A DNA stretch of 64,000 nt. Origin: Cytophaga hutchinsonii ATCC 33406 (GTDB lineage Bacteria; Bacteroidota; Bacteroidia; Cytophagales; Cytophagaceae). The notes under the pieces are model-generated. The model saw only the letters and a list, made by a program, of their open reading frames with translations. It was not told the DNA's origin and ran no database searches. The stretch covers positions 187,501-251,500 of the forward strand of contig NC_008255.1 of assembly GCF_000014145.1 (NCBI RefSeq), in the 5' to 3' direction. Of this stretch, positions 1 through 64,000 are shown piece after piece. Positions within the stretch are counted from its first letter, which is position 1, and every line of letters starts with the position of its first letter. Made by a program: the position numbers and the translations under genes.

Positions 1-530
<530 letters not shown>

Positions 531-641
531 CTTTGGAAAAGTACTTTGATATACCCTATAATCATTAGGTCAAACCTATTAGTTTGCTAAACAGCCAGGT
601 TCTCCAGCGGAGACAGAAAAGCAAAGCAGACACACACCTTA

Positions 642-752
642 ATGGTGGCTATAGCGTTGGTGTTCACCTCTTCCCATTTCGAACAGAGAAGTTAAGCCCA
701 ACTGCGCCAATGGTACTGCAGTCAAATGTGGGAGAGTAGGTCGCTGCCAACT
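642..752 (+). rRNA. 5S ribosomal RNA
   Basis: A roughly 110-nt gene follows 23S in the usual 23S-5S order. The ends TGGTGGC and GCTGCCA pair to make helix I, and the conserved internal segments CATTTCGAACAGAGAAGTTA and GGGAGAGTAGG are present. The ends are estimated from helix I and may be off by one or two bases. Confidence 0.95.
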
Positions 753-759
753 TATTATC

Positions 760-793
760 AAAACCCTTATCCTAACCGATAAGGGTTTTTTGT
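760..793 (+). terminator. Intrinsic terminator of the rRNA operon
   Basis: An inverted repeat AAAACCCTTATC / GATAAGGGTTTT encloses a 6-nt loop and is followed by a run of T. It lies just downstream of 5S, as expected for the end of the rRNA operon. Confidence 0.9.
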
Positions 794-902
794 GTTATAT
801 AATATACTATAATACAAGAATCACTATCTTATTGACCAATATTGACTAACATTCGCCATAAAACTTTTATCATTCACGTTTATTTAAATCATATACAGTA
901 TC

Positions 903-1277
903 ATGGCCTCTATCTGGACAATCTTATTATTAATCATCTCTAACGGCTTTATGACGTATGCATGGTATGGACACCTGCAACAGTCCGGCAATGACAGCCC
1001 GCTCGCGAAGTGGGGTTTGGCAGGAGCAATATTAGTGAGCTGGGGAATTGCTTTTTTCGAATATGTATTTCAAGTCCCTGCCAACAGAATCGGGTTCGAA
1101 GAAAATGGCGGACCATTCAATTTATTTCAATTGAAAATTATTCAGGAAGTTGTTTCTCTTACAGTTTTTACCCTATTTGCACTATTCGTTTTTAAAACAG
1201 AACGATTACAATGGAACTACATTGCTGCAATGATATGCTTACTATTGGCAGTGTTCTTTGTGTTCAAAAAATGGTAA
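903..1277 (+). CDS. DMT-type small membrane protein (DUF486)
   Basis: A 124-residue integral membrane protein with about four hydrophobic segments. Residues 54-75 (FEYVFQVPANRIGFEENGG) match the pattern I associate with the DUF486 family, which resembles half of a drug/metabolite transporter. No substrate is known. It starts at an ATG shortly after the rRNA terminator and ends 15 bp before the moxR-like gene, so the two are probably cotranscribed. The family call is from recalled sequence pattern; transport activity is inference. Confidence 0.8.
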   Translation: MASIWTILLLIISNGFMTYAWYGHLQQSGNDSPLAKWGLAGAILVSWGIAFFEYVFQVPANRIGFEENGGPFNLFQLKIIQEVVSLTVFTLFALFVFKTERLQWNYIAAMICLLLAVFFVFKKW

Positions 1278-1292
1278 CGATTTTAAAAAATT

Positions 1293-2285
1293 ATGGAGCT
1301 CAAATCTGCAGAAGAAAAATCTCTCTATTACAGAAATAAAATTAAAGAAGTCATTGACGAAGTCGGTAAAGTAGTCGTTGGTCAAAAATACATGATCAAC
1401 AGGTTATTAATCGGAATCTGCACAGGCGGACATATTTTACTGGAAGGCGTACCAGGCTTAGCAAAAACGTTAAGTGTAAACACGCTTGCCAAAACAATGG
1501 ATCTGGACTTTCATCGAATCCAATTCACCCCGGATCTACTTCCTTCTGATTTGATCGGAACTATGATCTATAATCAGCATAAAGGGAATTTTGAAGTTAA
1601 GAAAGGTCCCGTATTTTCCAACTTTATATTGGCGGATGAAGTAAACCGGTCCCCAGCAAAAGTACAGTCAGCGCTCTTAGAATGTATGCAGGAAAAACAA
1701 GTTACAATAGGTGATACAACATACCCGTTAGACAACCCTTTCCTTGTACTTGCAACACAAAACCCCGTAGAACAGGAAGGCACATATCCATTACCGGAAG
1801 CACAGGTAGATCGTTTTATGATGAAGATTCATTTAACTTATCTAGATAAAGAATCTGAACTTGAAGTAATGAGACGTGTATCAAACATGAACTTTAATTA
1901 TCAGGTGCAGAAAATCGTTTCTAAAAATGATGTCCTTGAAATCCGCAATGAAATAAATAAAGTAACGATTTCTGAATCACTTGAAAAATACATAATCGAA
2001 TTAGTATTTGCTACCAGGTTTCCTGCTGAGTACGGACTTGAGGCAGAAGCATCGTATATCTTATATGGAGCATCTACACGTGCGGCAATCAATCTGAATC
2101 GTGTAGCAAAAGCAATGGCATTTTTCAATAACAGGGATTACGTATTGCCTGAAGACATTAAAGAAGTTGCGTACGATATCTTAAACCATAGAATAATTTT
2201 GAATTACGAAGCAGAAGCGGAAGGTATTTCAACAAGACAAATAATAGAAACAATTTTACGGAAAGTAAATATCACTAAAGCATAA
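1293..2285 (+). CDS. MoxR family AAA+ ATPase
   Basis: A 330-residue AAA+ ATPase. The Walker A motif GVPGLAKT is at residues 52-59 and the Walker B region ILADEVN at about 112-118. The later segment ATQNPVEQEGTYPLPEAQ(L/V)DRFM is diagnostic of MoxR, and the C-terminal AAA lid (PF17863-like) is complete. MoxR proteins act as chaperones that insert cofactors or activate partner proteins, usually encoded next to DUF58 and von Willebrand A genes. No such partner is adjacent here; the only neighbour on the strand is the DUF486 gene. A second MoxR is at 45.1-46.0 kb. Family assignment is firm; client unknown. Confidence 0.93.
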   Translation: MELKSAEEKSLYYRNKIKEVIDEVGKVVVGQKYMINRLLIGICTGGHILLEGVPGLAKTLSVNTLAKTMDLDFHRIQFTPDLLPSDLIGTMIYNQHKGNFEVKKGPVFSNFILADEVNRSPAKVQSALLECMQEKQVTIGDTTYPLDNPFLVLATQNPVEQEGTYPLPEAQVDRFMMKIHLTYLDKESELEVMRRVSNMNFNYQVQKIVSKNDVLEIRNEINKVTISESLEKYIIELVFATRFPAEYGLEAEASYILYGASTRAAINLNRVAKAMAFFNNRDYVLPEDIKEVAYDILNHRIILNYEAEAEGISTRQIIETILRKVNITKA

Positions 2286-2294
2286 TAAAAACAG

Positions 2295-2336
2295 TTTGAT
2301 AAATAGAATACGCCGTTTGTTATCCTATTTATCAAA
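2295..2336. terminator. Hairpin between convergent genes
   Basis: A perfect 12-bp inverted repeat TTTGATAAATAG / CTATTTATCAAA with an 18-nt loop lies between the MoxR gene and the convergent hypothetical gene. Its right arm contains the stop codon of the minus-strand gene. There is no strong T-run, so terminator function is inferred from position and symmetry. Confidence 0.45.
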
Positions 2337-2870
2337 TCTTGACACAATATCAAAACCAAATTTGCTTTGCTGGTAATGCATTTTTATTACATCTGTTTCA
2401 TAGATTGACATCCATAAATCTTTGCTGATAGTGAATCGCTGAATTCGGCCAGCATGAAAAAAAGAAATCCAATACGATTTAGATCGATGAGAAGTAATCG
2501 TTTTACTCTTGAGTGTGACTATTTTTATTTTTGGTGTTGAATTGAGAGTAAGATAATTGAGGCAAGCAAATAAGGATATAGATATAAAGAATGATCCAGG
2601 ATATCCCCACAGATCAAATGTTAAAAGGCTTTTATTAGTCAAAAGACGTTTTACGATAAAATATAAAACCACACCAAGGATTCCATAAAGTGCCAAAAAG
2701 TAACGTACAGAAACTGTATCACTAAGTATGCGGTAAACAAGCAACATCAGAAGAGGTGAAAACAAAAAAAGCTTTCCTCCAAATGAAATAGCATTCCATT
2801 TGGAGGAAAGACTCTGAGAATCTTTTTTAACTAGGCGTTTGTTCCGTTTCTGCTTTATTTTTTGATACAT
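2325..2870 (-). CDS. Hypothetical membrane protein, 181 aa
   Basis: I do not recognise this protein. The N-terminus is strongly basic (many Lys/Arg in residues 1-20). Three hydrophobic segments follow at roughly residues 32-48, 54-72 and 90-108. The last 60 residues are soluble and mixed in character, with a look of a PH-like or small beta domain after the membrane part, but this is a weak impression. It lies 7 bp after the 298-residue secreted protein gene on the same strand, so the two probably form an operon. Confidence 0.7.
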   Translation of the reverse strand: MYQKIKQKRNKRLVKKDSQSLSSKWNAISFGGKLFLFSPLLMLLVYRILSDTVSVRYFLALYGILGVVLYFIVKRLLTNKSLLTFDLWGYPGSFFISISLFACLNYLTLNSTPKIKIVTLKSKTITSHRSKSYWISFFHAGRIQRFTISKDLWMSIYETDVIKMHYQQSKFGFDIVSRFDK

Positions 2871-2877
2871 TAACGCA

Positions 2878-3774
2878 CTATTGATACGCTTTAAGTTTAT
2901 CCTTTACCACTTCAAGTGCTTTTGTCATCTTAGCAACTTCTTCTTTTGCTGCCGTTACATTAGATGCATTCGTTTTTGTATCTTCAATTAATTTCAAACG
3001 TTCGTTTTCGTTTTCTTTTAATTTGTTTTCAAGAGAGATTTTTTGTTGCTTATTTTTCTCAATATTATTTGTATTAGACAAGCTCTCTTTCAATAATTTC
3101 TGCTGCTCTTCATGATTATCCGTAGCTTTAACTTCTTTCATCCTGTTCTCAATCTGCACTTCGGAAGCATCCAGCGCCTTTAATTCTTTTTCATTATCAA
3201 CCAGTTTCTTTTCAAGATCAGACTTTTCTTTGGCATTTTTTTGTGTATCATTTTTTAACGATTCACCTTGTTTTGTCAGTTTCTCCTGATTTTTCACACT
3301 GGAATTCAATGCTGCTTCAGCAGCAGCTATCTGCACATTAATATCTGCTATATATGCGCTTAAGGCAAACTCCTTAAGCTTTGTTTTTGCATGCGCATAA
3401 TGATTATGGCCTTCGGTTACATAACCATCACCCATATCAATCGCCCAAAAAACAACCGTTCCCGTTTTACCTGAAAACACTGTTGAATATATGGTGCAGG
3501 CCTGAGATATACCTGAAATGGTTGCACCATGCACCACATAACCGCCTTTCTCAGATTCAACTTTACCGTACTCCTTTAGTTTTTGGAGCCAGTTTTTCGT
3601 TACAAACTTTTCATCTAAACTTAGGGTAACCTGCATTCCCTGACGATCAACCTGTAGTACCTGTGCATGCCCCGAAACCACTTCAACCGTTTTTTGAGAT
3701 TGAGCAACAGCTGAAATCGTTAGGACAAGACCAGCCAGAATGGACATTAAATATTTCATAATTTTTGCAAACAT
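2878..3774 (-). CDS. Hypothetical secreted protein with long coiled coil
   Basis: A 298-residue protein of unknown function. A Sec signal peptide spans about residues 1-24 (hydrophobic core then SAVAQS). Residues 25-140 are globular and rich in glycine and valine. From about residue 150 to the end the sequence is Lys/Glu/Asn/Leu-rich with heptad character, indicating a long coiled coil. A periplasmic or surface location is inferred. The start at 3774 is chosen because it gives a clean signal peptide; a second Met at residue 7 would also work. The downstream 181-residue membrane protein may be its partner. Confidence 0.75.
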   Translation of the reverse strand: MFAKIMKYLMSILAGLVLTISAVAQSQKTVEVVSGHAQVLQVDRQGMQVTLSLDEKFVTKNWLQKLKEYGKVESEKGGYVVHGATISGISQACTIYSTVFSGKTGTVVFWAIDMGDGYVTEGHNHYAHAKTKLKEFALSAYIADINVQIAAAEAALNSSVKNQEKLTKQGESLKNDTQKNAKEKSDLEKKLVDNEKELKALDASEVQIENRMKEVKATDNHEEQQKLLKESLSNTNNIEKNKQQKISLENKLKENENERLKLIEDTKTNASNVTAAKEEVAKMTKALEVVKDKLKAYQ

Positions 3775-3873
3775 TGATTCAAATATCTTTAACTTAAAAT
3801 ATTCAATAATTGTTGTGAAAACACCTGTTTAATTGAACATAATAAAAAGCAAATAACTAATTTTTAAAGTAAG

Positions 3874-4773
3874 ATGAAAATATTAATAACAGGAGGAAGT
3901 GGATTGGTAGGCAGACAGCTTACCAAATCGCTTCAGGCACAAAATATAGAAGTTACATGGTTAAGCCGGACAAAAGGCGTTAAAGACGGCATAAAATCGT
4001 TTTTATGGGACTATAAGAAAGGATATATCGAAGAGGAAGCTTTTGATGGTGTTACACACATTGTACATTTGGCAGGAGCCGGTGTTTTTGATAAACGCTG
4101 GACGAAAAGCTATAAGAAAGAAATTTTCGACAGCCGTATCCTTACAACTAAATTATTGGTTGAAAAGGCGCTGAAGTTAAACGGACTTGAAGCATTTATT
4201 AGTGGAAGTGCAATTGGCATATACGGCAACTCTATGAATAGTGTACCGCTTACAGAAACTGCGTTATATGGCAATGATTATCTTGCGCAGGTTACAAAAG
4301 AATGGGAGGCAGCAACAGTGCCTCTGGAAAACAGTTCTATACGGCTTGCAATAATACGTACAGGAATTGTATTATCTGAGCATGGTGGCGCATTACCTGC
4401 TATGATCAATCCTATAAAAGCATATATCGGTTCGCCTCTTGCTTCCGGCGAGCAGATAATTTCCTGGATACACATTGATGATTTGTGCAGAATTTTTTCC
4501 AAAGCCATTACAGATGATGCGATTAAAGGTACATATAACGGCGTTGCTCCTGAACCGGTTACAAATAAAGTATTGACCCAAACAGCTGCAGCAATACTAC
4601 ACAAGCCGCTTGTAATGCCAAATGTTCCATCTTTTGCACTGAACATTCTCCTTGGAAAAGAAAAGGCAGCCTCAGTAGTGGAAGGTATAGCAGTATCTGC
4701 GGAAAAAATAAGTGCTACAGGATTTACCTTTACCTATCCGTATATCAAAAAGGCTCTGAGCGATTTACTGTAA
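3874..4773 (+). CDS. TIGR01777 family NAD(P)-dependent epimerase
   Basis: A 299-residue atypical SDR protein. The N-terminus has the Rossmann motif GGSGLVGR (residues 7-14). The HLAGAGV segment near residue 66, SGSAIGIYG near 111 and the ISWIHIDD segment near 193 are typical of TIGR01777 / YfcH-like proteins. The C-terminal 50 residues, including the SAEKISATGF(T/K)F segment, match DUF1731. In E. coli the homologue is YfcH; the substrate is unknown. It stands alone, transcribed divergently from the secreted coiled-coil gene. Confidence 0.9.
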   Translation: MKILITGGSGLVGRQLTKSLQAQNIEVTWLSRTKGVKDGIKSFLWDYKKGYIEEEAFDGVTHIVHLAGAGVFDKRWTKSYKKEIFDSRILTTKLLVEKALKLNGLEAFISGSAIGIYGNSMNSVPLTETALYGNDYLAQVTKEWEAATVPLENSSIRLAIIRTGIVLSEHGGALPAMINPIKAYIGSPLASGEQIISWIHIDDLCRIFSKAITDDAIKGTYNGVAPEPVTNKVLTQTAAAILHKPLVMPNVPSFALNILLGKEKAASVVEGIAVSAEKISATGFTFTYPYIKKALSDLL

Positions 4774-4879
4774 TTTTAAACAGCAAATAAAATTGTAATA
4801 CTAAATTAAAATACATTTAAGAGGGCAACACAATTGTAAATCATCCGTATCTATAAAATAGTTCCAAACGCAATTGTAG

Positions 4880-5818
4880 GTGAAAAAACGAATTCGGATT
4901 ATATTTTTTTCAACTGTTGCCCTTTTATTTTTATTTGTATTATTCACTGCAATACAAAAGGATAGATATTTTTTATTACACAGAGAATACAGACATCAAA
5001 GCTTTAACGAAAAGATTCCAATTAACAATATTTTTGCGAATGAAATCGTACACTTTAAAAATCAGGATGCTTACAAGGCATTTTTCAATGAATTAAAATA
5101 CAATACGCAAAAAAATAAAAGCACAACACTTTTACTAAAAGATGCGATGATCTGGTTGCCGGTCATTGAAAAAATATTGATTCAACAAAAAATACCTACA
5201 GATTTCAAATATGTTGCCATGGTTGAGAGTAACTTCAAAAATGTTATCTCTCCTAAAGACGCATTAGGTTTTTGGCAATTAAAACAAGAAACCGCTACTG
5301 AATTTGGTTTGCAGGTAGATGAAGAAGTAGATCAGCGTTTAGATCCAATAAAATCAACCTATGCAGCCTGTAAATTTTTCAGACAGGCACATAAACAATT
5401 TGGTAGCTGGACAATTACGGCTGCAGCTTATAATAGGGGGATTGGTGGTATTCAGCGCGCATTGGTAAAACAGCAAAAAACAGATTTTTATGATTTAAGC
5501 TTAAATGCAGAAACATCAAAATACTTATACAAACTACTTGCAGCCAAAGATCTGGTAGAACACCCTTCAAAATATGGGCTAAAATTGTATCGATGGAGGC
5601 CTGAGCCGGTAAGAACAATCAAAGTAACAGAAAACATAGACAATCTGGAAGCGTTTGCAAAGCAGCAAGGCACAAACCTGTATGTGTTGAAATTATACAA
5701 TCCGTGGCTACTGACTAATACACTTACGATAAAAAACGAAAACGCCAGCTATACTATTGAACTTCCTTATCCCAGAAATACTTCCAAAGACAGTTTGCCA
5801 GACGTGCTGCCAAAATAA
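4880..5818 (+). CDS. Lytic transglycosylase (SLT domain), MltD-like
   Basis: A 312-residue membrane-anchored murein hydrolase. A hydrophobic N-terminal segment at about residues 5-23 acts as signal anchor. The SLT domain covers about residues 85-200, with the catalytic glutamate in the AMVESNF motif (near residue 117) followed by GFWQLKQETATEFGL and AAAYNRGIGG, the standard SLT motifs. The C-terminal 60 residues resemble a degenerate LysM-like segment. The reaction is non-hydrolytic cleavage of MurNAc-GlcNAc bonds with 1,6-anhydro products. The start is GTG; no ATG lies near the signal segment. Confidence 0.88.
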   Translation: MKKRIRIIFFSTVALLFLFVLFTAIQKDRYFLLHREYRHQSFNEKIPINNIFANEIVHFKNQDAYKAFFNELKYNTQKNKSTTLLLKDAMIWLPVIEKILIQQKIPTDFKYVAMVESNFKNVISPKDALGFWQLKQETATEFGLQVDEEVDQRLDPIKSTYAACKFFRQAHKQFGSWTITAAAYNRGIGGIQRALVKQQKTDFYDLSLNAETSKYLYKLLAAKDLVEHPSKYGLKLYRWRPEPVRTIKVTENIDNLEAFAKQQGTNLYVLKLYNPWLLTNTLTIKNENASYTIELPYPRNTSKDSLPDVLPK

Positions 5819-5906
5819 TTACTCGGCTATTTTTTAGAAGTTTATTGTTTTTAATGAATCCTCTGTGCAATTTAGGTGTTGTATACAGAACCCAATTTCA
5901 TAGCAA

Positions 5907-8750
5907 TTGAAAAACAATACGAACATATCTTCCGCCGTTGATACATCAGGACACGAAACGATAGAAGTTTTTGGCGCCCGGGAACACAACTTAAAAAATA
6001 TCGACTTAATCATTCCCAGGAATAAATTAGTTGTTATTACAGGAATCAGCGGAAGCGGAAAATCTTCATTGGCCTTTGACACTATTTACGCAGAAGGGCA
6101 ACGTAGATATATGGAGAGTTTTTCTGCATACGCACGTTCTTTCATTGGTAATATGGAAAGACCGGATGTAGATAAAATAAATGGATTAAGTCCCGTTATT
6201 TCTATCGAGCAAAAAACGACATCCAAAAATCCAAGATCAACCGTTGGAACAGTAACAGAGATATATGACTTTTTGAGATTATTATATGCCCGCGCAGGTG
6301 AAGCATTCTCTTACGTTACTGGCAAAAAAATGATCCGCCAATCAGAAGATCAGATTATAGATTACATTTTTAAAAATTTTGAAGGCGGTAAAATTACCTT
6401 ATTAGCACCTGTAGTAAAAGGGCGTAAAGGCCATTACCGTGAGCTATTTCAGCAGATCCGGAAAATGGGCTATACCAAAGTACGGATTGATGGGGAGATT
6501 ACAGAGATTACACCTAAACTTCAGGTTGACAGATATAAAATACACGACATCGAAATTGTTATCGACCGCATTCAGGTAGATACAGAAGACAGATATCGTG
6601 TAGCGCAATCTGTTAAAGCTTCATTAGACCAAGGCAAGGGAATAATGATGCTTGTGCCTCATTTAAAAAACAAAGATGGAGAGGCTCAGTTTTTCTCTAA
6701 GTTTTTAATGGATCCGGAATCAGGCATTGCTTATGATGAACCTGCACCAAATATATTTTCTTTCAACTCACCATACGGTTCATGCCCATGCTGTAAAGGC
6801 TTAGGTGTGATTGAAGAAATAACAGAAGACACAATCATTCCGGATAAATCATTAAGCATTAGCAGAGGAGCTATATTGCCGTTAGGTGAATACAGAGATA
6901 TATGGATCTTCAGACAATTTGAAGTAATCCTGAAAAAATATAAAGTAAGCTTAACGACACCTGTAAAATCTATTCCTGCTGAAGCTTTAAAAACAGTACT
7001 ATACGGAACTGAGTCAGAAGAAGGAGCAAGTGAAGCGGCTTTCAAATTTGATGGGTTGTTAAATTTCTTAAAATCTCAACAGGAAGAAGGATCAGAGAAG
7101 ACACAAAAGTGGCTAAATGATTATGTAACGATCACGGTGTGTCCGGAATGCCATGGTGCGCGCCTCAAGAAAGAATCGCTGCATTTCAAGATCGACAATA
7201 AAAATATTTTCGAACTGTCATCCATGAATATTTCAACTTTACAGGAATGGATGAAGGGGCTGGAAAAAAGATTGGATAAAAGACAATTGCAAATTGCAGC
7301 TGAAATATTGAAAGAGATCCGCAAACGCATCGGTTTTTTATTGGATGTCGGATTGGATTATTTAACACTGGACCGTACACTAAGAACGTTGTCCGGCGGG
7401 GAAGCACAGCGTATCAGGCTGGCTACACAGATCGGCACCCAGCTGGTCGGTGTTTTATATATTCTTGATGAGCCAAGCATTGGCTTACATCAGCGGGATA
7501 ACGTAAAATTGATTGATGCCCTGAAAAATCTTAGAGACATAGGCAATACGGTATTGGTGGTCGAGCATGATAAAGACATGATGCTGCATTCCGATTACAT
7601 TGTTGATATTGGACCTGGAGCCGGCAGGCATGGCGGAAGCGTGGTTGCACAAGGAACTCCGGAAGAGTTTTTAAAACTGCCGGGAATTACATCCAATTAT
7701 TTATCAGGTAAAACATCTATCGCCGTTCCTGCAAAAAGAAGAGAAGGCAATGGCAATATATTGACACTGAAAAATGCAACAGGAAACAACCTTAAAAATG
7801 TTACATTAACATTGCCTTTGGGGAAGATGATTTCCATTACGGGCGTTTCAGGTAGCGGCAAATCAACGCTGGTGCACGATACTTTATTCCCGATTTTAAA
7901 CAAATATTTCTTCAATTCAAGAAGAGATGCATTGCCTTACAGCGCAGTTGAAGGATTGGAACATATTGATAAAGTAATTGAAGTTGATCAATCTCCAATC
8001 GGAAGAACACCGCGATCAAATCCTGCTACGTACACAGAAGTATTTGGAGAGATCAGAAATTTGTATACCCTATTACCTGAAGCGAAAATAAGAGGGTATA
8101 AGGCCGGACGTTTTTCATTCAATGTTAAAGGCGGCCGCTGTGAAACCTGTGAAGGTGCCGGCATGAAGCTGATTGAAATGGATTTCCTTCCGGATGTTAG
8201 CGTACTTTGCGAGACATGTAAAGGAAACCGATACAACAGAGAAACATTAGAGGTACGTTTCAAAGGTAAATCGATTGCAGATGTGTTGAATATGACCGTT
8301 GACCAGGCAGTGGAATTTTTTGATAACCAACCAAGGATTCTTCGTAAAATAGAAACATTGCAGGAGGTAGGACTTGGGTATATTACACTTGGGCAACATG
8401 CGCCTACATTAAGCGGTGGTGAAGCACAACGTGTTAAACTTGCTACAGAGTTGTCCAAGAGGGATACAGGAAACACCTTATACATTCTGGACGAACCAAC
8501 AACAGGACTTCATTTTCAGGATATACAACATTTATTGTATGTGTTGAACAAACTGGTTGATAAAGGAAATACCGTATTGATTATAGAACATAACCTGGAT
8601 GTAATTAAAGTTTCGGACCATGTTATTGATTTAGGGCCTGAAGGTGGGGAAAAGGGAGGAAATATTTTATGTTTTGGAACACCGGAAGAAATCATACATA
8701 ACAAAAAGAGCCATACAGCTAAATTTTTAGCTGAGGAATTGAAAAATTGA
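5907..8750 (+). CDS. uvrA: Excinuclease ABC subunit A
   Basis: A full-length 947-residue UvrA, the damage-sensing ATPase of nucleotide excision repair. Two ABC ATPase halves are visible: Walker A GISGSGKSS at residues 46-54 and GVSGSGKST near 646, each with its LSGGEAQR signature (near 500 and 840). Zinc-binding cysteine clusters are present: CPCCKG near residue 293 with CPECHG near 412, and CETCEG near 745 with CETCKG near 769. The start is TTG, since no earlier ATG is in frame and the next Met is far inside. uvrC lies at 29-31 kb in this window, not in the same operon. Confidence 0.97.
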   Translation: MKNNTNISSAVDTSGHETIEVFGAREHNLKNIDLIIPRNKLVVITGISGSGKSSLAFDTIYAEGQRRYMESFSAYARSFIGNMERPDVDKINGLSPVISIEQKTTSKNPRSTVGTVTEIYDFLRLLYARAGEAFSYVTGKKMIRQSEDQIIDYIFKNFEGGKITLLAPVVKGRKGHYRELFQQIRKMGYTKVRIDGEITEITPKLQVDRYKIHDIEIVIDRIQVDTEDRYRVAQSVKASLDQGKGIMMLVPHLKNKDGEAQFFSKFLMDPESGIAYDEPAPNIFSFNSPYGSCPCCKGLGVIEEITEDTIIPDKSLSISRGAILPLGEYRDIWIFRQFEVILKKYKVSLTTPVKSIPAEALKTVLYGTESEEGASEAAFKFDGLLNFLKSQQEEGSEKTQKWLNDYVTITVCPECHGARLKKESLHFKIDNKNIFELSSMNISTLQEWMKGLEKRLDKRQLQIAAEILKEIRKRIGFLLDVGLDYLTLDRTLRTLSGGEAQRIRLATQIGTQLVGVLYILDEPSIGLHQRDNVKLIDALKNLRDIGNTVLVVEHDKDMMLHSDYIVDIGPGAGRHGGSVVAQGTPEEFLKLPGITSNYLSGKTSIAVPAKRREGNGNILTLKNATGNNLKNVTLTLPLGKMISITGVSGSGKSTLVHDTLFPILNKYFFNSRRDALPYSAVEGLEHIDKVIEVDQSPIGRTPRSNPATYTEVFGEIRNLYTLLPEAKIRGYKAGRFSFNVKGGRCETCEGAGMKLIEMDFLPDVSVLCETCKGNRYNRETLEVRFKGKSIADVLNMTVDQAVEFFDNQPRILRKIETLQEVGLGYITLGQHAPTLSGGEAQRVKLATELSKRDTGNTLYILDEPTTGLHFQDIQHLLYVLNKLVDKGNTVLIIEHNLDVIKVSDHVIDLGPEGGEKGGNILCFGTPEEIIHNKKSHTAKFLAEELKN

Positions 8751-8779
8751 ACTTTTTACGCAACAATTTATAAAAAGTT
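8750..8779 (+). terminator. Possible weak terminator after uvrA
   Basis: A 9-bp inverted repeat AACTTTTTA / TAAAAAGTT with a 12-nt loop starts at the uvrA stop codon. It is AT-only apart from two pairs and lacks a clean T-tract, so it is a weak candidate. Confidence 0.3.
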
Positions 8780-8842
8780 TAAATCATAATATTGAAAATA
8801 GCTGAAAATATTACGTCTGTGAAACGTAAACACCCATTTGGG

Positions 8843-8856
8843 AGTATATATATACT
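8843..8856. promoter_or_regulatory. 14-bp perfect palindrome upstream of small ORF
   Basis: AGTATATATATACT is a perfect palindrome about 20 bp before the ATG of the 63-residue ORF, and just after CCCATTTGGG (8833-8842), which is itself a short dyad. It could be an operator, but alternating TA makes chance symmetry likely. Confidence 0.2.
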
Positions 8857-8875
8857 AAACCGTTAAATTAAAACT

Positions 8876-9067
8876 ATGCTTGCTCACTTCATGCTTTTTT
8901 CTGAGGCTGATATAGAATATAGATTTCTATTGGCAACTACACAGTTTGAAAAGAGCGAATCTTTAAAACCATCTTATAACAAGGAAGATTCCGGGTATTT
9001 AATGTCCAGATATCATAAGATCAGCTTAGGTTTTGTAAATGCCCGAAACAGAAATAAGAAAAAATAA
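8876..9067 (+). CDS. Small hypothetical protein, 63 aa
   Basis: A short frame beginning ATG and ending in a Lys/Arg-rich tail (ARNRNKKK). No family is recognised and there is no signal peptide or membrane segment. It sits alone between uvrA and the metal-efflux locus on the same strand. Coding status rests only on an open frame, an ATG and the lack of any competing gene on the other strand, so it may be spurious. Confidence 0.4.
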   Translation: MLAHFMLFSEADIEYRFLLATTQFEKSESLKPSYNKEDSGYLMSRYHKISLGFVNARNRNKKK

Positions 9068-9149
9068 ATAATACAGCATTTCCAATCAGTTTCCCCTAAC
9101 TGATCCCTGAAGCAGTTGTAATTGTAAGCTCTAATCTTTACATTTATAC

Positions 9150-9548
9150 ATGCGCCTGACAACCATACTTATTGCCACTCATCTTTTAATAGCATCGTTA
9201 CTATCTAATAGTGAATTTGCAGGAATGATGCGTATGGGAAATTTAGTATCACATTTTTATCATCATATTGAAGAACACCATGAAGATATTAATGTGTTTG
9301 AATTTTTAGCGCTGCATTATTTTGATCAGCAACACCTTCAGCATGACAAGCACGAACATCATGAATTACCAGCCAAAAGTCATAATACACAGACATTCAG
9401 TTCCTGTTATATACCATCATTTAAAATTGTTGTATCTGCAATGATTTTAAACCGTTTTTTTGATGACTCGATAAGTTATGCAACTTATTTTGATCAGATT
9501 TTTAGCGCTCCGTTAATTGATATCTGGCAGCCGCCTAAGCTTTCGTAA
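9150..9548 (+). CDS. His-rich secreted protein of the metal-efflux locus
   Basis: A 132-residue protein with a hydrophobic N-terminus (about residues 4-18) that would act as a signal peptide or anchor. Residues 38-78 are dense in histidine (HHIEEHHED, then HLQHDKHEHHE), a pattern typical of divalent-metal binding. The C-terminal 50 residues are aromatic and otherwise featureless. It lies 74 bp upstream of the CzcA fusion gene on the same strand, which suggests a periplasmic metal-binding or sensing role in the efflux locus. The function is inferred from composition and position; no named family is assigned. Confidence 0.75.
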   Translation: MRLTTILIATHLLIASLLSNSEFAGMMRMGNLVSHFYHHIEEHHEDINVFEFLALHYFDQQHLQHDKHEHHELPAKSHNTQTFSSCYIPSFKIVVSAMILNRFFDDSISYATYFDQIFSAPLIDIWQPPKLS

Positions 9549-9622
9549 GCAATCCTTTCCCCGCATGGATTTGAATCTCATGCACAAAATCATTTATTAA
9601 AAACATTTTAACTAATAATTCT

Positions 9623-12600
9623 ATGTTAGACAGAATTATTCAGTTCTCCATTCAGAACAAACTGATTATTGGAGTACTGACCTTTGCATTAATTTGCTGG
9701 GGAATATGGTCTGCGACAAAATTACCTATTGACGCAGTGCCGGATATTACAAATAATCAAGTACAGATCATTACGCAAAGCCCTGCTTTAGCGGCACAGG
9801 AGGTGGAACGTTTAATAACGTTCCCTATTGAACTGGGTGTTGCAAGCATCCCTGAAATTCAGGAGGTTCGTTCTATTTCACGTTTTGGCTTATCGGTTAT
9901 TACCATTGTATTTAACGAGAATACCGATATATATTGGGCCCGGCAGCAAGTAGGCGAACGGTTAAAAGTTGCTGCAGCTGAAATACCTATAGGTGTGGGC
10001 GTTCCGGAGCTGGGCCCGGTATCTTCCGGTCTTGGGGAAATCTATCAATATGTTATATGTCCTGCAAAAGGGTATGAAGAAAAATATACTGACATGGAGT
10101 TACGATCCATTCAGGACTGGGTAATCAGAAGGCAGTTATTAGGAACGAAAGGTGTTGCAGATGTAAGTAGTTTTGGCGGGCATTTGAAACAATATGAAGT
10201 TTCAATAAACCCGGATAAACTGAGGAGCATGAATACTACGCTTGCAGAAGTATTTAACGCACTTGAAGCGAACAATCAAAATACCGGAGGTGCCTATATC
10301 GATAAAAATCCTCAGGCATGGTTCATCCGAACGGAAGGATTAACTAGTTCACTGGAAGATATTGGTAAAATTGTTATTAAAAATACTGCGGCAGGAATGC
10401 CCGTTTTAATCAGAGACGTTGCAACGGTGCAGTTCGGATCCGCTATTCGTTATGGTGCAATGACACACCGCGACGAAGGCGAAGCGGTAGGTGGAGTTGT
10501 GCTGATGCTGAAAGGAGAGAATTCAAATGCCGTTATCCGGAATGTAAAAGAAAAAATTGAGCAGATTAAAAAAACATTACCGAAAGGAGTTGTATTGGAA
10601 GCGTATCTGGATAGAACAACCCTGGTGAACAAAGCTATTCATACGGTATCTAAAAATTTAATAGAAGGTGCGTTGATTGTTGTTTTTGTATTGGTATTGC
10701 TGCTGGGCAATATACGTGCCGGATTAATTGTTGCTACGATGATTCCGTTGTGTATGCTGTTTGCAATTGCCATGATGAATCTTTTTGACGTATCCGGAAA
10801 TTTAATGTCTCTGGGAGCAGTTGATTTCGGCCTTATTGTAGATGGAGCCGTTATTATTGTTGAAGCTACATTACACCACATTGTCGGAAAAAAATATACG
10901 CATCGGTTATCTCAAAAGGAGATGGATACTGAAGTATATAATGCAGCATCTAAAATCAGGAATAGCGCAGCTTTCGGAGAAATCATTATTCTTATTGTTT
11001 ACCTGCCAATATTAGCGTTGGTGGGCATTGAAGGGAAAATGTTCCGGCCCATGGCACAAACAGTTTCCTTCGCAATTATCGGCGCATTTATTCTGTCTTT
11101 AACGTATGTACCAATGATGTCTGCACTCTTTCTAAGCAAACAGATGGCGCATAAGAAAAATATTTCAGACAAAATCATGAACTTTTTTCAGTCTGTATAT
11201 TCAAAAGTAATCCATAAGGTATTAGATCGAAAAATGCTGACATTGATTATTACAGGTGTATTGTTCATAGGAAGTATCTTTTTATTTATTCGAATGGGAG
11301 GAGAGTTTATTCCAACATTGGATGAAGGAGACTTTGCTGTAGAGACGCGTGTATTAATCGGTAGTTCCATGTCTAAAACAATTGACGTTTCAGTGAAAGC
11401 CGGTGCGGTACTGTTGCAAGAATTTCCGGAAGTAATAAATGTTGTCGGAAAAATAGGAACGAGTGAAATTCCTACGGATCCTATGCCTATGGAAGCGTGT
11501 GATTTAATCATTATACTAAAAGAAAAAGGAGAATGGACATCTGCAAATTCCAGAGAAGAACTTGCAAATAAAATGCAAGAAGCGCTTGAAGCTAAAATAC
11601 CTGGTGTAACATTCGGATTTCAACAGCCTATACAAATGCGCTTCAATGAACTGATGACAGGTGCTCGCCAGGATGTAGCATTAAAAATATATGGTGAAGA
11701 TCTGGACGAATTGACAAGATACGCGAAAGAAATAGGCGGCCTTATCGAACCGGTTGAAGGAGTTAAGGATTTATATATTGAAGAAGTAACAGGATTACCG
11801 CAAATTATTGTAACCTATAACATGGAACAAATGGCCCGGTATAGTTTAAGTGTGGAACAGGTTAATACTGCTATACGTTCAGCATTTGCCGGAGAAAAAG
11901 CAGGAATGATCTATGAAGGTGAAAAGCGTTATGATTTAGTTGTACGCTTAGACAGTACAAGTAGAAAACAAATAGAAGATGTTCGCAATTTATATGTAGC
12001 ATCTTATCAAGGTATTCAAATCCCCTTGCGTCAGGTGGCAGATATCGAATTTAAAAATGGCCCGAATCAAATTCAGCGTGATGATACCAAACGCAGAATT
12101 ATTGTGGCATTTAATACCAGAGGCAGAGATGTAGAAAGTATTGTAAATGAAATTCAAAATAAAATAAGTGAGCGTATAAAGTTTAAAACAGGATATCATG
12201 TTACTTATGGGGGACAGTTTAAAAATCTACAGGAAGCAAAGTCCAGATTGTCTGTTGCTGTACCGGTGGCATTGGTGTTAATATTTATATTGCTGTATTT
12301 TACATTTTCATCTATCAAACAAAGCCTACTCATCTATACGGCAATTCCCTTATCTGCCATAGGCGGAATCATTGCGTTATCAATCCGTGACATGCCTTTC
12401 AGTATTTCTGCCGGAGTAGGCTTTATTGCACTGTTTGGCGTTGCGGTATTAAATGGTATTGTTTTGATAGGAGAATTTAACCGATTAAAAAAAGAAGGTA
12501 TGACAGATGTATATCAGATTGTATTAGAAGGCACTTCTGTAAGGTTACGTCCGGTATTGATGACAGCCTTAGTTGCATCCCTGGGCTTTTTACCAATGGC

Positions 12601-13993
12601 ACTATCACACGGTTCCGGAGCAGAGGTTCAAAAACCGCTAGCAACGGTTGTTATAGGAGGTTTGATTTCTGCAACATTACTCACGCTATTGGTATTGCCA
12701 ATTTTATACATAATTGCAGAAAAAGGTTTGGTCAAAACACATATAAATAAACTGAGCACCTTGCTGATACTTGGCTTAATTTTTACATGTTTTCATTACA
12801 ACGCGTATGCACAGGATGTTGTAAAAGAAGTTTCGTTAGAAGAAGCGATTACTCTGGCAAAGCAAAACAATGCAGTCATTAAAGTTGCTGAACATACTCT
12901 TGAATATCATAACAAAATGAAAGGTACCGCTACCGAGTTTGGAAAGACCTCTGCAACATTAATGTATGGGCAGTATAATTCATTTTACAATGACAATAAT
13001 ATTACGGTTTCTCAAACAATACCATTCCCAACGGTAATGCATAAGCAAGCCCGGTATTATGGTGAAGCGATTAAAAGCGCAGAACTTAATAAGCATGCAT
13101 CAGAAAACGAATTGGTATATCAGGTAAGGCAGGTATATTATTTAATTGAATATGCCAAGTCGTTGCGAACATTATATATAAAGCAGGATAGTGTATACAC
13201 GGCTTTTTATACAGCCGCTGAATTGAGGTATAAAACAGGTGAAAGTAATATGCTTGAAAAAGCTACCGCAGAAAGTCAGCTGTATGAAGTCAGGCTACTG
13301 AAAAATCAGAATGAAAATGACATTTTAATCTTGCAGTCTAAATTAAAAACATTGTTGAACTCGGCAGAAGAAGTAACAACGACGCACGCGTATCAGGAAG
13401 ATGTAACGTTACTTTTATCGGATGATTCTATTGCTGTTGCAAATAACCCTGCTCTAGCCTATATGAAGCAGCAAGTAGCAGTGAATGCAGCCGCCATGCA
13501 AGTAGAGAAAAATAAGTTGATGCCTGATATTACAGTCGGATATTTTAACCAATCGTTAAGAGGTACTGTGAATTACAATGACGGCAGTATTACGGATGGC
13601 GCAACAAGATTTCAAGGCATCAGTGCAGGTATTGCCATACCAATCTGGGCTAAGCCGCAAGCAGATAGAATTAAGGCAACACAAGCCATGACAAATATCG
13701 CCAAAGCAAACAGCGAACTATATGAAAAAAATCTTCAGCGTCAATATACACAAGCGTATCAGGAATATTTAAAATATCAGACGAGTGTAGAGTTCTACAG
13801 ATCCAACGCACTGCCTACTGCGAAAATTATTTCAGACAATGCCTGGAAGAATTATCGTAGCGGTAATATCGGCTATCTGGAGTTATCTCAAGGCTTAAAC
13901 AGGGCATTGTCTATGCAGTTAAATTATTTGCATACACTTAGTTTGTATAATCAATCCATTATTACTATAGAATATTTAATCGGAAATAATTGA
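9623..13993 (+). CDS. czcA: CzcA-type heavy-metal RND pump fused to CzcC/TolC-like channel
   Basis: A 1456-residue protein in two parts. Residues 1 to about 1035 are a complete heavy-metal RND permease: TM1 at 13-32, porter loops, and in TM4 the motif DFGLIVDGAVIIVE with D401, D407 and E414. That D-D-E pattern is the CzcA (Zn/Co/Ni) type rather than the Cu/Ag CusA type. Residues from about 1063 to the end are an outer-membrane efflux protein (TolC/CzcC fold), with the start SLEEAITLAKQNN. The junction (about 1043-1063) reads like a signal peptide ending in AYAQ. The frame is open throughout. It imports no metal: the role is proton-driven export across both membranes, with CzcB as adaptor. Confidence 0.93.
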   Translation: MLDRIIQFSIQNKLIIGVLTFALICWGIWSATKLPIDAVPDITNNQVQIITQSPALAAQEVERLITFPIELGVASIPEIQEVRSISRFGLSVITIVFNENTDIYWARQQVGERLKVAAAEIPIGVGVPELGPVSSGLGEIYQYVICPAKGYEEKYTDMELRSIQDWVIRRQLLGTKGVADVSSFGGHLKQYEVSINPDKLRSMNTTLAEVFNALEANNQNTGGAYIDKNPQAWFIRTEGLTSSLEDIGKIVIKNTAAGMPVLIRDVATVQFGSAIRYGAMTHRDEGEAVGGVVLMLKGENSNAVIRNVKEKIEQIKKTLPKGVVLEAYLDRTTLVNKAIHTVSKNLIEGALIVVFVLVLLLGNIRAGLIVATMIPLCMLFAIAMMNLFDVSGNLMSLGAVDFGLIVDGAVIIVEATLHHIVGKKYTHRLSQKEMDTEVYNAASKIRNSAAFGEIIILIVYLPILALVGIEGKMFRPMAQTVSFAIIGAFILSLTYVPMMSALFLSKQMAHKKNISDKIMNFFQSVYSKVIHKVLDRKMLTLIITGVLFIGSIFLFIRMGGEFIPTLDEGDFAVETRVLIGSSMSKTIDVSVKAGAVLLQEFPEVINVVGKIGTSEIPTDPMPMEACDLIIILKEKGEWTSANSREELANKMQEALEAKIPGVTFGFQQPIQMRFNELMTGARQDVALKIYGEDLDELTRYAKEIGGLIEPVEGVKDLYIEEVTGLPQIIVTYNMEQMARYSLSVEQVNTAIRSAFAGEKAGMIYEGEKRYDLVVRLDSTSRKQIEDVRNLYVASYQGIQIPLRQVADIEFKNGPNQIQRDDTKRRIIVAFNTRGRDVESIVNEIQNKISERIKFKTGYHVTYGGQFKNLQEAKSRLSVAVPVALVLIFILLYFTFSSIKQSLLIYTAIPLSAIGGIIALSIRDMPFSISAGVGFIALFGVAVLNGIVLIGEFNRLKKEGMTDVYQIVLEGTSVRLRPVLMTALVASLGFLPMALSHGSGAEVQKPLATVVIGGLISATLLTLLVLPILYIIAEKGLVKTHINKLSTLLILGLIFTCFHYNAYAQDVVKEVSLEEAITLAKQNNAVIKVAEHTLEYHNKMKGTATEFGKTSATLMYGQYNSFYNDNNITVSQTIPFPTVMHKQARYYGEAIKSAELNKHASENELVYQVRQVYYLIEYAKSLRTLYIKQDSVYTAFYTAAELRYKTGESNMLEKATAESQLYEVRLLKNQNENDILILQSKLKTLLNSAEEVTTTHAYQEDVTLLLSDDSIAVANNPALAYMKQQVAVNAAAMQVEKNKLMPDITVGYFNQSLRGTVNYNDGSITDGATRFQGISAGIAIPIWAKPQADRIKATQAMTNIAKANSELYEKNLQRQYTQAYQEYLKYQTSVEFYRSNALPTAKIISDNAWKNYRSGNIGYLELSQGLNRALSMQLNYLHTLSLYNQSIITIEYLIGNN

Positions 13994-14001
13994 AAACGAT
14001 C

Positions 14002-15159
14002 ATGAAAGCAATATATATAATAAGTCTTTTGACAGCTGCCGCATTAAGTGCGTGCAGTTTGAAACCACAGGAAGAAGAAATTCAAAAAGACAGCATTGCC
14101 GATTTAGCTGTGACACTATCAGCTGCACAGCTTAAGCATATACATTTATCAACTACCAAAATAGAAAAGAAAAAATTAGGAGCATCAATAGAAGTAAATG
14201 GAATGCTGGATGTGCCTCCTCAAAATCTTATTACGGTGTCTGCATTATTGGGTGGTTTTATTAAAACAACAAGTATGCTTCAAGGTATTCACGTAAAGAA
14301 AGGTGAGGTAATTGCACAAATTCAGAATCCGGAGTTTATAACCATTCAACAGAATTATTTAGAAAATAAAAGCAGACTTGGTTATTTAGAGCAGGAATAT
14401 AAAAGACAGGAAGAGCTTTCGAAAGAAAATGTTGCAGCAGCTAAAACATTTCAGCAAGCTACTGCAGACTATCATTCGGCAGTGGCAACGAACGGTGCAT
14501 TAAAAGAAAAATTAAAAATGATTGGCATTAATCCGGATGGGCTTAATCAAAACAATATCAAAAGCATTGTAAATATTTATTCGCCGATAAATGGTTATGT
14601 AACCGTTGTGAATATTAACATCGGTTCGTACTTAAACCCGCAGGATATCATTTGTGAAATTGTAGATACCGACCACTTGCATGCTGAACTGACGGTTTTT
14701 GAAAAGGATATTACCAAAGTGAAAGTTGGACAGAAAGTAGTTTTTAAAATTGTGAATGGAAATGATGCGGATCGATTCGCACATGTGTATTTAATTAATC
14801 ACAAAATATCTGCAGACAGAACCGTACGTGTACATGCTCACCTGGATAAAGATGATCCCACATTAATTCCTAATATGTACCTGAAGGCGTTTATTCAGGT
14901 AGATGAATACGAAACACTGGCGGTACCAAGTAAAGCATTGGTTGAATTTGACGGGGCGAGCTATCTTTTTGTAGAAAGCGTTAGCAATGGTGAAGCTCAT
15001 ACATACAAGGCGGTAGAAGTAAAGAAAGGAATTTCAGAAGGAAACTTTACTGCCATTGAATTCCTTTCAGAAGGTGATACTTTTAAAGATAAAAATGTTG
15101 TTGTCGATGGATCGTATGATCTGCTCGCAAAAATGCGAAATGTAGAAGAAGAGGAGTAA
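14002..15159 (+). CDS. czcB: Efflux RND periplasmic adaptor (CzcB-like lipoprotein)
   Basis: A 385-residue membrane-fusion protein that links the CzcA permease to the outer-membrane channel. The N-terminus carries a lipoprotein signal with lipobox LSAC at about residues 15-18. A lipoyl-like half (GGFIKTTSMLQGIHVKKGEVIAQI region), an alpha-helical hairpin around residues 110-160, the second lipoyl half (YSPINGYVTVVNINIGSYL) and beta-barrel domains follow in normal order. The ATG at 14002 is chosen; a TTG at 13990 overlaps the czcA stop and would add four residues. It is the last gene of the efflux operon, followed by a terminator. Confidence 0.92.
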   Translation: MKAIYIISLLTAAALSACSLKPQEEEIQKDSIADLAVTLSAAQLKHIHLSTTKIEKKKLGASIEVNGMLDVPPQNLITVSALLGGFIKTTSMLQGIHVKKGEVIAQIQNPEFITIQQNYLENKSRLGYLEQEYKRQEELSKENVAAAKTFQQATADYHSAVATNGALKEKLKMIGINPDGLNQNNIKSIVNIYSPINGYVTVVNINIGSYLNPQDIICEIVDTDHLHAELTVFEKDITKVKVGQKVVFKIVNGNDADRFAHVYLINHKISADRTVRVHAHLDKDDPTLIPNMYLKAFIQVDEYETLAVPSKALVEFDGASYLFVESVSNGEAHTYKAVEVKKGISEGNFTAIEFLSEGDTFKDKNVVVDGSYDLLAKMRNVEEEE

Positions 15160-15173
15160 ATCACTAATGTCAT

Positions 15174-15212
15174 AAGGTCTTAAGAATTCAATAAATGTTT
15201 TCTTAAGGCCTT
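15174..15212. terminator. Bidirectional terminator between czcB and M1 peptidase gene
   Basis: The arms AAGGTCTTAAGAA (15174-15186) and TTCTTAAGGCCTT (15200-15212) pair over 13 bp with one G-T wobble, loop 13 nt, followed by TTTT on the plus strand. The right arm includes the stop codon of the minus-strand peptidase gene. Confidence 0.7.
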
Positions 15213-16840
15213 TTGGCTAATTGAAGCAGGTAATAATTGTAGTTCTGATTGAAAAAGTTTTTGTTGTAATTTTTAAATTTTACATCAATGAATTTATAGT
15301 CTGAAGTTGGTGTAATATAAGACAGGGTATTATTGGCATTGTTAACAGGAATAGACATACTAAAATCAGAGCGTGTATTGTTCCATTTATAATACACCCG
15401 CATATTTTTCTTTATTTTTTCAGTATAAAAATCGAGAATGGGAGGCTTAGCATGATACAAATATTGTTCAAAGAACCATGTGTAATCTTTACCTGCTTTG
15501 GCATTAATATAAGCAAGAAGTGTTTTTGTATCAATTGTCTGCAATGCAAAATCTGTTTGTATATTTTTCAAAATAGAAAACCAAAGGCTGTCGTTATGTA
15601 AAACATTTCTGAAGGTATGTAATATCCAGGCTCCTTTATAATACATGTCTGAACCTTGCCAGCCTTCGTAGTTCACGTCTAATGGGCCAATGATCGACTC
15701 TTCGTTTTTGATTAACTGTTTGTTCAGATTTAAATAACGGACAGACATATCATAACCGTAAAAATATTCTACCAATAAATTTTCTGTATATGTTGTAAAA
15801 GATTCATGGATCCACATTTCTGCATGGTCTTTTGTACTTACATTGTTTCCCCACCATTCATGGCCACTTTCGTGAATGATGATATAATCAAAGTCTATGA
15901 TTTTATTTGTATAGTCGTTGCCGTAAGCGATAGCGCCCTGATGTTCCATGCCCCAATAAGGCGTTTCAACGAGTGCATAACCATCTCTAAAAAAAGGATA
16001 TGGACCAAAATAATGTTCGTAGCAATTCAGCATTGGATGAACCTGCTTGAAATGGTTCCATGCTTTTGGCTGATTATAATCCAGCACATAATAATCAATA
16101 GCTAATGTGTCTTTATTGAGCTGAACATGGTAATCTGTAAGGTGAATATAGTTGGCAATATTACACGTAACATTATAGCTGTTAATCGGGTAATTGACTT
16201 TCCAATTGTATATCGTTAAACCTGCTTTTGTATCCGTTGATTCCAGCACCCCATTGCCAATAGCCATCAGGCCTTGTGGTACAGTGAAGTGCATGCGCAT
16301 ACTATCCGGCTCGTCACTTAAATGATCTTTTAACGGCCACCACAAGCTTGCTCCTATTCCTTCACACGCAACTGCTGCCCAAGGCCTGTTCAAACTGTCT
16401 TTTGTGAAAACCCAGCCGCCATCCCACGGTGCTTTTTTAGCTATCGTAGGGTTGCCTTCATAGTAAACATGTATGTTACCAAAAGCATTTCCGCTAAGTA
16501 TGGAAGGAAAATAAACAAAGAAACTATTGCTGTCGCGCTTGAAAGATAGTTTTATGTTATTATAACAAACTGAATCAATGATCAGGTTGTTATAGAGATC
16601 AAGCTGGATTGTAGACGTAGGGGTTGTTGTCTTAAAATAAATATTATTTACTCCTTGCAGTCGTTTTTGAGCAACATCTATTTTAACAGAAAGATCATAA
16701 TAATGTACATCAAAGCATGTACGGTTAATATCTAATGCACCTCTTAATGAGTCAAACCGATTAAAGGTAGTGCTTTGAGCAACGGATTGTATAGGTAACA
16801 GGCTTATGCACCAAAAAATAAGGAGTAAAAACCTGCACAT
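15203..16840 (-). CDS. M1 family metallopeptidase
   Basis: A 545-residue secreted zinc aminopeptidase-type protein. A signal peptide spans about residues 1-21. The N-terminal beta domain is followed by the catalytic domain with HESGH (H323, H327) and a third zinc ligand E346 exactly 18 residues later, the M1 pattern HExxH-X18-E. The substrate-binding GAMEN motif appears as GMEHQ about 30 residues before. The chain stops soon after the catalytic domain, so the long C-terminal helical domain of full aminopeptidase N (about 870 aa) is absent; short forms of this kind are known in Bacteroidota. It follows the 122-residue gene by 6 bp in a hemW-led operon. Confidence 0.92.
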   Translation of the reverse strand: MCRFLLLIFWCISLLPIQSVAQSTTFNRFDSLRGALDINRTCFDVHYYDLSVKIDVAQKRLQGVNNIYFKTTTPTSTIQLDLYNNLIIDSVCYNNIKLSFKRDSNSFFVYFPSILSGNAFGNIHVYYEGNPTIAKKAPWDGGWVFTKDSLNRPWAAVACEGIGASLWWPLKDHLSDEPDSMRMHFTVPQGLMAIGNGVLESTDTKAGLTIYNWKVNYPINSYNVTCNIANYIHLTDYHVQLNKDTLAIDYYVLDYNQPKAWNHFKQVHPMLNCYEHYFGPYPFFRDGYALVETPYWGMEHQGAIAYGNDYTNKIIDFDYIIIHESGHEWWGNNVSTKDHAEMWIHESFTTYTENLLVEYFYGYDMSVRYLNLNKQLIKNEESIIGPLDVNYEGWQGSDMYYKGAWILHTFRNVLHNDSLWFSILKNIQTDFALQTIDTKTLLAYINAKAGKDYTWFFEQYLYHAKPPILDFYTEKIKKNMRVYYKWNNTRSDFSMSIPVNNANNTLSYITPTSDYKFIDVKFKNYNKNFFNQNYNYYLLQLAKRP

Positions 16841-16846
16841 AGTTTT

Positions 16847-17215
16847 TTATTTCTTACGAATTAGGGTCAACAGTTCTTTTTGAATACCCCAGTTATGAGC
16901 AATTTTCAACATTGCGGTCGCTTCCATTTCACTAATGAATCCTTTGCTAACAGAAGCTTGCCAAACGGTTGATAAATAAGAGAGTTTTTTTTCTGTTCCA
17001 ATCTCTTTAATTCTCTCATTAAACCAATTATGGATATTTTCATGCGAACTGTAATAATCATTGCCCATCATTGAGTAGGCCCATGTTAATTCTTCTTCAG
17101 CGTCATGTTTTGCAGCTAAATCAATAAGAAGTTTTCGTTCACTCTCATCAAGACCATGATAATTGAATATGATAAGATGTAATAGAAGTAATATTTTTTT
17201 CTCTTCCGATAACAT
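16847..17215 (-). CDS. Hypothetical protein, 122 aa (possibly TerB-like)
   Basis: A small, helix-rich cytoplasmic protein without signal peptide or membrane segments. The pattern of acidic and hydrophobic helices, and a segment GFISEMEATAMLKIAHNWGI near the end, recall the TerB/DnaJ-N-like helical fold, but the match is weak and no function is assigned. It sits between hemW (62 bp upstream) and the M1 peptidase gene (6 bp downstream), so it is likely part of that transcript. Confidence 0.65.
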   Translation of the reverse strand: MLSEEKKILLLLHLIIFNYHGLDESERKLLIDLAAKHDAEEELTWAYSMMGNDYYSSHENIHNWFNERIKEIGTEKKLSYLSTVWQASVSKGFISEMEATAMLKIAHNWGIQKELLTLIRKK

Positions 17216-17277
17216 AAAAGTTGTAAGCTGTATGCTACAAAGTTAAAAAAACGACAGAGTTTTCAAACATATTTTAT

Positions 17278-18399
17278 TTAATGCATGAGTTGTAACGTTA
17301 TTTCATCAGCTAATAACTTACCTTTTGTTGTGAGGAGATATATGTCATCCTTAATATAGAGAAAGCCTTCATTAACAAATTGTGTCAAAAGTTTGATTGT
17401 TTTTTCAATATCCGGGAGGGAAAACGCTTCAATTTCAATTAATGTAATACCCCATTTTGTGCGTAATCTGGTTAAAATATATTCATTATACTGATCAATA
17501 TCTGAAAGAATCTCAATCGAACCAGTCCATTCATTTTTTTCTATCTGCTTAATGTATAGTGAATTATTGCTGATGTTCGCAGCTCGTTCCCGGTGATTGT
17601 ATGAGTGCGCGCCTGGCCCGATTCCAATATAGGGCTTTCGCTGCCAATAGCTGCTGTTGTGTTTTGATTCAAAAGCAGGTTTACAGAAATTCGATATTTC
17701 ATATTGCTCATATCCTGCAGCTAGCAGCTCATGTATCAGAATGATCAGATGTTCTTCCGAAATTTCATCCGGAATAGGCTGAAGTGCTCCTTTTTTTGCC
17801 AGATTTCCAAATACCGTTTTTTCTTCAACAGTTAGACAATAAGAGGAGATATGAGGAACATTAAGGGAAATTGCGGTCTGAATTTCGGCTCGCCATTGAT
17901 CGGCAGTTAATGTAGGCAGGCCATATATCAAATCAATAGAAATATTTTCAAAACCATTTTTTTGGGCAAGAGTAACACACTTGATAGATGCTTCTGATGA
18001 ATGGTTTCTGTTCATCCAATGCAGGTATTCGTTTTGAAAACTTTGAATACCAATACTTAACCTATTTACGCCAAGTGATTTCCAACACAGCAAAGAAGTT
18101 TCCGTTATATCTTCCGGATTTGCTTCCAGGGTTATTTCTGCACTTGACGCAATACTATAATGATCATGTATTGCATGGAATATTTTAGACAGATTATCAC
18201 TGCTTAGAATAGAAGGAGTGCCTCCTCCAAAATAAACGGTTTCAATCAAACGTTGATCTAAGTAATCTTTCCGTAACAGTAATTCAGTACAAATGGAATC
18301 GACCATTTTATCCATATCTTTCAAAGATGTAGAAAAATGAAAGTTACAATAATGACAAGCCTTGTGACAATAAGGAACATGTATGTATAAGCCTGCCAT
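17278..18399 (-). CDS. hemW: HemW-like radical SAM heme chaperone
   Basis: A 373-residue radical SAM protein. The cluster motif CxxxCxxC is at residues 10-17 (CHKACHYC), followed by a Phe, as in HemW and HemN. YFGGGTPS near residue 57, the EANPE segment near 91 and the GIQSF segment near 117 are typical of the family, and the C-terminal HemN domain is present. The short N-terminus before the cluster and the CNFHF context fit HemW (heme chaperone, often annotated as oxygen-independent coproporphyrinogen III oxidase) rather than true HemN. It leads a three-gene minus-strand operon and is divergent from the outer-membrane protein gene. Confidence 0.9.
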   Translation of the reverse strand: MAGLYIHVPYCHKACHYCNFHFSTSLKDMDKMVDSICTELLLRKDYLDQRLIETVYFGGGTPSILSSDNLSKIFHAIHDHYSIASSAEITLEANPEDITETSLLCWKSLGVNRLSIGIQSFQNEYLHWMNRNHSSEASIKCVTLAQKNGFENISIDLIYGLPTLTADQWRAEIQTAISLNVPHISSYCLTVEEKTVFGNLAKKGALQPIPDEISEEHLIILIHELLAAGYEQYEISNFCKPAFESKHNSSYWQRKPYIGIGPGAHSYNHRERAANISNNSLYIKQIEKNEWTGSIEILSDIDQYNEYILTRLRTKWGITLIEIEAFSLPDIEKTIKLLTQFVNEGFLYIKDDIYLLTTKGKLLADEITLQLMH

Positions 18400-18451
18400 C
18401 CGTTGTATTAAATAACCCGTTAGTTTAGTATCTTTCGTAAAATTAAACCTT

Positions 18452-20173
18452 TTGAATAGACTATTTTACATATTCATACTAGTTATTTGTCCATTTTTCA
18501 ATTCAATAGGGCAGAACTGGAATTTAATTATACATAATCAGGCCGTGCAGGATGGAATGAAGCGTTTTGATTATGAAAAAACACCTAAAGATTCGCTTAC
18601 AGGATTACGGACCGTAAATCAATACGTGCTGAGTTTGCATGAAGCATCTTATCTGGAAGCTGCAACAGATTCAATTCTCTATAAAAAGGATACCCTTGAA
18701 GCATTTGTTCATATTGGACCAAGACATCACTGGAGTGTTTTGCAAAGCGGGAATGTTCCGGATGAATATTTATTCCGTTCCGGCTATAAACAAAAATTTT
18801 ATTCAAATACTAAATTCAGCTTTAAAGAACTGGCAGCTTTAGAAAATGCCATTATTAAATACTCAGAAAATAATGGATATCCATTTGCTGTTATAGCTCT
18901 GGATTCAATAGACCTGGAGCAGACATACTTTAGAGCAACACTGAATTATCATTCTGGTCCTTTAATCCGGTTTGATACCGTTGCAATTATTGGTAATGCG
19001 CGAGTTAAACGTAAGTATCTGGAAAGCTATTTGGGAATTGTACCCGGATCTTTATATAATCAGCAAAAAGTAAAGAATTTAGAGCGGCAATTAAGGCAGG
19101 TACAATATTTAAAAGTGACAAAATCCCCGGAAGTTTTTTTTTCAAAAGGTAATGCACAGCCTGTATTATATGTCGATACAAGAAAGTGTAATCAGTTAGA
19201 CGGGTATTTAGGATTTCAGCCGAGTTCAAAGACAAATGGCAAACTCTTATTAACAGGGGAGTTCAACATGAACCTGAAAAATTTATTACAATCAGGAAAA
19301 GAATTATCTGTACAATGGAAAAGGTATGATGTACAATCGCAATTGCTGAATACTTCGTATTTGCACCCTCGGTTATTCCATTCTAACGTCGATATAAAGC
19401 TGAACTTTAATTTACTTAAGCAAGATACTTCCTACTTAGTCCTGGATAGAAACATTGCAGTATTTTTTGGTTTGTCGCCGGCATCAAAAATCAAATTTTC
19501 AACTGGATTAAAATCCAACACTGCAATAGGTACTACTCAATTAGCAAATATTGAAGGAGCCAACAGTGATTTCAGGTATTTAAACTACGGTATTGGCTAT
19601 GCTTTTAATAGCCTGGATGACATTTTCTATCCGATGACAGGCTGGAATATTGATGTTGGTGTATCTGTCGGGAATAAGAAAATCATAAATTATATCATGC
19701 CTGTAAATCCTGAAGATGCTATTCCAACAACCTCTACTCAATATGGCGCTGATATTGATGTTCAGAAATTTTTCAGAATAGGAAAGAAGGCTACCCTATT
19801 AAATCATTTCCAGGGAGGAACTGTGCAAAGTGAAAATTTAGTTTTAAGTGACCTGTATCGGGTAGGAGGTCTGAAAACATTAAGAGGGTTTAATGAAAAC
19901 AATTATTTTGTTTCTGACTTTGCCATCTATACATTGGAATACAGATATTTTACAGATGAATCGTCTTATGTGATGCTTTTCGTAAATCAAGGATATATAG
20001 AAAATAAATTGAATAATAATTATACTGATTGGCCCATTGGCTTTGGAACAGGCATCAGTTTTAGCACTAAAGCAGGCATTTTTCAGTTTATTTATGCCTT
20101 AGGTGGGGCAAAAGACCAACCCATAAGTTTAAATCTTTCAAAAATTCACTTTGGATTAGTCACAAGGTTCTAG
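18452..20173 (+). CDS. BamA/TamA-like outer membrane protein
   Basis: A 573-residue protein with an N-terminal signal peptide (about residues 1-20). A POTRA-like domain covers about residues 150-220 (VAIIGNARVKRKYLESYLGIVPGSLYN is the typical start of a POTRA repeat in the Omp85 superfamily). The rest is beta-barrel, with the conserved GGLKTLRGF motif near residue 472, corresponding to the lock-type loop (VRGF/Y) of BamA and FhaC. It ends in phenylalanine, as expected for a barrel substrate of BAM. It is shorter than BamA (about 800-870) and has fewer POTRA units, so a TamA-like role is possible. The start is TTG; the next Met is past the signal. Confidence 0.85.
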   Translation: MNRLFYIFILVICPFFNSIGQNWNLIIHNQAVQDGMKRFDYEKTPKDSLTGLRTVNQYVLSLHEASYLEAATDSILYKKDTLEAFVHIGPRHHWSVLQSGNVPDEYLFRSGYKQKFYSNTKFSFKELAALENAIIKYSENNGYPFAVIALDSIDLEQTYFRATLNYHSGPLIRFDTVAIIGNARVKRKYLESYLGIVPGSLYNQQKVKNLERQLRQVQYLKVTKSPEVFFSKGNAQPVLYVDTRKCNQLDGYLGFQPSSKTNGKLLLTGEFNMNLKNLLQSGKELSVQWKRYDVQSQLLNTSYLHPRLFHSNVDIKLNFNLLKQDTSYLVLDRNIAVFFGLSPASKIKFSTGLKSNTAIGTTQLANIEGANSDFRYLNYGIGYAFNSLDDIFYPMTGWNIDVGVSVGNKKIINYIMPVNPEDAIPTTSTQYGADIDVQKFFRIGKKATLLNHFQGGTVQSENLVLSDLYRVGGLKTLRGFNENNYFVSDFAIYTLEYRYFTDESSYVMLFVNQGYIENKLNNNYTDWPIGFGTGISFSTKAGIFQFIYALGGAKDQPISLNLSKIHFGLVTRF

Positions 20174-20198
20174 TTTTTCGTATAACTTGCAAAAGATT

Positions 20199-21260
20199 AT
20201 GATTTACTTTTACTCGATATTAATATTCTCCTGGGCATTCTTTGTTGCTTTGTTTGCAATTCCTTCCATCATACAGGTTGCACACAGCAAACAGCTATTG
20301 GATATTCCCAATAGCCGCCGGTTACACTTGTTTGATACACCCAGATTGGGAGGATTGGCAATTTTTGCCGGACTTATTTCAGCGTTAATGCTTTTCGGGG
20401 AAATAAATAATGCTGTTCAAAAATTAATTGCAGCAACTATTATTATTTTTTTTATCGGGTTAAAGGATGATATGGTTTCGGTTTCAGCGTTCAAGAAATT
20501 CTTTGTACAGGTATTAGCTGCAAGCATCGTTGTTTTTTTAGGCGACTTAAAAATTGAAAGTTTTCAGGGTGTTTTTGGTATCACCGTACTGCCAGATGGA
20601 ATAAGTTATTTCTTCACATTAATTGTCGTTTTAGGTATTACAAATGCATTCAACCTGATTGACGGATTGGATGGATTAGCCGGCACAATCGCAGTTCTCA
20701 CCTGCTTATTTTATGGGTACATCTTTATGTCTGTTGGCGGTGCCGCCAGTCATCCTTATGCCTTGGTTTGTTTTTGTTTAACAGGAGCATTGTTAGGATT
20801 TTTAAGATATAATATTTTCAAAGCTCAGATATTTATGGGCGATACCGGATCATTAATCAGCGGCTTTGTTGTTGCCTTTTTAGCCGTAAAAATTATTGCT
20901 CTGTATGAAAACAATGGATACAATTTAATCTCCTTACCTGCTGTTGCAATTGCTCCAATATTATTACCTTTAGCAGATACATTAAGAGTATTTGTGCTTC
21001 GCGTATTAGCAGGCTACAGCCCATTTACTCCGGATAGCAATCACTTGCATCATCGCTTAATGGCTTTAGGTTTTTCATCTCTTTCAATCGTATGCCTGAT
21101 GTTTTTATGCACGATATGCAGTATTTCTGCAGCAATGCTCATGACTCAGGTAAATCAAACAGTATTATTAATAGGTATGTTTGGAGGCATTTTTATTTTA
21201 ATGGCCTTTATAGAAATAATTTATAAAAAGAGAACAAAAGCGTGTATAAGCAACTTATAA
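20199..21260 (+). CDS. WecA/TagO-like UDP-GlcNAc:undecaprenyl-P GlcNAc-1-P transferase
   Basis: A polytopic enzyme of the MraY/WecA family that transfers GlcNAc-1-phosphate (or a related sugar phosphate) to undecaprenyl phosphate, starting surface polysaccharide assembly. About ten membrane segments. Conserved motifs: NAFNLIDGLDGLAG (aspartates for Mg binding), FMGDTGSLI and the C-terminal histidine motif HLHHRL. No UDP-MurNAc-pentapeptide-specific context is present, so it is not MraY. An ATG at 20199 is chosen; a TTG at 20187 would add four residues. It follows the Omp85-type gene by 25 bp and overlaps the next gene by 19 bp. Confidence 0.88.
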   Translation: MIYFYSILIFSWAFFVALFAIPSIIQVAHSKQLLDIPNSRRLHLFDTPRLGGLAIFAGLISALMLFGEINNAVQKLIAATIIIFFIGLKDDMVSVSAFKKFFVQVLAASIVVFLGDLKIESFQGVFGITVLPDGISYFFTLIVVLGITNAFNLIDGLDGLAGTIAVLTCLFYGYIFMSVGGAASHPYALVCFCLTGALLGFLRYNIFKAQIFMGDTGSLISGFVVAFLAVKIIALYENNGYNLISLPAVAIAPILLPLADTLRVFVLRVLAGYSPFTPDSNHLHHRLMALGFSSLSIVCLMFLCTICSISAAMLMTQVNQTVLLIGMFGGIFILMAFIEIIYKKRTKACISNL

Positions 21261-22387
21261 TCATTACTAAATCGGCACTTCTTATATTTTTATTGTCCAT
21301 ATGCAATGTTTTGTATGGGAATAATTATTATACAGTAAAAGATCTGAGTAATGATTGGCAAGTATATGATAAATATTATCAATCTTATATTCCATTATTG
21401 GTAAAAGGTGCTAAAATTCAAAGCGGGGGAATTTATATCAATAAAAACTCGAAGGAAAATAATTTCGTTTCTTTTTACTCATCTAAAGGGCTGAGTATTT
21501 TTATAGAAAACAAACTGGTTTATAAGCATCCTCAGAATGCTCACTCCAAAAGAGTAAGACTGCCGTTGGCAGACTTACAGCATGTAGCAGATAATAATCC
21601 ATATCTTATTTTATTTTACAATTCAAACAGTTCATTGTATGTAGATTCAGTGCGCTTGGAAGTGCTGTTGCCGGCTGATTATGTAAAAAAGGAAAATATA
21701 GATATAATTGAAAAAACGGTATTAAGAAAAAGCATTTTTGATAGAGAGATTTTTATAATAACCGTTTTGATTTTCTGTGTAGTACTTATTTTATATAAGT
21801 TTATTTTTATGAAAGGCCGCTCGTTAATCAATATCGGAATTGACAGAAATATAGAATTGTTGTTATTAGACAGGAGTGGAATGATGTCGGTAATGCTGAT
21901 TATTATAAATGCATTGTTGTATATGATTATTTACTATGTTATGATGACAGAGTATGCTATGTATTTTAATTTCCCATTTAGATTTTTATTCCAAAAAGAT
22001 CCAGGCATGTACATGTTGTACATTTTTAGCGCATTTGTTTTTATGCAAACAGTTAAGATTGTTTATATAAAAATTATAAATGAATTGACATTTCCTTCAG
22101 GCGTTTCTCCTTTGCAAAATTATTTGCTTCTAAATTATTTATTCCAGATCGGACTATTAATATTTCCAATCCTGTTATTTGTAACAGCCTTGTTTCCTGT
22201 CAGTTATATGATTTTTATTGCTGGGATTTCATCAAATATCTTTTTTTTAATACTCGTTATAATTTCATTATTAACGAGTTATATGATTTACTCCCGTTCA
22301 GAACTTAGAAATATTTATTTATTTTCGTACATTTGCACCGCTGAAATTGTTCCTTTAATAATAGCCTATCGGGTATTATTAGGATAA
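21242..22387 (+). CDS. DUF4271 domain-containing membrane protein
   Basis: A 381-residue protein of unknown function. A hydrophobic N-terminal segment (residues 8-24) is followed by a soluble, probably periplasmic, region to about residue 165, then about seven membrane segments (roughly residues 175-195, 220-240, 258-275, 290-380). The C-terminal half fits DUF4271, a Bacteroidota family usually found directly before hemD, as here (31 bp). Start is GTG, overlapping the WecA-like gene by 19 bp. Its role is unknown; the genome position is the best clue. Confidence 0.75.
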   Translation: MYKQLIIITKSALLIFLLSICNVLYGNNYYTVKDLSNDWQVYDKYYQSYIPLLVKGAKIQSGGIYINKNSKENNFVSFYSSKGLSIFIENKLVYKHPQNAHSKRVRLPLADLQHVADNNPYLILFYNSNSSLYVDSVRLEVLLPADYVKKENIDIIEKTVLRKSIFDREIFIITVLIFCVVLILYKFIFMKGRSLINIGIDRNIELLLLDRSGMMSVMLIIINALLYMIIYYVMMTEYAMYFNFPFRFLFQKDPGMYMLYIFSAFVFMQTVKIVYIKIINELTFPSGVSPLQNYLLLNYLFQIGLLIFPILLFVTALFPVSYMIFIAGISSNIFFLILVIISLLTSYMIYSRSELRNIYLFSYICTAEIVPLIIAYRVLLG

Positions 22388-22418
22388 TGCTTTCAGTGCG
22401 TCAATTCCATTTAGTAAC

Positions 22419-23216
22419 ATGAGCGAAATTAAGGCAAAAGACAAACACGCTAAAGATAATAGAGTTAAAAAAGTAGGAACTATTTTGGTTTCACAGCCAA
22501 AACCAACTGATGAAAAATCACCTTATTATGTATTAGCTGAAAAGTATAATCTAAAAATAGATTTTATACCGTTTATCCAAATTGAGCAGGTAGATTTAAA
22601 AGAATTCAAAAAGCAAAAAATTGAAATACTTGCGCATACGGCGGTTATTTTTACCAGCCGTAATGCAATAGACAATTTCTTCAGGATCTGTACCGAAGCT
22701 AAAATTGAAGTGCCTGCTGAAATGAAATATTTTTGTATTACAGAACAGACAGCGAATTACCTGCAAAAATATATTGTAATTAGAAAAAGAAAGATATTTG
22801 TAGGTAAAAAAACAGCTTCAGACCTGGAAGAAGTAATTAAAAAACATAAAACTGAAAAATTCTTATATCCTTGTTCTGATATAAGAAAGGACGATATTCC
22901 AATGTTTTTGTCTCAAAATGGATTTACTTTTTCAGAGGCAGTATTTTATAAAACAGTTGCAAGTGACTTATCTCATCTAGCGGATGTTAATTATGATATA
23001 ATAACATTCTTTAGTCCGTCAGGAATTAGTTCGTTATTTGTAAACTTTCCTGATTTTGAACAAAAGGCAACCAGAATCGCAGCATTTGGTCCAACTACGG
23101 CAAAAGCAGTGCATGACGCAGGGCTGATTTTAGATGTGGAAGCACCTTTACCAAATGCACCATCTATGACCGGAGCATTAGAGATATACATTAAAAAGGC
23201 CAATAATATTAAATAA
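22419..23216 (+). CDS. hemD: Uroporphyrinogen-III synthase
   Basis: A 265-residue enzyme that cyclises hydroxymethylbilane to uroporphyrinogen III in tetrapyrrole synthesis. The two-domain HemD fold is read from the segments TAVIFTSRNAIDNFF (near residue 74), KFLYPCSD (near 147) and the VNYDIITFFSPSGISSLF region (near 190) with AAFGPTTAKAVHDAGL close to the end. HemD is poorly conserved, but the order of these segments is characteristic. About 25 residues precede the domain and are Lys-rich. It lies after DUF4271, and hemW is 4 kb away on the other strand. Confidence 0.85.
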   Translation: MSEIKAKDKHAKDNRVKKVGTILVSQPKPTDEKSPYYVLAEKYNLKIDFIPFIQIEQVDLKEFKKQKIEILAHTAVIFTSRNAIDNFFRICTEAKIEVPAEMKYFCITEQTANYLQKYIVIRKRKIFVGKKTASDLEEVIKKHKTEKFLYPCSDIRKDDIPMFLSQNGFTFSEAVFYKTVASDLSHLADVNYDIITFFSPSGISSLFVNFPDFEQKATRIAAFGPTTAKAVHDAGLILDVEAPLPNAPSMTGALEIYIKKANNIK

Positions 23217-23254
23217 ATACAATTATTTTAAGGATTAGTAAAAAATGTGCAACC

Positions 23255-23290
23255 TTTTTGCTTAAATCAAGTATGAATTCATTAGCTTTG
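23255..23290 (+). promoter_or_regulatory. Bacteroidota-type promoter before PorP/SprF gene
   Basis: A -7 element TAGCTTTG (23283-23290) matches TANNTTTG exactly. The -33 candidate TTTTTG (23255-23260) lies 22 nt upstream. The ATG of the PorP/SprF gene is 57 nt downstream. This could drive the T9SS block; no transcript data are available. Confidence 0.5.
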
Positions 23291-23347
23291 TTTACATGTG
23301 AGTAATTTATTGGGTCAATTATAAGAATCTCTCATAATACTTTGAAT

Positions 23348-24388
23348 ATGAAAAAAATCAGTAGAATTCTTTTTATTTTTTTTGCGCTTATTTGCTTAGA
23401 GATGCCAGCATTTGCCCAGCAAGATGCGCAGTTTAGCCATTATATGTTCAATTCTATGTATTATAATCCTGGATATGCAGGTTTGGAAGGCGTTACGCGC
23501 TTTACCGGCATTTTCAGAAAGCAATGGCTTGGTTATTCTTCTACGACAGATGCACCCGGCGGTACTTCACCTACAAGTGCTGTAATGACGGCATCAACGT
23601 TATTACCTTTCTTTAAGAAAAGTACTGGAGCAGGCTTAAATTTCTTATATGATTCTAAAGGCCCTATAAATACAACTGAATTACAATTATCATTAGCTTA
23701 CCACTTTAAAATCAAAACAGGGAAATTGGGTGTAGGTTTAAGATCCGGATTCAGATATGAAAACCTAAACAGTAACTGGTATCAGGTTATTGATCAGGCA
23801 GATCCTATTTATCAATCATTAACAACAAGTCCGGCAAATCAAATGAAGGCAGATTTAGCGGCGGGCGTTTACTGGCAGACACCTAAGTATTATATTGGTT
23901 TAAGTGCTTCACACTTTACTGGTACAAAATATACATATGGCATAGATACCTCCATTGCATCAAAATTAAGCAGTCACATGTATGCAACCGCTGGTTATAC
24001 GTTTACATTAAGTGGAGGTATTATAAAACTTACTCCGAATGCATTTTTTCAAACGGATAGTAAAAATTACACTTATTTATTTGGCGCAATGGTAACGTAT
24101 AATGATAAATTTTATGGAGGTATAAGTGCCAGACAATCTATAGCAAATAAGGAAGTTACTCAAGGAGGAAATACATTGGCAAATGACGATATAATCTTCT
24201 TGATTGGAATGAATTTAATGAAAAATAACGCTATGAGAGTTGGGTACGCATTTGATTATGTTACAAGTGGTGCTCAGGCGAAGACCAGAACGTCTCATGA
24301 AATTATGCTATCCTATGTTATTCCATCACCTTGGAATGACCCAAAACCAATTGTCCGTACACCTAGATACAGACAAGAGGAATATTAA
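23348..24388 (+). CDS. PorP/SprF family T9SS outer membrane protein
   Basis: A 346-residue protein with signal peptide (about residues 1-23, ending AFAQ) and a beta-barrel-like remainder. The N-terminal segment QDAQFSHYMFN(S)MYYNPGYAG is the hallmark of the PorP/SprF family, which anchors or assists export of T9SS substrates. It directly precedes gldK, 174 bp apart. In Bacteroidota most SprF genes pair with SprB-like adhesins, but the copy upstream of gldK/porK is the PorP-type core member. ATG at 23348 is preferred to a TTG six bases earlier. Confidence 0.92.
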   Translation: MKKISRILFIFFALICLEMPAFAQQDAQFSHYMFNSMYYNPGYAGLEGVTRFTGIFRKQWLGYSSTTDAPGGTSPTSAVMTASTLLPFFKKSTGAGLNFLYDSKGPINTTELQLSLAYHFKIKTGKLGVGLRSGFRYENLNSNWYQVIDQADPIYQSLTTSPANQMKADLAAGVYWQTPKYYIGLSASHFTGTKYTYGIDTSIASKLSSHMYATAGYTFTLSGGIIKLTPNAFFQTDSKNYTYLFGAMVTYNDKFYGGISARQSIANKEVTQGGNTLANDDIIFLIGMNLMKNNAMRVGYAFDYVTSGAQAKTRTSHEIMLSYVIPSPWNDPKPIVRTPRYRQEEY

Positions 24389-24562
24389 TCAAAAAACATA
24401 ATTAATTGTCTATTAGTGTATTAAATGATTTTACAGAAATTGCAGTAAACTTATTATTATTTGCGTTAGTACAATAAAAATACTAGTTTAGGCATTCTGT
24501 TTCATTGGGAATAGACAATAGAATATACTTTAACAGGAAATAATAAATTAAAATTGGGATTT

Positions 24563-25597
24563 ATGAATAAAGTCAGTGTTATCGGAAAGCGCTTTGCGAT
24601 CATTGCATCCTTAGCGGGTCTGTTTTTGGCTCAAAGTTGCGGTAAAGGTCCTGCAGACGGTGGTGGGGATCTTGTAGGCGTTGCTGGCCGAGAATCATGG
24701 GTTCAAACAGTACCTTATGGTATGGTTGTTTGTCCATCAGGAACTTTTCACATGGGTCAGGCAGATGAAGATGTACCTGCAACTCAAATCAATTTGAACA
24801 AACAAGTAACTATAGGTGGATTCTATATGGATGAAACTGAAATTACAAATAATGAATACCGTCAGTTTATGAACGTTATGCTTGAGGATTCAGTAGCTAC
24901 ATTAGGCGAAGAATACATCATGACGGAGTTATATCCGGATACTACTGTTTGGGTTAGAGATTTCTCTCACCACATGGGCGATCCAATGATGGAATACTAT
25001 TATGCACACCCTGCATTTGATGAGTATCCGGTTGTTGGTGTTGACTGGTGGGCTGCTAAATACTTCTGTGAATGGAGAACGCAGCATATGAATAACTGGA
25101 GAGCTGAAAACGGTTTATGGCAAATGCCACGTTTCAGATTACCATCAGAAGCAGAATGGGAATATGCAGCTCGTGGTGGTCGTGATATGGCAAAATATCC
25201 TTGGGGTAACCCATACATCCGTAACTCAAAAGGTTGTATGTTAGCGAACTTTAAACCAGGCAGAGGTAACTATTATGATGATGGTTTCATGTATACATCT
25301 CCGGTAGCATCCTATTTTTCGAATGATTTTGGATTATATGATATGGCTGGTAATATTTCAGAATGGTGTGAAGATGCTTATTATGATGCTGCAGTACCAA
25401 TTGTTTGGGATTTGAACCCTACTTACTATAATGATGATGAAGTAAGAAAAATAATCCGTGGCGGATCTTGGAAAGATATTGCATACTATCTTGAAACTGG
25501 TACAAGAACTTTTGAATACCAGGATACGAGCAAGTCTTACATTGGTTTCAGAACAGTTATGACTTATTTAGGCCGCTCTTCTGGATATGAATTCTAA
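24563..25597 (+). CDS. gldK: Gliding motility / T9SS lipoprotein GldK
   Basis: A 344-residue lipoprotein with the FGE-sulfatase (SUMF1) fold. A lipoprotein signal is read at about residues 8-26 (hydrophobic core, then AQSCGKG). The domain starts with the PSGTFHMGQADED segment and ends with IRGGSWKDIAYYLETGTRTF, both standard for this fold, with RLPSEAEWEYAARGG in between. GldK/PorK forms the outer-membrane-bound ring with GldN/PorN of the type IX secretion system. ATG at 24563 is chosen over TTG at 24554. Followed by gldL, gldM and gldN in the canonical order, which separates it from the related GldJ. Confidence 0.95.
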   Translation: MNKVSVIGKRFAIIASLAGLFLAQSCGKGPADGGGDLVGVAGRESWVQTVPYGMVVCPSGTFHMGQADEDVPATQINLNKQVTIGGFYMDETEITNNEYRQFMNVMLEDSVATLGEEYIMTELYPDTTVWVRDFSHHMGDPMMEYYYAHPAFDEYPVVGVDWWAAKYFCEWRTQHMNNWRAENGLWQMPRFRLPSEAEWEYAARGGRDMAKYPWGNPYIRNSKGCMLANFKPGRGNYYDDGFMYTSPVASYFSNDFGLYDMAGNISEWCEDAYYDAAVPIVWDLNPTYYNDDEVRKIIRGGSWKDIAYYLETGTRTFEYQDTSKSYIGFRTVMTYLGRSSGYEF

Positions 25598-25669
25598 GAA
25601 TATTTAATAGTAATTAATTAAACTGAACATAAACTACAAATTGTTAAACTTTAAACTTTTGTTACTAAA

Positions 25670-26455
25670 ATGAGCAAGAAAGGCGAAAATTTATTAGAAG
25701 ACGTGATCATGCCAAAAGTGTATGGTCTAGGTGCTGCTGTTGTTATTATCGGTGCGTTATTTAAGATCATGCACTGGCCATTCGCAGGTCCGATGTTGGT
25801 TGTTGGTTTGGGAACTGAAGCAGTTATTTTTGCTATCTCAGCATTCCAAAAGCCTCACAAAGATCCAGAATGGTCAAGAGTATACCCACAATTAGCAGAA
25901 GATTTTGACGGTGATGACGATGAGCCTGCAACTGCTACTGGTACAGTACAAAAATTAGACGAAATGATGGCTTCTGCGAACATTAACCAATCTGTTATTG
26001 GTCGTTTAGGTCAAGGTTTAAATAGCTTAAGTGAAAACGTTTCTAAAATGTCTGATTTGTCAGATGCAACAGTTGCGTCTTCTGAATATACTTCTGCAAT
26101 CAAAGGTGCTACAGGTTCATTAAACAAAATGAACGATGCATATTCTAAAACTGCTGAAGCAATGTCAGGAATGGCTTCTGCTACAGTTGATGCACAAGGA
26201 TACCATGAGCAAGTTCAAAAAATCACTAAAAACTTAGGTGCATTGAACGCTGTTTATGAAATGGAATTATCTGATGCTAACAACCACTTGCGTGCAATGA
26301 ATAAGTTCTATGCTAACTTATCTTCTGCTATGGAAAATATGGCTGATGCATCTCGTGATACTCAATCATTCAAAGAAGAATTAGGCAAATTGTCTAAAAA
26401 CTTAACTTCATTGAATGGCGTTTACGGCAACATGTTAACAGCAATGAGAGGTTAA
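25670..26455 (+). CDS. gldL: Gliding motility / T9SS inner membrane protein GldL
   Basis: A 261-residue inner-membrane protein, with GldM the proton-driven motor of T9SS and gliding. Two adjacent membrane segments lie at about residues 17-33 and 37-55, joined by the KIMHWPFAGP loop that is conserved in GldL; a glutamate in the second segment (GLGTEAVIF) is the likely proton-path residue by analogy to studied GldL proteins. The remainder is a helical cytoplasmic domain of about 200 residues with repeats (two related segments ending in ...LGALNAVYEMEL and ...LTSLNGVYGNML). It is somewhat longer than typical GldL (about 215). Confidence 0.95.
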   Translation: MSKKGENLLEDVIMPKVYGLGAAVVIIGALFKIMHWPFAGPMLVVGLGTEAVIFAISAFQKPHKDPEWSRVYPQLAEDFDGDDDEPATATGTVQKLDEMMASANINQSVIGRLGQGLNSLSENVSKMSDLSDATVASSEYTSAIKGATGSLNKMNDAYSKTAEAMSGMASATVDAQGYHEQVQKITKNLGALNAVYEMELSDANNHLRAMNKFYANLSSAMENMADASRDTQSFKEELGKLSKNLTSLNGVYGNMLTAMRG

Positions 26456-26512
26456 TTCATACCTAGTAATTATAATTTAATTATTAAAAAATCATCTTAA
26501 AAATATTATACT

Positions 26513-28108
26513 ATGGCTGGAGGTAAAGAATCCCCAAGGCAGAAGATGATCGGTATGATGTACCTTGTATTGACAGCATTGCTGGCTTTACAAGTAAGTT
26601 CTGCGATCATGGAAAAATTCATCTTCTTAGATGAAAGCTTAATGTATGCAGTAGGTGCTGCAGATAAAGGAAATGCTGAAACAGTAGCTAAGATTGACAA
26701 AGCCGTTGCTGATGGTGGAGGAAAGGATAAAGCTGTTTCTGACAAAGCAATTCAGGTAAGAACAAAAACTGCTGAAATGATTAAAACGATGAATGATCTT
26801 CGCGAAGAGATGATCATGAAATCTGGTGGTCGTGAAGCGGATGGCTCTTACAAAGGTGCTAAAGAAGAGGAAGCTATTGCAGGTCTTATGGTTGGTACAG
26901 AAGGTGCCAAAAACGGTAAGGCTTACGCATTGCAAACCAGCCTTAACAAATACGGACAGGAAGTTATCCCAGGCATTGTTGGTAAAGACATGCCAGCAAT
27001 TAAAATTGCAATGGATGGTAAAGAAGATCCAAAGTATGATAAAAAGCCAGATCAAAAATCTAAAGATTTCGGTAAATTAAATTTCGCTGAAACTCCTTTA
27101 GTAGCTGCTTTAGCAGTAATGGCAACATTTGAATCAGAAGTTAAGAAAATTGAAACTCAGGCATTAGATTTACTAGCATCTCAAGTTGGTGCAGCAGATT
27201 TGAAGTTTGATCAGGTTTTCGCTGTAGCTACTGCTAAGTCTGGTGTAGTTGCTGCTGGTACAGATTATGAAGCTGAATTATTCTTAGCTGCATCTTCTTC
27301 AGCGGTTAACCCAATCATGTCTAGAAACGGTGCTCCATTAGCTGTTGAAAACGGACGCGGTAAAGTTAAGTTTAAAGCATCTGCAACTAATTATGATGCA
27401 GAAGGTAACTCGAAACAAAACTGGAAAGGTCAAATTAAAATCAACAACAAAGGAAAAGATACTATATTCTCAATTGATGTACCTTACATCGTTGCTAAAC
27501 CGGTAATTCAAATCCAGTCTGCTTCAGTAAATGCATTATACTTACGTTGCGGGAATGAATTAAGCGTACAAGTACCTGCATTAGGTGCAACATACAACCC
27601 TTCATTCACAGCATCAGGTGCTACTCTTAAGCCACTTGGCAAAGGTGTAGTTGTAGTAATCCCTACATCAGCAACCGGTGTTAAATTGAACGTTGCAAGT
27701 GGTGGTAACGCAATCGGATCTCAAGACTTTAAAGTTAGAGGTATTCCTAAACCTGAAATCCTGGTTCTTAACGGTGGTAAAGAAGTAGATCAGAAAAACG
27801 GTGTTGCCGCTCCTGGTCCAAGATCTTTACAGGTTAAAGCTAAAGCTGACGAGTCGTTTGCACAATTCTTACCTAAAGATGCTCGTTATAATGTTACTAA
27901 ATGGAATGTAATGTTGGCTAGAGGTAAAAGACCTGTTACTCAACAAAACTTCACCACTGAAATGGCTAACTTAAGCTCTTTTGCTTCTCAAGCTCAGGCT
28001 GGTGACCGTTTGATCATTGAAGTACAAGATGTTTATCGTACAAACTTCTTAGGTGAAAAAGAAAAAGTAAATATTGGTACACCAATCTTTACAGTTCCTT
28101 TACAATAA
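26513..28108 (+). CDS. gldM: Gliding motility / T9SS motor protein GldM
   Basis: A 531-residue protein with one N-terminal membrane helix (residues about 14-34, including MIGMMYLVLTALLALQVSS) preceded by GGKESPRQKM, a signature of GldM/PorM. The large periplasmic part comprises the helical D1 domain and three beta domains D2-D4; it spans the periplasm to reach the GldK/N ring. It begins 57 bp after gldL and ends 17 bp before gldN. Length is normal for the family (about 510-530). Confidence 0.96.
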   Translation: MAGGKESPRQKMIGMMYLVLTALLALQVSSAIMEKFIFLDESLMYAVGAADKGNAETVAKIDKAVADGGGKDKAVSDKAIQVRTKTAEMIKTMNDLREEMIMKSGGREADGSYKGAKEEEAIAGLMVGTEGAKNGKAYALQTSLNKYGQEVIPGIVGKDMPAIKIAMDGKEDPKYDKKPDQKSKDFGKLNFAETPLVAALAVMATFESEVKKIETQALDLLASQVGAADLKFDQVFAVATAKSGVVAAGTDYEAELFLAASSSAVNPIMSRNGAPLAVENGRGKVKFKASATNYDAEGNSKQNWKGQIKINNKGKDTIFSIDVPYIVAKPVIQIQSASVNALYLRCGNELSVQVPALGATYNPSFTASGATLKPLGKGVVVVIPTSATGVKLNVASGGNAIGSQDFKVRGIPKPEILVLNGGKEVDQKNGVAAPGPRSLQVKAKADESFAQFLPKDARYNVTKWNVMLARGKRPVTQQNFTTEMANLSSFASQAQAGDRLIIEVQDVYRTNFLGEKEKVNIGTPIFTVPLQ

Positions 28109-28125
28109 TATTAAAAAACTGTATT

Positions 28126-28986
28126 ATGAATAAATTCAGTGTTATCGTATCCATTATCTTTTGTGCTGTAGCATCTATTGCTCATGCACAAGAGACACCT
28201 GCAAAACAATGGGAAGACCCATATGCAACAGGCTTCAATAAATACTCTGTTCGTCCTATTCATACCTCTGATATCATGTATAAGAAGACTATCATCAGAG
28301 CTATAGATTTAAGAGAAAAGCAAAATTTACCTTTATTTTCTAGAAATCGTGAGCTTCCTAGATTAATAATCGATGCTACTCTTGCAGGTCTTATCACTCC
28401 TTATGCTAATGATTCATTAGAAAATGGCAGTAAATTATCTATTGACGAATTTAATGCGTTATTGATAATGCCAAGTGATCAACCTGTCTATACTCCGGAA
28501 GATACATTGATGATGTTCCAAAATGAAGATTATTCTTACAGAACAACTTCATTAGGAGGCGATTCTTTCTTCCCTACGGATATCTATCAAATGGAGATTA
28601 AAGAAGAGTGGTTATTTGATAAACAACGTTCAAGACAATATTTTGATATTGACGCAATTACTTTCTATGTACCTGCTGATCATCCTTCAAATATTAAAGG
28701 GATTCAGTATGCAATTGCATCATTCTCTTACAAAGAACTTTGTGAAAAATTATTCAAGGATAATCCTAAAGCAATCTGGTTTAATCCACAAAATGAAAGA
28801 GAACACAAAAATCTTGCAGATGCATTTGATTTGAGATTGTTCAGCTCTTATATCATTAAAGTATCTAACCCGAAAGATTCTTATTTAACAGATATCTACG
28901 GTGGCGATCAACTTAAAGGTTTAATGGCTTCACAATGGGCTGCGTTTGAATTGTTAGAATACGAGCACAACCTTTGGGAATTCTAA
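28126..28986 (+). CDS. gldN: Gliding motility / T9SS protein GldN
   Basis: A 286-residue periplasmic protein with signal peptide (residues 1-21, ending AHAQ). GldN/PorN binds GldK/PorK to form the outer-membrane ring of the T9SS. Family features seen: the early segment RPIHTSDIMYKKTIIRAIDLREKQN(LP), KEEWLFDKQRS near residue 160 and the C-terminal WAAFELLEYEHNLWEF. It is the last gene of the plus-strand block and is followed at once by a strong terminator. Confidence 0.95.
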   Translation: MNKFSVIVSIIFCAVASIAHAQETPAKQWEDPYATGFNKYSVRPIHTSDIMYKKTIIRAIDLREKQNLPLFSRNRELPRLIIDATLAGLITPYANDSLENGSKLSIDEFNALLIMPSDQPVYTPEDTLMMFQNEDYSYRTTSLGGDSFFPTDIYQMEIKEEWLFDKQRSRQYFDIDAITFYVPADHPSNIKGIQYAIASFSYKELCEKLFKDNPKAIWFNPQNEREHKNLADAFDLRLFSSYIIKVSNPKDSYLTDIYGGDQLKGLMASQWAAFELLEYEHNLWEF

Positions 28987-29016
28987 GATAACAGATACGA
29001 TAACCCTGTTATTCAT

Positions 29017-29056
29017 AAATAAAGAAGGCCTTACATTTGTAAGGCCTTCTTTATTT
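29017..29056. terminator. Strong bidirectional terminator between gldN and uvrC
   Basis: A perfect 18-bp stem: left arm 29017-29034, loop ATTT (29035-29038), right arm 29039-29056. It is rich in AAGGCC with flanking A- and T-tracts on both sides, so it can stop both convergent transcripts. The right arm contains the uvrC stop codon (29051-29053). Confidence 0.93.
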
Positions 29057-30841
29057 ATTTAACTGCTGAAAAAGGATAGTTGCTTTAGAGTTGCCAATTA
29101 CCGGGGTCAATTGTTCAATACTGGCTTCTTTAATCCTTTTTACAGTTTTAAAATGTGTCAACAACTTTTTTACCGTCCCCGGTCCTATACCAACTAAGTT
29201 CTCAAATTCAGTTTTTAACAACGCGTCTTTACTTCTTTTTTGCCTGTGAAACGTAATGGCAAACCTATGTGTTTCATCCCGGATTTGTTGGATAAGTTTC
29301 AAAGACTCAGATTTTTTATCTAAATACAATGGATCATTATCCCCCGGGAAAAACAATTCCTCTAAGTTTTTGGCAATACTGACAATCGGGATCTGTCCAT
29401 ATATATTCAAATCTTTCAAGGCCTGGCAGGCAAATGATAGCTGGCCTTTACCGCCATCAATAATAATAAGAGTAGGAAAGGGCAAGCCTTCTTCTCCCAT
29501 GCGCTTATAACGCCTGTAAACAATTTCGTACATAGATGCGAAATCATTCGGGCCCTCAACTGTTTTGATATTAAAGTGCCTGTAATCTTTCTTAGAAGGC
29601 TTTCCATTTTTATAACAAACCATCGCAGCCACAGGGTTTGTACCTTGAATATTTGAGTTATCGAAGCATTCAATATGAGCAGGCAGTTCTTTTAAGGATA
29701 AGTCTGCCTGCAATGTTTTTAAAACACGTATCTCCGGCTTTTCCTTTTTTTGATCGTCATACCTTGTCAAGGTATGCCACGCATTCTTTAGAGACAGATC
29801 AATTAGTTTTTTCTTGTCACCACGCTGCGGAATACTAACCTTGCAATATGTAGACAATATCGGCAATTCAATGTTACAGATTATTTCTTTGGTCGAATCC
29901 CAGCCTTCTTCATGTATTTCGAATAAGGCATGCATTAAAAGTTCTTCCTCTGTTTCATCAAGCACTGCTTTCATCTCAATTGTGCGAGCTTTAATAATAG
30001 AGCCATGCAAAATACTCATGAAATTAACAGACGCTCTGTTTAATCTTTTGACAATTGTATAAACTTCAAGATTATTTATATCAGGATTTACAATCAAACT
30101 GCTCTTTTCAAGGCCAAGCACAGAGTTATACCTCTCTTTAAAAAACTGTGCTTTTTCAAATTGCATATCTTCAGCGGCAGAAAGCATCTTTTCCTGATAG
30201 TATTTTTTCACGGAAGAAAAATTGCCTTTCAGAATATTACGGACCTGGATAATACTCACGTCATAATCCTCCTTTTCCTGTTTTCCTTCACACGGGCCTT
30301 TACAGTTACCTATGTGATATTCGAGGCATACCTTAAATTTGTGCGCATCAATATTCTGTTTTGTAAGATTCAGGTCACATGTGCGAATAAAAAAAGTTTT
30401 CCGTAGTGATTCAACTAATGAATGCATAGCTCTGCCACTGGTATAAGGGCCAAAGTATTCACCCTTTTTTTTATCTATTTTCCGGGTAGTTGTTAGTGTT
30501 GGAAAATCAGCAGAAGACAGACAAATAAACGGGTATGTCTTATCATCCCTAAGAAGTACGTTATACTTAGGTTTGTTTTCTTTTATTAAATTATTTTCGA
30601 GAAGTAATGCCTCGTATTCAGAATTTACCAGCGTGTATTCAGCATGGTAAATCTTGCGCACCATACTGCGTGTTTTCTGATCGAGATTTTTTTTATTGGT
30701 AAAATAGTTTGCAACACGTTTACGCAGGCTTTTAGCTTTGCCTACATATATAAGTTCCTTTTCAATTGAATAAAATCTATATACTCCTGGCGAAGAAGGT
30801 AATTCTTTCAGAAGGGATCTTATGTCCTCTTTTTCTAACAT
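29051..30841 (-). CDS. uvrC: Excinuclease ABC subunit C
   Basis: A full-length 596-residue UvrC, the nuclease of nucleotide excision repair. The N-terminal GIY-YIG nuclease domain (SSPGVYRFYS...LIYVGKAKSLRKRV, residues 16-45) makes the 3' incision. A UVR helical pair near residues 205-235 binds UvrB. The RNase H-like domain (ECFDNSN, then IIDGGKGQL near 460) makes the 5' incision. The C-terminal helix-hairpin-helix segment (LVGIGPGTVKKLLTHF) is present. It is 5 bp from the upstream PBP1A gene and is last in the SprE/PorW - PBP1A - uvrC operon. Confidence 0.97.
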   Translation of the reverse strand: MLEKEDIRSLLKELPSSPGVYRFYSIEKELIYVGKAKSLRKRVANYFTNKKNLDQKTRSMVRKIYHAEYTLVNSEYEALLLENNLIKENKPKYNVLLRDDKTYPFICLSSADFPTLTTTRKIDKKKGEYFGPYTSGRAMHSLVESLRKTFFIRTCDLNLTKQNIDAHKFKVCLEYHIGNCKGPCEGKQEKEDYDVSIIQVRNILKGNFSSVKKYYQEKMLSAAEDMQFEKAQFFKERYNSVLGLEKSSLIVNPDINNLEVYTIVKRLNRASVNFMSILHGSIIKARTIEMKAVLDETEEELLMHALFEIHEEGWDSTKEIICNIELPILSTYCKVSIPQRGDKKKLIDLSLKNAWHTLTRYDDQKKEKPEIRVLKTLQADLSLKELPAHIECFDNSNIQGTNPVAAMVCYKNGKPSKKDYRHFNIKTVEGPNDFASMYEIVYRRYKRMGEEGLPFPTLIIIDGGKGQLSFACQALKDLNIYGQIPIVSIAKNLEELFFPGDNDPLYLDKKSESLKLIQQIRDETHRFAITFHRQKRSKDALLKTEFENLVGIGPGTVKKLLTHFKTVKRIKEASIEQLTPVIGNSKATILFQQLNK

Positions 30842-30846
30842 AGATT

Positions 30847-33135
30847 TTAAAAATCTGGAATATTTTGATTTTTAATTACTGAACTGTTGGGATTTGTATT
30901 ACTATTAGCATTTTCTACCTCTTTAAATTTTTTGCAATTTATTTCAACAGATAATGGAGATGCAGGTGTCGGAAAACGTTCTTTCAGAATGCCGGTTTTA
31001 GGATCATTATAAAGATGGTTCATAAAGATTGCCCAGATCGGCATCGCCATTCTGGCACCTTGACCGTCATTCATGCTTCTGAAGTGGATAGAGCGGTCGT
31101 CTCCTCCAACCCAGATGCCAGTGGTTAATTGCGTTGTTATTCCAACAAACCAGCCATCAGAATAATTCTGCGTTGTACCGGTTTTGCCTCCGATTTCTGC
31201 TCCGTTCCATAAAAGGCCATATTTATTTAAGCCTAATGCAGTACCTCCTTTTTCTTCCGTTGCCCCTTTAAGCATATGTACCATTAAGTAGGCTGTCTCT
31301 TCACTTAGAACTTCTTTTGTTTTAGGTACAAAATTCTGGAGAATATTACCGTTTTTATCTTCGATGCGTGTAATAAATATCGGCTCAGTCCATACGCCTT
31401 GATTTACAAACGTACTATATGCGCCAACCATATCGTATAAGGTTACATCAAACACACCTAAGCATAGAGCCGGCACGGGTTCCAGTGGGGTTGTGATGCC
31501 CATACGAGTAGCATAATCAACTACTGTTTCAGGACCAACTTTTTTAATCAGATTGGCTGTAATGCTATTGATGGAATTGGCCATCGCTTTTCGTATTGAA
31601 AACATTTCTCCGCTATAAGCGCCATCGCTGTTTTGTGGTGTCCATGTTTCATTAATATCTTCTGTTTTGAATGTAACCGGCAAATCGGGCAATTCATAAC
31701 AAGGGCTGTAACCAAGATCAATAGCGGCAGTATAGACAAAAGGCTTGAACGTAGAGCCGGGTTGTCTCGATCCTTGTTTTACATGATCGTATTTAAAATG
31801 TTTGTGATCAATTCCACCCACCCAGGCTTTAATCTGGCCACTATGCGGATCCATCGATAACATACCGGCATGAAGAAAATGCTTATAATATCTGATAGAA
31901 TCAATCGGGCTCAGCAATGTATCAATTTCACCATTCCAGCTAAATACTTTCATGGAAATTTTTCTATTCATCGCACTCCAAACTTTCGCTGTATCTCCAT
32001 CATAAATTTCAGAAAACATTCTCCATCGATCAGAATGTCTGGCAGCTTTTTCAATAAAGTTTGGAATTTCTTTAAATTCTTCATCGCGCCAAGGAGTTTT
32101 ACCTTTCCAGTAGGCAAAGAATTTACCTTGAAGATATTTCATATGTTCTGAGACTGAAGCTTCAGCATAAGCCTGAATTTTAGAATCAATGGTGGTGTAG
32201 ATTTTAATACCGTCTTCATACAAATCAATGCCCCGTTCGTTACACCAACTGATTAAATACCTGGTAATATAACTTCTGAAATAGGTTGCAGAACCTTTAT
32301 TATGATTTTCAACTTCATATTTGAGTGCAATAGGCTGCGCCGACAATGTTGCAAACTGGGCATCACTTATGTATTTATATTTATTAAGTTGTTCTAAAAC
32401 AGTATTTCTACGCGCGATAGCATTTTCAGGATTGTATACAGGGCTGTACAAAGACGGGGCTTTCAGTAAGCCTACCAGCATTGCAGCCTGATTGATGTTT
32501 AGGCTATCCTGGGGAATACTGAAGAAGGTTTGTGATGCTGTTACAATACCAAATGAATTACTTCCAAAATCCACCGTGTTGAGATACATAGTCATGATCT
32601 CTTTTTTGGTGTAGGACCGTTCGATTTGAATGGCCGAGATCCATTCCTTCGTTTTATTAATTACTAATCGCAGTTTATTGTTTTTTTTAGCCAGGCTGCC
32701 TTCATATTTGGCGCCACGCGTTTTAAAAAGATTTTTTGAGAGCTGTTGGGATATCGTACTCGATCCTCTTTTATCACCTTTCAATAAATACCAAAAAATT
32801 GCAAAGCTTCCCTGCAAATCAATGCCTGAATGTTTTTCAAAACGAATATCTTCGGTTGCAACCAAGGCGTTTATTACATTCGGAGATATTTCATTGTATG
32901 AAATATTCGTTCTGTTTTCCCTGTAATATTTTCCGATAAGTACACCGTCCGATGTATACAATTCAGAAGAGATGTTTGATTTGGGATTTTCTAATGCTTC
33001 CAGATTTGGCATAGGTCCAAACAGGTCTCCTGTATTGTTTGAGACCATATAAAACCACAACCAAATAAATGCTGCACCTGATATAAAGCTGCACCAAAGC
33101 ACTAAAATTGCTGCACGAATAATTTTAACTTTCAT
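30847..33135 (-). CDS. Penicillin-binding protein 1A (class A PBP)
   Basis: A 762-residue bifunctional murein synthase. One N-terminal membrane helix (residues 10-32). The glycosyltransferase (GT51) domain covers about 65-240, with the EDIRFEKHSGID motif holding the catalytic Glu and KGDKRGSSTISQQL further on. The transpeptidase domain holds the active-site motif SxxK (in QPGSTFKPF), SIN (in ANSINSIT) and KTG (in GGKTGTTQNYSDGWFVG). Length is normal for class A PBPs. It is the middle gene of the operon with the SprE/PorW-like gene (34 bp upstream) and uvrC (5 bp downstream). Confidence 0.95.
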   Translation of the reverse strand: MKVKIIRAAILVLWCSFISGAAFIWLWFYMVSNNTGDLFGPMPNLEALENPKSNISSELYTSDGVLIGKYYRENRTNISYNEISPNVINALVATEDIRFEKHSGIDLQGSFAIFWYLLKGDKRGSSTISQQLSKNLFKTRGAKYEGSLAKKNNKLRLVINKTKEWISAIQIERSYTKKEIMTMYLNTVDFGSNSFGIVTASQTFFSIPQDSLNINQAAMLVGLLKAPSLYSPVYNPENAIARRNTVLEQLNKYKYISDAQFATLSAQPIALKYEVENHNKGSATYFRSYITRYLISWCNERGIDLYEDGIKIYTTIDSKIQAYAEASVSEHMKYLQGKFFAYWKGKTPWRDEEFKEIPNFIEKAARHSDRWRMFSEIYDGDTAKVWSAMNRKISMKVFSWNGEIDTLLSPIDSIRYYKHFLHAGMLSMDPHSGQIKAWVGGIDHKHFKYDHVKQGSRQPGSTFKPFVYTAAIDLGYSPCYELPDLPVTFKTEDINETWTPQNSDGAYSGEMFSIRKAMANSINSITANLIKKVGPETVVDYATRMGITTPLEPVPALCLGVFDVTLYDMVGAYSTFVNQGVWTEPIFITRIEDKNGNILQNFVPKTKEVLSEETAYLMVHMLKGATEEKGGTALGLNKYGLLWNGAEIGGKTGTTQNYSDGWFVGITTQLTTGIWVGGDDRSIHFRSMNDGQGARMAMPIWAIFMNHLYNDPKTGILKERFPTPASPLSVEINCKKFKEVENANSNTNPNSSVIKNQNIPDF

Positions 33136-33169
33136 TTAGATCAATTTTGTTAACACATTGTCAATAAAA

Positions 33170-35512
33170 CTAAGGCTTTGTTGGAATGGCATTCTCTACT
33201 GCATCCTGCGTTGTGTCTTTTGTTTTATCTTCAGGTATTGTGGTATCTACGTTTGCCGGAGGAGTAATATATTTTTCCCGGTCTTTCTTTACTGCTTCAG
33301 AGAGTTCTTTAACGGCAGGAAGCAACGTGCTTTCAGGAAATTTTTCAGGGAAATTACTGATTGCCTGTTGTACGTCATGGCCTGTGCCTTCTATTTTTAT
33401 TCGGCAAAGTATTTGTATGTAGGCAACTTTATCCAAAATGTCACTATCGGGATACTTGTTGCTCAATACCGTACCTGCAGAATCTGCCTCTGCAAATCTA
33501 TTTGCCTTATATAATGCATATACGTCTTTATACTCAACAGTGGCAAATTTGTTTGCAATTTTTGAATCTCTGTAATAGTTTGGATTCCGGATCAGTTTAG
33601 CAAAGATTGAATTGGGGTGTTCATTAAGCAATCTTGCTTTATAAACCTCCTGCTTATTATTATCCTGTTCTTTATATATCAAATATAAATTATACAGTAC
33701 TTCCGGAACATATTTACTTTCAGGGTATCTTTTTAGAATATTCTCATATGTACGGATCGCCCGTTGTGGTTCGTCAAGTTTATGGTTGTAAATACTTGCT
33801 ACCTGAAACATTGCTTCTTCAATTTTGCCGTTGGCCACCACCCGTTGGCTATCTGTAAATGGAATATCAATTAAATATTTTTTCCGGTCAACCTTTAATG
33901 GCGTAATGTCATTTTTTTCTTTCTCTAAAGCCCCGTCATCAGCCAGCGTTTTAAGTGAATCTTTGTTTGCTTTTAAAGAATCCGAATCCGGCGAATCATA
34001 ATCAATAATAGGATCTTTTTTCGATCGTCTCCAATGATCCTCTAATTTTCGTTTGCCCCATTTTTGAGTAAACTCACCAATACCGTTCTGTACAGCTGTT
34101 GCATTTGAAAAATACCAGCTTGCGGCTAAAGGTGTGCCATTTGTAAAGGCGGCATTAGGTTTTAAGGCATCATCTACATCACCCGACTGCTTCTTCTTTT
34201 TTAATGCCAGTTGTTGTAACCGGTAAGCCTCCTGTTCTTTTGCAACAAGAGAATCTATTAATGTATTCAGAGCTGTTGAGTCCATGTATGAAACCTTCAA
34301 CAGACTGTCTTGTCTTTTAATTGTATTTATGTGTTTTACAAATTCATCCAGAATACGTTCTCGTTTTGAGATTACAGGATAACGTTTGTCTTTTTTATTG
34401 AATGTAGCAGCAGTACTGTCGTAGTAGGCGGCAGCATTTTCATAATCTTCCAGATCATCGTAATATATTTCGGCTAGTTTTAAATACGTAAAACCTTTTT
34501 GGTAACCGCCAGGTTTGCCTTTCGAAGAAGACAATTTTAAATATTCAATTGCCTTAGGAAGGTTTTTTTGTTTGTATTCAAACATTGCCATTTCATAATA
34601 AATCTTATCCCGATATTCTTCGTTTTTAGGATCCTTTAACAACTTGGCGTAATACTTATTTAATTTCTTAGTTGTATTTGCATTTGCAATATTTGTCACC
34701 TGATATAAATTCAACCGTGCAACAAACAGCATTTCATAGGGCGGGTTTGATTTAACTACTTTGTGATAATTTTTATACGCCAGCGTATCGTTTCCATTTT
34801 GTTGATAGAGCTGCCCCAATATGAAATACATGCGTGAGCGCTGGTCTCTTTTTCTTTGAAGAGGGGCGGCTTCTTCAAGCAACGGAATCATTTCATCATA
34901 ACGCTCGAATATGCGCAAATACTCTGCCTTGGTCGTATTATATATGGCTTTGTTTTTTTTCGTGAGCGTTTGTTTGTCCAGGTGATCTAAAACAGTTTTT
35001 GCGTTGTCCAGCTGGTTGGCTGCCATGTATGCACGCACCAGATAAACTAGCGATTCGATTTTATCATCATCATCTTTACCATGGGCATTAACATACTTAT
35101 AGGTTTCAATACCCATTTTGAATTCGCCCCGATATATTCTGCAACGCCCTACTAAGATATAGCTGTCGTCTACATAGTCACTATTCTTATGTCTTCGGAT
35201 AGGCATGGACGCTTTTTTAATAATATCATCCAGTTGAGAGATCAGCCCTTTGGTTTTATTGGTATCAAGAGGCGGAAGCGGGTGTAAGATGCCGTTGTAA
35301 TTATCTTCTTTAAAATCGTAGACTTTAACTTCAACAAGTTTCATTCGTTCGCGTGCTAAAAAAAACGAATTGTCTCTTGCAAGTAAGTTGTGATAGTTTC
35401 TGGCAACAAATGAATTGCTTTCCTGACTGCAAGAAACCATAAAGGCTCCTGATACGAGCAGGCTTAAAAAAAGTGAAATAGAATTAGAAAATAATCTGCT
35501 TTGGGTATTCAT
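33170..35512 (-). CDS. SprE/PorW-like TPR lipoprotein of the T9SS
   Basis: A 780-residue lipoprotein with many tetratricopeptide-like repeats. The lipoprotein signal ends in VSCSQ at about residue 27. Immediately after it, NSFVARNYHNLLARDNSFF resembles the start of F. johnsoniae SprE and P. gingivalis PorW (recalled, not searched). TPRs run through about residues 130-400 and 600-700, separated by a low-complexity, charged linker. SprE/PorW is needed for T9SS and gliding and is thought to connect the motor ring to the Sov translocon. The ATG at 35512 is chosen over a frame-extending Met at 35554, which would place the signal too far inside. First gene of its operon; opposite gldKLMN. Confidence 0.82.
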   Translation of the reverse strand: MNTQSRLFSNSISLFLSLLVSGAFMVSCSQESNSFVARNYHNLLARDNSFFLARERMKLVEVKVYDFKEDNYNGILHPLPPLDTNKTKGLISQLDDIIKKASMPIRRHKNSDYVDDSYILVGRCRIYRGEFKMGIETYKYVNAHGKDDDDKIESLVYLVRAYMAANQLDNAKTVLDHLDKQTLTKKNKAIYNTTKAEYLRIFERYDEMIPLLEEAAPLQRKRDQRSRMYFILGQLYQQNGNDTLAYKNYHKVVKSNPPYEMLFVARLNLYQVTNIANANTTKKLNKYYAKLLKDPKNEEYRDKIYYEMAMFEYKQKNLPKAIEYLKLSSSKGKPGGYQKGFTYLKLAEIYYDDLEDYENAAAYYDSTAATFNKKDKRYPVISKRERILDEFVKHINTIKRQDSLLKVSYMDSTALNTLIDSLVAKEQEAYRLQQLALKKKKQSGDVDDALKPNAAFTNGTPLAASWYFSNATAVQNGIGEFTQKWGKRKLEDHWRRSKKDPIIDYDSPDSDSLKANKDSLKTLADDGALEKEKNDITPLKVDRKKYLIDIPFTDSQRVVANGKIEEAMFQVASIYNHKLDEPQRAIRTYENILKRYPESKYVPEVLYNLYLIYKEQDNNKQEVYKARLLNEHPNSIFAKLIRNPNYYRDSKIANKFATVEYKDVYALYKANRFAEADSAGTVLSNKYPDSDILDKVAYIQILCRIKIEGTGHDVQQAISNFPEKFPESTLLPAVKELSEAVKKDREKYITPPANVDTTIPEDKTKDTTQDAVENAIPTKP

Positions 35513-35517
35513 GTATT

Positions 35518-35525
35518 CAAAGATA
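35518..35525 (-). promoter_or_regulatory. TANNTTTG -7 element 5 nt before the SprE/PorW start
   Basis: Read on the minus strand the sequence is TATCTTTG, a perfect TANNTTTG, with only 5 nt to the ATG at 35512. If it is the -7 box, transcription would begin at or near the start codon. No good -33 TTTG is seen about 20 nt further upstream. Confidence 0.35.
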
Positions 35526-35616
35526 GTAAAACGTTGAAGTTTTATTAGATACATTAGAACGATTTTGATAAAAAATGATTGTATTAAAAAAACTTTCTAA
35601 GCGGTAAAGAATATAT

Positions 35617-35624
35617 TACCTTTG
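35617..35624 (+). promoter_or_regulatory. TANNTTTG -7 element 4 nt before the atp operon start
   Basis: TACCTTTG matches TANNTTTG and lies 4 nt before the ATG of the first atp gene (35629). As for the divergent gene, use of this box would give a near-leaderless mRNA. There is no clear -33 TTTG at the usual distance. Confidence 0.35.
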
Positions 35625-35628
35625 TGGT

Positions 35629-35868
35629 ATGGGAAACGAAATCAAAGAAGTTAAAAAGACATCTCAAAATGGCTTTTTCAAATTCTCGGCTATTGGTTTT
35701 CAAATGATCGCTACAATATGCGTATTTGGAGGTATTGGGTGGTGGCTGGATTCATATTTTGAAGTTAAAGGAAAGTATAATACTATTTTTTTTATGCTTT
35801 TTGGTGTTATAGGAAGCATTGTTAAATTCATAATGGACGTATTGAATGAACAGAAAAGAGGAGAATAG
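35629..35868 (+). CDS. AtpZ/AtpI family ATP synthase accessory protein
   Basis: A 79-residue protein with two membrane helices (about residues 22-42 and 48-68). The motif GGIGWWLDSYF is typical of the AtpZ/AtpI (F0F1-ATPase subunit I-type) family, thought to assist c-ring assembly or Mg/Ca transport. It leads the ATP synthase gene set and its stop overlaps the next gene by 23 bp. Confidence 0.85.
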   Translation: MGNEIKEVKKTSQNGFFKFSAIGFQMIATICVFGGIGWWLDSYFEVKGKYNTIFFMLFGVIGSIVKFIMDVLNEQKRGE

Positions 35869-36259
35869 CTCAATTTTATCAAACTTTTGGTTTGGTTACA
35901 CAATATTGCTAATTCTAACATCAGGTGTTGCACTATTGCTTACGTACGTAAAGCCAGCATTCTTAAGCAACCATTTTTGGACGATACAAGGTTTTTTTGG
36001 TGTTATTTCAGTGCTATCTCATGTTATATCGAATTTAGGCTTAAAAAGCAGGGAAGAATTTCACACATTTTACTTAGGTTCTATGGCCGTAAGGTTTATT
36101 TTCTCCTTATTTTTCATTTTGTTCAGCATGGTTTATCTATCAGGTAATAAGATAACTTACGTAGCGAATTTTTTTATTCTCTACATTGTATATGCTTCAT
36201 TTGAAATTTATCACTTATTGCGTAACTTGCGCGCCGATTCAAAGAGAAATGGCTACTAA
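35846..36259 (+). CDS. Small membrane protein in ATP synthase operon, 137 aa
   Basis: A 137-residue protein with about four hydrophobic segments (approximately residues 12-30, 42-60, 72-92, 98-118). I do not recognise a named family with certainty; position between the AtpZ/I-like gene and atpB is where many Bacteroidota encode a weakly conserved AtpI-like or hypothetical protein. It overlaps the previous gene by 23 bp and atpB by 11 bp, which argues for a translated gene rather than a chance frame. Confidence 0.75.
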   Translation: MNRKEENSSILSNFWFGYTILLILTSGVALLLTYVKPAFLSNHFWTIQGFFGVISVLSHVISNLGLKSREEFHTFYLGSMAVRFIFSLFFILFSMVYLSGNKITYVANFFILYIVYASFEIYHLLRNLRADSKRNGY

Positions 36260-37316
36260 AATCAACAAATTACTACTATTAATTCTGCTATCTGTTCTGT
36301 CAATAGCGGGGTTTGCTTCATCTGAAGCTCATAACGTACAGGAAGAAGATTTAGACCAGGTGTCTGTTTTCAAGCCGGGAGAAATGATTATGCACCATAT
36401 TGCAGACTCTCACGAGTGGCATTTTTTCAGTACAGAATCTTTTCATGGAACAATACCACTTCCAATCATTGTTTATTCAGCAGGGAAGGGTTTATCTGTT
36501 TTTTCTTCTTCAAAATTTGCGCACCATGGCGTTTATAATGGATATAAACTTCATCATGAAAGAATTTTTGCTGTAGATGCAGCCGGAAATGAAGATACAT
36601 CTGTTAAAATCTATGATTTATCTATTACTAAAAACGTTGCATCATTAATGATCAGCGCAATTTTATTAATAGCTGTATTTACTGCTGTTGCAAAAGGATA
36701 TGTTAAAAACAAAGGGAAAGCACCTTCCGGTGTTCAATCATTCTTTGAGCCTATTGTCGGTTATGTACGCGATGAAATTGCTGTAAAAATGATTGGGCCG
36801 AAATACGAACGTTTCATGCCGTATTTACTGACTGTATTCTTTTTTATCTGGTTTAACAACCTGTTGGGTTTAATGCCCGGTGGAGCAAACTTAACAGGCA
36901 ATATTACAGTAACACTGGTATTGGCCGGGATTACATTTATTATTACAACAATTAATGGTAACGGATATTACTGGAAACACGTATTGTGGACTCCGGGTGT
37001 ACCGCTTCCATTACGCATTATTATACTGCCAATTGAAATCATTGGGTTGATCACAAAACCGTTTTCATTGATGATACGTTTGTTTGCAAACATTACAGCG
37101 GGTCACATCATCATATTAAGTTTCATCGGTTTAATCTTCATATTCAAGAGTCTTTTCCTTGTTGCCCCATTAAGTGTGGCATTCGGATTGTTTATGACAT
37201 TCCTTGAGCTGTTTGTTGCGCTTATTCAGGCATTTGTGTTTACGTTACTAACGGCTATGTACTTCGGGTCTGCTGTTGAAGAACATGCACATGATGATTA
37301 TGATCACGGACATTAA
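36249..37316 (+). CDS. atpB: ATP synthase F0 subunit a
   Basis: A 355-residue subunit a, the proton channel stator of F0. The first 25 residues form a signal-like hydrophobic segment, followed by a long periplasmic His-containing extension to about residue 130, typical for Bacteroidota. The membrane core follows, with the essential arginine in the motif KPFSLMIRLFANITAGH (near residue 280). The C-terminus ends in a His-rich tail (EEHAHDDYDHGH). The ATG at 36249 is used; an in-frame TTG at 36186 would bring in upstream coding sequence. Confidence 0.93.
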   Translation: MATKINKLLLLILLSVLSIAGFASSEAHNVQEEDLDQVSVFKPGEMIMHHIADSHEWHFFSTESFHGTIPLPIIVYSAGKGLSVFSSSKFAHHGVYNGYKLHHERIFAVDAAGNEDTSVKIYDLSITKNVASLMISAILLIAVFTAVAKGYVKNKGKAPSGVQSFFEPIVGYVRDEIAVKMIGPKYERFMPYLLTVFFFIWFNNLLGLMPGGANLTGNITVTLVLAGITFIITTINGNGYYWKHVLWTPGVPLPLRIIILPIEIIGLITKPFSLMIRLFANITAGHIIILSFIGLIFIFKSLFLVAPLSVAFGLFMTFLELFVALIQAFVFTLLTAMYFGSAVEEHAHDDYDHGH

Positions 37317-37355
37317 TATTCACTTGTTTTCATTCAATAATAAATAAATACAACT

Positions 37356-37595
37356 ATGTTAAATTCAATTTTATTAGATGGTCTTGCATTAGCAGGTGCT
37401 GGTATCGGCGCAGGTGTTGCAGCATTAGCGGCAGGTTTAGGTATCGGCCGTATTGGTAGCAGCGCAGTAGAATCTATTGCACGTCAACCATCTGAGAGTG
37501 GAAAAATTCAAACTGCAATGTTGATTGCAGCAGCCCTTATTGAAGGTGTTGCTCTTTTCGGTGTAGTAGTATGTCTATTGATCGCTCTGGCGTAA
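37356..37595 (+). CDS. atpE: ATP synthase F0 subunit c
   Basis: A 79-residue hairpin of two membrane helices, the rotor ring subunit. The glycine-rich helix 1 is followed by the polar loop RQPSE (residues 43-47), and the ion-binding carboxylate is Glu63 in ALIEGVAL. There is no Gln in helix 1 and a Gly follows the Glu, so the sodium-site pattern is missing and proton coupling is inferred. Length is normal. Confidence 0.95.
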   Translation: MLNSILLDGLALAGAGIGAGVAALAAGLGIGRIGSSAVESIARQPSESGKIQTAMLIAAALIEGVALFGVVVCLLIALA

Positions 37596-37672
37596 TTGCT
37601 TAGAAGTATATTCCGTTGACATTAGGTCTCGGAATATACTTTCTTTACTTGGAATCATTATTTAAAACATAT

Positions 37673-38176
37673 ATGGCTTTATTAAGTTTAATCACACCCG
37701 ATTTCGGTCTATTCTTCTGGCAAACTGTAATCTTCCTGGTTACGTTGTATTTGTTGTCAAAGTTTGCCTGGGGACCAATCATGAGCGCAATGAAGGAGCG
37801 CGAAGATTCCATTACAGATGCATTATCTGCTGCTGACAAAGCACGTGCGGATATTGAAAAATTACAGGCAACAAATGAAGCGTTATTGGCTGAAGCCAGA
37901 ATTGAACGTGATAAAATACTGGCAGATGCACACAAAGCTGCAACTACCATGATGGAAGATGCTAAAGTAAAAGCAAGCACTGAAGGCAATCGTTTGATGG
38001 AAGCTGCACGTGTTTCGATTCAGACAGAAAAGAACGCAGCGTTACATGAAGTTAAAAACTATGCAGCTACATTGGCTGTTGAAATCGCTGAAAAAATTCT
38101 TCGCAAAGAATTAAACAATGCTGAAGAACAAAAGAAATTGGTAAGCGAATATATTAAAGAAGTAAACCTGAACTAA
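37673..38176 (+). CDS. atpF: ATP synthase F0 subunit b
   Basis: A 167-residue peripheral-stalk subunit. A single N-terminal membrane helix (about residues 9-27, LFFWQTVIFLVTLYLLSKF) is followed by a long charged helix typical of the b-subunit dimer. The ATG at 37673 is chosen; the frame stays open back to a TTG at 37616, but those residues do not fit. It is 77 bp after atpE and 10 bp before atpH. Confidence 0.93.
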   Translation: MALLSLITPDFGLFFWQTVIFLVTLYLLSKFAWGPIMSAMKEREDSITDALSAADKARADIEKLQATNEALLAEARIERDKILADAHKAATTMMEDAKVKASTEGNRLMEAARVSIQTEKNAALHEVKNYAATLAVEIAEKILRKELNNAEEQKKLVSEYIKEVNLN

Positions 38177-38186
38177 TACATTCATC

Positions 38187-38735
38187 ATGAAAGAAACGAG
38201 AGTAGCATACAGATATGCAAAATCGCTGATTGATCTTGCAGCGGAGAATGGTGTTTTGGATCGGGTGAATGCTGACATGGCTGGAATTGAATCTGTTTTC
38301 AAACAGAATCATCAGCTGGTTGCCGTAATGAAAAATCCAATTGTTCAAGGCGACAAAAAACACGCTATACTGGAAGCATTATTCGGCGGTAAGGTAGATA
38401 ACTTTACCATGTCATTGCTTTCATTATTAACAAAGAAGCATAGAGAAGCTGTGGTTTTTGAAATCTCTTCTGAATTTCAAAGACAATACCGTGAAAAGAT
38501 GGGTATTAAAATTGTTGAAGTAACAACAACCCAGCCAATCACAGAAGATCAGCGTGCAAATTTCAAAGCAATCATGGCATCTAAAGCATCGAAAGTTGAA
38601 TTGATCGAAAAGATAGATGAAAAAATATTAGGAGGTTTTGTATTGAAAATGGACGATCAGCAAATCGATGAGTCTGTTATTGCAAAACTGAATAAAATAA
38701 AAAATAAGTTTACAGAACAAGTTATAAATTACTAA
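38187..38735 (+). CDS. atpH: ATP synthase F1 subunit delta
   Basis: A 182-residue delta (OSCP-type) subunit linking F1 to the peripheral stalk. The start RVAYRYAKSLIDLA (residues 5-18) and the C-terminal segment KIDEKILGGFVLKMDDQQIDESV are the family landmarks. It sits between atpF and atpA in the usual order. Confidence 0.94.
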   Translation: MKETRVAYRYAKSLIDLAAENGVLDRVNADMAGIESVFKQNHQLVAVMKNPIVQGDKKHAILEALFGGKVDNFTMSLLSLLTKKHREAVVFEISSEFQRQYREKMGIKIVEVTTTQPITEDQRANFKAIMASKASKVELIEKIDEKILGGFVLKMDDQQIDESVIAKLNKIKNKFTEQVINY

Positions 38736-38747
38736 GTATTATCATAT

Positions 38748-40328
38748 ATGCTAGACGTTAGACCTGATGAGGTATCTGCAGTATTGAGACAGCAGTTATC
38801 AAACTCCTTAACCGAAGCTCAATTAGAAGAAGTAGGAACTGTTCTTCAAGTGGGTGATGGTGTTGCTCGTATTTACGGCCTTACGAAGGCTCAAGCTGGT
38901 GAATTATTAGAATTTGAAGGTGGCCTGAAAGGGATGGTATTGAATCTTGAAGAAGATAATGTAGGTGCCGTTTTATTGGGTGAATACAGTGCAATCAAAG
39001 AAGGTTCTACAGTTAAAAGAACAAAACAGATTGCATTCGTAAATGTTGGCGAAGGCATGGTTGGCCGTGTTGTTGATACGCTTGGTAATCCGATTGATGG
39101 CAAAGGCCCGATCACGGGTGAATTATATAAAATGCCAATGGAACGTAAAGCTCCGGGTGTTATCTACCGCCAGCCGGTTACAGAACCTTTACAGACTGGT
39201 ATCAAAGCGATTGATGCAATGATTCCTATCGGTCGTGGTCAGCGTGAATTAATCATCGGTGACCGTCAGACTGGTAAAACAACGGTTGCATTAGATGCAA
39301 TTATCAATCAAAAAGAATTCTACGATAGAGGTGAGCCTGTATTCTGTATTTATGTGGCATGTGGTCAGAAAGCATCTACTATTGCAGGTATCGTTGGTAC
39401 ACTTGAAAAGCATGGTGCAATGGCTTATACAGTAGTAGTAGCTGCTACTGCATCTGATCCGGCTCCAATGCAATATTTCGCTCCATTCACAGGCGCTGCC
39501 GTTGGTGAGTACTTCCGTGATACTGGACGTCCGGCATTGGTTGTTTATGATGATTTGTCTAAACAGGCAGTTGCTTACCGTGAAGTTTCTCTTTTATTAA
39601 GAAGACCGCCAGGGCGTGAAGCATACCCAGGTGATGTATTTTACCTACACAGCCGTTTATTAGAAAGAGCCGCAAAAATCAACAAGTCTGATGAAATTGC
39701 AGCTGCAATGAACGACTTACCTGAATCATTAAAAGGTATTGTAAAAGGCGGCGGTTCATTAACTGCGTTACCAATTATCGAAACACAAGCCGGTGACGTT
39801 TCTGCTTATATCCCGACAAACGTAATTTCTATTACAGACGGTCAGATCTTCTTAGAGATCAACTTATTCAACTCTGGTGTTCGTCCGGCAATTAACGTAG
39901 GTATTTCGGTATCACGTGTTGGTGGTAACGCTCAGATCAAATCAATGAAAAAAGTTGCCGGTACATTGAAATTAGATCAGGCACAATTCAGAGAATTAGA
40001 AGCGTTTGCTAAATTCGGTTCTGATCTTGATGCTTCAACTAAACTGACAATTGAACGTGGTAGAAGAAACCTTGAAATATTGAAACAACCTGCATTCTCT
40101 CCGGTTTCTGTTGAAGAGCAAGTTGCAACAATCTATGTTTCAACAAACGGTTTCATGGATTCAGTTGTAGTAAACAAAGTACGTGATTTCGAAAAAGACT
40201 TTTTAACTGTCTTGAGAACTTCTCACAAAGACACGTTAAAAGAAATCAAATCCGGAAAGATTGATGACGCTATCACAGAAGTATTGAAAAAAGTAGCAAA
40301 AGAAGTTGCTGTAAAATATTCTAAATAA
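38748..40328 (+). CDS. atpA: ATP synthase F1 subunit alpha
   Basis: A 526-residue alpha subunit, the non-catalytic nucleotide-binding subunit of F1. The P-loop GDRQTGKT is near residues 171-178 and the segment [46 protein letters not shown] is unmistakable. Length and ends are normal. Codon use looks like the rest of the operon. It lies 12 bp after atpH and 3 bp before atpG. Confidence 0.97.
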
Positions 40329-40331
40329 TTT

Positions 40332-41219
40332 ATGCCAAGCTTAAAAGAGGTCCGCAATCGGATAGCTTCTGTAAATTCCACGCAGCAGATTACTAAAGCC
40401 ATGAAAATGGTTTCAGCAGCTAAGCTAAGAAGAGCACAGGATAGAGCTATGAAGATTCGCCCATATGCTGAAAAACTGAATGGAATTCTTCAAAACATTG
40501 CTGCATCTCTTGAAGATGGTGCAGATAATGTTTATGCAGAAGAAAGAGAGTTAAAGCGTTTGTTGATTGTTGTAGTTACTTCAGACAGAGGTTTGGCCGG
40601 TGCATTTAACGCCAATATTGTTAAAGCTGCCAATGCATTGATTGAAGAAAAGTATTCAAACCTTTACCAGGCAAATAAAGTAGATTTTATCTGTATTGGC
40701 AAAAAAGGTGCAGAGGCTATCACAAAGCGCGGCGAATCAGCAAATCTGGAGTATCAGGGCTTATTCCAGAATTTAAGTTTTGATACAGCACGTGGTGCTT
40801 CTGAATATGTTATGAATGCTTATTTAACGGGAAAATATGACCGAGTTGAAGTTATTTATAACGAATTCAAAAATGTCGCCACTCAAATTATCCGTACAGA
40901 ACAATTTCTGCCAATTAAAGGGCAGGCATTAAGTGCGGTCAAACACAGTGCAACAGAAGTTGATTACATCTTTGAACCAAGTAAAGAAGAGATTGTAAAG
41001 GAATTAATCCCTAAGTCACTAAAAGTTCAATTCTACAAATACTTGTTAGAGTCGAATGCTTCTGAGCACGGTGCGCGTATGACAGCAATGGACAAAGCAA
41101 CAGAAAATGCCAAAGAAATGCTGAAGGCATTGAAATTGACATACAACCGTTCCCGTCAGGCGGCTATTACAAAAGAAATATTGGAAATTGTTGGTGGTGC
41201 AGAAGCATTGAACAACTAA
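40332..41219 (+). CDS. atpG: ATP synthase F1 subunit gamma
   Basis: A 295-residue central-stalk subunit. The N-terminal coiled-coil helix starts LKEVRNRIASVNSTQQITKAMKMV, and the C-terminal helix ends SRQAAITKEILEIVGGAEAL; both are strongly conserved across gamma subunits. It is the last gene of this cluster, followed by a terminator. The beta (atpD) and epsilon (atpC) genes that often follow are not present here. Confidence 0.96.
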   Translation: MPSLKEVRNRIASVNSTQQITKAMKMVSAAKLRRAQDRAMKIRPYAEKLNGILQNIAASLEDGADNVYAEERELKRLLIVVVTSDRGLAGAFNANIVKAANALIEEKYSNLYQANKVDFICIGKKGAEAITKRGESANLEYQGLFQNLSFDTARGASEYVMNAYLTGKYDRVEVIYNEFKNVATQIIRTEQFLPIKGQALSAVKHSATEVDYIFEPSKEEIVKELIPKSLKVQFYKYLLESNASEHGARMTAMDKATENAKEMLKALKLTYNRSRQAAITKEILEIVGGAEALNN

Positions 41220-41236
41220 TTCTAACATACATACAG

Positions 41237-41270
41237 AAAAAGAATGGCGCTACACAGCGCCATTCTTTTT
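41237..41270 (+). terminator. Terminator of the atp cluster
   Basis: A perfect 15-bp stem AAAAAGAATGGCGCT / AGCGCCATTCTTTTT with a 4-nt loop (ACAC) and a trailing T-tract, 17 bp after the atpG stop. It closes the atp transcript and explains why atpD and atpC do not follow. Confidence 0.93.
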
Positions 41271-41280
41271 TTATACGCAT

Positions 41281-42126
41281 ATGGTAAAATATATTCTATA
41301 CCTTCATTTATGGCTTGCGCTGATCGCGTTCCTGCTAACGATGGAATGCGTGCTTTTTTTCTCTATCCCTTTAGATTATTATCCTTTTGCCTGCTTTTCA
41401 GCAACTGCTACCTTATTTACCTATAATGCGCATACATTATTTGTTTTGTATTCAAAAACAAAAACAACAGAGCTGACAGACTGGGCAGTTAAGCATTATT
41501 ATGCTGTGCTGGCTGCTGCAATCACAGGCCTTACCTGCAGCCTGCATATATGTATCCGGTATTTCTCCTTATCTCAATGGATTGTGCTTATTTCTGCAGG
41601 CTGTACCTGGCTTTTCTATGAAAACCGCAGTATACGTTTAAATAAAAAAGTACAAACAGCCAGGCAAAATTATTCCTTCCTCAAAAGTATTATACTGGCT
41701 CTGGTGTGGACGGTTGTAACAGGTATACTTCCGTTGACAACAGCCCAATTCAATTTGCTGTTACAGCCAGATTCAATCCTGTTTACAGGTATCCGTTTTT
41801 GTCTGTTTGCATTTATTACACAACTGTTTGAATACAGAGATCTGCATATAGAGAAAAACAATATAAAGGCAACTAATCCGGCGGGTAAAACAATCGGCTA
41901 TACAAACCTTACACTGTTGTGTAACCTGTTTACTGCTGCAATATGTATTCAATTGGTGTTTCTTGATGTACCTGTTTCATTCAAACTGACAACAATTCTG
42001 CAGCTTGCATTTCTTATCTTTTTCATACGGATAAAAAATATAACGACCATTACCACAAGTATGCTTCTGTGGGATGGGATATTAATTCTTTCTCCGTTAA
42101 TAAGCATTCCTGTTCAACAAATATGA
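41281..42126 (+). CDS. UbiA-like membrane protein, degenerate
   Basis: A 281-residue membrane protein with about eight or nine hydrophobic segments. The segment TLFTYNAHTLF near residue 48 sits where UbiA prenyltransferases have their first aspartate motif, but here the aspartates are missing. It resembles Bacteroidota UbiA-like proteins of unknown activity, so enzymatic function is doubtful. The stop overlaps the following methyltransferase start (ATGA), indicating translational coupling. Confidence 0.65.
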   Translation: MVKYILYLHLWLALIAFLLTMECVLFFSIPLDYYPFACFSATATLFTYNAHTLFVLYSKTKTTELTDWAVKHYYAVLAAAITGLTCSLHICIRYFSLSQWIVLISAGCTWLFYENRSIRLNKKVQTARQNYSFLKSIILALVWTVVTGILPLTTAQFNLLLQPDSILFTGIRFCLFAFITQLFEYRDLHIEKNNIKATNPAGKTIGYTNLTLLCNLFTAAICIQLVFLDVPVSFKLTTILQLAFLIFFIRIKNITTITTSMLLWDGILILSPLISIPVQQI

Positions 42127-43319
42127 AGCTACACCCGAATAATATCCAATCAATCATTCAGGCATTAAAGAAAATATTTCTTGACGGCGCATATGCGGAC
42201 GATGTTGTACGTAATTTATTACAAAGCAATCCGAAATGGGGATCACGTGACAGGCGTTTTATTGCCAGTTCAATCTATTCGATCGTGCGCTGGTGGAAAC
42301 GGTATGTATTTATTGCAGATACTACAAAAAAAGATTCGGATTGTTTTGAAAAGGTTTTGTCTGCTTATTTGAAAGAAACGTATGGTGATGGATTGTTAAC
42401 ACCCTTGCCTGTTGAATTAAATGAGGAGATATTTGCCAGCCGAATCAAGGCTGCCACAGCAGACAGAGCGGTGCAGGCTTCTATCCCTGATTGGATGGAT
42501 GCGTTGGGAGTAAAAGAATTAGGGAAAGAACTGTGGGAAAGAGAGCTGCATTTTTCAAACCTTGAGGCAGATGTTTTCATTCGTGTAAACACATTAAAAC
42601 ATACTTCTGCAGAAATTATTAAGCAGTTAAATGCTGAAGGAATTGAAGCAACACAATTTGGTCCATATCCGGAAACGTTGAAGCTGGCGGAACGTAAGCC
42701 CCTGCAGCGATTACATTCCTATTTAAATGGCGGATATGAAATTCAGGATTCGGGCTCGCAGGTGATCGCACATTATTTAAAGCCAAGTCCGAATGCATTT
42801 GTTATTGATGCCTGTGCGGGTGCGGGCGGGAAAACATTACACCTTTCTGCATTAATGGGCAATAAAGGCAAAATCGTATCTATGGATATCGAAGCCTTTA
42901 AATTAAAAGAGCTGGAACGCAGAGCCGAACGTGCCGGCACGACTATTATTCAAACTAAAGTCATACGGGAAGGCGTCATTACAAGCTTGAAAAACAAAGC
43001 CGATTATCTGCTCCTGGATGTTCCGTGCAGTGGTATTGGCGTACTTCGCAGAAACCCGGATGATAAATGGAAATTATCTGCGGAGCGTATACAGGAGCTT
43101 ACGCAAATTCAACAACAGATTTTACAGGAATATTCTTCTATGGTAAAGCCCGGAGGTGTACTGGTATATGCAACCTGCAGTATTTTGCCGATTGAAAATG
43201 ATAATCAGATTGAACAGTTTTTGAAATCCAATACCGGGTTTCAATTAGAGAAAAAACAAACAATTTATCCTTCTGAAGGTGGAGATGGCTATTTTATGGC
43301 ACGTTTGATCAAAAAATAG
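42123..43319 (+). CDS. RsmB/NOP2-type RNA m5C methyltransferase
   Basis: A 398-residue SAM-dependent RNA cytosine-5 methyltransferase. An N-terminal NusB-like/ferredoxin-like region is followed by the Rossmann domain with the SAM motif DACAGAGGKTLHL (near residue 236). The two catalytic-region cysteines lie in DVPCSGIGVLRRNPD and YATCSILPIEN; the pair is characteristic of the RsmB/NOL1/NOP2/Sun family. The ATG at 42123 overlaps the previous stop; a GTG at 42069 would run through that gene. Target base (rRNA) is by family. Confidence 0.9.
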   Translation: MKLHPNNIQSIIQALKKIFLDGAYADDVVRNLLQSNPKWGSRDRRFIASSIYSIVRWWKRYVFIADTTKKDSDCFEKVLSAYLKETYGDGLLTPLPVELNEEIFASRIKAATADRAVQASIPDWMDALGVKELGKELWERELHFSNLEADVFIRVNTLKHTSAEIIKQLNAEGIEATQFGPYPETLKLAERKPLQRLHSYLNGGYEIQDSGSQVIAHYLKPSPNAFVIDACAGAGGKTLHLSALMGNKGKIVSMDIEAFKLKELERRAERAGTTIIQTKVIREGVITSLKNKADYLLLDVPCSGIGVLRRNPDDKWKLSAERIQELTQIQQQILQEYSSMVKPGGVLVYATCSILPIENDNQIEQFLKSNTGFQLEKKQTIYPSEGGDGYFMARLIKK

Positions 43320-43424
43320 TATCAGAACAGGCATTAATAGTATTTGTAACAAGTACTATTAGTGCTTACTTTATTTTTTTAATGCGTATATTAGATTATA
43401 CCGTTTGCATTAACTTTTATTTCT

Positions 43425-44144
43425 ATGCTTAAAAAAATGCTTGCAGTGGTTTTTTTTACCACGTTATTCAGTCTGAGGCTTACTTATAGCCAAACCGTTA
43501 ATACATTACGCGAAACAGAAGATTCTGTGCTGGTAACCTTTATTATTACCGATTTAGATAGTGTGCCTATTGAGCATGCCAAGCTGCGGGTTAGCGCAAC
43601 GGACAGATCTTTAACGAAAGAAGGGGTTAGTGATGTACTGGGTATGTGTTATATGCTTTTGCCTGAAGGCAAGACGTATACCATGGTTGTACATAAATAC
43701 CGGACAGATTTTCCCTTTAACGGAGGCTTGGTCTTGCCTGTAGAAAAAGGGCGTTACTCGTTTGATCAGGAAATCCGCATAAAGCTGATCAGGGATTATG
43801 CACGGATTTTTACACTAGACAATGTGTATTTTGATGTAAACAAATGGAACATAAAACCCGAGTGTGAACCTGCCATAGATAATCTGTATAACAGTTTAAC
43901 ACTAAATCCAAACATGCATATAGAAATTGCTGGACATACCGACAGCGACGGAGATGCACATGATAACCTGGTCTTATCTCAGCGCAGAGCGGAGGCAGTG
44001 ATGAATCATTTAATTCAAAAAGGTTTAGATCCGAAACGGGTGCAGGCAAAAGGCTATGGGGAATACAAACCAATCGCACCCAATGACAGTCCTCAAAATA
44101 AATACAGAAACAGAAGAACAGAGGTGCGCGTGTTAGATGAATAG
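43425..44144 (+). CDS. OmpA family protein
   Basis: A 239-residue secreted protein. The signal peptide covers residues 1-22. A carboxypeptidase-regulatory-like beta-sandwich (VTFIITDLDSVPIEHAKLRV) is followed by a C-terminal OmpA peptidoglycan-binding domain (about residues 130-239), with NVYFDVNKWNIKPE and HTDSDGDAHDNLVLSQRRAEAV; the aspartate and arginine that hold diaminopimelate are present. It anchors the outer membrane or a complex to murein. Promoter-like TACCGTTTG sits 25 nt before the ATG but has an extra base relative to TANNTTTG. Confidence 0.9.
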   Translation: MLKKMLAVVFFTTLFSLRLTYSQTVNTLRETEDSVLVTFIITDLDSVPIEHAKLRVSATDRSLTKEGVSDVLGMCYMLLPEGKTYTMVVHKYRTDFPFNGGLVLPVEKGRYSFDQEIRIKLIRDYARIFTLDNVYFDVNKWNIKPECEPAIDNLYNSLTLNPNMHIEIAGHTDSDGDAHDNLVLSQRRAEAVMNHLIQKGLDPKRVQAKGYGEYKPIAPNDSPQNKYRNRRTEVRVLDE

Positions 44145-44161
44145 ACCACGGCAATATATAC

Positions 44162-44635
44162 TTACCAGCTTTTAAACGGATTCTCTATCAACGCAGAATT
44201 AAAATATCTGAAATCCGAAGTCACTTCCTCTCTCACCCAATCCGGTTTCTCGAAAGGTTGTTCAATGCTTTCTAATTCTACCTCTGCTACGATCAAACCC
44301 GCATTGGCACCTTCAAACACATCCACTTCCCATATATTACCGCCGAAAGAAATTTTATACCGGTTTTTCTCAATTGTTTTTTTTGTGAAAGTAGAAAGCA
44401 GTTCAATCGCTTCTGCTTTAGGAATTTCATATTCAAATTCGCTGCGCGACAATCCGTCTGCGCTGCTTTTACCTTTAATGGTTATAAACCCTTTGTCGTT
44501 GGTTGCACGTACGCGTATGGTTTTCCCGGGCTCAGTGTGCAGATAGCCTTGAATCAAATAATCCGGAGACGGCTTGCTCAAAGCTTCCCATTTGATCGGG
44601 TCAATTAAAAATTTGCGTTCAATTTCGATAGCCAT
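44162..44635 (-). CDS. CYTH domain protein (triphosphate tunnel metalloenzyme)
   Basis: A 157-residue protein with the ExExK signature at the N-terminus (EIERK, residues 4-8). Alternating charged residues (RVRATNDKGFITIKGKSS, RSEFEYEIP) form the tunnel of the CYTH/TTM fold. In bacteria these proteins act as tripolyphosphatases or class IV adenylyl cyclases; short stand-alone forms like this are most often triphosphatases. No partner is adjacent except the convergent OmpA-family gene, 17 bp away. Confidence 0.9.
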   Translation of the reverse strand: MAIEIERKFLIDPIKWEALSKPSPDYLIQGYLHTEPGKTIRVRATNDKGFITIKGKSSADGLSRSEFEYEIPKAEAIELLSTFTKKTIEKNRYKISFGGNIWEVDVFEGANAGLIVAEVELESIEQPFEKPDWVREEVTSDFRYFNSALIENPFKSW

Positions 44636-44638
44636 AAA

Positions 44639-44662
44639 ATGAATTATGAATTATGAATTATG
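44639..44662. repeat. 7-bp tandem repeat (ATGAATT)n
   Basis: Three copies of ATGAATT plus a partial fourth lie just upstream of the CYTH gene start. The reverse complement (AATTCAT)n is a microsatellite I have seen often in intergenic DNA of Flavobacteriia and Cytophagales; copy number could vary by strand slippage. Confidence 0.7.
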
Positions 44663-44668
44663 GTTGCT

Positions 44669-44953
44669 TTAGGAAACTCTTTTTTCAAACCGGAAATTCT
44701 TCCTTTCAGAAGCGTTCAAAACATTTTTAATCATAGATAAATCACAGGCTCCCAATTTTATAAAGTTAAGACGCCCTTCTCTTAAAGTCATGTGATTTGG
44801 TCCGGAATGGTTATCAATCGTATTTAGATCCATTCCATCATCTTCCCAAAAACAGATTGGACAAATATCATATCCGCCTCTTTTCTCTAACGTAAAGTAA
44901 TCGCAACAAGGACATTGAAGTTTATCTTCTTCGGATTTATCTGATTTTTCCAT
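44669..44953 (-). CDS. CPCC family cysteine-rich protein
   Basis: A 94-residue cytoplasmic protein with a zinc-ribbon-like pair of motifs, CPCCDYFTL at about residues 14-22 and CPICFWEDD at about 31-39, fitting the CPCC (DUF/PF14206) family. No enzymatic function is known; such proteins are seen in polymorphic-toxin immunity loci in other taxa, but no toxin gene is adjacent here. Confidence 0.85.
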   Translation of the reverse strand: MEKSDKSEEDKLQCPCCDYFTLEKRGGYDICPICFWEDDGMDLNTIDNHSGPNHMTLREGRLNFIKLGACDLSMIKNVLNASERKNFRFEKRVS

Positions 44954-44992
44954 TTTTTACATGTTGTCAGTTATGATGTGTTTTTATTTTTA

Positions 44993-45034
44993 ATACAAAT
45001 GGGTTAGAATCGAACGATTCTAACCCATTTGTAT
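44993..45034. terminator. Long perfect hairpin between CPCC and MoxR genes
   Basis: A 20-bp perfect inverted repeat with arms at 44993-45012 and 45015-45034, separated by AA only. It lies 46 bp downstream of the MoxR gene (minus strand). The plus side has GTTTATTTTC after it and the minus side A-rich sequence, so classical T-run termination on the minus strand is not clear; termination or RNA 3'-end protection is inferred. Confidence 0.6.
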
Positions 45035-45079
45035 GTTTATTTTCAAGGCCAGGTAAGGCCAATCAATGATGTTAGGCTT

Positions 45080-46045
45080 TTATAATAATTTTTTAATAAT
45101 ATCATCCGTCGTAATTCCTTCCGCTTCTGCTTTAAAATTGCGGACAATTCTATGGCGAAGTACAGGCAATGCGATTGCCTGAACATCTTCAATATCAGGA
45201 GAGTATTTGCCGGCTAAAAGCGCCGTGCATTTTGCCGCTATTATAAGGTTCTGAGAGGCTCTCGGGCCTGCGCCCCAATCAAGATACTTCTTTGTCCATT
45301 CGTGTGCGTCAGCGCCATCTTTACGCGTTTTATGGACAAGTTTAACCGCATATTCAATCACATTATCAGGTACCGGTACTCTGCGTACCAATTGCTGGAA
45401 TTCAAGAATTTTTTCAGCATTAAGCACAGAACGTAATGTAGTAGTAATTCCGGATGTGGTATTTTTTACAATCGCAACTTCCGACGCGTAATCCGGATAA
45501 TCCAGGATCAGATTAAACATGAAACGGTCTAATTGCGCTTCCGGTAATGGATAGGTACCTTCCTGTTCAATCGGGTTTTGTGTAGCTAACACAAAGAATG
45601 GTTTTTCCAAGGGATAGGAGTGGCCTGCCACGGTAACAGAATATTCCTGCATCGCTTCAAGTAACGCCGATTGCGTTTTGGGTGGAGTTCTGTTTATTTC
45701 ATCCGCTAAAATAATATTCGCAAAGATTGCACCTTTGTTAAAAACAAAATTGCGGTTATTATCTAATGTTTCAGAACCTAATATATCACTCGGCATTAAA
45801 TCCGGCGTGAACTGAATACGTTTAAAGCTTAAATGCAGCGTGGTTGCTATGGTGTTGATCAAAAGCGTTTTTGCTAAACCCGGCACACCAACAAGCAGGC
45901 AATGACCTTGGCAAAAAATGGCTGTTAGTGCCTGACGGATTGTTTCGTCCTGGCCAATAATTACTTTTTTAATTTCAGAAAAAAGTTGTTCGTAAGCCGC
46001 TTTCATTTCATCGGCCAATTCTACATCTGTTTTATTTGCTATCAT
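45080..46045 (-). CDS. MoxR family AAA+ ATPase
   Basis: A 321-residue MoxR ATPase, the second in the window. Walker A GVPGLAKT is at residues 53-60, Walker B IILADEIN near 111, and the ATQNPIEQEGTYPLPEAQLDRF segment near 156 fits the family. A one-base overlap (TAATG) couples it to the upstream SurA-like gene. In many Bacteroidota this peptidyl-prolyl-isomerase / MoxR order is conserved, suggesting a role in envelope protein maturation, but no DUF58/VWA partner follows here. Confidence 0.93.
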   Translation of the reverse strand: MIANKTDVELADEMKAAYEQLFSEIKKVIIGQDETIRQALTAIFCQGHCLLVGVPGLAKTLLINTIATTLHLSFKRIQFTPDLMPSDILGSETLDNNRNFVFNKGAIFANIILADEINRTPPKTQSALLEAMQEYSVTVAGHSYPLEKPFFVLATQNPIEQEGTYPLPEAQLDRFMFNLILDYPDYASEVAIVKNTTSGITTTLRSVLNAEKILEFQQLVRRVPVPDNVIEYAVKLVHKTRKDGADAHEWTKKYLDWGAGPRASQNLIIAAKCTALLAGKYSPDIEDVQAIALPVLRHRIVRNFKAEAEGITTDDIIKKLL

Positions 46046-47391
46046 TATTTTTGAATAATCATGATTTCACATTGTTTGTACTCATCATCAATATCAATAT
46101 AGACTTGAGATTTTGTTTTATCAAACCATTCGTTTACGGCATTATTTTTCTTTTCTTCTAAGGCAGCTGAATAGATTTTCTGGTAATCATCTTTCAGGTT
46201 GGCTTGATGGGCAGGAATTTTATTTTTAAAATAAACAATCCGAACGGCTTCCGTACCATCTTCCATTGTAAATTTAGCGGGCATAGATATTTCACCGATT
46301 TTCATTGTGTCAATTACAAAGAAAATGGCAGGCGGAAGATCTTCCTGCGCGATTCTCGAACTACCAGATTCCGGATCGGAAAGCATGCCTCCATTAAAGG
46401 CTGTTTGTTTGTCGGAAGAATAATTTTTTGCAGCTTTCGCAAATGAGATACTGTCTTTTAAAATCTCTAAGCGAAGTGAATCAAGAAACAATGTTGGGTA
46501 TATCAGATCTTTTGAAGAAGACGCCGGCTTAATCAGGATATGGCGTGTATTGTATTCAGCCCCTCTGCGTTCAATCAACTGTACAATGTGGTAGCCGTAT
46601 TGCGTTTCAATAACACCTGATGTTTGGCCAGGCTGGAGCTTGCTTGCCGCAGCTTCGTATTCGGGCACAAGTTCACCTTTTTTAAAGAAACCGATTTCTC
46701 CGCAGTTTTTTGCCGATACAGGATCCTGAGAAAATTGTTTTGCGAGACGACAGAAATCTTCACCGGAAGCTACACGCTGGCGGATCTCTTCAAGTTTTTG
46801 TTTAAACTTTAATTGATCCTGACGATTAATTTCAGGCAAACGGATAATCTGTCCAACTTCTACTTCAGAAGAAAAATACGGAAGCGAATCTGCCGGTAAA
46901 GCTTTGTAAAATTTTTTCACATCATTCGGAGTGATTGTTACACCGGCAGTAATATTATCCTGCATTTTTTGTGTTACCATCTGGTCTCTGATCTGAGGGT
47001 ATAATTCCTCTTTAAGCTGGTCTATGCTTTTGTTATAATAGCTTTCAAGTTTAGCAACTGTTCCGAACTGCTGAATGAAATAATCCATTCTGCGGTCAAT
47101 CTGCTGATTGATAATTTCCCTTTCAACCGTTACAGAATCCATCACGGCTCTTGCCAGCAACATCTTGTTAATAATCAGTGATTCCAATACACGGCATTTA
47201 ATATCATCCGTTGTTTGCATCATTTGAGCTTCAGGGCTACGCATGAATTGCAGGTATGAAATCTCTACTTCGGATTTGAGAACAATTTGATTGTCGACTT
47301 TGGCAACGATTTTATCTATTACCTGCTGTGCAGCACAGAAATGGTAATTCGTAACAAATACGAAGAAAACGAAAAGGTATCTTAAAAGCAT
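46045..47391 (-). CDS. SurA-like periplasmic peptidyl-prolyl isomerase
   Basis: A 448-residue periplasmic chaperone. A signal peptide (residues about 1-21, ending CAAQ) is followed by a SurA-N-type domain (VIDKIVAKVDNQIVLKSEVE near residues 23-42) and two parvulin domains at about 170-265 and 275-370 with FSQDPVSAKNCGEIGFFKKGELVPEYE and the QYGYHIVQL ending. SurA carries unfolded outer-membrane proteins to BAM. ATG at 47391 is preferred; a Met at 47403 adds four residues. It is translationally coupled to moxR downstream. Confidence 0.9.
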   Translation of the reverse strand: MLLRYLFVFFVFVTNYHFCAAQQVIDKIVAKVDNQIVLKSEVEISYLQFMRSPEAQMMQTTDDIKCRVLESLIINKMLLARAVMDSVTVEREIINQQIDRRMDYFIQQFGTVAKLESYYNKSIDQLKEELYPQIRDQMVTQKMQDNITAGVTITPNDVKKFYKALPADSLPYFSSEVEVGQIIRLPEINRQDQLKFKQKLEEIRQRVASGEDFCRLAKQFSQDPVSAKNCGEIGFFKKGELVPEYEAAASKLQPGQTSGVIETQYGYHIVQLIERRGAEYNTRHILIKPASSSKDLIYPTLFLDSLRLEILKDSISFAKAAKNYSSDKQTAFNGGMLSDPESGSSRIAQEDLPPAIFFVIDTMKIGEISMPAKFTMEDGTEAVRIVYFKNKIPAHQANLKDDYQKIYSAALEEKKNNAVNEWFDKTKSQVYIDIDDEYKQCEIMIIQK

Positions 47392-47502
47392 GTATAATGG
47401 CACTATATCAATTATGTAAATATATTTATAAACGATGGTTTGTCCTAATACTGTATATCAATCAGCACAGACATTCATTCAATTATAAAAACCGGCAAGC
47501 CA

Positions 47503-47530
47503 TAAAAAAAGGGGACTAGCCCCTTTTTTA
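47503..47530 (-). terminator. Terminator after the large parvulin gene
   Basis: On the minus strand, AAAAAAGGGG and CCCCTTTTTT arms enclose a 5-nt loop (CTAGT), with a T-tract after. It begins one base after the stop codon of the 773-residue PPIase gene, so that gene is likely transcribed alone and the SurA-like gene has its own promoter. Confidence 0.9.
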
Positions 47531-49852
47531 TTATTTGATAAGTTTCTGAACTTCTGTCTGATTGACTTTTGTTGGATATTTCTGTCTTAATTCAGCAATC
47601 CACTGTTGTTCTAAATAGGCTTGATAGTCTGAAATAACCATTCCTCTCGCTTCTTCAAATGTCTTATTTCTTGGTGCATCTACACGATCTATAATGATTA
47701 AATAAGCGCGGTTATTTTGTTCAAATCTATATTCGCCTACTGCCCATGAACATTTATTAATCAGTTCATTTTCATTTTTTACATACATTCCTTCAGAAAC
47801 CTGAAGTGTAAGCGGCGTTTTAGCGTTGTAGACACTTTCCAGATATTTTTTAGAAGAAGTAAATAATTGAATTTCAGCGAAACGATCAGCCTGGCGTTGC
47901 GCTTCTGTTTTTCTTACTGGCGGTGTTTTAAGATCAATAAAAGATATACGTTCTTTTTTTATACCTGCTTTTGTAAAATAAGCCAGAATTGAATCTTTAC
48001 GGTGTGCAGAAACAGCAGCGTTTTCAGCGTGATCTCTGCTCAATTTAATTGATGTGCTGTAATTCGCATCCTTTCTTAATAAAATAATCGCACGGTCTAA
48101 TTGGCTTTTGCCAGCCTTATTTACAGATGCGCTATTTTTTTCAAAACTGATATTTTCAAACGATTGTTCTTTAACCTGGTAAGATACAGATTTAAAATCA
48201 ACCGCTACTTTATCCAATGTTGTTTTGTCTGCTGCGCTTAAGATGTATGCGTGCGCACGATCACCCCAGGCATATTTAGAAGCATTGTCCTGATAGAATC
48301 TTCTAAGACCGGCAGTATCAGAAGAAGCTTTGTTCCAAACTTTTTCTTCCATCATCTGGAATAAAAGAATACCATCGTGATATTCTTTTAACAGCATTTT
48401 GTAATCTACAAATTTATCAGCCAGGTGAGCTTCTTCATAGCCCATAATACTTGAGTTAACAAAGTCCGTATACAGAACATTTTTCATGTATACCTCAGGC
48501 GAAGTATTTTTTACGGCATGCTGGTTTTCATATACAAATGCGAAAAAGTCTTCTGCTGTATATTTTTCTTTATTGATTGTAAATAACGTTGCTTTATTTT
48601 TTTCACTTTCTTTAAATGTCCAGTTACCTATTAACAAGCTACTATCTGCTTTAGAAACAGCGTAATCAATACCTTTGGTGTACTCAACAAAATTGTTTTC
48701 ACGCTTTAAACGTGCAATCAGCATTTTTTTATTTAAATCTGAACGGGAATCTTTTGTAACCTTTGCACGGATGCTTGGTTCCAGTTCTTCAAACGAACCT
48801 AATGGTTTACGTTCAAGGAGTTTTATGATATGCCAGCCATACGGAGTTTGTACAGGCGTTGTGTATTGCCCCGGTGTTGTTAGTGTGAACGCTGCATTCT
48901 CAAAAGAAGGAATCATTTTACCTGTAGAGAACCATTGTAATTCACCGTTTTTACTTCTTGAATTTACATCGTCCGAAAATTCACCGCACAATTCATTCCA
49001 GGAAGTTCCTGCCTGAAGTTCTTTATAGATCTGATCAATTTTATTTTTTGCAAGAATTGAATCTTCCGCACTCATGCCCTGGCTGTAGCGCGCCATAATG
49101 TGTGCAACATGAATCTGTCCCTGAGAAGGCCGTCTGTCTACAACTTTTAGAATGTGGTAGCCAAATTTCGTACGGACAGGTTTAGAAACGCTGCCTACTT
49201 TTGTATTATAAGCAGCTTCTTCAAATTCATATACCATGGATAGTGCAGTAAAATATCCCAGATCACCTTTGTTGGTTTTCGCAGATGGATCTTCTGAATA
49301 TTGAGCAGCTAACTGGTCAAAATTTTCGCCTTTTAATGCACGCTCTCTAAGCGCAACAATTTTGTTGTACGCAATAAGCGTGTCTTTAGGGGTAGCTTCA
49401 GGATTACAGAATATTAAGATATGACTTGCACGAATCTCTTCTTTCATGCGTTCATATGCTTGTTTAACAAGCATGTCTGTAACGCCTTTTTCTGTTAAAT
49501 AAGGTTGCGCTAATTGTTTTTGATAACCAGCTAACTCCTGTTTAAATGCAGCGGTTGTATCTAGTCCGAGAGATTCAGCTTCTTTAACGCGAAGTTTGAA
49601 TTTGGTATACAGATCAATGTATTCCTCAATGCTTTGTCTGGAATAGGCATCCGCACTTTTTCCATTATTTTTATCGTAGATGTATTTAAAATCTTCTGTT
49701 GAAATGGAATCATCAGCTACGGTTAGTATGGCCGGTGATGCTGCAGGTGCGGTTGATTTTTTAGAAGAGGAAGTTGCGGTTTTGTCACTTACACAACTAT
49801 AAACAAATAACCCGGATAGGGCAGATGCAATAATCCAAAAGGATAATTTCAT
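47531..49852 (-). CDS. Parvulin-type PPIase lipoprotein with OmpA-like C-terminal segment
   Basis: A 773-residue outer-membrane-type lipoprotein. The lipobox is at about residues 17-20 (VYSC). Two parvulin domains follow at about residues 135-235 (starting ASHILIFCNPEATPK, ending FGYHILKVVDRRPS) and 245-350 (ending YGWHIIKLLERKPL). Residues 566-640 align by eye with an OmpA-C domain (NSASVNKAG, LDRAI, LSRDHAENAA, SAHRKDSILAYFTKAGIKKERI) although the murein-binding Asp and one Arg are changed. The C-terminal 130 residues are a further helical region. Peptidyl-prolyl isomerase/chaperone activity for outer-membrane proteins is inferred from the family. Confidence 0.88.
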   Translation of the reverse strand: MKLSFWIIASALSGLFVYSCVSDKTATSSSKKSTAPAASPAILTVADDSISTEDFKYIYDKNNGKSADAYSRQSIEEYIDLYTKFKLRVKEAESLGLDTTAAFKQELAGYQKQLAQPYLTEKGVTDMLVKQAYERMKEEIRASHILIFCNPEATPKDTLIAYNKIVALRERALKGENFDQLAAQYSEDPSAKTNKGDLGYFTALSMVYEFEEAAYNTKVGSVSKPVRTKFGYHILKVVDRRPSQGQIHVAHIMARYSQGMSAEDSILAKNKIDQIYKELQAGTSWNELCGEFSDDVNSRSKNGELQWFSTGKMIPSFENAAFTLTTPGQYTTPVQTPYGWHIIKLLERKPLGSFEELEPSIRAKVTKDSRSDLNKKMLIARLKRENNFVEYTKGIDYAVSKADSSLLIGNWTFKESEKNKATLFTINKEKYTAEDFFAFVYENQHAVKNTSPEVYMKNVLYTDFVNSSIMGYEEAHLADKFVDYKMLLKEYHDGILLFQMMEEKVWNKASSDTAGLRRFYQDNASKYAWGDRAHAYILSAADKTTLDKVAVDFKSVSYQVKEQSFENISFEKNSASVNKAGKSQLDRAIILLRKDANYSTSIKLSRDHAENAAVSAHRKDSILAYFTKAGIKKERISFIDLKTPPVRKTEAQRQADRFAEIQLFTSSKKYLESVYNAKTPLTLQVSEGMYVKNENELINKCSWAVGEYRFEQNNRAYLIIIDRVDAPRNKTFEEARGMVISDYQAYLEQQWIAELRQKYPTKVNQTEVQKLIK

Positions 49853-49977
49853 AAAACAATAAGAAATAAATTAAACTAAATTAATGTAAAAGTTGAAACG
49901 TACGGACTGTTGTTTTGGTATTTACCAACAGGGATTTTCAATACAAATTAGGAGTTTTTTATCAAGTAAAAAAACGC

Positions 49978-50400
49978 TCAGGCAAACTTAAGCGATTTGC
50001 GCAGCAATAATACTGTATAAGGCTCAGAACGTGATATTTCTATAGAGTCCATAATTTTTTTAACCAAAAGCAAGCCAATCCCGCCTTTGCGTTTTTCAGC
50101 GATAAGTTTACGAAGATCAGGAGATTCGTGGGTATTGATATCATACGGGTCTCCTGTATCACGAATTAAAAAAGTGAAGTTATTATTATCGTTTTGAATC
50201 TCTAATTCAATGTTATTATATGCTTCGGTGCTGTTTGCCGGAGTATGAAGAATTCTGTTTGCACATACCTCATCCACAGCAAGAACCATCATATTGATTT
50301 CAGGATCAGGCACAGACATTCCCTGAAGCGTTGAACTGACAAAGTCACGTACCGCTTTAAGGTTTTGAGGATCGCGCGCTATTTTAATTTTGTTATTCAA
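49978..50400 (-). CDS. RsbW-like serine kinase / ATP-binding anti-sigma-type protein
   Basis: A 140-residue GHKL (HATPase) protein of the RsbW/SpoIIAB kind. The N-box segment AVDEVCANRILHTPANSTEAY is at about residues 46-66, the DTGDPYD motif at about 96-102 and the KRKGGIGLLLVKKIMD segment at about 115-130; these are the normal ATP-binding motifs. Such proteins phosphorylate a STAS antagonist and bind a sigma factor or other target. The start is TTG immediately after the STAS stop codon; no sigma-factor gene is adjacent. Confidence 0.88.
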   Translation of the reverse strand: MNNKIKIARDPQNLKAVRDFVSSTLQGMSVPDPEINMMVLAVDEVCANRILHTPANSTEAYNNIELEIQNDNNNFTFLIRDTGDPYDINTHESPDLRKLIAEKRKGGIGLLLVKKIMDSIEISRSEPYTVLLLRKSLKFA

Positions 50401-50739
50401 TTATGTAAGCGATTCTTGTTTTGCTTCTTCTTTTGTATCAACAATTTTCAATAGTTCATCTAAGCCTAAAATCTGAAATACATTTCTGACTTTTTCGCTT
50501 AAATGGCATAATACCAAAGAAATGTTGTTTGATTGAAAATCCTGAATGTATGACATAAAAACGCCTAAACCGGCAGAAGATATATATTCCAATTGAGAAC
50601 AATCAACAATAATTTTATTTTCGCCGTTAGCAACTGCTTCTTCAATTGCCTGATCCAGTTGAATACTTGAACTCGCATCCAGATCCCCTTCAATAGCGAC
50701 TATATAAAACTCATTTTCTTTGACACTTGTTATACGCAT
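50401..50739 (-). CDS. STAS domain anti-anti-sigma-type protein
   Basis: A 112-residue STAS (SpoIIAA/RsbV-like) protein. The N-terminal beta strand VAIEGDLDASSS (near residues 14-25) and IIVDCSQLEYISSAGLGVF (near 43-61) are the family core. The phospho-acceptor serine is Ser54 or Ser55 in the SSAGL loop. It should switch between a free form and a form phosphorylated by the kinase encoded directly downstream, with the upstream phosphatase reversing this. Confidence 0.92.
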   Translation of the reverse strand: MRITSVKENEFYIVAIEGDLDASSSIQLDQAIEEAVANGENKIIVDCSQLEYISSAGLGVFMSYIQDFQSNNISLVLCHLSEKVRNVFQILGLDELLKIVDTKEEAKQESLT

Positions 50740-50782
50740 AAATTTGTATTCAGTAGGTAAAATGTAATAAAAATTTTAATAA

Positions 50783-52834
50783 TTAGCTAAATTTCATAAC
50801 AAGTAATGTACAGTCATCTTCAAATTGAGTGCTTCCGCTAAAGTGCTGAACATTCTCAATGATGGTGTCAATAATCTGTCTCGGCTTGTCTGCACTGCTT
50901 TCCAGCCCCATCTGTTTTAGCCGTTCATAGCCATATTCATCTCTGGCGAGGTTGTGGGCCTCAACCAAACCATCTGTATATAAAATTAAAACGTCATTGC
51001 TTGAATAAGACAATTCGTATTTATTTATGTGTTTTTCGTAGGTATTATTTCTGCTTAAACCTAAACCTAATCCTTTACCATCGAGGAATAAGGCTTCATT
51101 GTTTTTACTGTCAATAAGTATTGCCGGGCAGTGTCCCGCACGTGCATATTGAATGCTTTGTGTTTCGGTATTGAGGACAAATAAACTAAGCGTAATAAAA
51201 CTCTTTCTTTCCAGACATCTTCCCAGCGCATTGTTTGCCAGCACCATAAATTCATCAACAGGCAAGTCCAGGCTAACCAAACTCTGGAATACGCCTTTCA
51301 TTTGCGCCATGTTGAAAGCGGCACTTGTTCCATGACCGGAAACGTCACCGATTACGATTGCAAACCGTGTCGGTGATAATTCATACACATCATAGTAATC
51401 ACCTCCAACTTCTTTTGCTCCTTTAGAATAAACGCTTAATTGAACCGCATTATTTAAGTACAAAGAAGCAGGCAGAAGACTTTGCTGCACATCCTTGGCA
51501 ATTTTTAATTCCTCCTGGTAACGCTCTGTCTGTATGGCATCCGACATAAGACGGAAGTTTTTAATCGAGATGGAGGCCTGGCTCACAAACGTAAAAATGA
51601 TATCAACCATTTCTTTGTCGAAGCCATCGTTTAAATTTTTCAATAATACCAATGTACCAATCAATTGATTGTTGGATGTAAGCGGTATTAACAGAAACGA
51701 TTTATAATCTAAGTGTTTTATTTTTTCTGTATGGGGGTAACTTAAAATGTCTTTAATGTATTGCGGTTCCGAAGAAATATTAACCTGATTTTTACGGAGT
51801 GCCTTTTTTATTTCAAAAACATCGTACTCGTCAATGTTACTATTTTGAAACGCTTTTAAGCCGCCTTTATTATCTCTGATTTCCAGCCAGGCCGCATCGG
51901 CCATAACCGTAGTCATACTGCTGCTGATAAGCAGTTCATACATATCTTCTTCTTTCTCCCCAACCTGAAGGGATTGATGTAATTTCTGAAAGAGCATTAC
52001 TTCGCCAAATTTCTGTTCAAATACAGAAGAAGTGGGAAGGTTGAATAATAATACCAGCAAGGCGACAATACAATTCATGAGCATGAAACCGAATATGGCC
52101 TGTATGAATACATTTTCGGCAAGATCGATCAATAAGTTGCTGATAATGTGGTGTGCATAGACTCTTTCCAGGAAAGAAAGGCTGATAATAATAATTAAAC
52201 TAAGCAGTAAAATGCTTCTCCATTTTTGCTTATACGTTAAGAAGGCAACCCATTTAAGGTTAAAGGCGCAGATCAAACCCAGTATAGTAATCGGGGAAGT
52301 GAAGATCAGAAAATAGGGATCAGTAATGTCAAAGAAAAAGAAATTACTGACAATGCTTATGAGTGTGAGGTACTCAAATATATGCCAGATAACATCTGTG
52401 CGTTTTGTCTTTTGGTATAGGATCATTTTCTTCCAGACATAATAGCCATTAGCGAGGAAGATGGTAATGATACCAATGTTTATGTGATATAGAATGTTTG
52501 ATACCAGCGGATCATAAATAAAAAAATCGTTGTTGCTGAATATGCCGATTGATTTTATGATCAGAGAAATAAGAACCGTGATGGCGCCTATAATAAATAC
52601 CTGCCACAGCAGGTCATTGAAATTGCCGCTTCGTTTCAGGCCGATTTCAATTTTAAACCCCAGGAAAGTAAATAAGAAAAAAGTACTTAAGAATGTATTA
52701 ACTAAAATATCAGAAAAGTATGACGGTATAATTGGTTGAGCTAGCCTAATTACAGTAATATCGTCAGCCAGGATCAAGACCCAGCTGACGAATGCCAAAA
52801 GAAAATATATATTTCGTAAGTTCTTTAAGTTCAC
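50783..52834 (-). CDS. SpoIIE-type PP2C phosphatase with membrane and GAF domains
   Basis: A 683-residue regulatory phosphatase. About seven membrane segments cover residues 8 to 265. A GAF-type sensory domain follows at about residues 285-425. The PP2C/SpoIIE domain is at about 450-683, with AKDVQQSLLP, KEVGGDYYDVYE, IGDVSGHGTSAAF and the C-terminal DDCTLLVMK, whose aspartates bind the metal ions. It is expected to dephosphorylate the STAS protein encoded 43 bp downstream in response to a membrane or GAF signal. It follows guaB by only 20 bp, so the four genes may share a transcript. Confidence 0.92.
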   Translation of the reverse strand: MNLKNLRNIYFLLAFVSWVLILADDITVIRLAQPIIPSYFSDILVNTFLSTFFLFTFLGFKIEIGLKRSGNFNDLLWQVFIIGAITVLISLIIKSIGIFSNNDFFIYDPLVSNILYHINIGIITIFLANGYYVWKKMILYQKTKRTDVIWHIFEYLTLISIVSNFFFFDITDPYFLIFTSPITILGLICAFNLKWVAFLTYKQKWRSILLLSLIIIISLSFLERVYAHHIISNLLIDLAENVFIQAIFGFMLMNCIVALLVLLFNLPTSSVFEQKFGEVMLFQKLHQSLQVGEKEEDMYELLISSSMTTVMADAAWLEIRDNKGGLKAFQNSNIDEYDVFEIKKALRKNQVNISSEPQYIKDILSYPHTEKIKHLDYKSFLLIPLTSNNQLIGTLVLLKNLNDGFDKEMVDIIFTFVSQASISIKNFRLMSDAIQTERYQEELKIAKDVQQSLLPASLYLNNAVQLSVYSKGAKEVGGDYYDVYELSPTRFAIVIGDVSGHGTSAAFNMAQMKGVFQSLVSLDLPVDEFMVLANNALGRCLERKSFITLSLFVLNTETQSIQYARAGHCPAILIDSKNNEALFLDGKGLGLGLSRNNTYEKHINKYELSYSSNDVLILYTDGLVEAHNLARDEYGYERLKQMGLESSADKPRQIIDTIIENVQHFSGSTQFEDDCTLLVMKFS

Positions 52835-52854
52835 AGAAAATGCTAGTCAAATAA

Positions 52855-54327
52855 TTATCTACTGCTGTAGTTTGGTGCCTCACGTGTTATCTGTACATCA
52901 TGCGGGTGACTTTCTTTCACGCCGGCAGCTGTAATTTTTACAAATTTAGCTTTTTTCATGGCATCAATGTCTTTTGCTCCGCAATAGCCCATACAAGCTT
53001 TAAGTCCGCCGATTAATTGATACACCACTTCATATGCTTTTCCTTTGTATGCAATTCTCCCTACAATACCTTCCGGTACCAGTTTTTTGCTATCTTCTTC
53101 TGCATCCTGGAAGTAACGGTCTTTAGATCCATCTTCCATTGCTTCAAGAGAACCCATACCGCGGTATGTTTTGAATTTTCTTCCTTCGTAGATAATAACT
53201 TCTCCGGGAGCTTCTTCTGTACCTGCAACCAATGAACCAATCATGATTGTGCTGGCCCCGGCAGCAATTGCTTTACAAACATCTCCGGAGAAACGGATGC
53301 CACCGTCTGCAATTACAGGGATTTTATATTTCTGTAATGCTTTTGCGCATTCATATACCGCATATAGTTGAGGAACACCAACACCGGCGATGATACGTGT
53401 TGTACAGATAGAACCCGGGCCGATACCAACTTTTACCGCATCTGCGCCAGCATCAGCAAGTGCCTTAGCTGCTTCGCCCGTTGCAACATTGCCGGCAATC
53501 AGCTGCAGGTTTTTAAACTTTCTTTTAATATCTCTTACTGCCTGGATCACATTTTTAGAATGTCCGTGAGCAGTATCAATGCTTACCACATCTACACCTG
53601 CTTTAACAAGTGCTTCAATTCTATCCATTACATCAGCTGTTGCACCAACGGCAGCACCGACACGTAAGCGGCCAAATTCATCTTTACAAGCCATTGGGCG
53701 GTCTTTCTTTTTAAGAATATCACGGTAGGTGATAAGACCTTTCAGTTTGCCTTGTTTATCTACGATGGGCAGCTTTTCAATTTTGTATTTCTGAAGAATT
53801 TCTTCTGCTTTAGCTAAATCAATGCCCTCCGGAGCAGTTACAAGATTCGTAACCGTCATTATTTTCGAAATAGGCTTGTTTACATTTTTCTGAAAACGTA
53901 AGTCTCTGTTTGTTAAAATACCAACAAGCCTTTTATTTTTGTCAAGAACAGGAATACCGCCGATTTTAAAATCTTTCATAATTTTAAGGGCATCCTTTAA
54001 CAGAGCATCTTCCTGAAGAACAATCGGGTCCATGATCATGCCGCTCTCAGAACGCTTAACTCGGCGAACCTGTTCAGCCTGCTTTTCAATGGACATGTTT
54101 TTATGGATAAATCCTAAACCACCTTCATGCGCCATGGCAATAGCCATTTCATATTCGGTAACCGTGTCCATAGCAGCGGAAACCAACGGAATGTTCAGTT
54201 TTATTGTTTTAGTGAGGTAAGTTGAAGTGTCAGTATCACGAGGTAATACTTCAGAATAGGCTGGTATTAATAAAACGTCGTCGTAGGTTAACGCTTCGCC
54301 TGCAAATTTAGATGAGTCAGATAGCAT
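52855..54327 (-). CDS. guaB: Inosine-5'-monophosphate dehydrogenase
   Basis: A 490-residue IMPDH, which oxidises IMP to XMP in the first committed step of guanine nucleotide synthesis. The TIM barrel is interrupted by a CBS pair at about residues 95-205. The active-site cysteine lies in [11 protein letters not shown] (near residue 305). The [18 protein letters not shown] and [12 protein letters not shown] segments are typical. Length is normal. It is the first gene of a possible guaB - SpoIIE - STAS - RsbW transcript. Confidence 0.97.
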
Positions 54328-54363
54328 CGCAAATAATTTATATTCGGTTACTTATTTGCAGGA

Positions 54364-54371
54364 CAAAATTA
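54364..54371 (-). promoter_or_regulatory. Possible -7 element for guaB
   Basis: On the minus strand the sequence is TAATTTTG, a perfect match to TANNTTTG, 36 nt before the guaB ATG. No good TTTG is found at the -33 distance, so it is a moderate candidate only. Confidence 0.35.
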
Positions 54372-54491
54372 CAAAAAAACCTTGGATTTAGAAAGCGCCT
54401 TCAATATTATTATTGTATTATTTCTATCTTTTTGCTTCAATCTGTTTAAATAGTTATACTTGAATATAATTATACATACTTAATTAAGACT

Positions 54492-54914
54492 ATGCTTTCC
54501 AAAAAAGCTAAATATGCACTTAAGGCCCTGCTTTTTCTATCTAAAAATACGGATAGAGGTGTGGTTCTCATTGCTGAAATTTCTGAAACAGAAGGCATTC
54601 CGAAAAAATTTTTAGAACAGATTCTACTTGAATTAAAAAAACAAGGCATTTTACAAAGTAAACGCGGAAAAGAAGGCGGCTATTTTCTTGGAAAACCTGC
54701 AAATGAAATTGGAATTGGACAGGTAGTACGGATTATTGACGGACCACTGGCTCCAATACCTTGTGTAAGCAAAATGGCATATCGCCGGTGTGACGAATGT
54801 ATTGATGAGAAAACCTGTGAAATCCGAAATTTATTTTTGCAAGTTCGTGATGCGACCATAGAAATTTTGGATAAGACTTCTTTATCTGATCTGGAACAAA
54901 AAAATATTTTGTAA
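54492..54914 (+). CDS. Rrf2 family transcriptional regulator
   Basis: A 140-residue winged-helix regulator. The start MLSKKAKYALKALLFLSK and the wing region SKRGKEGGYFLGKPANEI are typical of Rrf2/IscR/CymR proteins. Cysteines at residues 91, 100, 103 and 109 sit where IscR and NsrR bind an iron-sulfur cluster, so a redox- or sulfur-responsive Fe-S sensor is plausible. It precedes a TonB receptor, a DUF2490 protein and a TauE/SafE permease, and near-identical 19-bp sequences lie upstream of the receptor and DUF2490 genes. Confidence 0.92.
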   Translation: MLSKKAKYALKALLFLSKNTDRGVVLIAEISETEGIPKKFLEQILLELKKQGILQSKRGKEGGYFLGKPANEIGIGQVVRIIDGPLAPIPCVSKMAYRRCDECIDEKTCEIRNLFLQVRDATIEILDKTSLSDLEQKNIL

Positions 54915-54947
54915 AAATAGTTGCACACCAGTTATTTTGTTCGTTAA

Positions 54948-54981
54948 TTTGTCTATCAAATCGGTAGAGATAGTATTATTG
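54948..54981 (+). promoter_or_regulatory. Promoter with operator copy 1 for the TonB receptor gene
   Basis: TTTG (54948-54951) and a near -7 box TATTATTG (54974-54981) are 22 nt apart, the same spacing as in the PorP/SprF promoter. The gap is filled by the 19-bp motif CTATCAAATCGGTAGAGAT (54953-54971), which contains the imperfect dyad CTATC-N5-GGTAG. A regulator bound there would block RNA polymerase. Confidence 0.55.
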
Positions 54982-55033
54982 TGTGCTGATTTCTTTAACT
55001 AAACAAAAAAACTAATTCATTATTTCTTATAGA

Positions 55034-55052
55034 CTATCAAGTATATAGAGAT
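55034..55052 (+). promoter_or_regulatory. Operator-like motif copy 2
   Basis: CTATCAAGTATATAGAGAT is the second copy of the shared motif (15 of 19 positions identical to copy 1), 81 bp after copy 1 and 18 bp before the receptor ATG. The dyad here is CTATC-N5-TATAG. Confidence 0.55.
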
Positions 55053-55070
55053 AATTTAAAATTGATTACA

Positions 55071-57698
55071 ATGTTTAAAAGTAACACCCCATTTCTGCAC
55101 ATTACCAATAAGATTGGAACTGTGACAACCTTAAGCAAGCTCATCGGAGTAATCTTATTTTTACACATACAGACCATTGCTTTCGGGCAAAACGGCCCAT
55201 ACACCATTCAGGGAACAATTGTTGACAGTACAACGAATGAGCCTGTTATTGGTGCAATTGTGAAAAGAGCAGATGGTTATGTTGGTACACAAACAAATAT
55301 TGATGGATTTTTCTTAATAGAATATTCAGGAACGTTACCAGTTACATTAGTGGTAAATTATACAGGTTATGCAAACCAATCTTTTGTAGTAACAGAGGAA
55401 AATGTAGGGCAGCGTTTGACAATACCCATTCATGTGGATGTAAACGCCAGTGAAGTGATTACCATTTCTTCCAGACGCAGAGATGAAACGGCACAGGATG
55501 TACCGATTCCTATTTCTGTAGTTGGCGGCGCAAGAGTTGAAGACGCAGGTGCATTTAACGTGAACAGAATAAAAGAAATTGTACCATCTGTACAACTTTA
55601 TTCTTCTAACCCAAGAAATACAGGTCTTAATATCCGTGGTTTAGGTTCTCCGTTTGGTTTGACAAATGATGGTCTTGATCCGGGAGTAGGATATTATGTG
55701 GATGGTGTATATTATGCGCGTCCTGCAGCGACAACATTGGATTTTATTGATGTTGAACGTGTTGAAGTACTACGCGGACCTCAGGGAACATTATTTGGAA
55801 AGAATACATCAAACGGTGCGTTTAACATTGTTTCAAGAGCTCCAAGCTTTAAAACAGGCGGTGTGTTTGAATCAAGCTTTGGTAATTTTGGTTTTATCCA
55901 GACTAAACTGTCTGTGACCGGACCAATCAATCAAAAACTTGCAGCCAGACTTTCTTTCTCCGGTACACAACGTGATGGTTTGATTTACAATCAAACAGCA
56001 GATCAATATACAAATGACATTAATAACTTAGGTTTCAGAGCATCGTTATTATACAATGCAACGAAGAAAGTAAAAATTACATTTATTGCGGATGCAACAC
56101 GTCAGCGTCCGAATGGATATGCACAGGTTGCTGCTGGTGTTGTAACAACTAAGCGTAGTGCTTACAGACAATTCAATGCAATTGCTGCTGATTTGAATTA
56201 CAGCTTACCTACATTGAACGCATTTGACCGTACGATTGATCAAAATACAAATACACGTTCTGGTAACGATCTGGGCGGTGCTTCAGTAAACATTGATGCA
56301 AAAATCGGTAAAGGCACGTTAACTTCTACAACAGCTTGGCGTTACTGGAACTGGGATCCTTCAAACGATCGTGATTTCACAGGATTAGATGCGTTGCGTT
56401 TATCTCAAAACCCATCAAAACATCAGCAGGTATCTCAAGAGTTTCGTTATGCAGGTAATTTCTCTGAGCGTTTGAGCGGTGTTGCAGGTATCTTTGCAAT
56501 CGGACAAACAATCACAACAACAGGTACAGAACAGGCTGGTGCAGACCAATGGCGTTTTTCAAGAACGAGTAATACCCCGCCACAAACTCTTATGACATCA
56601 GATTTGATTGATGGTCTTACTCAACATACAAAATCAACACTTAATACATTCAGTGGTGCGATATTCGGACAGTTGGATTGGGCTGTAATCAAAAACCGTT
56701 TACATGTATTACCAGGTCTTCGCTATAATTACGATTACAAAGATGCTGATTATAACAGAACAGTAGATGGCGGTAAACAAACTGCAGATCCGGCAGAAAT
56801 TAGCTTGAAGAACTCTGTTTATTCTGCTCAGTATTTCCATACTAAAGCAACAAATACCAACTTGTCCGGTAACTTGACTGTTTCATACGTAGTGAGAAAC
56901 AACATCAATGTATATGCGACCTATTCAAATGCATACAAGCCGGTAGGTGTTAACATTGCAGGTTTACCTACAACTTCAACAGGCGAGGCTGACTTAAGCT
57001 TAGCTACCGTGAAACCGGAATACACGACTAACTATGAATTTGGTATCAAAACTTCTCCTACTAAAAACTCTGTATTAAATTTTGCAGCATTTGACACGGA
57101 AGTGAAAGATTATCAGGCAAACGTTCAGTCGCCGCAATTAGGTGTGAACAGAGGTTATTTAGCAAATGCTGAACACGTTAAGGTTTGGGGTCTTGAATTG
57201 GACGGAAATACAAAAGTTGGTAAATATCTAACACTGAATGCAGCGGTTTCATATACGGAAGGTATTTACAAGAAATTTACAAATGCTCCGTTACCACTTG
57301 AAGAAACAGGTGCTGCCGTATCTTTTAAAGATATTTCAGGCGGTTCTTTACCAGGTATCTCTAAATGGGCCAGTTCAATAGGTGCTGAAATTGCGTTGCC
57401 AGGTAAATTCTTCACAAATGAAGGTAAATACTTCTTCGCAGTAGATAACTTCAACCGCTCTAAATTCTCTTCAAGCCCTTCACCTTCTCAGTACCTGAAT
57501 ATCGATGGTTATTCATTATTCAATGCGCGTTTAGGTTTCCGTGCTACAAAAGGGTTAACCGTGTTTGTTTGGTCCAGAAACGTATTCAACAAAAACTACT
57601 ATGAGCAATTATTACCAGCTGCTGGTAACACGGGCTTATATGCAGGTGTGTTGGGTGATCAAAGAACATTCGGAACAACATTGCGCTATGCATTCTAA
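55071..57698 (+). CDS. TonB-dependent outer membrane receptor
   Basis: An 875-residue outer-membrane active transporter. A signal peptide ends near the AFGQ at residues 38-41. A carboxypeptidase-like regulatory domain (YTIQGTIVDSTTNEPVIGAIV) is followed by the plug (about residues 130-250, with NTGLNIRGLGSPFG and RVEVLRGPQGTLFGKNTSNGAFNIVSR) and a 22-strand barrel ending in phenylalanine (TTLRYAF). The substrate is not evident. No SusD partner follows, so it is not a canonical SusCD pair. Genetic context with an Rrf2 regulator and TauE/SafE points to a sulfur compound (inference). The ATG at 55071 is used; a TTG at 55062 is in frame. Confidence 0.93.
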   Translation: MFKSNTPFLHITNKIGTVTTLSKLIGVILFLHIQTIAFGQNGPYTIQGTIVDSTTNEPVIGAIVKRADGYVGTQTNIDGFFLIEYSGTLPVTLVVNYTGYANQSFVVTEENVGQRLTIPIHVDVNASEVITISSRRRDETAQDVPIPISVVGGARVEDAGAFNVNRIKEIVPSVQLYSSNPRNTGLNIRGLGSPFGLTNDGLDPGVGYYVDGVYYARPAATTLDFIDVERVEVLRGPQGTLFGKNTSNGAFNIVSRAPSFKTGGVFESSFGNFGFIQTKLSVTGPINQKLAARLSFSGTQRDGLIYNQTADQYTNDINNLGFRASLLYNATKKVKITFIADATRQRPNGYAQVAAGVVTTKRSAYRQFNAIAADLNYSLPTLNAFDRTIDQNTNTRSGNDLGGASVNIDAKIGKGTLTSTTAWRYWNWDPSNDRDFTGLDALRLSQNPSKHQQVSQEFRYAGNFSERLSGVAGIFAIGQTITTTGTEQAGADQWRFSRTSNTPPQTLMTSDLIDGLTQHTKSTLNTFSGAIFGQLDWAVIKNRLHVLPGLRYNYDYKDADYNRTVDGGKQTADPAEISLKNSVYSAQYFHTKATNTNLSGNLTVSYVVRNNINVYATYSNAYKPVGVNIAGLPTTSTGEADLSLATVKPEYTTNYEFGIKTSPTKNSVLNFAAFDTEVKDYQANVQSPQLGVNRGYLANAEHVKVWGLELDGNTKVGKYLTLNAAVSYTEGIYKKFTNAPLPLEETGAAVSFKDISGGSLPGISKWASSIGAEIALPGKFFTNEGKYFFAVDNFNRSKFSSSPSPSQYLNIDGYSLFNARLGFRATKGLTVFVWSRNVFNKNYYEQLLPAAGNTGLYAGVLGDQRTFGTTLRYAF

Positions 57699-57733
57699 GA
57701 AATAGTAATAATAAAAATAAGGTTAGTTGGTAT

Positions 57734-57772
57734 AAAGGACAGTGTGGTTTTCCCAATCCACCTGTCCTTTTA
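57734..57772 (+). terminator. Terminator after the TonB receptor gene
   Basis: The arms AAAGGACAG(T)GTGG and CCAC CTGTCCTTT pair over 13 bp with one bulged T and a 10-nt loop. Right flank begins TTAC. The 57699-58009 gap (311 bp) holds this hairpin and operator copy 3; the rest shows nothing else recognisable. Confidence 0.75.
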
Positions 57773-57953
57773 CATTTAATGTAAAATAACTTACCTGAAT
57801 TATAACTGAAATATAGAAAGAGAGTAATTAAGCTGTTAATAATAAGGTTTTTAACTGATATTTCGATTTTCAGACAGACAACCGCCGCTGAATACTTACA
57901 GTAAGCCCGCAAATGTGTTATTTGGTTTAAATAGTAAATACCTATACCTTTAT

Positions 57954-57972
57954 CTATTAAATCAGTAGAGAT
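57954..57972 (+). promoter_or_regulatory. Operator-like motif copy 3
   Basis: CTATTAAATCAGTAGAGAT differs from copy 1 at only two of 19 positions, although the two sites are 3 kb apart. It lies 37 bp before the DUF2490 gene start. The dyad is CTATT-N5-AGTAG. No clear TANNTTTG box was found next to it. Confidence 0.55.
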
Positions 57973-58009
57973 GCTTTACAAAGCAATGCGTTTTAGTGGG
58001 TTCAGGTAA

Positions 58010-58771
58010 ATGTTTAAAATACAGTTGTTCATAGCTTTACTGTTTTTTATGGGAATAAAAACAGCTGAAGCACAAAAGAATGTATATTCCGATGATATAG
58101 TCTGGACGCATTATCTGATGCGCGGACAGATCAGTAATAAATGGTACGTGCATTTTGATGCAGGCTATCGAACACGGGAATATGTAAATAAAGAATCTCA
58201 GTACTTTGTCCGTCCGGGAGTAATTTACTACATCTCTCCAAAGGTTAACATTCAGGCCGGATATGCTTACTTTAATACAAATCAATTCCTGGCTGGTTAT
58301 CCGGAGGTGATGCGGCCTGAACAACGCTTATATCAGCGTTTAACAGTTATACAGCAAGCGGGAAGGGTTGAGATCAGGCATAGATATAGATTAGAAGAGC
58401 GGTTTATCCATAATTTTTCAAAAGGAGTTTTGGAAAACGGCTATACACAATCGTTCCGCATCGGATATCAGATCTATATTACGTGCCCCTTTAACCATGC
58501 AAAAATAAAGGAGAACACTGTTTACGGGATTTTAGCAGACGAACTGTTTGTGAGTTTTGGCAAAAAGGTAGTAAATACATTTGATCAGAACAGACTGGCT
58601 ATAGGACTAGGTTATCAGTTTACAAAAGGGTTTGGTGCAACAGTATTCTATCAATATATCTACGGACAACAGGCAACGGGTACGCAGCTTTACGCCTACA
58701 ATGCTTATTGTATAGGATTAAATCACAACATTGATTTTAGAAAAAAAGAACATACTATTCCTTCGAAATAA
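58010..58771 (+). CDS. DUF2490 domain protein
   Basis: A 253-residue secreted protein. A signal peptide spans residues 1-21 (ending AEA). The rest has alternating strands of a small beta-barrel; the segments VWTHYLMRGQISNKWYVHFD, the RYRLEERFI motif near 130 and the conserved YGILADELFVSFG near 170 fit DUF2490, an outer-membrane family of unknown function. The gene lies 4 bp before the TauE/SafE gene, so they form a pair behind operator copy 3. Confidence 0.85.
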   Translation: MFKIQLFIALLFFMGIKTAEAQKNVYSDDIVWTHYLMRGQISNKWYVHFDAGYRTREYVNKESQYFVRPGVIYYISPKVNIQAGYAYFNTNQFLAGYPEVMRPEQRLYQRLTVIQQAGRVEIRHRYRLEERFIHNFSKGVLENGYTQSFRIGYQIYITCPFNHAKIKENTVYGILADELFVSFGKKVVNTFDQNRLAIGLGYQFTKGFGATVFYQYIYGQQATGTQLYAYNAYCIGLNHNIDFRKKEHTIPSK

Positions 58772-58775
58772 AGAT

Positions 58776-59825
58776 ATGGAAAACAATAAAATAGATAATC
58801 TTGAGAATGAGATCGCAGACCCAAATTTGCAGGATGAACTTATTCATGAAATCAATGAAGAGAACAAACGTAATCCGTTATACAAGCGTTTAGCTATTGG
58901 TTTTGCGGTGCTATTAGTTGTAGCCTTTGGCCTTACGTGGTTTTTAACCAACCCACCCAAAGAAGCTTATTCAGGTGTAACCGATTTTCTTGAAACGATT
59001 TTCAATAAAGACCTGATCGGGTATCTCATCGTAGGTTTACTGGCTCAAATGGTAGATGGTGCATTGGGGATGGCATATGGTGCTACAGCTACATCATTTC
59101 TGGTAAGCATAGGTGTAAATACAATGAATGCGAGCGCCAGTATACACATTGCAGAAGTGTTTACAACTGGAGCGTCGGGCTTGTCGCATTTGAAATTCGG
59201 AAATGTAAATAAGAAATTATTTAAAAATTTATTGATTCCGGGAATCATTGGTGCCGTATTAGGGGCTTTGATTTTATCTTTACTGCAAAAGGGTACAATT
59301 TTTTCTGAAGACAATGTAAAGAATTATATTCGTCCGGTTACGATGGTTTACACCATGATACTTGGTATTATTGTGCTTCGTAAGGCATTGGTTAAGGTAC
59401 AGGTGAAAAATAAAATCACAAAGGTAACACCATTGGCTTTGGTGGGTGGTTTTATGGATAGTATCGGCGGCGGCGGCTGGGGACCTATTGTTACCTCTAC
59501 GCTTATAAGCAGCGGCAGGGCAATCAATTATACCATTGGTTCGGTAAACTTAGCAGAGTTTTTTGTAGCCTTATCCAGCTCATTAACCTTTATCATTTTT
59601 GCAGGGCTTGATCCTGGTTTGTGGCAGGTCATTATCGGATTGATTATAGGCGGTATATTCGCAGCGCCTTTTGCAGCCTTGCTGGTTAACAAAGTGAAGA
59701 AAAAACCACTGATGATTTTTGTAGGATGCTTTATCATCTTCTTAAGCATAAATACCTTATTGAAAATTGCTTTCAATATTGATACATTCAAAAGCCTTGC
59801 AACAGGGATTACAAATTTATTTTAA
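58776..59825 (+). CDS. TauE/SafE family sulfite/sulfonate-type permease
   Basis: A 349-residue inner-membrane permease. An acidic cytoplasmic N-tail of about 45 residues precedes a first hydrophobic segment (approximately residues 46-66). The TauE/SafE core with about eight membrane helices follows (VGLLAQMVDGALGMAYGATATSFLV; GGFMDSIGGGGWGPI). Family members move sulfite, sulfonates or other anions; the exact substrate and direction cannot be read. ATG at 58776 is used over a TTG at 58731 lying inside the previous gene. Confidence 0.88.
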   Translation: MENNKIDNLENEIADPNLQDELIHEINEENKRNPLYKRLAIGFAVLLVVAFGLTWFLTNPPKEAYSGVTDFLETIFNKDLIGYLIVGLLAQMVDGALGMAYGATATSFLVSIGVNTMNASASIHIAEVFTTGASGLSHLKFGNVNKKLFKNLLIPGIIGAVLGALILSLLQKGTIFSEDNVKNYIRPVTMVYTMILGIIVLRKALVKVQVKNKITKVTPLALVGGFMDSIGGGGWGPIVTSTLISSGRAINYTIGSVNLAEFFVALSSSLTFIIFAGLDPGLWQVIIGLIIGGIFAAPFAALLVNKVKKKPLMIFVGCFIIFLSINTLLKIAFNIDTFKSLATGITNLF

Positions 59826-59835
59826 ATGGGATACT

Positions 59836-59875
59836 GCTGCAGCGATTAATAAAAACTTTTATTAATCGCTGCAGC
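59836..59875. terminator. Strong bidirectional terminator
   Basis: A 19-bp perfect inverted repeat (arms 59836-59854 and 59857-59875) separates the TauE/SafE gene from the convergent glycosyltransferase gene. GCTGCAGCGATTAATAAAA is the left arm. It ends at the base before the glycosyltransferase stop codon. Confidence 0.85.
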
Positions 59876-60946
59876 TTATTTTTTATAGAGTGTGTTTAAC
59901 CTGTCGAGGTAAAAACTTTTTTTGTATTGCTCTGCAATCTCTTTGCAAGCGAGTACCGAAGCCGCAGCAGATTGCGGAGATAAATAAAATTGTTCGATTT
60001 TTTCAGCCAGCGATGCTACATTCCGGGATTCAAAAAAAACAGCTTTGTTCTGCGTTACTTCTTTAAAGGTTGAAATATCTGAAATGATTAACGGTATTTC
60101 AGATGCCATTGCTTCTGCAATACTGATCCCGAAGCCTTCGATAATAGAGCAGGAGACAAATAGATCATGCTGACCCAGCAGTTCATGAATGTTTTTTTGG
60201 CTGCCCATTAATGTTACCGGAAGATCATATCGGTTGATGTATTTCTGGAGCATAATATAATCATTTCCTTCACCACAAATAGTTACATGTATGGGCAAAT
60301 GCATTAATTGCCTTAGCGCGTGTAAAAGGAGAATGTGATTTTTTTCTGTTTTCAGATTTCCTACACAGATTATTTTAAGTTTGCCTGTACCCTTAAATGA
60401 AGACGTTTTACGGGTCTGATAAAATTGATCTTCTACATAATTATAGAGAACAGCGCTTGACTTAATACGTACATCATGGTCATTGACCAGCTGCTGTGCC
60501 TTTGATACGTGAATAACCGTATACGCGTTTTTCATCGTAAACCGGTCCAGTAATTTTAAACCGATTTTTTTAATACGGGCAGAGAATTGCGGATAGCGGA
60601 TTCTGTAATATTCGTTATGATATGTTTGAATGATGTTGATCTTATTCGTGCGGGCAAAGCGAATAAAAAGTGAAGAGAAATATAAATGGGTATGAATGAT
60701 GCCAGGCTTTTCCTGCTCGATTATTGTATTCAGATCTTTGATGATTCTTGTGGCATCTGTAATGCTTCGAAAGTTCAGACAGACAATTTTAATCGTTGGA
60801 TCGGAAGAGAGAATTGGTGTTTTTGTCGGGGTTAAATACACAATCACATGCTCAAAATCAACTAGCTCAGGTATAACCCCTGCCAATAAAACTTCAGCTC
60901 CGCCTGTGGAGAATGAATCAATAATATGCAGTATTTTTTGTTTCAA
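59876..60946 (-). CDS. Glycosyltransferase family 4 type
   Basis: A 356-residue GT-B glycosyltransferase. The N-terminal HIIDSFSTGGAEVLL motif is typical of the GT4 acceptor domain, and the C-terminal donor domain shows KIICVGNLKTEKNH and FVSCSIIEGFGISIAEAMASEIPLI, the E-x7-E motif. Sugar donor and acceptor cannot be inferred. No other polysaccharide genes are adjacent. Start is TTG at 60946, which gives the best beginning of the domain. Confidence 0.9.
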   Translation of the reverse strand: MKQKILHIIDSFSTGGAEVLLAGVIPELVDFEHVIVYLTPTKTPILSSDPTIKIVCLNFRSITDATRIIKDLNTIIEQEKPGIIHTHLYFSSLFIRFARTNKINIIQTYHNEYYRIRYPQFSARIKKIGLKLLDRFTMKNAYTVIHVSKAQQLVNDHDVRIKSSAVLYNYVEDQFYQTRKTSSFKGTGKLKIICVGNLKTEKNHILLLHALRQLMHLPIHVTICGEGNDYIMLQKYINRYDLPVTLMGSQKNIHELLGQHDLFVSCSIIEGFGISIAEAMASEIPLIISDISTFKEVTQNKAVFFESRNVASLAEKIEQFYLSPQSAAASVLACKEIAEQYKKSFYLDRLNTLYKK

Positions 60947-60997
60947 AAAAAAGGTATTTAGTATTGAAATACGTTAACGTAAAGAAATGCCGAATAG

Positions 60998-61861
60998 TTA
61001 TTTTCGCCGTGCTTTAATGATCCGGTCTTTTTGATATAGATCTTTAATGATTGTACTGTCAGCAAACCCGTAGGTATGCGCTAATTTAATCAGTTCATTT
61101 CCTTTTTGTTCATTTATTTCTGCATAAAATGTTCCGTCCTTATGAAGATGTGAAGAAGCAAATTTTAGTAATGCATCATAATAAATCAATGCATTGCCAT
61201 CTTCTACAAAGAGTGCCAGATGGGGCTCGTGTGCAAGTACATTTTCCCGCATCTCTTTTTTTTCAGATTGCAATACATAGGGCGGATTGCTGACAATAAT
61301 ATCAAAAGAGGATTGTATGGATGAATGCTGTGTTAAAAAATTCATCTCTAAAAACGAAACGGAAACTTCATTTTTTAAGGCATTTTCTTCGGCAACGGCT
61401 AAGGCTTCTGTACTTATATCAACTGCAGTAACGCGGGCTCCTTTTATTTTTTTTGCCAGGCTAATGGCAATGCATCCTGTACCTGTTCCTATATCAATAA
61501 TCTGTGGAGCTGCAGAATTATTTTCAGTTATAATCAACGCTACCAGTTCTTCTGTTTCCGGTCTCGGAATTAATGTGGCCGGGGTAACATTGAAATAAGA
61601 ATCATAAAAAAAAGTCTTTCCGATAATGTATTGAACGGGCTCAAAACTGTTCAATCTAGAAAGATATCCGTCTAATGCCTGCTGGTTGGCTTCCGACCAG
61701 TTTACTTGTTTATTTATTAGAAAATCAATCCGTGTAAAATGAAAAATATCTTCAAAAAGCAGATACAGAATGCGTTCCCGCTCAGCTGTATCATACTGCC
61801 GGAAACTATTTTTAGCAGCTTCCAATAGGTTTTTTGCAGGTATTTTTCTTAATTGATTCAA
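60998..61861 (-). CDS. prmC: Release factor glutamine N5-methyltransferase
   Basis: A 287-residue SAM methyltransferase that modifies the GGQ glutamine of peptide release factors. An N-terminal helical domain is followed by the Rossmann fold with IDIGTGTGCIAISLAKK (near residue 140) and the catalytic NPPY motif (in VSNPPYVLQ, near residue 212). The LIPRPETEELV segment is diagnostic of PrmC. Start is TTG at 61861. It is divergent from ribD. Confidence 0.93.
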   Translation of the reverse strand: MNQLRKIPAKNLLEAAKNSFRQYDTAERERILYLLFEDIFHFTRIDFLINKQVNWSEANQQALDGYLSRLNSFEPVQYIIGKTFFYDSYFNVTPATLIPRPETEELVALIITENNSAAPQIIDIGTGTGCIAISLAKKIKGARVTAVDISTEALAVAEENALKNEVSVSFLEMNFLTQHSSIQSSFDIIVSNPPYVLQSEKKEMRENVLAHEPHLALFVEDGNALIYYDALLKFASSHLHKDGTFYAEINEQKGNELIKLAHTYGFADSTIIKDLYQKDRIIKARRK

Positions 61862-61929
61862 TTGTGAATAAGTTGTATGAACCAGAGATATTGGTAATTC
61901 GTTAATACAGGTATCAAATATACACTATT

Positions 61930-62988
61930 ATGGATTCTGATGAAAGATATATGAGACGTGCACTGGAACTGGCCATGCTGGGTTCCGGACACGTAAGTTC
62001 TAATCCGATGGTTGGCTGTGTTGTGGTAAAAGACGGCCATATTATCGGAGAAGGTTATCATGAAAAATTTGGGCAGCCTCATGCTGAAGTGCACGCCATT
62101 CAGTCTGTACCAGATAAATCTTTATTAGAAGGTTCTACCTTGTATGTAAATCTGGAGCCCTGTTCACATTACGGTAAAACACCTCCCTGCTCGCATTTGA
62201 TCGTTGATTATAAAATAGCACGGGTTGTTTTCGCCAATATTGACCCAAATCCACTGGTTGCGGGGGCAGGCTTTGAATACCTGATGTCAAACGGTATTGA
62301 AGTAATTCAAGGTGTACTGGAAGAAGAAGGGCGAGAATTGAACCGTCGTTTTTTTACCTATATTGAAAATAAGCGTCCATATATCATTTTAAAATGGGCT
62401 GAAACAGCAGATGGTTTCATTGCAAAAGAAAATTTTGATTCTAAATGGATCAGCAATGAGCTGTCGCGAAAACTTGTACATAAATGGCGTACTGAAGAAG
62501 ATGTTGTATTAATCGGCACCAATACGGCGCTGTATGATAACCCTAGGTTGAATGTACGTGACTGGACAGGCAGAAACCCTGTACGGGCATTTATTGATAA
62601 GCAACTGCAAGTACCTGTTGGGGCGCATCTGTTAGACGGCAGCCAGGAAACAATTTGCTACAATTATCACGAACAGGATGTACGTAACCTGGTAGAATAT
62701 GTAAAAGTAGATCCGTTGGATGATATGATTGATGTGATTGCAGAGGATATGTATGTGCGCAAACATCTGTCCATACTTGTTGAAGGCGGCACACAATTAT
62801 TAAAATCATTTTTGAAAAAAGGATTGTGGGATGAGATTCGTATATTTCGTTCTCCGAATGAATTTGGTGCCGGTATAGAATCGCCGATTGTACGTGCGAA
62901 AGCATTCAGTCAGGAAATGATTTTAGATGATACGCTGATTGTATATAGAAATAAAATTAAAGAGTATGACGCTAGTCTCCACACTTAG
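61930..62988 (+). CDS. ribD: Riboflavin biosynthesis deaminase/reductase RibD
   Basis: A 352-residue bifunctional enzyme for two early steps of riboflavin synthesis. The deaminase domain (residues 1-145) holds the zinc motif HAEVHA (H51, E53) and PCSHYGKTPPCSH; it deaminates diaminohydroxyphosphoribosylaminopyrimidine. The reductase domain (about 150-350) follows, with KWAETADGFIAK and LVEGGTQLLKSFL. It is followed by two tightly coupled genes, but no other rib gene appears in the window. Confidence 0.95.
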   Translation: MDSDERYMRRALELAMLGSGHVSSNPMVGCVVVKDGHIIGEGYHEKFGQPHAEVHAIQSVPDKSLLEGSTLYVNLEPCSHYGKTPPCSHLIVDYKIARVVFANIDPNPLVAGAGFEYLMSNGIEVIQGVLEEEGRELNRRFFTYIENKRPYIILKWAETADGFIAKENFDSKWISNELSRKLVHKWRTEEDVVLIGTNTALYDNPRLNVRDWTGRNPVRAFIDKQLQVPVGAHLLDGSQETICYNYHEQDVRNLVEYVKVDPLDDMIDVIAEDMYVRKHLSILVEGGTQLLKSFLKKGLWDEIRIFRSPNEFGAGIESPIVRAKAFSQEMILDDTLIVYRNKIKEYDASLHT

Positions 62989-63628
62989 TTTTTTAAAAAA
63001 ATTAAATAAGAACAACAACAAAGAATGGTTCGACAAGAACCGTTCTGCATATGAAGAAGCGAAAAAAGAAGTAAAAGCATTGGTGCAGCTGGTCATTGAA
63101 AAGACGGCTGTATTTGACCCTTCAATTGCTTCGCTTGAGCCCAAAGACTGTATGTTCCGGATCAATCGGGATGTACGTTTTTCAAAAGATAAATCTCCTT
63201 ATAAAACCAATATGGGTTTTATGATTGCACCGGGCGGAAAAAAATCAATTAAAGGTTGTTACTATGTACACATAGAGCCAGGAAATTGCTTTATAGCCGG
63301 AGGGATCTGGATGCCGATGCCCGAACATTTAAAATTGATCCGTCAGGAAATCGATTACAATGGAGATGCGTTGAAGAAAATATTTTCTTCCAAAGATGTT
63401 AAAAAATATTTTTCAGATTTTGACGAGGAGTCGAAACTGATACGCATGCCTAAAGATTACGAAGAGACCCACCCATATGCCGAGTGGTTAAAATTAAAAA
63501 GCTTTACGGTTACCTTTCCGATTGATGAAGCAATCTTTTCAGATAAAAAAGTAGTGGAAGAAATTACCAAACCCTTTAAAGGTATTCATGCGCTGAACGC
63601 GTTTTTAAACGGTGCGCTGGATTCATGA
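62966..63628 (+). CDS. DUF2461 (TIGR02453) family protein
   Basis: A 220-residue cytoplasmic protein of unknown function. The segments FLKKLNKNNNKEWFDKNR near the start and FRINRDVRFSKDKSPYKTNMGFMI near residue 77 are the family hallmarks. It overlaps the ribD stop by 23 bp and the following gene by 4 bp, so it is cotranscribed and probably translationally coupled. ATG at 62966 is chosen; an earlier ATG at 62939 would overlap ribD further and adds residues that do not fit. Confidence 0.9.
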   Translation: MTLVSTLSFLKKLNKNNNKEWFDKNRSAYEEAKKEVKALVQLVIEKTAVFDPSIASLEPKDCMFRINRDVRFSKDKSPYKTNMGFMIAPGGKKSIKGCYYVHIEPGNCFIAGGIWMPMPEHLKLIRQEIDYNGDALKKIFSSKDVKKYFSDFDEESKLIRMPKDYEETHPYAEWLKLKSFTVTFPIDEAIFSDKKVVEEITKPFKGIHALNAFLNGALDS

Positions 63629-64000
63629 AAGATAAAAAAACCATTTCTATTCTGGGCTGTGGCTGGCTTGGATTGCCCCTTGCCGAAGCATTCATTCAAT
63701 CGGGGTTTCGTGTAAAAGGTTCTACTACCCGCGAAGAACGGCTTTCTGTTATTGAGGCTGCCGGCGCTGAAGGTTATGTGCTGAAAGCGGATGGCGGAGC
63801 CTGGACAGGTGAACGCCTGAATGATTTTTTACGGTGCGACATTCTGTTGATTGCCATTCCTCCGGGTACCAAACGAAATGCAAACAGCACACATGCTGTT
63901 GAAATAGGGCAGTTGATGGACCACATAAAAAAATATTCAATTGCTATTAAACAGCTCATTTATATCAGTTCAACATCTGTTTATAAAAACATTAATTCTG
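63625..64000 (+). CDS. Rossmann-fold SDR protein, 5' part (YeeZ-like)
   Basis: A gene cut by the window edge; 125 residues can be read. It starts with ATG overlapping the previous stop (ATGA). The N-terminal ISILGCGWLGLPLAEAF is a GxGxxG NAD(P)-binding motif, followed by RCDILLIAIPPGT and QLIYISSTSVY, matching the atypical SDR group that includes YeeZ. The reaction is unknown. The complete gene continues beyond 64000. Confidence 0.8.
   Translation, partial: MKDKKTISILGCGWLGLPLAEAFIQSGFRVKGSTTREERLSVIEAAGAEGYVLKADGGAWTGERLNDFLRCDILLIAIPPGTKRNANSTHAVEIGQLMDHIKKYSIAIKQLIYISSTSVYKNINS

Follow-up and report, generated by a model that had tools for sequence, protein, structure and literature searches.

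Within the window (the whole stretch of 64,000 nucleotides of Cytophaga hutchinsonii ATCC 33406 that was analysed), positions 9623-13993 of the forward strand form a single frame of 1456 amino acids (161.5 kDa) with an ATG start and no internal stop. The first 1033 residues match TIGR00914 (1157.6 bits against a cut-off of 701.45), which places this part among the heavy-metal RND permeases of the CusA/CzcA type, PF00873 spans residues 5-1032, and two stretches of the remaining part match PF02321 (100.7 bits against a cut-off of 22). These matches, together with the fold search described below, bear out the sequence-only reading that a complete RND permease and a complete TolC-like channel are joined in one frame (Table 1). 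The annotations of the fused genes that we examined name the pump and omit the channel.

Table 1. The fused gene, its parts and its operon neighbors (positions are those of the window)
Feature	Positions	Strand	Basis
Small His-rich protein, 132 aa, upstream of the fused gene	9150..9548	+	Relatives at other fused and unfused loci
Pump, CzcA-type RND permease, residues 1-1033	9623..12721	+	TIGR00914, PF00873, ZneA 4k0e E 6e-203
Basic linker KGLVKTHINK, residues 1034-1043	12722..12751	+	Sequence
Internal signal peptide, h- and c-region, residues 1041-1063, end A-Y-A	12743..12811	+	Model, sequence
Predicted signal peptidase I cut A1063/Q1064, between bases 12811 and 12812	12809..12814	+	Conservation of Gln and Ala
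Channel, predicted mature outer-membrane factor, residues 1064-1456, 393 aa, 44.5 kDa	12812..13993 including stop codon	+	PF02321, fold
Adaptor, CzcB-type, HlyD family, next gene	14002..15159	+	TIGR01730, PF16576, PF13437

The adaptor encoded by the next gene matches TIGR01730 over 13990-15159 (114.3 bits against a cut-off of 94.9), and with the pump and the channel it completes the set of a three-part efflux system. An alternative TTG start of its frame at 13990 shares bases with the fused gene's stop codon, and the LSAC at its beginning resembles a lipoprotein motif. Adaptor relatives are present at all 121 fused loci of our first collection and at 69 of the 70 of the second. The small His-rich protein had no match in Pfam or NCBIfam; its relatives lie upstream of the fused gene at 28 of the 121 and 14 of the 70 loci, as well as upstream of the unfused operons L164 and L177, and it is a probable operon partner. 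A scan for promoters and terminators was uninformative (20 promoter-like sites, with 25.1 expected).

Among solved pumps the nearest is ZneA (Table 1), followed by CusA (E about 6e-177). The copper Met triad of CusA corresponds to Glu, Ala, and Glu in the window, so the pump falls outside the Cu(I)/Ag(I) subtype of CusA, and its helix-4 motif, DFGLIVDG, is close to DFGIIVDG of ZneA and differs from VGAMVDA. Because the Met triad is replaced and the helix-4 motif is ZneA-like, a divalent metal is a likelier substrate than Cu(I) or Ag(I), as judged from these residues.

The model of the channel part (mean pLDDT 91.1) shows four strands of the barrel and two helices of 69 residues. While its sequence matched no solved structure at E 0.01, a fold search gave Z scores of 24.0 to 27.9 to 26 solved entries of outer-membrane factors, the best with CusC (27.9) and 25.9 with TolC, so that PF02321 and the modeled fold agree in assigning it to the outer-membrane factors (TolC/OEP). 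In the same model, transmembrane helix 12 of the pump comprises residues 1013-1033, and the junction that follows consists of a helix (1041-1058) and a coil (1059-1067), after which the channel fold begins. The signal segment, being short, escapes the 19-residue hydropathy criterion by which the other helices are detected. The junction reads LPILYIIAEKGLVKTHINKLSTLLILGLIFTCFHYNAYA before and QDVVKEVSLEEA after the predicted cut, which would fall behind A1061-Y-A1063, in front of Q1064, and within the modeled coil; the buried signal peptide ending in AYAQ that had been proposed from the sequence is thus recovered by sequence and model alike, and the structure prediction that had been suggested as a check agrees with it. 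The fold alignment places residue 59 of this model on residue 1 of the mature TolC chain, and the predicted cut lies 6 residues earlier.

That a sequencing or assembly error hides a stop and a start at the junction, which had been named as a condition that would overturn the fusion, is ruled out because the same one-contig genome carries a second gene built in the same way (the paralogue L002, G000:C1:1743651-1748012, 69% identical over residues 1-1455) and because fused loci recur in many other genomes. Fusions had been said to exist in other Bacteroidota, and our sample of Bacteroidota and their nearest relatives confirms this, with at least 119 fused loci from at least 90 other genomes and at least 70 from a second collection, all these counts being lower bounds. 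Fused pump-channel genes are common across the phylum Bacteroidota. The set of 121 proteins used here consists of the window and 120 other fused loci; L152, at a contig end and lacking a 1200-aa frame, was left out. The second collection of 80 loci comprises 70 fused loci, 7 that are not fused, and 3 in which no frame bears the landmarks. In one of its unfused loci, L184, the frame continues for 232 residues beyond helix 12 before it stops.

The residue pattern expected of the cut site is strongly enriched at the junction. In the first 60 residues behind helix 12, 110 of the 121 fused proteins carry [AVSTGICL]x[AGSC]Q, compared with a mean of 47.9 in 1000 shuffles (maximum 63) and of 31.8 when blocks were drawn at random from these proteins (maximum 48). 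Similarly, [AVSTGICLN]x[AGS]Q is found no more than 18 residues past the hydrophobic core in 109 of 121, while it follows 21 of the 1183 other cores of the same pumps. The signal resides in the Gln, as the -3/-1 pattern without it was uninformative (121/121 observed, 120.9 in shuffles). An alignment of 70 rows (the window and 69 named fused relatives, L181 having been omitted because of an X) showed Q1064 to be the sole column conserved above 80% from the end of helix 12 (Y1029) to A1079, with Gln in 69 of the 70 rows and Ala at 1063 in 54, although alignment programs may draw Gln residues into a single column. Mean pairwise identity in these rows was 65.6% in helix 12, 17.1% in the linker and signal, 97.1% at Q1064, 13.8% at residues 1065-1069, and 31.4% in the channel. 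In a separate alignment of 40 of the 121 proteins (the window and 39 of the 120 others), the Ala-Gln pair alone was nearly invariant in that same stretch. The linker stretch keeps its charge across the family (a median of 5 K/R and of 1 D/E, with a net positive charge in 117/121), and the window's linker is predicted to be the cytoplasmic tail of the pump and the n-region of the signal.

One could argue from the exceptions that the chain is cut by a different protease or at a different place. When the site was picked by the -3/-1 rule with position +1 ignored, Gln stood at +1 in 91 of 121 proteins and was missing in 30, one of which had no site at all, while several of the 30 had a Gln site a few residues off. 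The 75-residue stretch contained no [AGS]Q in five of the 121, of which four fall outside the class to which the window belongs, and in L054, L071, L117, and L144 the cut-site Gln is absent altogether. By eye, however, three of these four retain an A-x-A end (AEA before Cys in L071, AHA before Asp in L117, and ASA before Thr in L144), and the conserved Gln and Ala point to one place, which makes another protease or site very unlikely.

Sixteen unfused operons (L159-L170, L172-L174, and L177) are nested in the fused clade, and their gene order is pump, channel, and adaptor in 16/16. In these close relatives the junction segment is the N-terminal signal peptide of the channel, and by eye a Gln follows the signal-peptide end in 16 of the 17 unfused channels shown. 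The correspondence is clearest for the fused L110 and the unfused L163, sisters with a support of 100 in both trees, in which the internal MKFS...QAQENITY of the former matches the N-terminal MKFS...SAQENITY of the latter. Pump and channel genes overlap by ATGA in L159 and L160, and also overlap in L161. The fused label changes 10 times on a tree of 142 rows, 8 of the changes being forced by the starred branches, and 8 times on a second tree of 47 chosen rows, 7 of them forced; a single origin of the unfused genes was rejected on these numbers. Most simply, an old fusion was split several times, the direction lying beyond what the trees prove, as they carry long-branch warnings and the unfused sample consists of the channel-search matches listed.

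Taken together, the junction, the fold, and the relatives strongly suggest that the gene encodes the pump and channel of a three-part divalent-metal exporter as a polyprotein and that signal peptidase I, which the C. hutchinsonii genome encodes, would cleave it at A1063/Q1064; we put the probability of this reading at roughly 0.88. That the chain must be cut had been claimed from the sequence, and the conserved Gln, the N-terminal signal of the unfused sisters, and the TolC-like start of the mature channel all support the claim. In the RND family the C-terminus is cytoplasmic after helix 12. The pump would therefore insert and leave the chain in the cytoplasm, where the basic linker together with the hydrophobic segment, which is short, would serve as a Sec signal peptide inside the chain, re-engage Sec, and send the remainder to the periplasm. 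After cleavage behind A1063, the pump would remain in the inner membrane and keep the signal as a short additional membrane segment, and the freed channel (Q1064-N1456) would expose an N-terminal Gln, probably cyclised, trimerise, and move to the outer membrane. The adaptor would connect the two. A single chain would supply pump and channel at 1:1, the ratio required by trimer-to-trimer assembly. With regard to cyclisation, the plant-type glutaminyl cyclase (PF05096) was not found in the C. hutchinsonii genome, while PF04389, the family that holds the animal-type enzyme, has four matches there of ambiguous type.

A fixed tether would also hold pump and channel together, and the chain might accordingly stay whole and work uncut, its channel part in or near the inner membrane. 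We regard this as highly improbable: a signal-peptidase site with its Gln has been retained amid drifting surroundings, the unfused operons of the same clade use separate parts, and just 6 residues lie between the site and the fold, whereas TolC measures about 135 Å in length and has its N-terminus at the equatorial domain, at a distance from the inner membrane (PMC3017539). Just as improbable is separate synthesis of the channel by translation that starts within the linker, with the long chain as a by-product. While 44 of the 121 linkers contain Met, the linker Met of L110, L113, and L128 coincides with the start Met of an unfused relative, and residues 1036 and 1047 of the window's fusion are encoded by TTG, Met is not enriched over the 42.7 linkers expected from whole-protein Met content, and the frame runs open through every junction. 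An internal start is ruled out as the general mechanism because 56 of the 121 linkers, that of the paralogue L002 among them, contain no ATG, GTG, or TTG.

A bolder version of the signal peptidase I reading, which we consider unlikely, is that the fusion does more than set the stoichiometry and that the chain serves, before it is cut, as an assembly intermediate: three pump subunits would trimerise while still joined to their channel parts and hold three channel chains in the periplasm beneath the outer membrane, and a late cut would leave each channel built opposite its own pump, an arrangement retained through most of the phylum's history and repeatedly lost. If so, a polyprotein would template a machine across two membranes.

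A close precedent is FbcH, the cytochrome b/c1 precursor of Bradyrhizobium, in which one gene carries an internal signal peptide behind a polytopic membrane protein and signal peptidase splits the product. The window shares with it the single bacterial gene and the internal signal peptide after a polytopic part, with a split that is here predicted; both products of FbcH reside in the inner membrane, whereas the second product in the window would be an outer-membrane channel. The CzcCBA, ZneCBA, and CusCBA exporters have the same three parts, with the pump nearest ZneA and the channel folded as CusC, but the window encodes pump and channel as one gene. Unfused Bacteroidota operons share protein families, order, signal, and clade with the window, and differ in the stop and start that separate pump from channel.

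The predicted site has the features of the Q-rule substrates of Bacteroidetes signal peptidase I, which bear Gln at +1 (PMC5837995; PMC10653852), since sequence and model give an n-, h-, and c-region, small residues at -3/-1, and Gln at +1. Unlike those signals, that of the window is internal, after twelve membrane helices, rather than N-terminal, and its cut is a prediction. In the former study, most signal peptidase I substrates of Bacteroidetes expose Gln (per-species mean of 71%), N-terminal pyroglutamate was detected by mass spectrometry in five species, including seven C. hutchinsonii proteins, and inner-membrane proteins had, by the authors' own account, yet to be tested (PMC5837995). 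The literature searched held no description of a pump-channel fusion or of its processing, in keeping with the earlier remark that no demonstration of processing was known. The fusion is unmentioned in the available parts of PMC8277102, PMC4827864, and PMC11960050, and efflux, RND, and TolC are absent from the main text of three C. hutchinsonii proteomic studies, as available (PMC6247017; PMC8564354; PMC5891637).

Confirmation of the cut would mean that a metal exporter common in Bacteroidota is made as a polyprotein whose parts are destined for two membranes, and that calling the 1450-residue product a pump overlooks a channel in each such gene. The fused genes would also offer a test system for the efficiency of signal peptidase I after twelve membrane helices, for Gln cyclisation at such a site, and for equal numbers of pump and channel in bacteria.

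The facts of the sequence-only reading proved right overall. The fused gene encodes 1456 residues with no stop inside, residues 1-1033 scoring over the curated cut-off for the CusA/CzcA-family RND pump and two stretches of the remainder matching the outer-membrane efflux family PF02321, so one frame does join an RND permease to a TolC-like channel, as had been claimed. A sequencing error hiding a stop and a start at the junction had been named as what would refute this; the same genome (one contig of 4,433,218 bases) carries a second fusion with 69% identity across residues 1-1455, and fused frames occur in many other genomes, which excludes such an error.

That such fusions exist in other Bacteroidota was also borne out. 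When the last 434 residues were searched against 395 Bacteroidota genomes, this channel-part query matched in at least 230, and among the matches listed 120 loci with long frames were fetched, of which 119 (from 90 other genomes) contain a frame 1200 residues or longer that bears the helix-12 landmark. Adding the two own copies gives a set of 121 fused proteins covering 21 families and 52 genera (counted by code). The best 80 loci of a second collection comprised 70 fused, 7 unfused, and 3 without the landmark. At least 43 plasmid records among the best 5000 matches contain a region that spans 80% or more of the query; of the 30 plasmid matches listed, 26 are annotated, every one as a pump, and 4 are without a feature. 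At locus L184, the frame runs from helix 12 via a Gln-ending signal into the channel and stops after 232 residues, with the match continuing further downstream; either the channel part is interrupted, or the metagenome bin is misassembled there.

An adaptor relative was found in all 121 fused loci of the first set and in 69 of 70 of the second. Relatives of the small His-rich protein encoded upstream, for which Pfam and NCBIfam gave no match, precede the fused gene in 28/121 and 14/70 loci and likewise lie upstream of two unfused operons (L164 and L177); this protein is possibly a metal-binding or sensing partner.

Coordinates of the fused gene, its neighbors, and the signal peptidase I genes of the same genome
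Feature	Position	Strand	Remark
Small His-rich protein	9150-9548	+	132 residues; upstream of fused gene
Fused pump-channel gene	9623-13993	+	
Adaptor gene	14002-15159		ATG start; alternative overlapping TTG at 13990; directly next after fused gene
First signal peptidase I gene	L267:761-2257		
Second signal peptidase I gene	L267:2351-3259		

The buried signal peptide proposed at the junction is supported by structure prediction (mean pLDDT 91.1; 64 to 80 in the junction blocks), in which a basic stretch comes after helix 12 (modeled at 1013-1033) and leads to a helix (1041-1058), a coil (1059-1067) containing A1063|Q1064, and the channel fold. The hydrophobic core here does not reach the length demanded by the 19-residue criterion which detects the pump helices. 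Between helix 12 and this core, the median count is 5 for Lys/Arg and 1 for Asp/Glu, and in 117 of the 121 proteins the segment carries a net positive charge, as expected for the cytoplasmic side.

In an alignment of the window protein with 69 named relatives, Q1064 (Gln in 69/70 rows) is the sole column over 80% from Y1029 to A1079. Mean pairwise identity is 65.6% in helix 12, 17.1% in the linker and signal, 97.1% at Q1064, 13.8% in the next five residues, and 31.4% in the channel; the Ala-Gln pair is nearly invariant in a separate 40-row alignment of the search-genome set. The -3/-1 pattern alone, with Gln left out, carried no information in the 121 proteins against shuffles. Position +1 is Gln in 91/121 when the site is picked without using +1, a site with Gln occurs in 110/121 (shuffle mean 47.9), and [AGST]Q follows the core in 117/121 (shuffle mean 66.4, maximum 83); a stricter pattern with Gln was found in 109/121 at the junction versus 21/1183 after the pumps' own hydrophobic cores. 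[AGS]Q occurs in 94/95 proteins of the window's own class (92/93 without the own copies) and in 22/26 from elsewhere in the phylum, counts which have no null of their own. It is absent from fused L054, L071, L117, and L144, outside the window's class, and from L148, the exception within it, a distribution expected if the preference for Gln were weaker outside that class. In L071, Cys directly follows A-E-A at the junction.

Most signal peptidase I substrates of Bacteroidetes expose Gln, which becomes pyroglutamate (mean share 71% per species), and a reanalysis of mass spectra found N-terminal pyroglutamate in five species, with seven C. hutchinsonii proteins among the cases (PMC5837995); in P. 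gingivalis, replacing Gln made selected substrates less abundant (PMC10653852). If the chain were uncut at A1063|Q1064, there would be no evident reason for Gln to be kept amid drifting surroundings. The genome has two adjacent signal peptidase I genes, the first reading YIKRCIAIPGD, whose Lys is the catalytic one, and the second YISRCIAIAGD at the same place; judged from sequence, the second enzyme seems to have lost this Lys.

CusC (Z 27.9 over 378 residues) and TolC (1ek9; Z 25.9) are structural matches of the channel model, and mature TolC residue 1 aligns to model residue 59, that is residue 1070, placing the predicted mature start 6 residues ahead of that of a free-standing channel. Because the N-terminal end of CusC/TolC reportedly lies at the equatorial domain of a channel 135 A long (PMC3017539), we infer that an uncut chain with a 6-residue spacer would be incompatible with the assembled pump.

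For comparison, 19 loci whose channel frame is short were retrieved; in 16 the neighboring pump is nested inside the fused clade and the gene order is pump, channel, adaptor, and the remaining three have more distant pumps. By eye, Gln follows the signal-peptide end in 16 of 17 printed unfused channel starts. Fused L110 and unfused L163 are sisters (support 100 in both trees), and the L163 N-terminus is matched, from Met through QENITY, by an internal L110 segment; the same picture holds for L082 with L161/L162 (support 99-100) and L113/L128 with L170 (86-89). Given these unfused sisters, the conserved Gln1064, and a predicted mature start near that of TolC, the claim that the chain is cut between pump and channel is very probably right. 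Production of the channel from an internal start is rejected as the general route, though it may contribute in a minor way in some species: Met occurs in 44/121 linkers versus 42.7 expected, ATG, GTG, and TTG are all absent from 56/121, the own paralog among them, and the window's linker offers TTG only.

In L159 and L160 the pump gene ends and the channel gene begins within a shared ATGA, and in L161 the two genes overlap by more than this, resembling translationally coupled genes, so that the fused and unfused states are one small change apart. The tree requires 10 state changes with 142 rows and 8 with 47, and its deeper branches are held by fused genes; thus an old fusion, split repeatedly, is the simplest, though not proven, history.

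The nearest solved pump is ZneA, whose DFGIIVDG corresponds to DFGLIVDG of the window protein in the alignments, whereas CusA has VGAMVDA there. The window protein has Glu, Ala, and Glu at the positions of the CusA Met residues that form the copper-binding triad. On these residues, a divalent metal (e.g., zinc, cobalt, or cadmium) would be a likelier substrate than copper(I)/silver.

Each domain is already known, as is the rule of Gln at +1, while no description of such a polyprotein exporter was found in the open literature searched, which covered few subscription papers. Less known is a widespread exporter built as a polyprotein, very probably cut, whose products are bound for two membranes.
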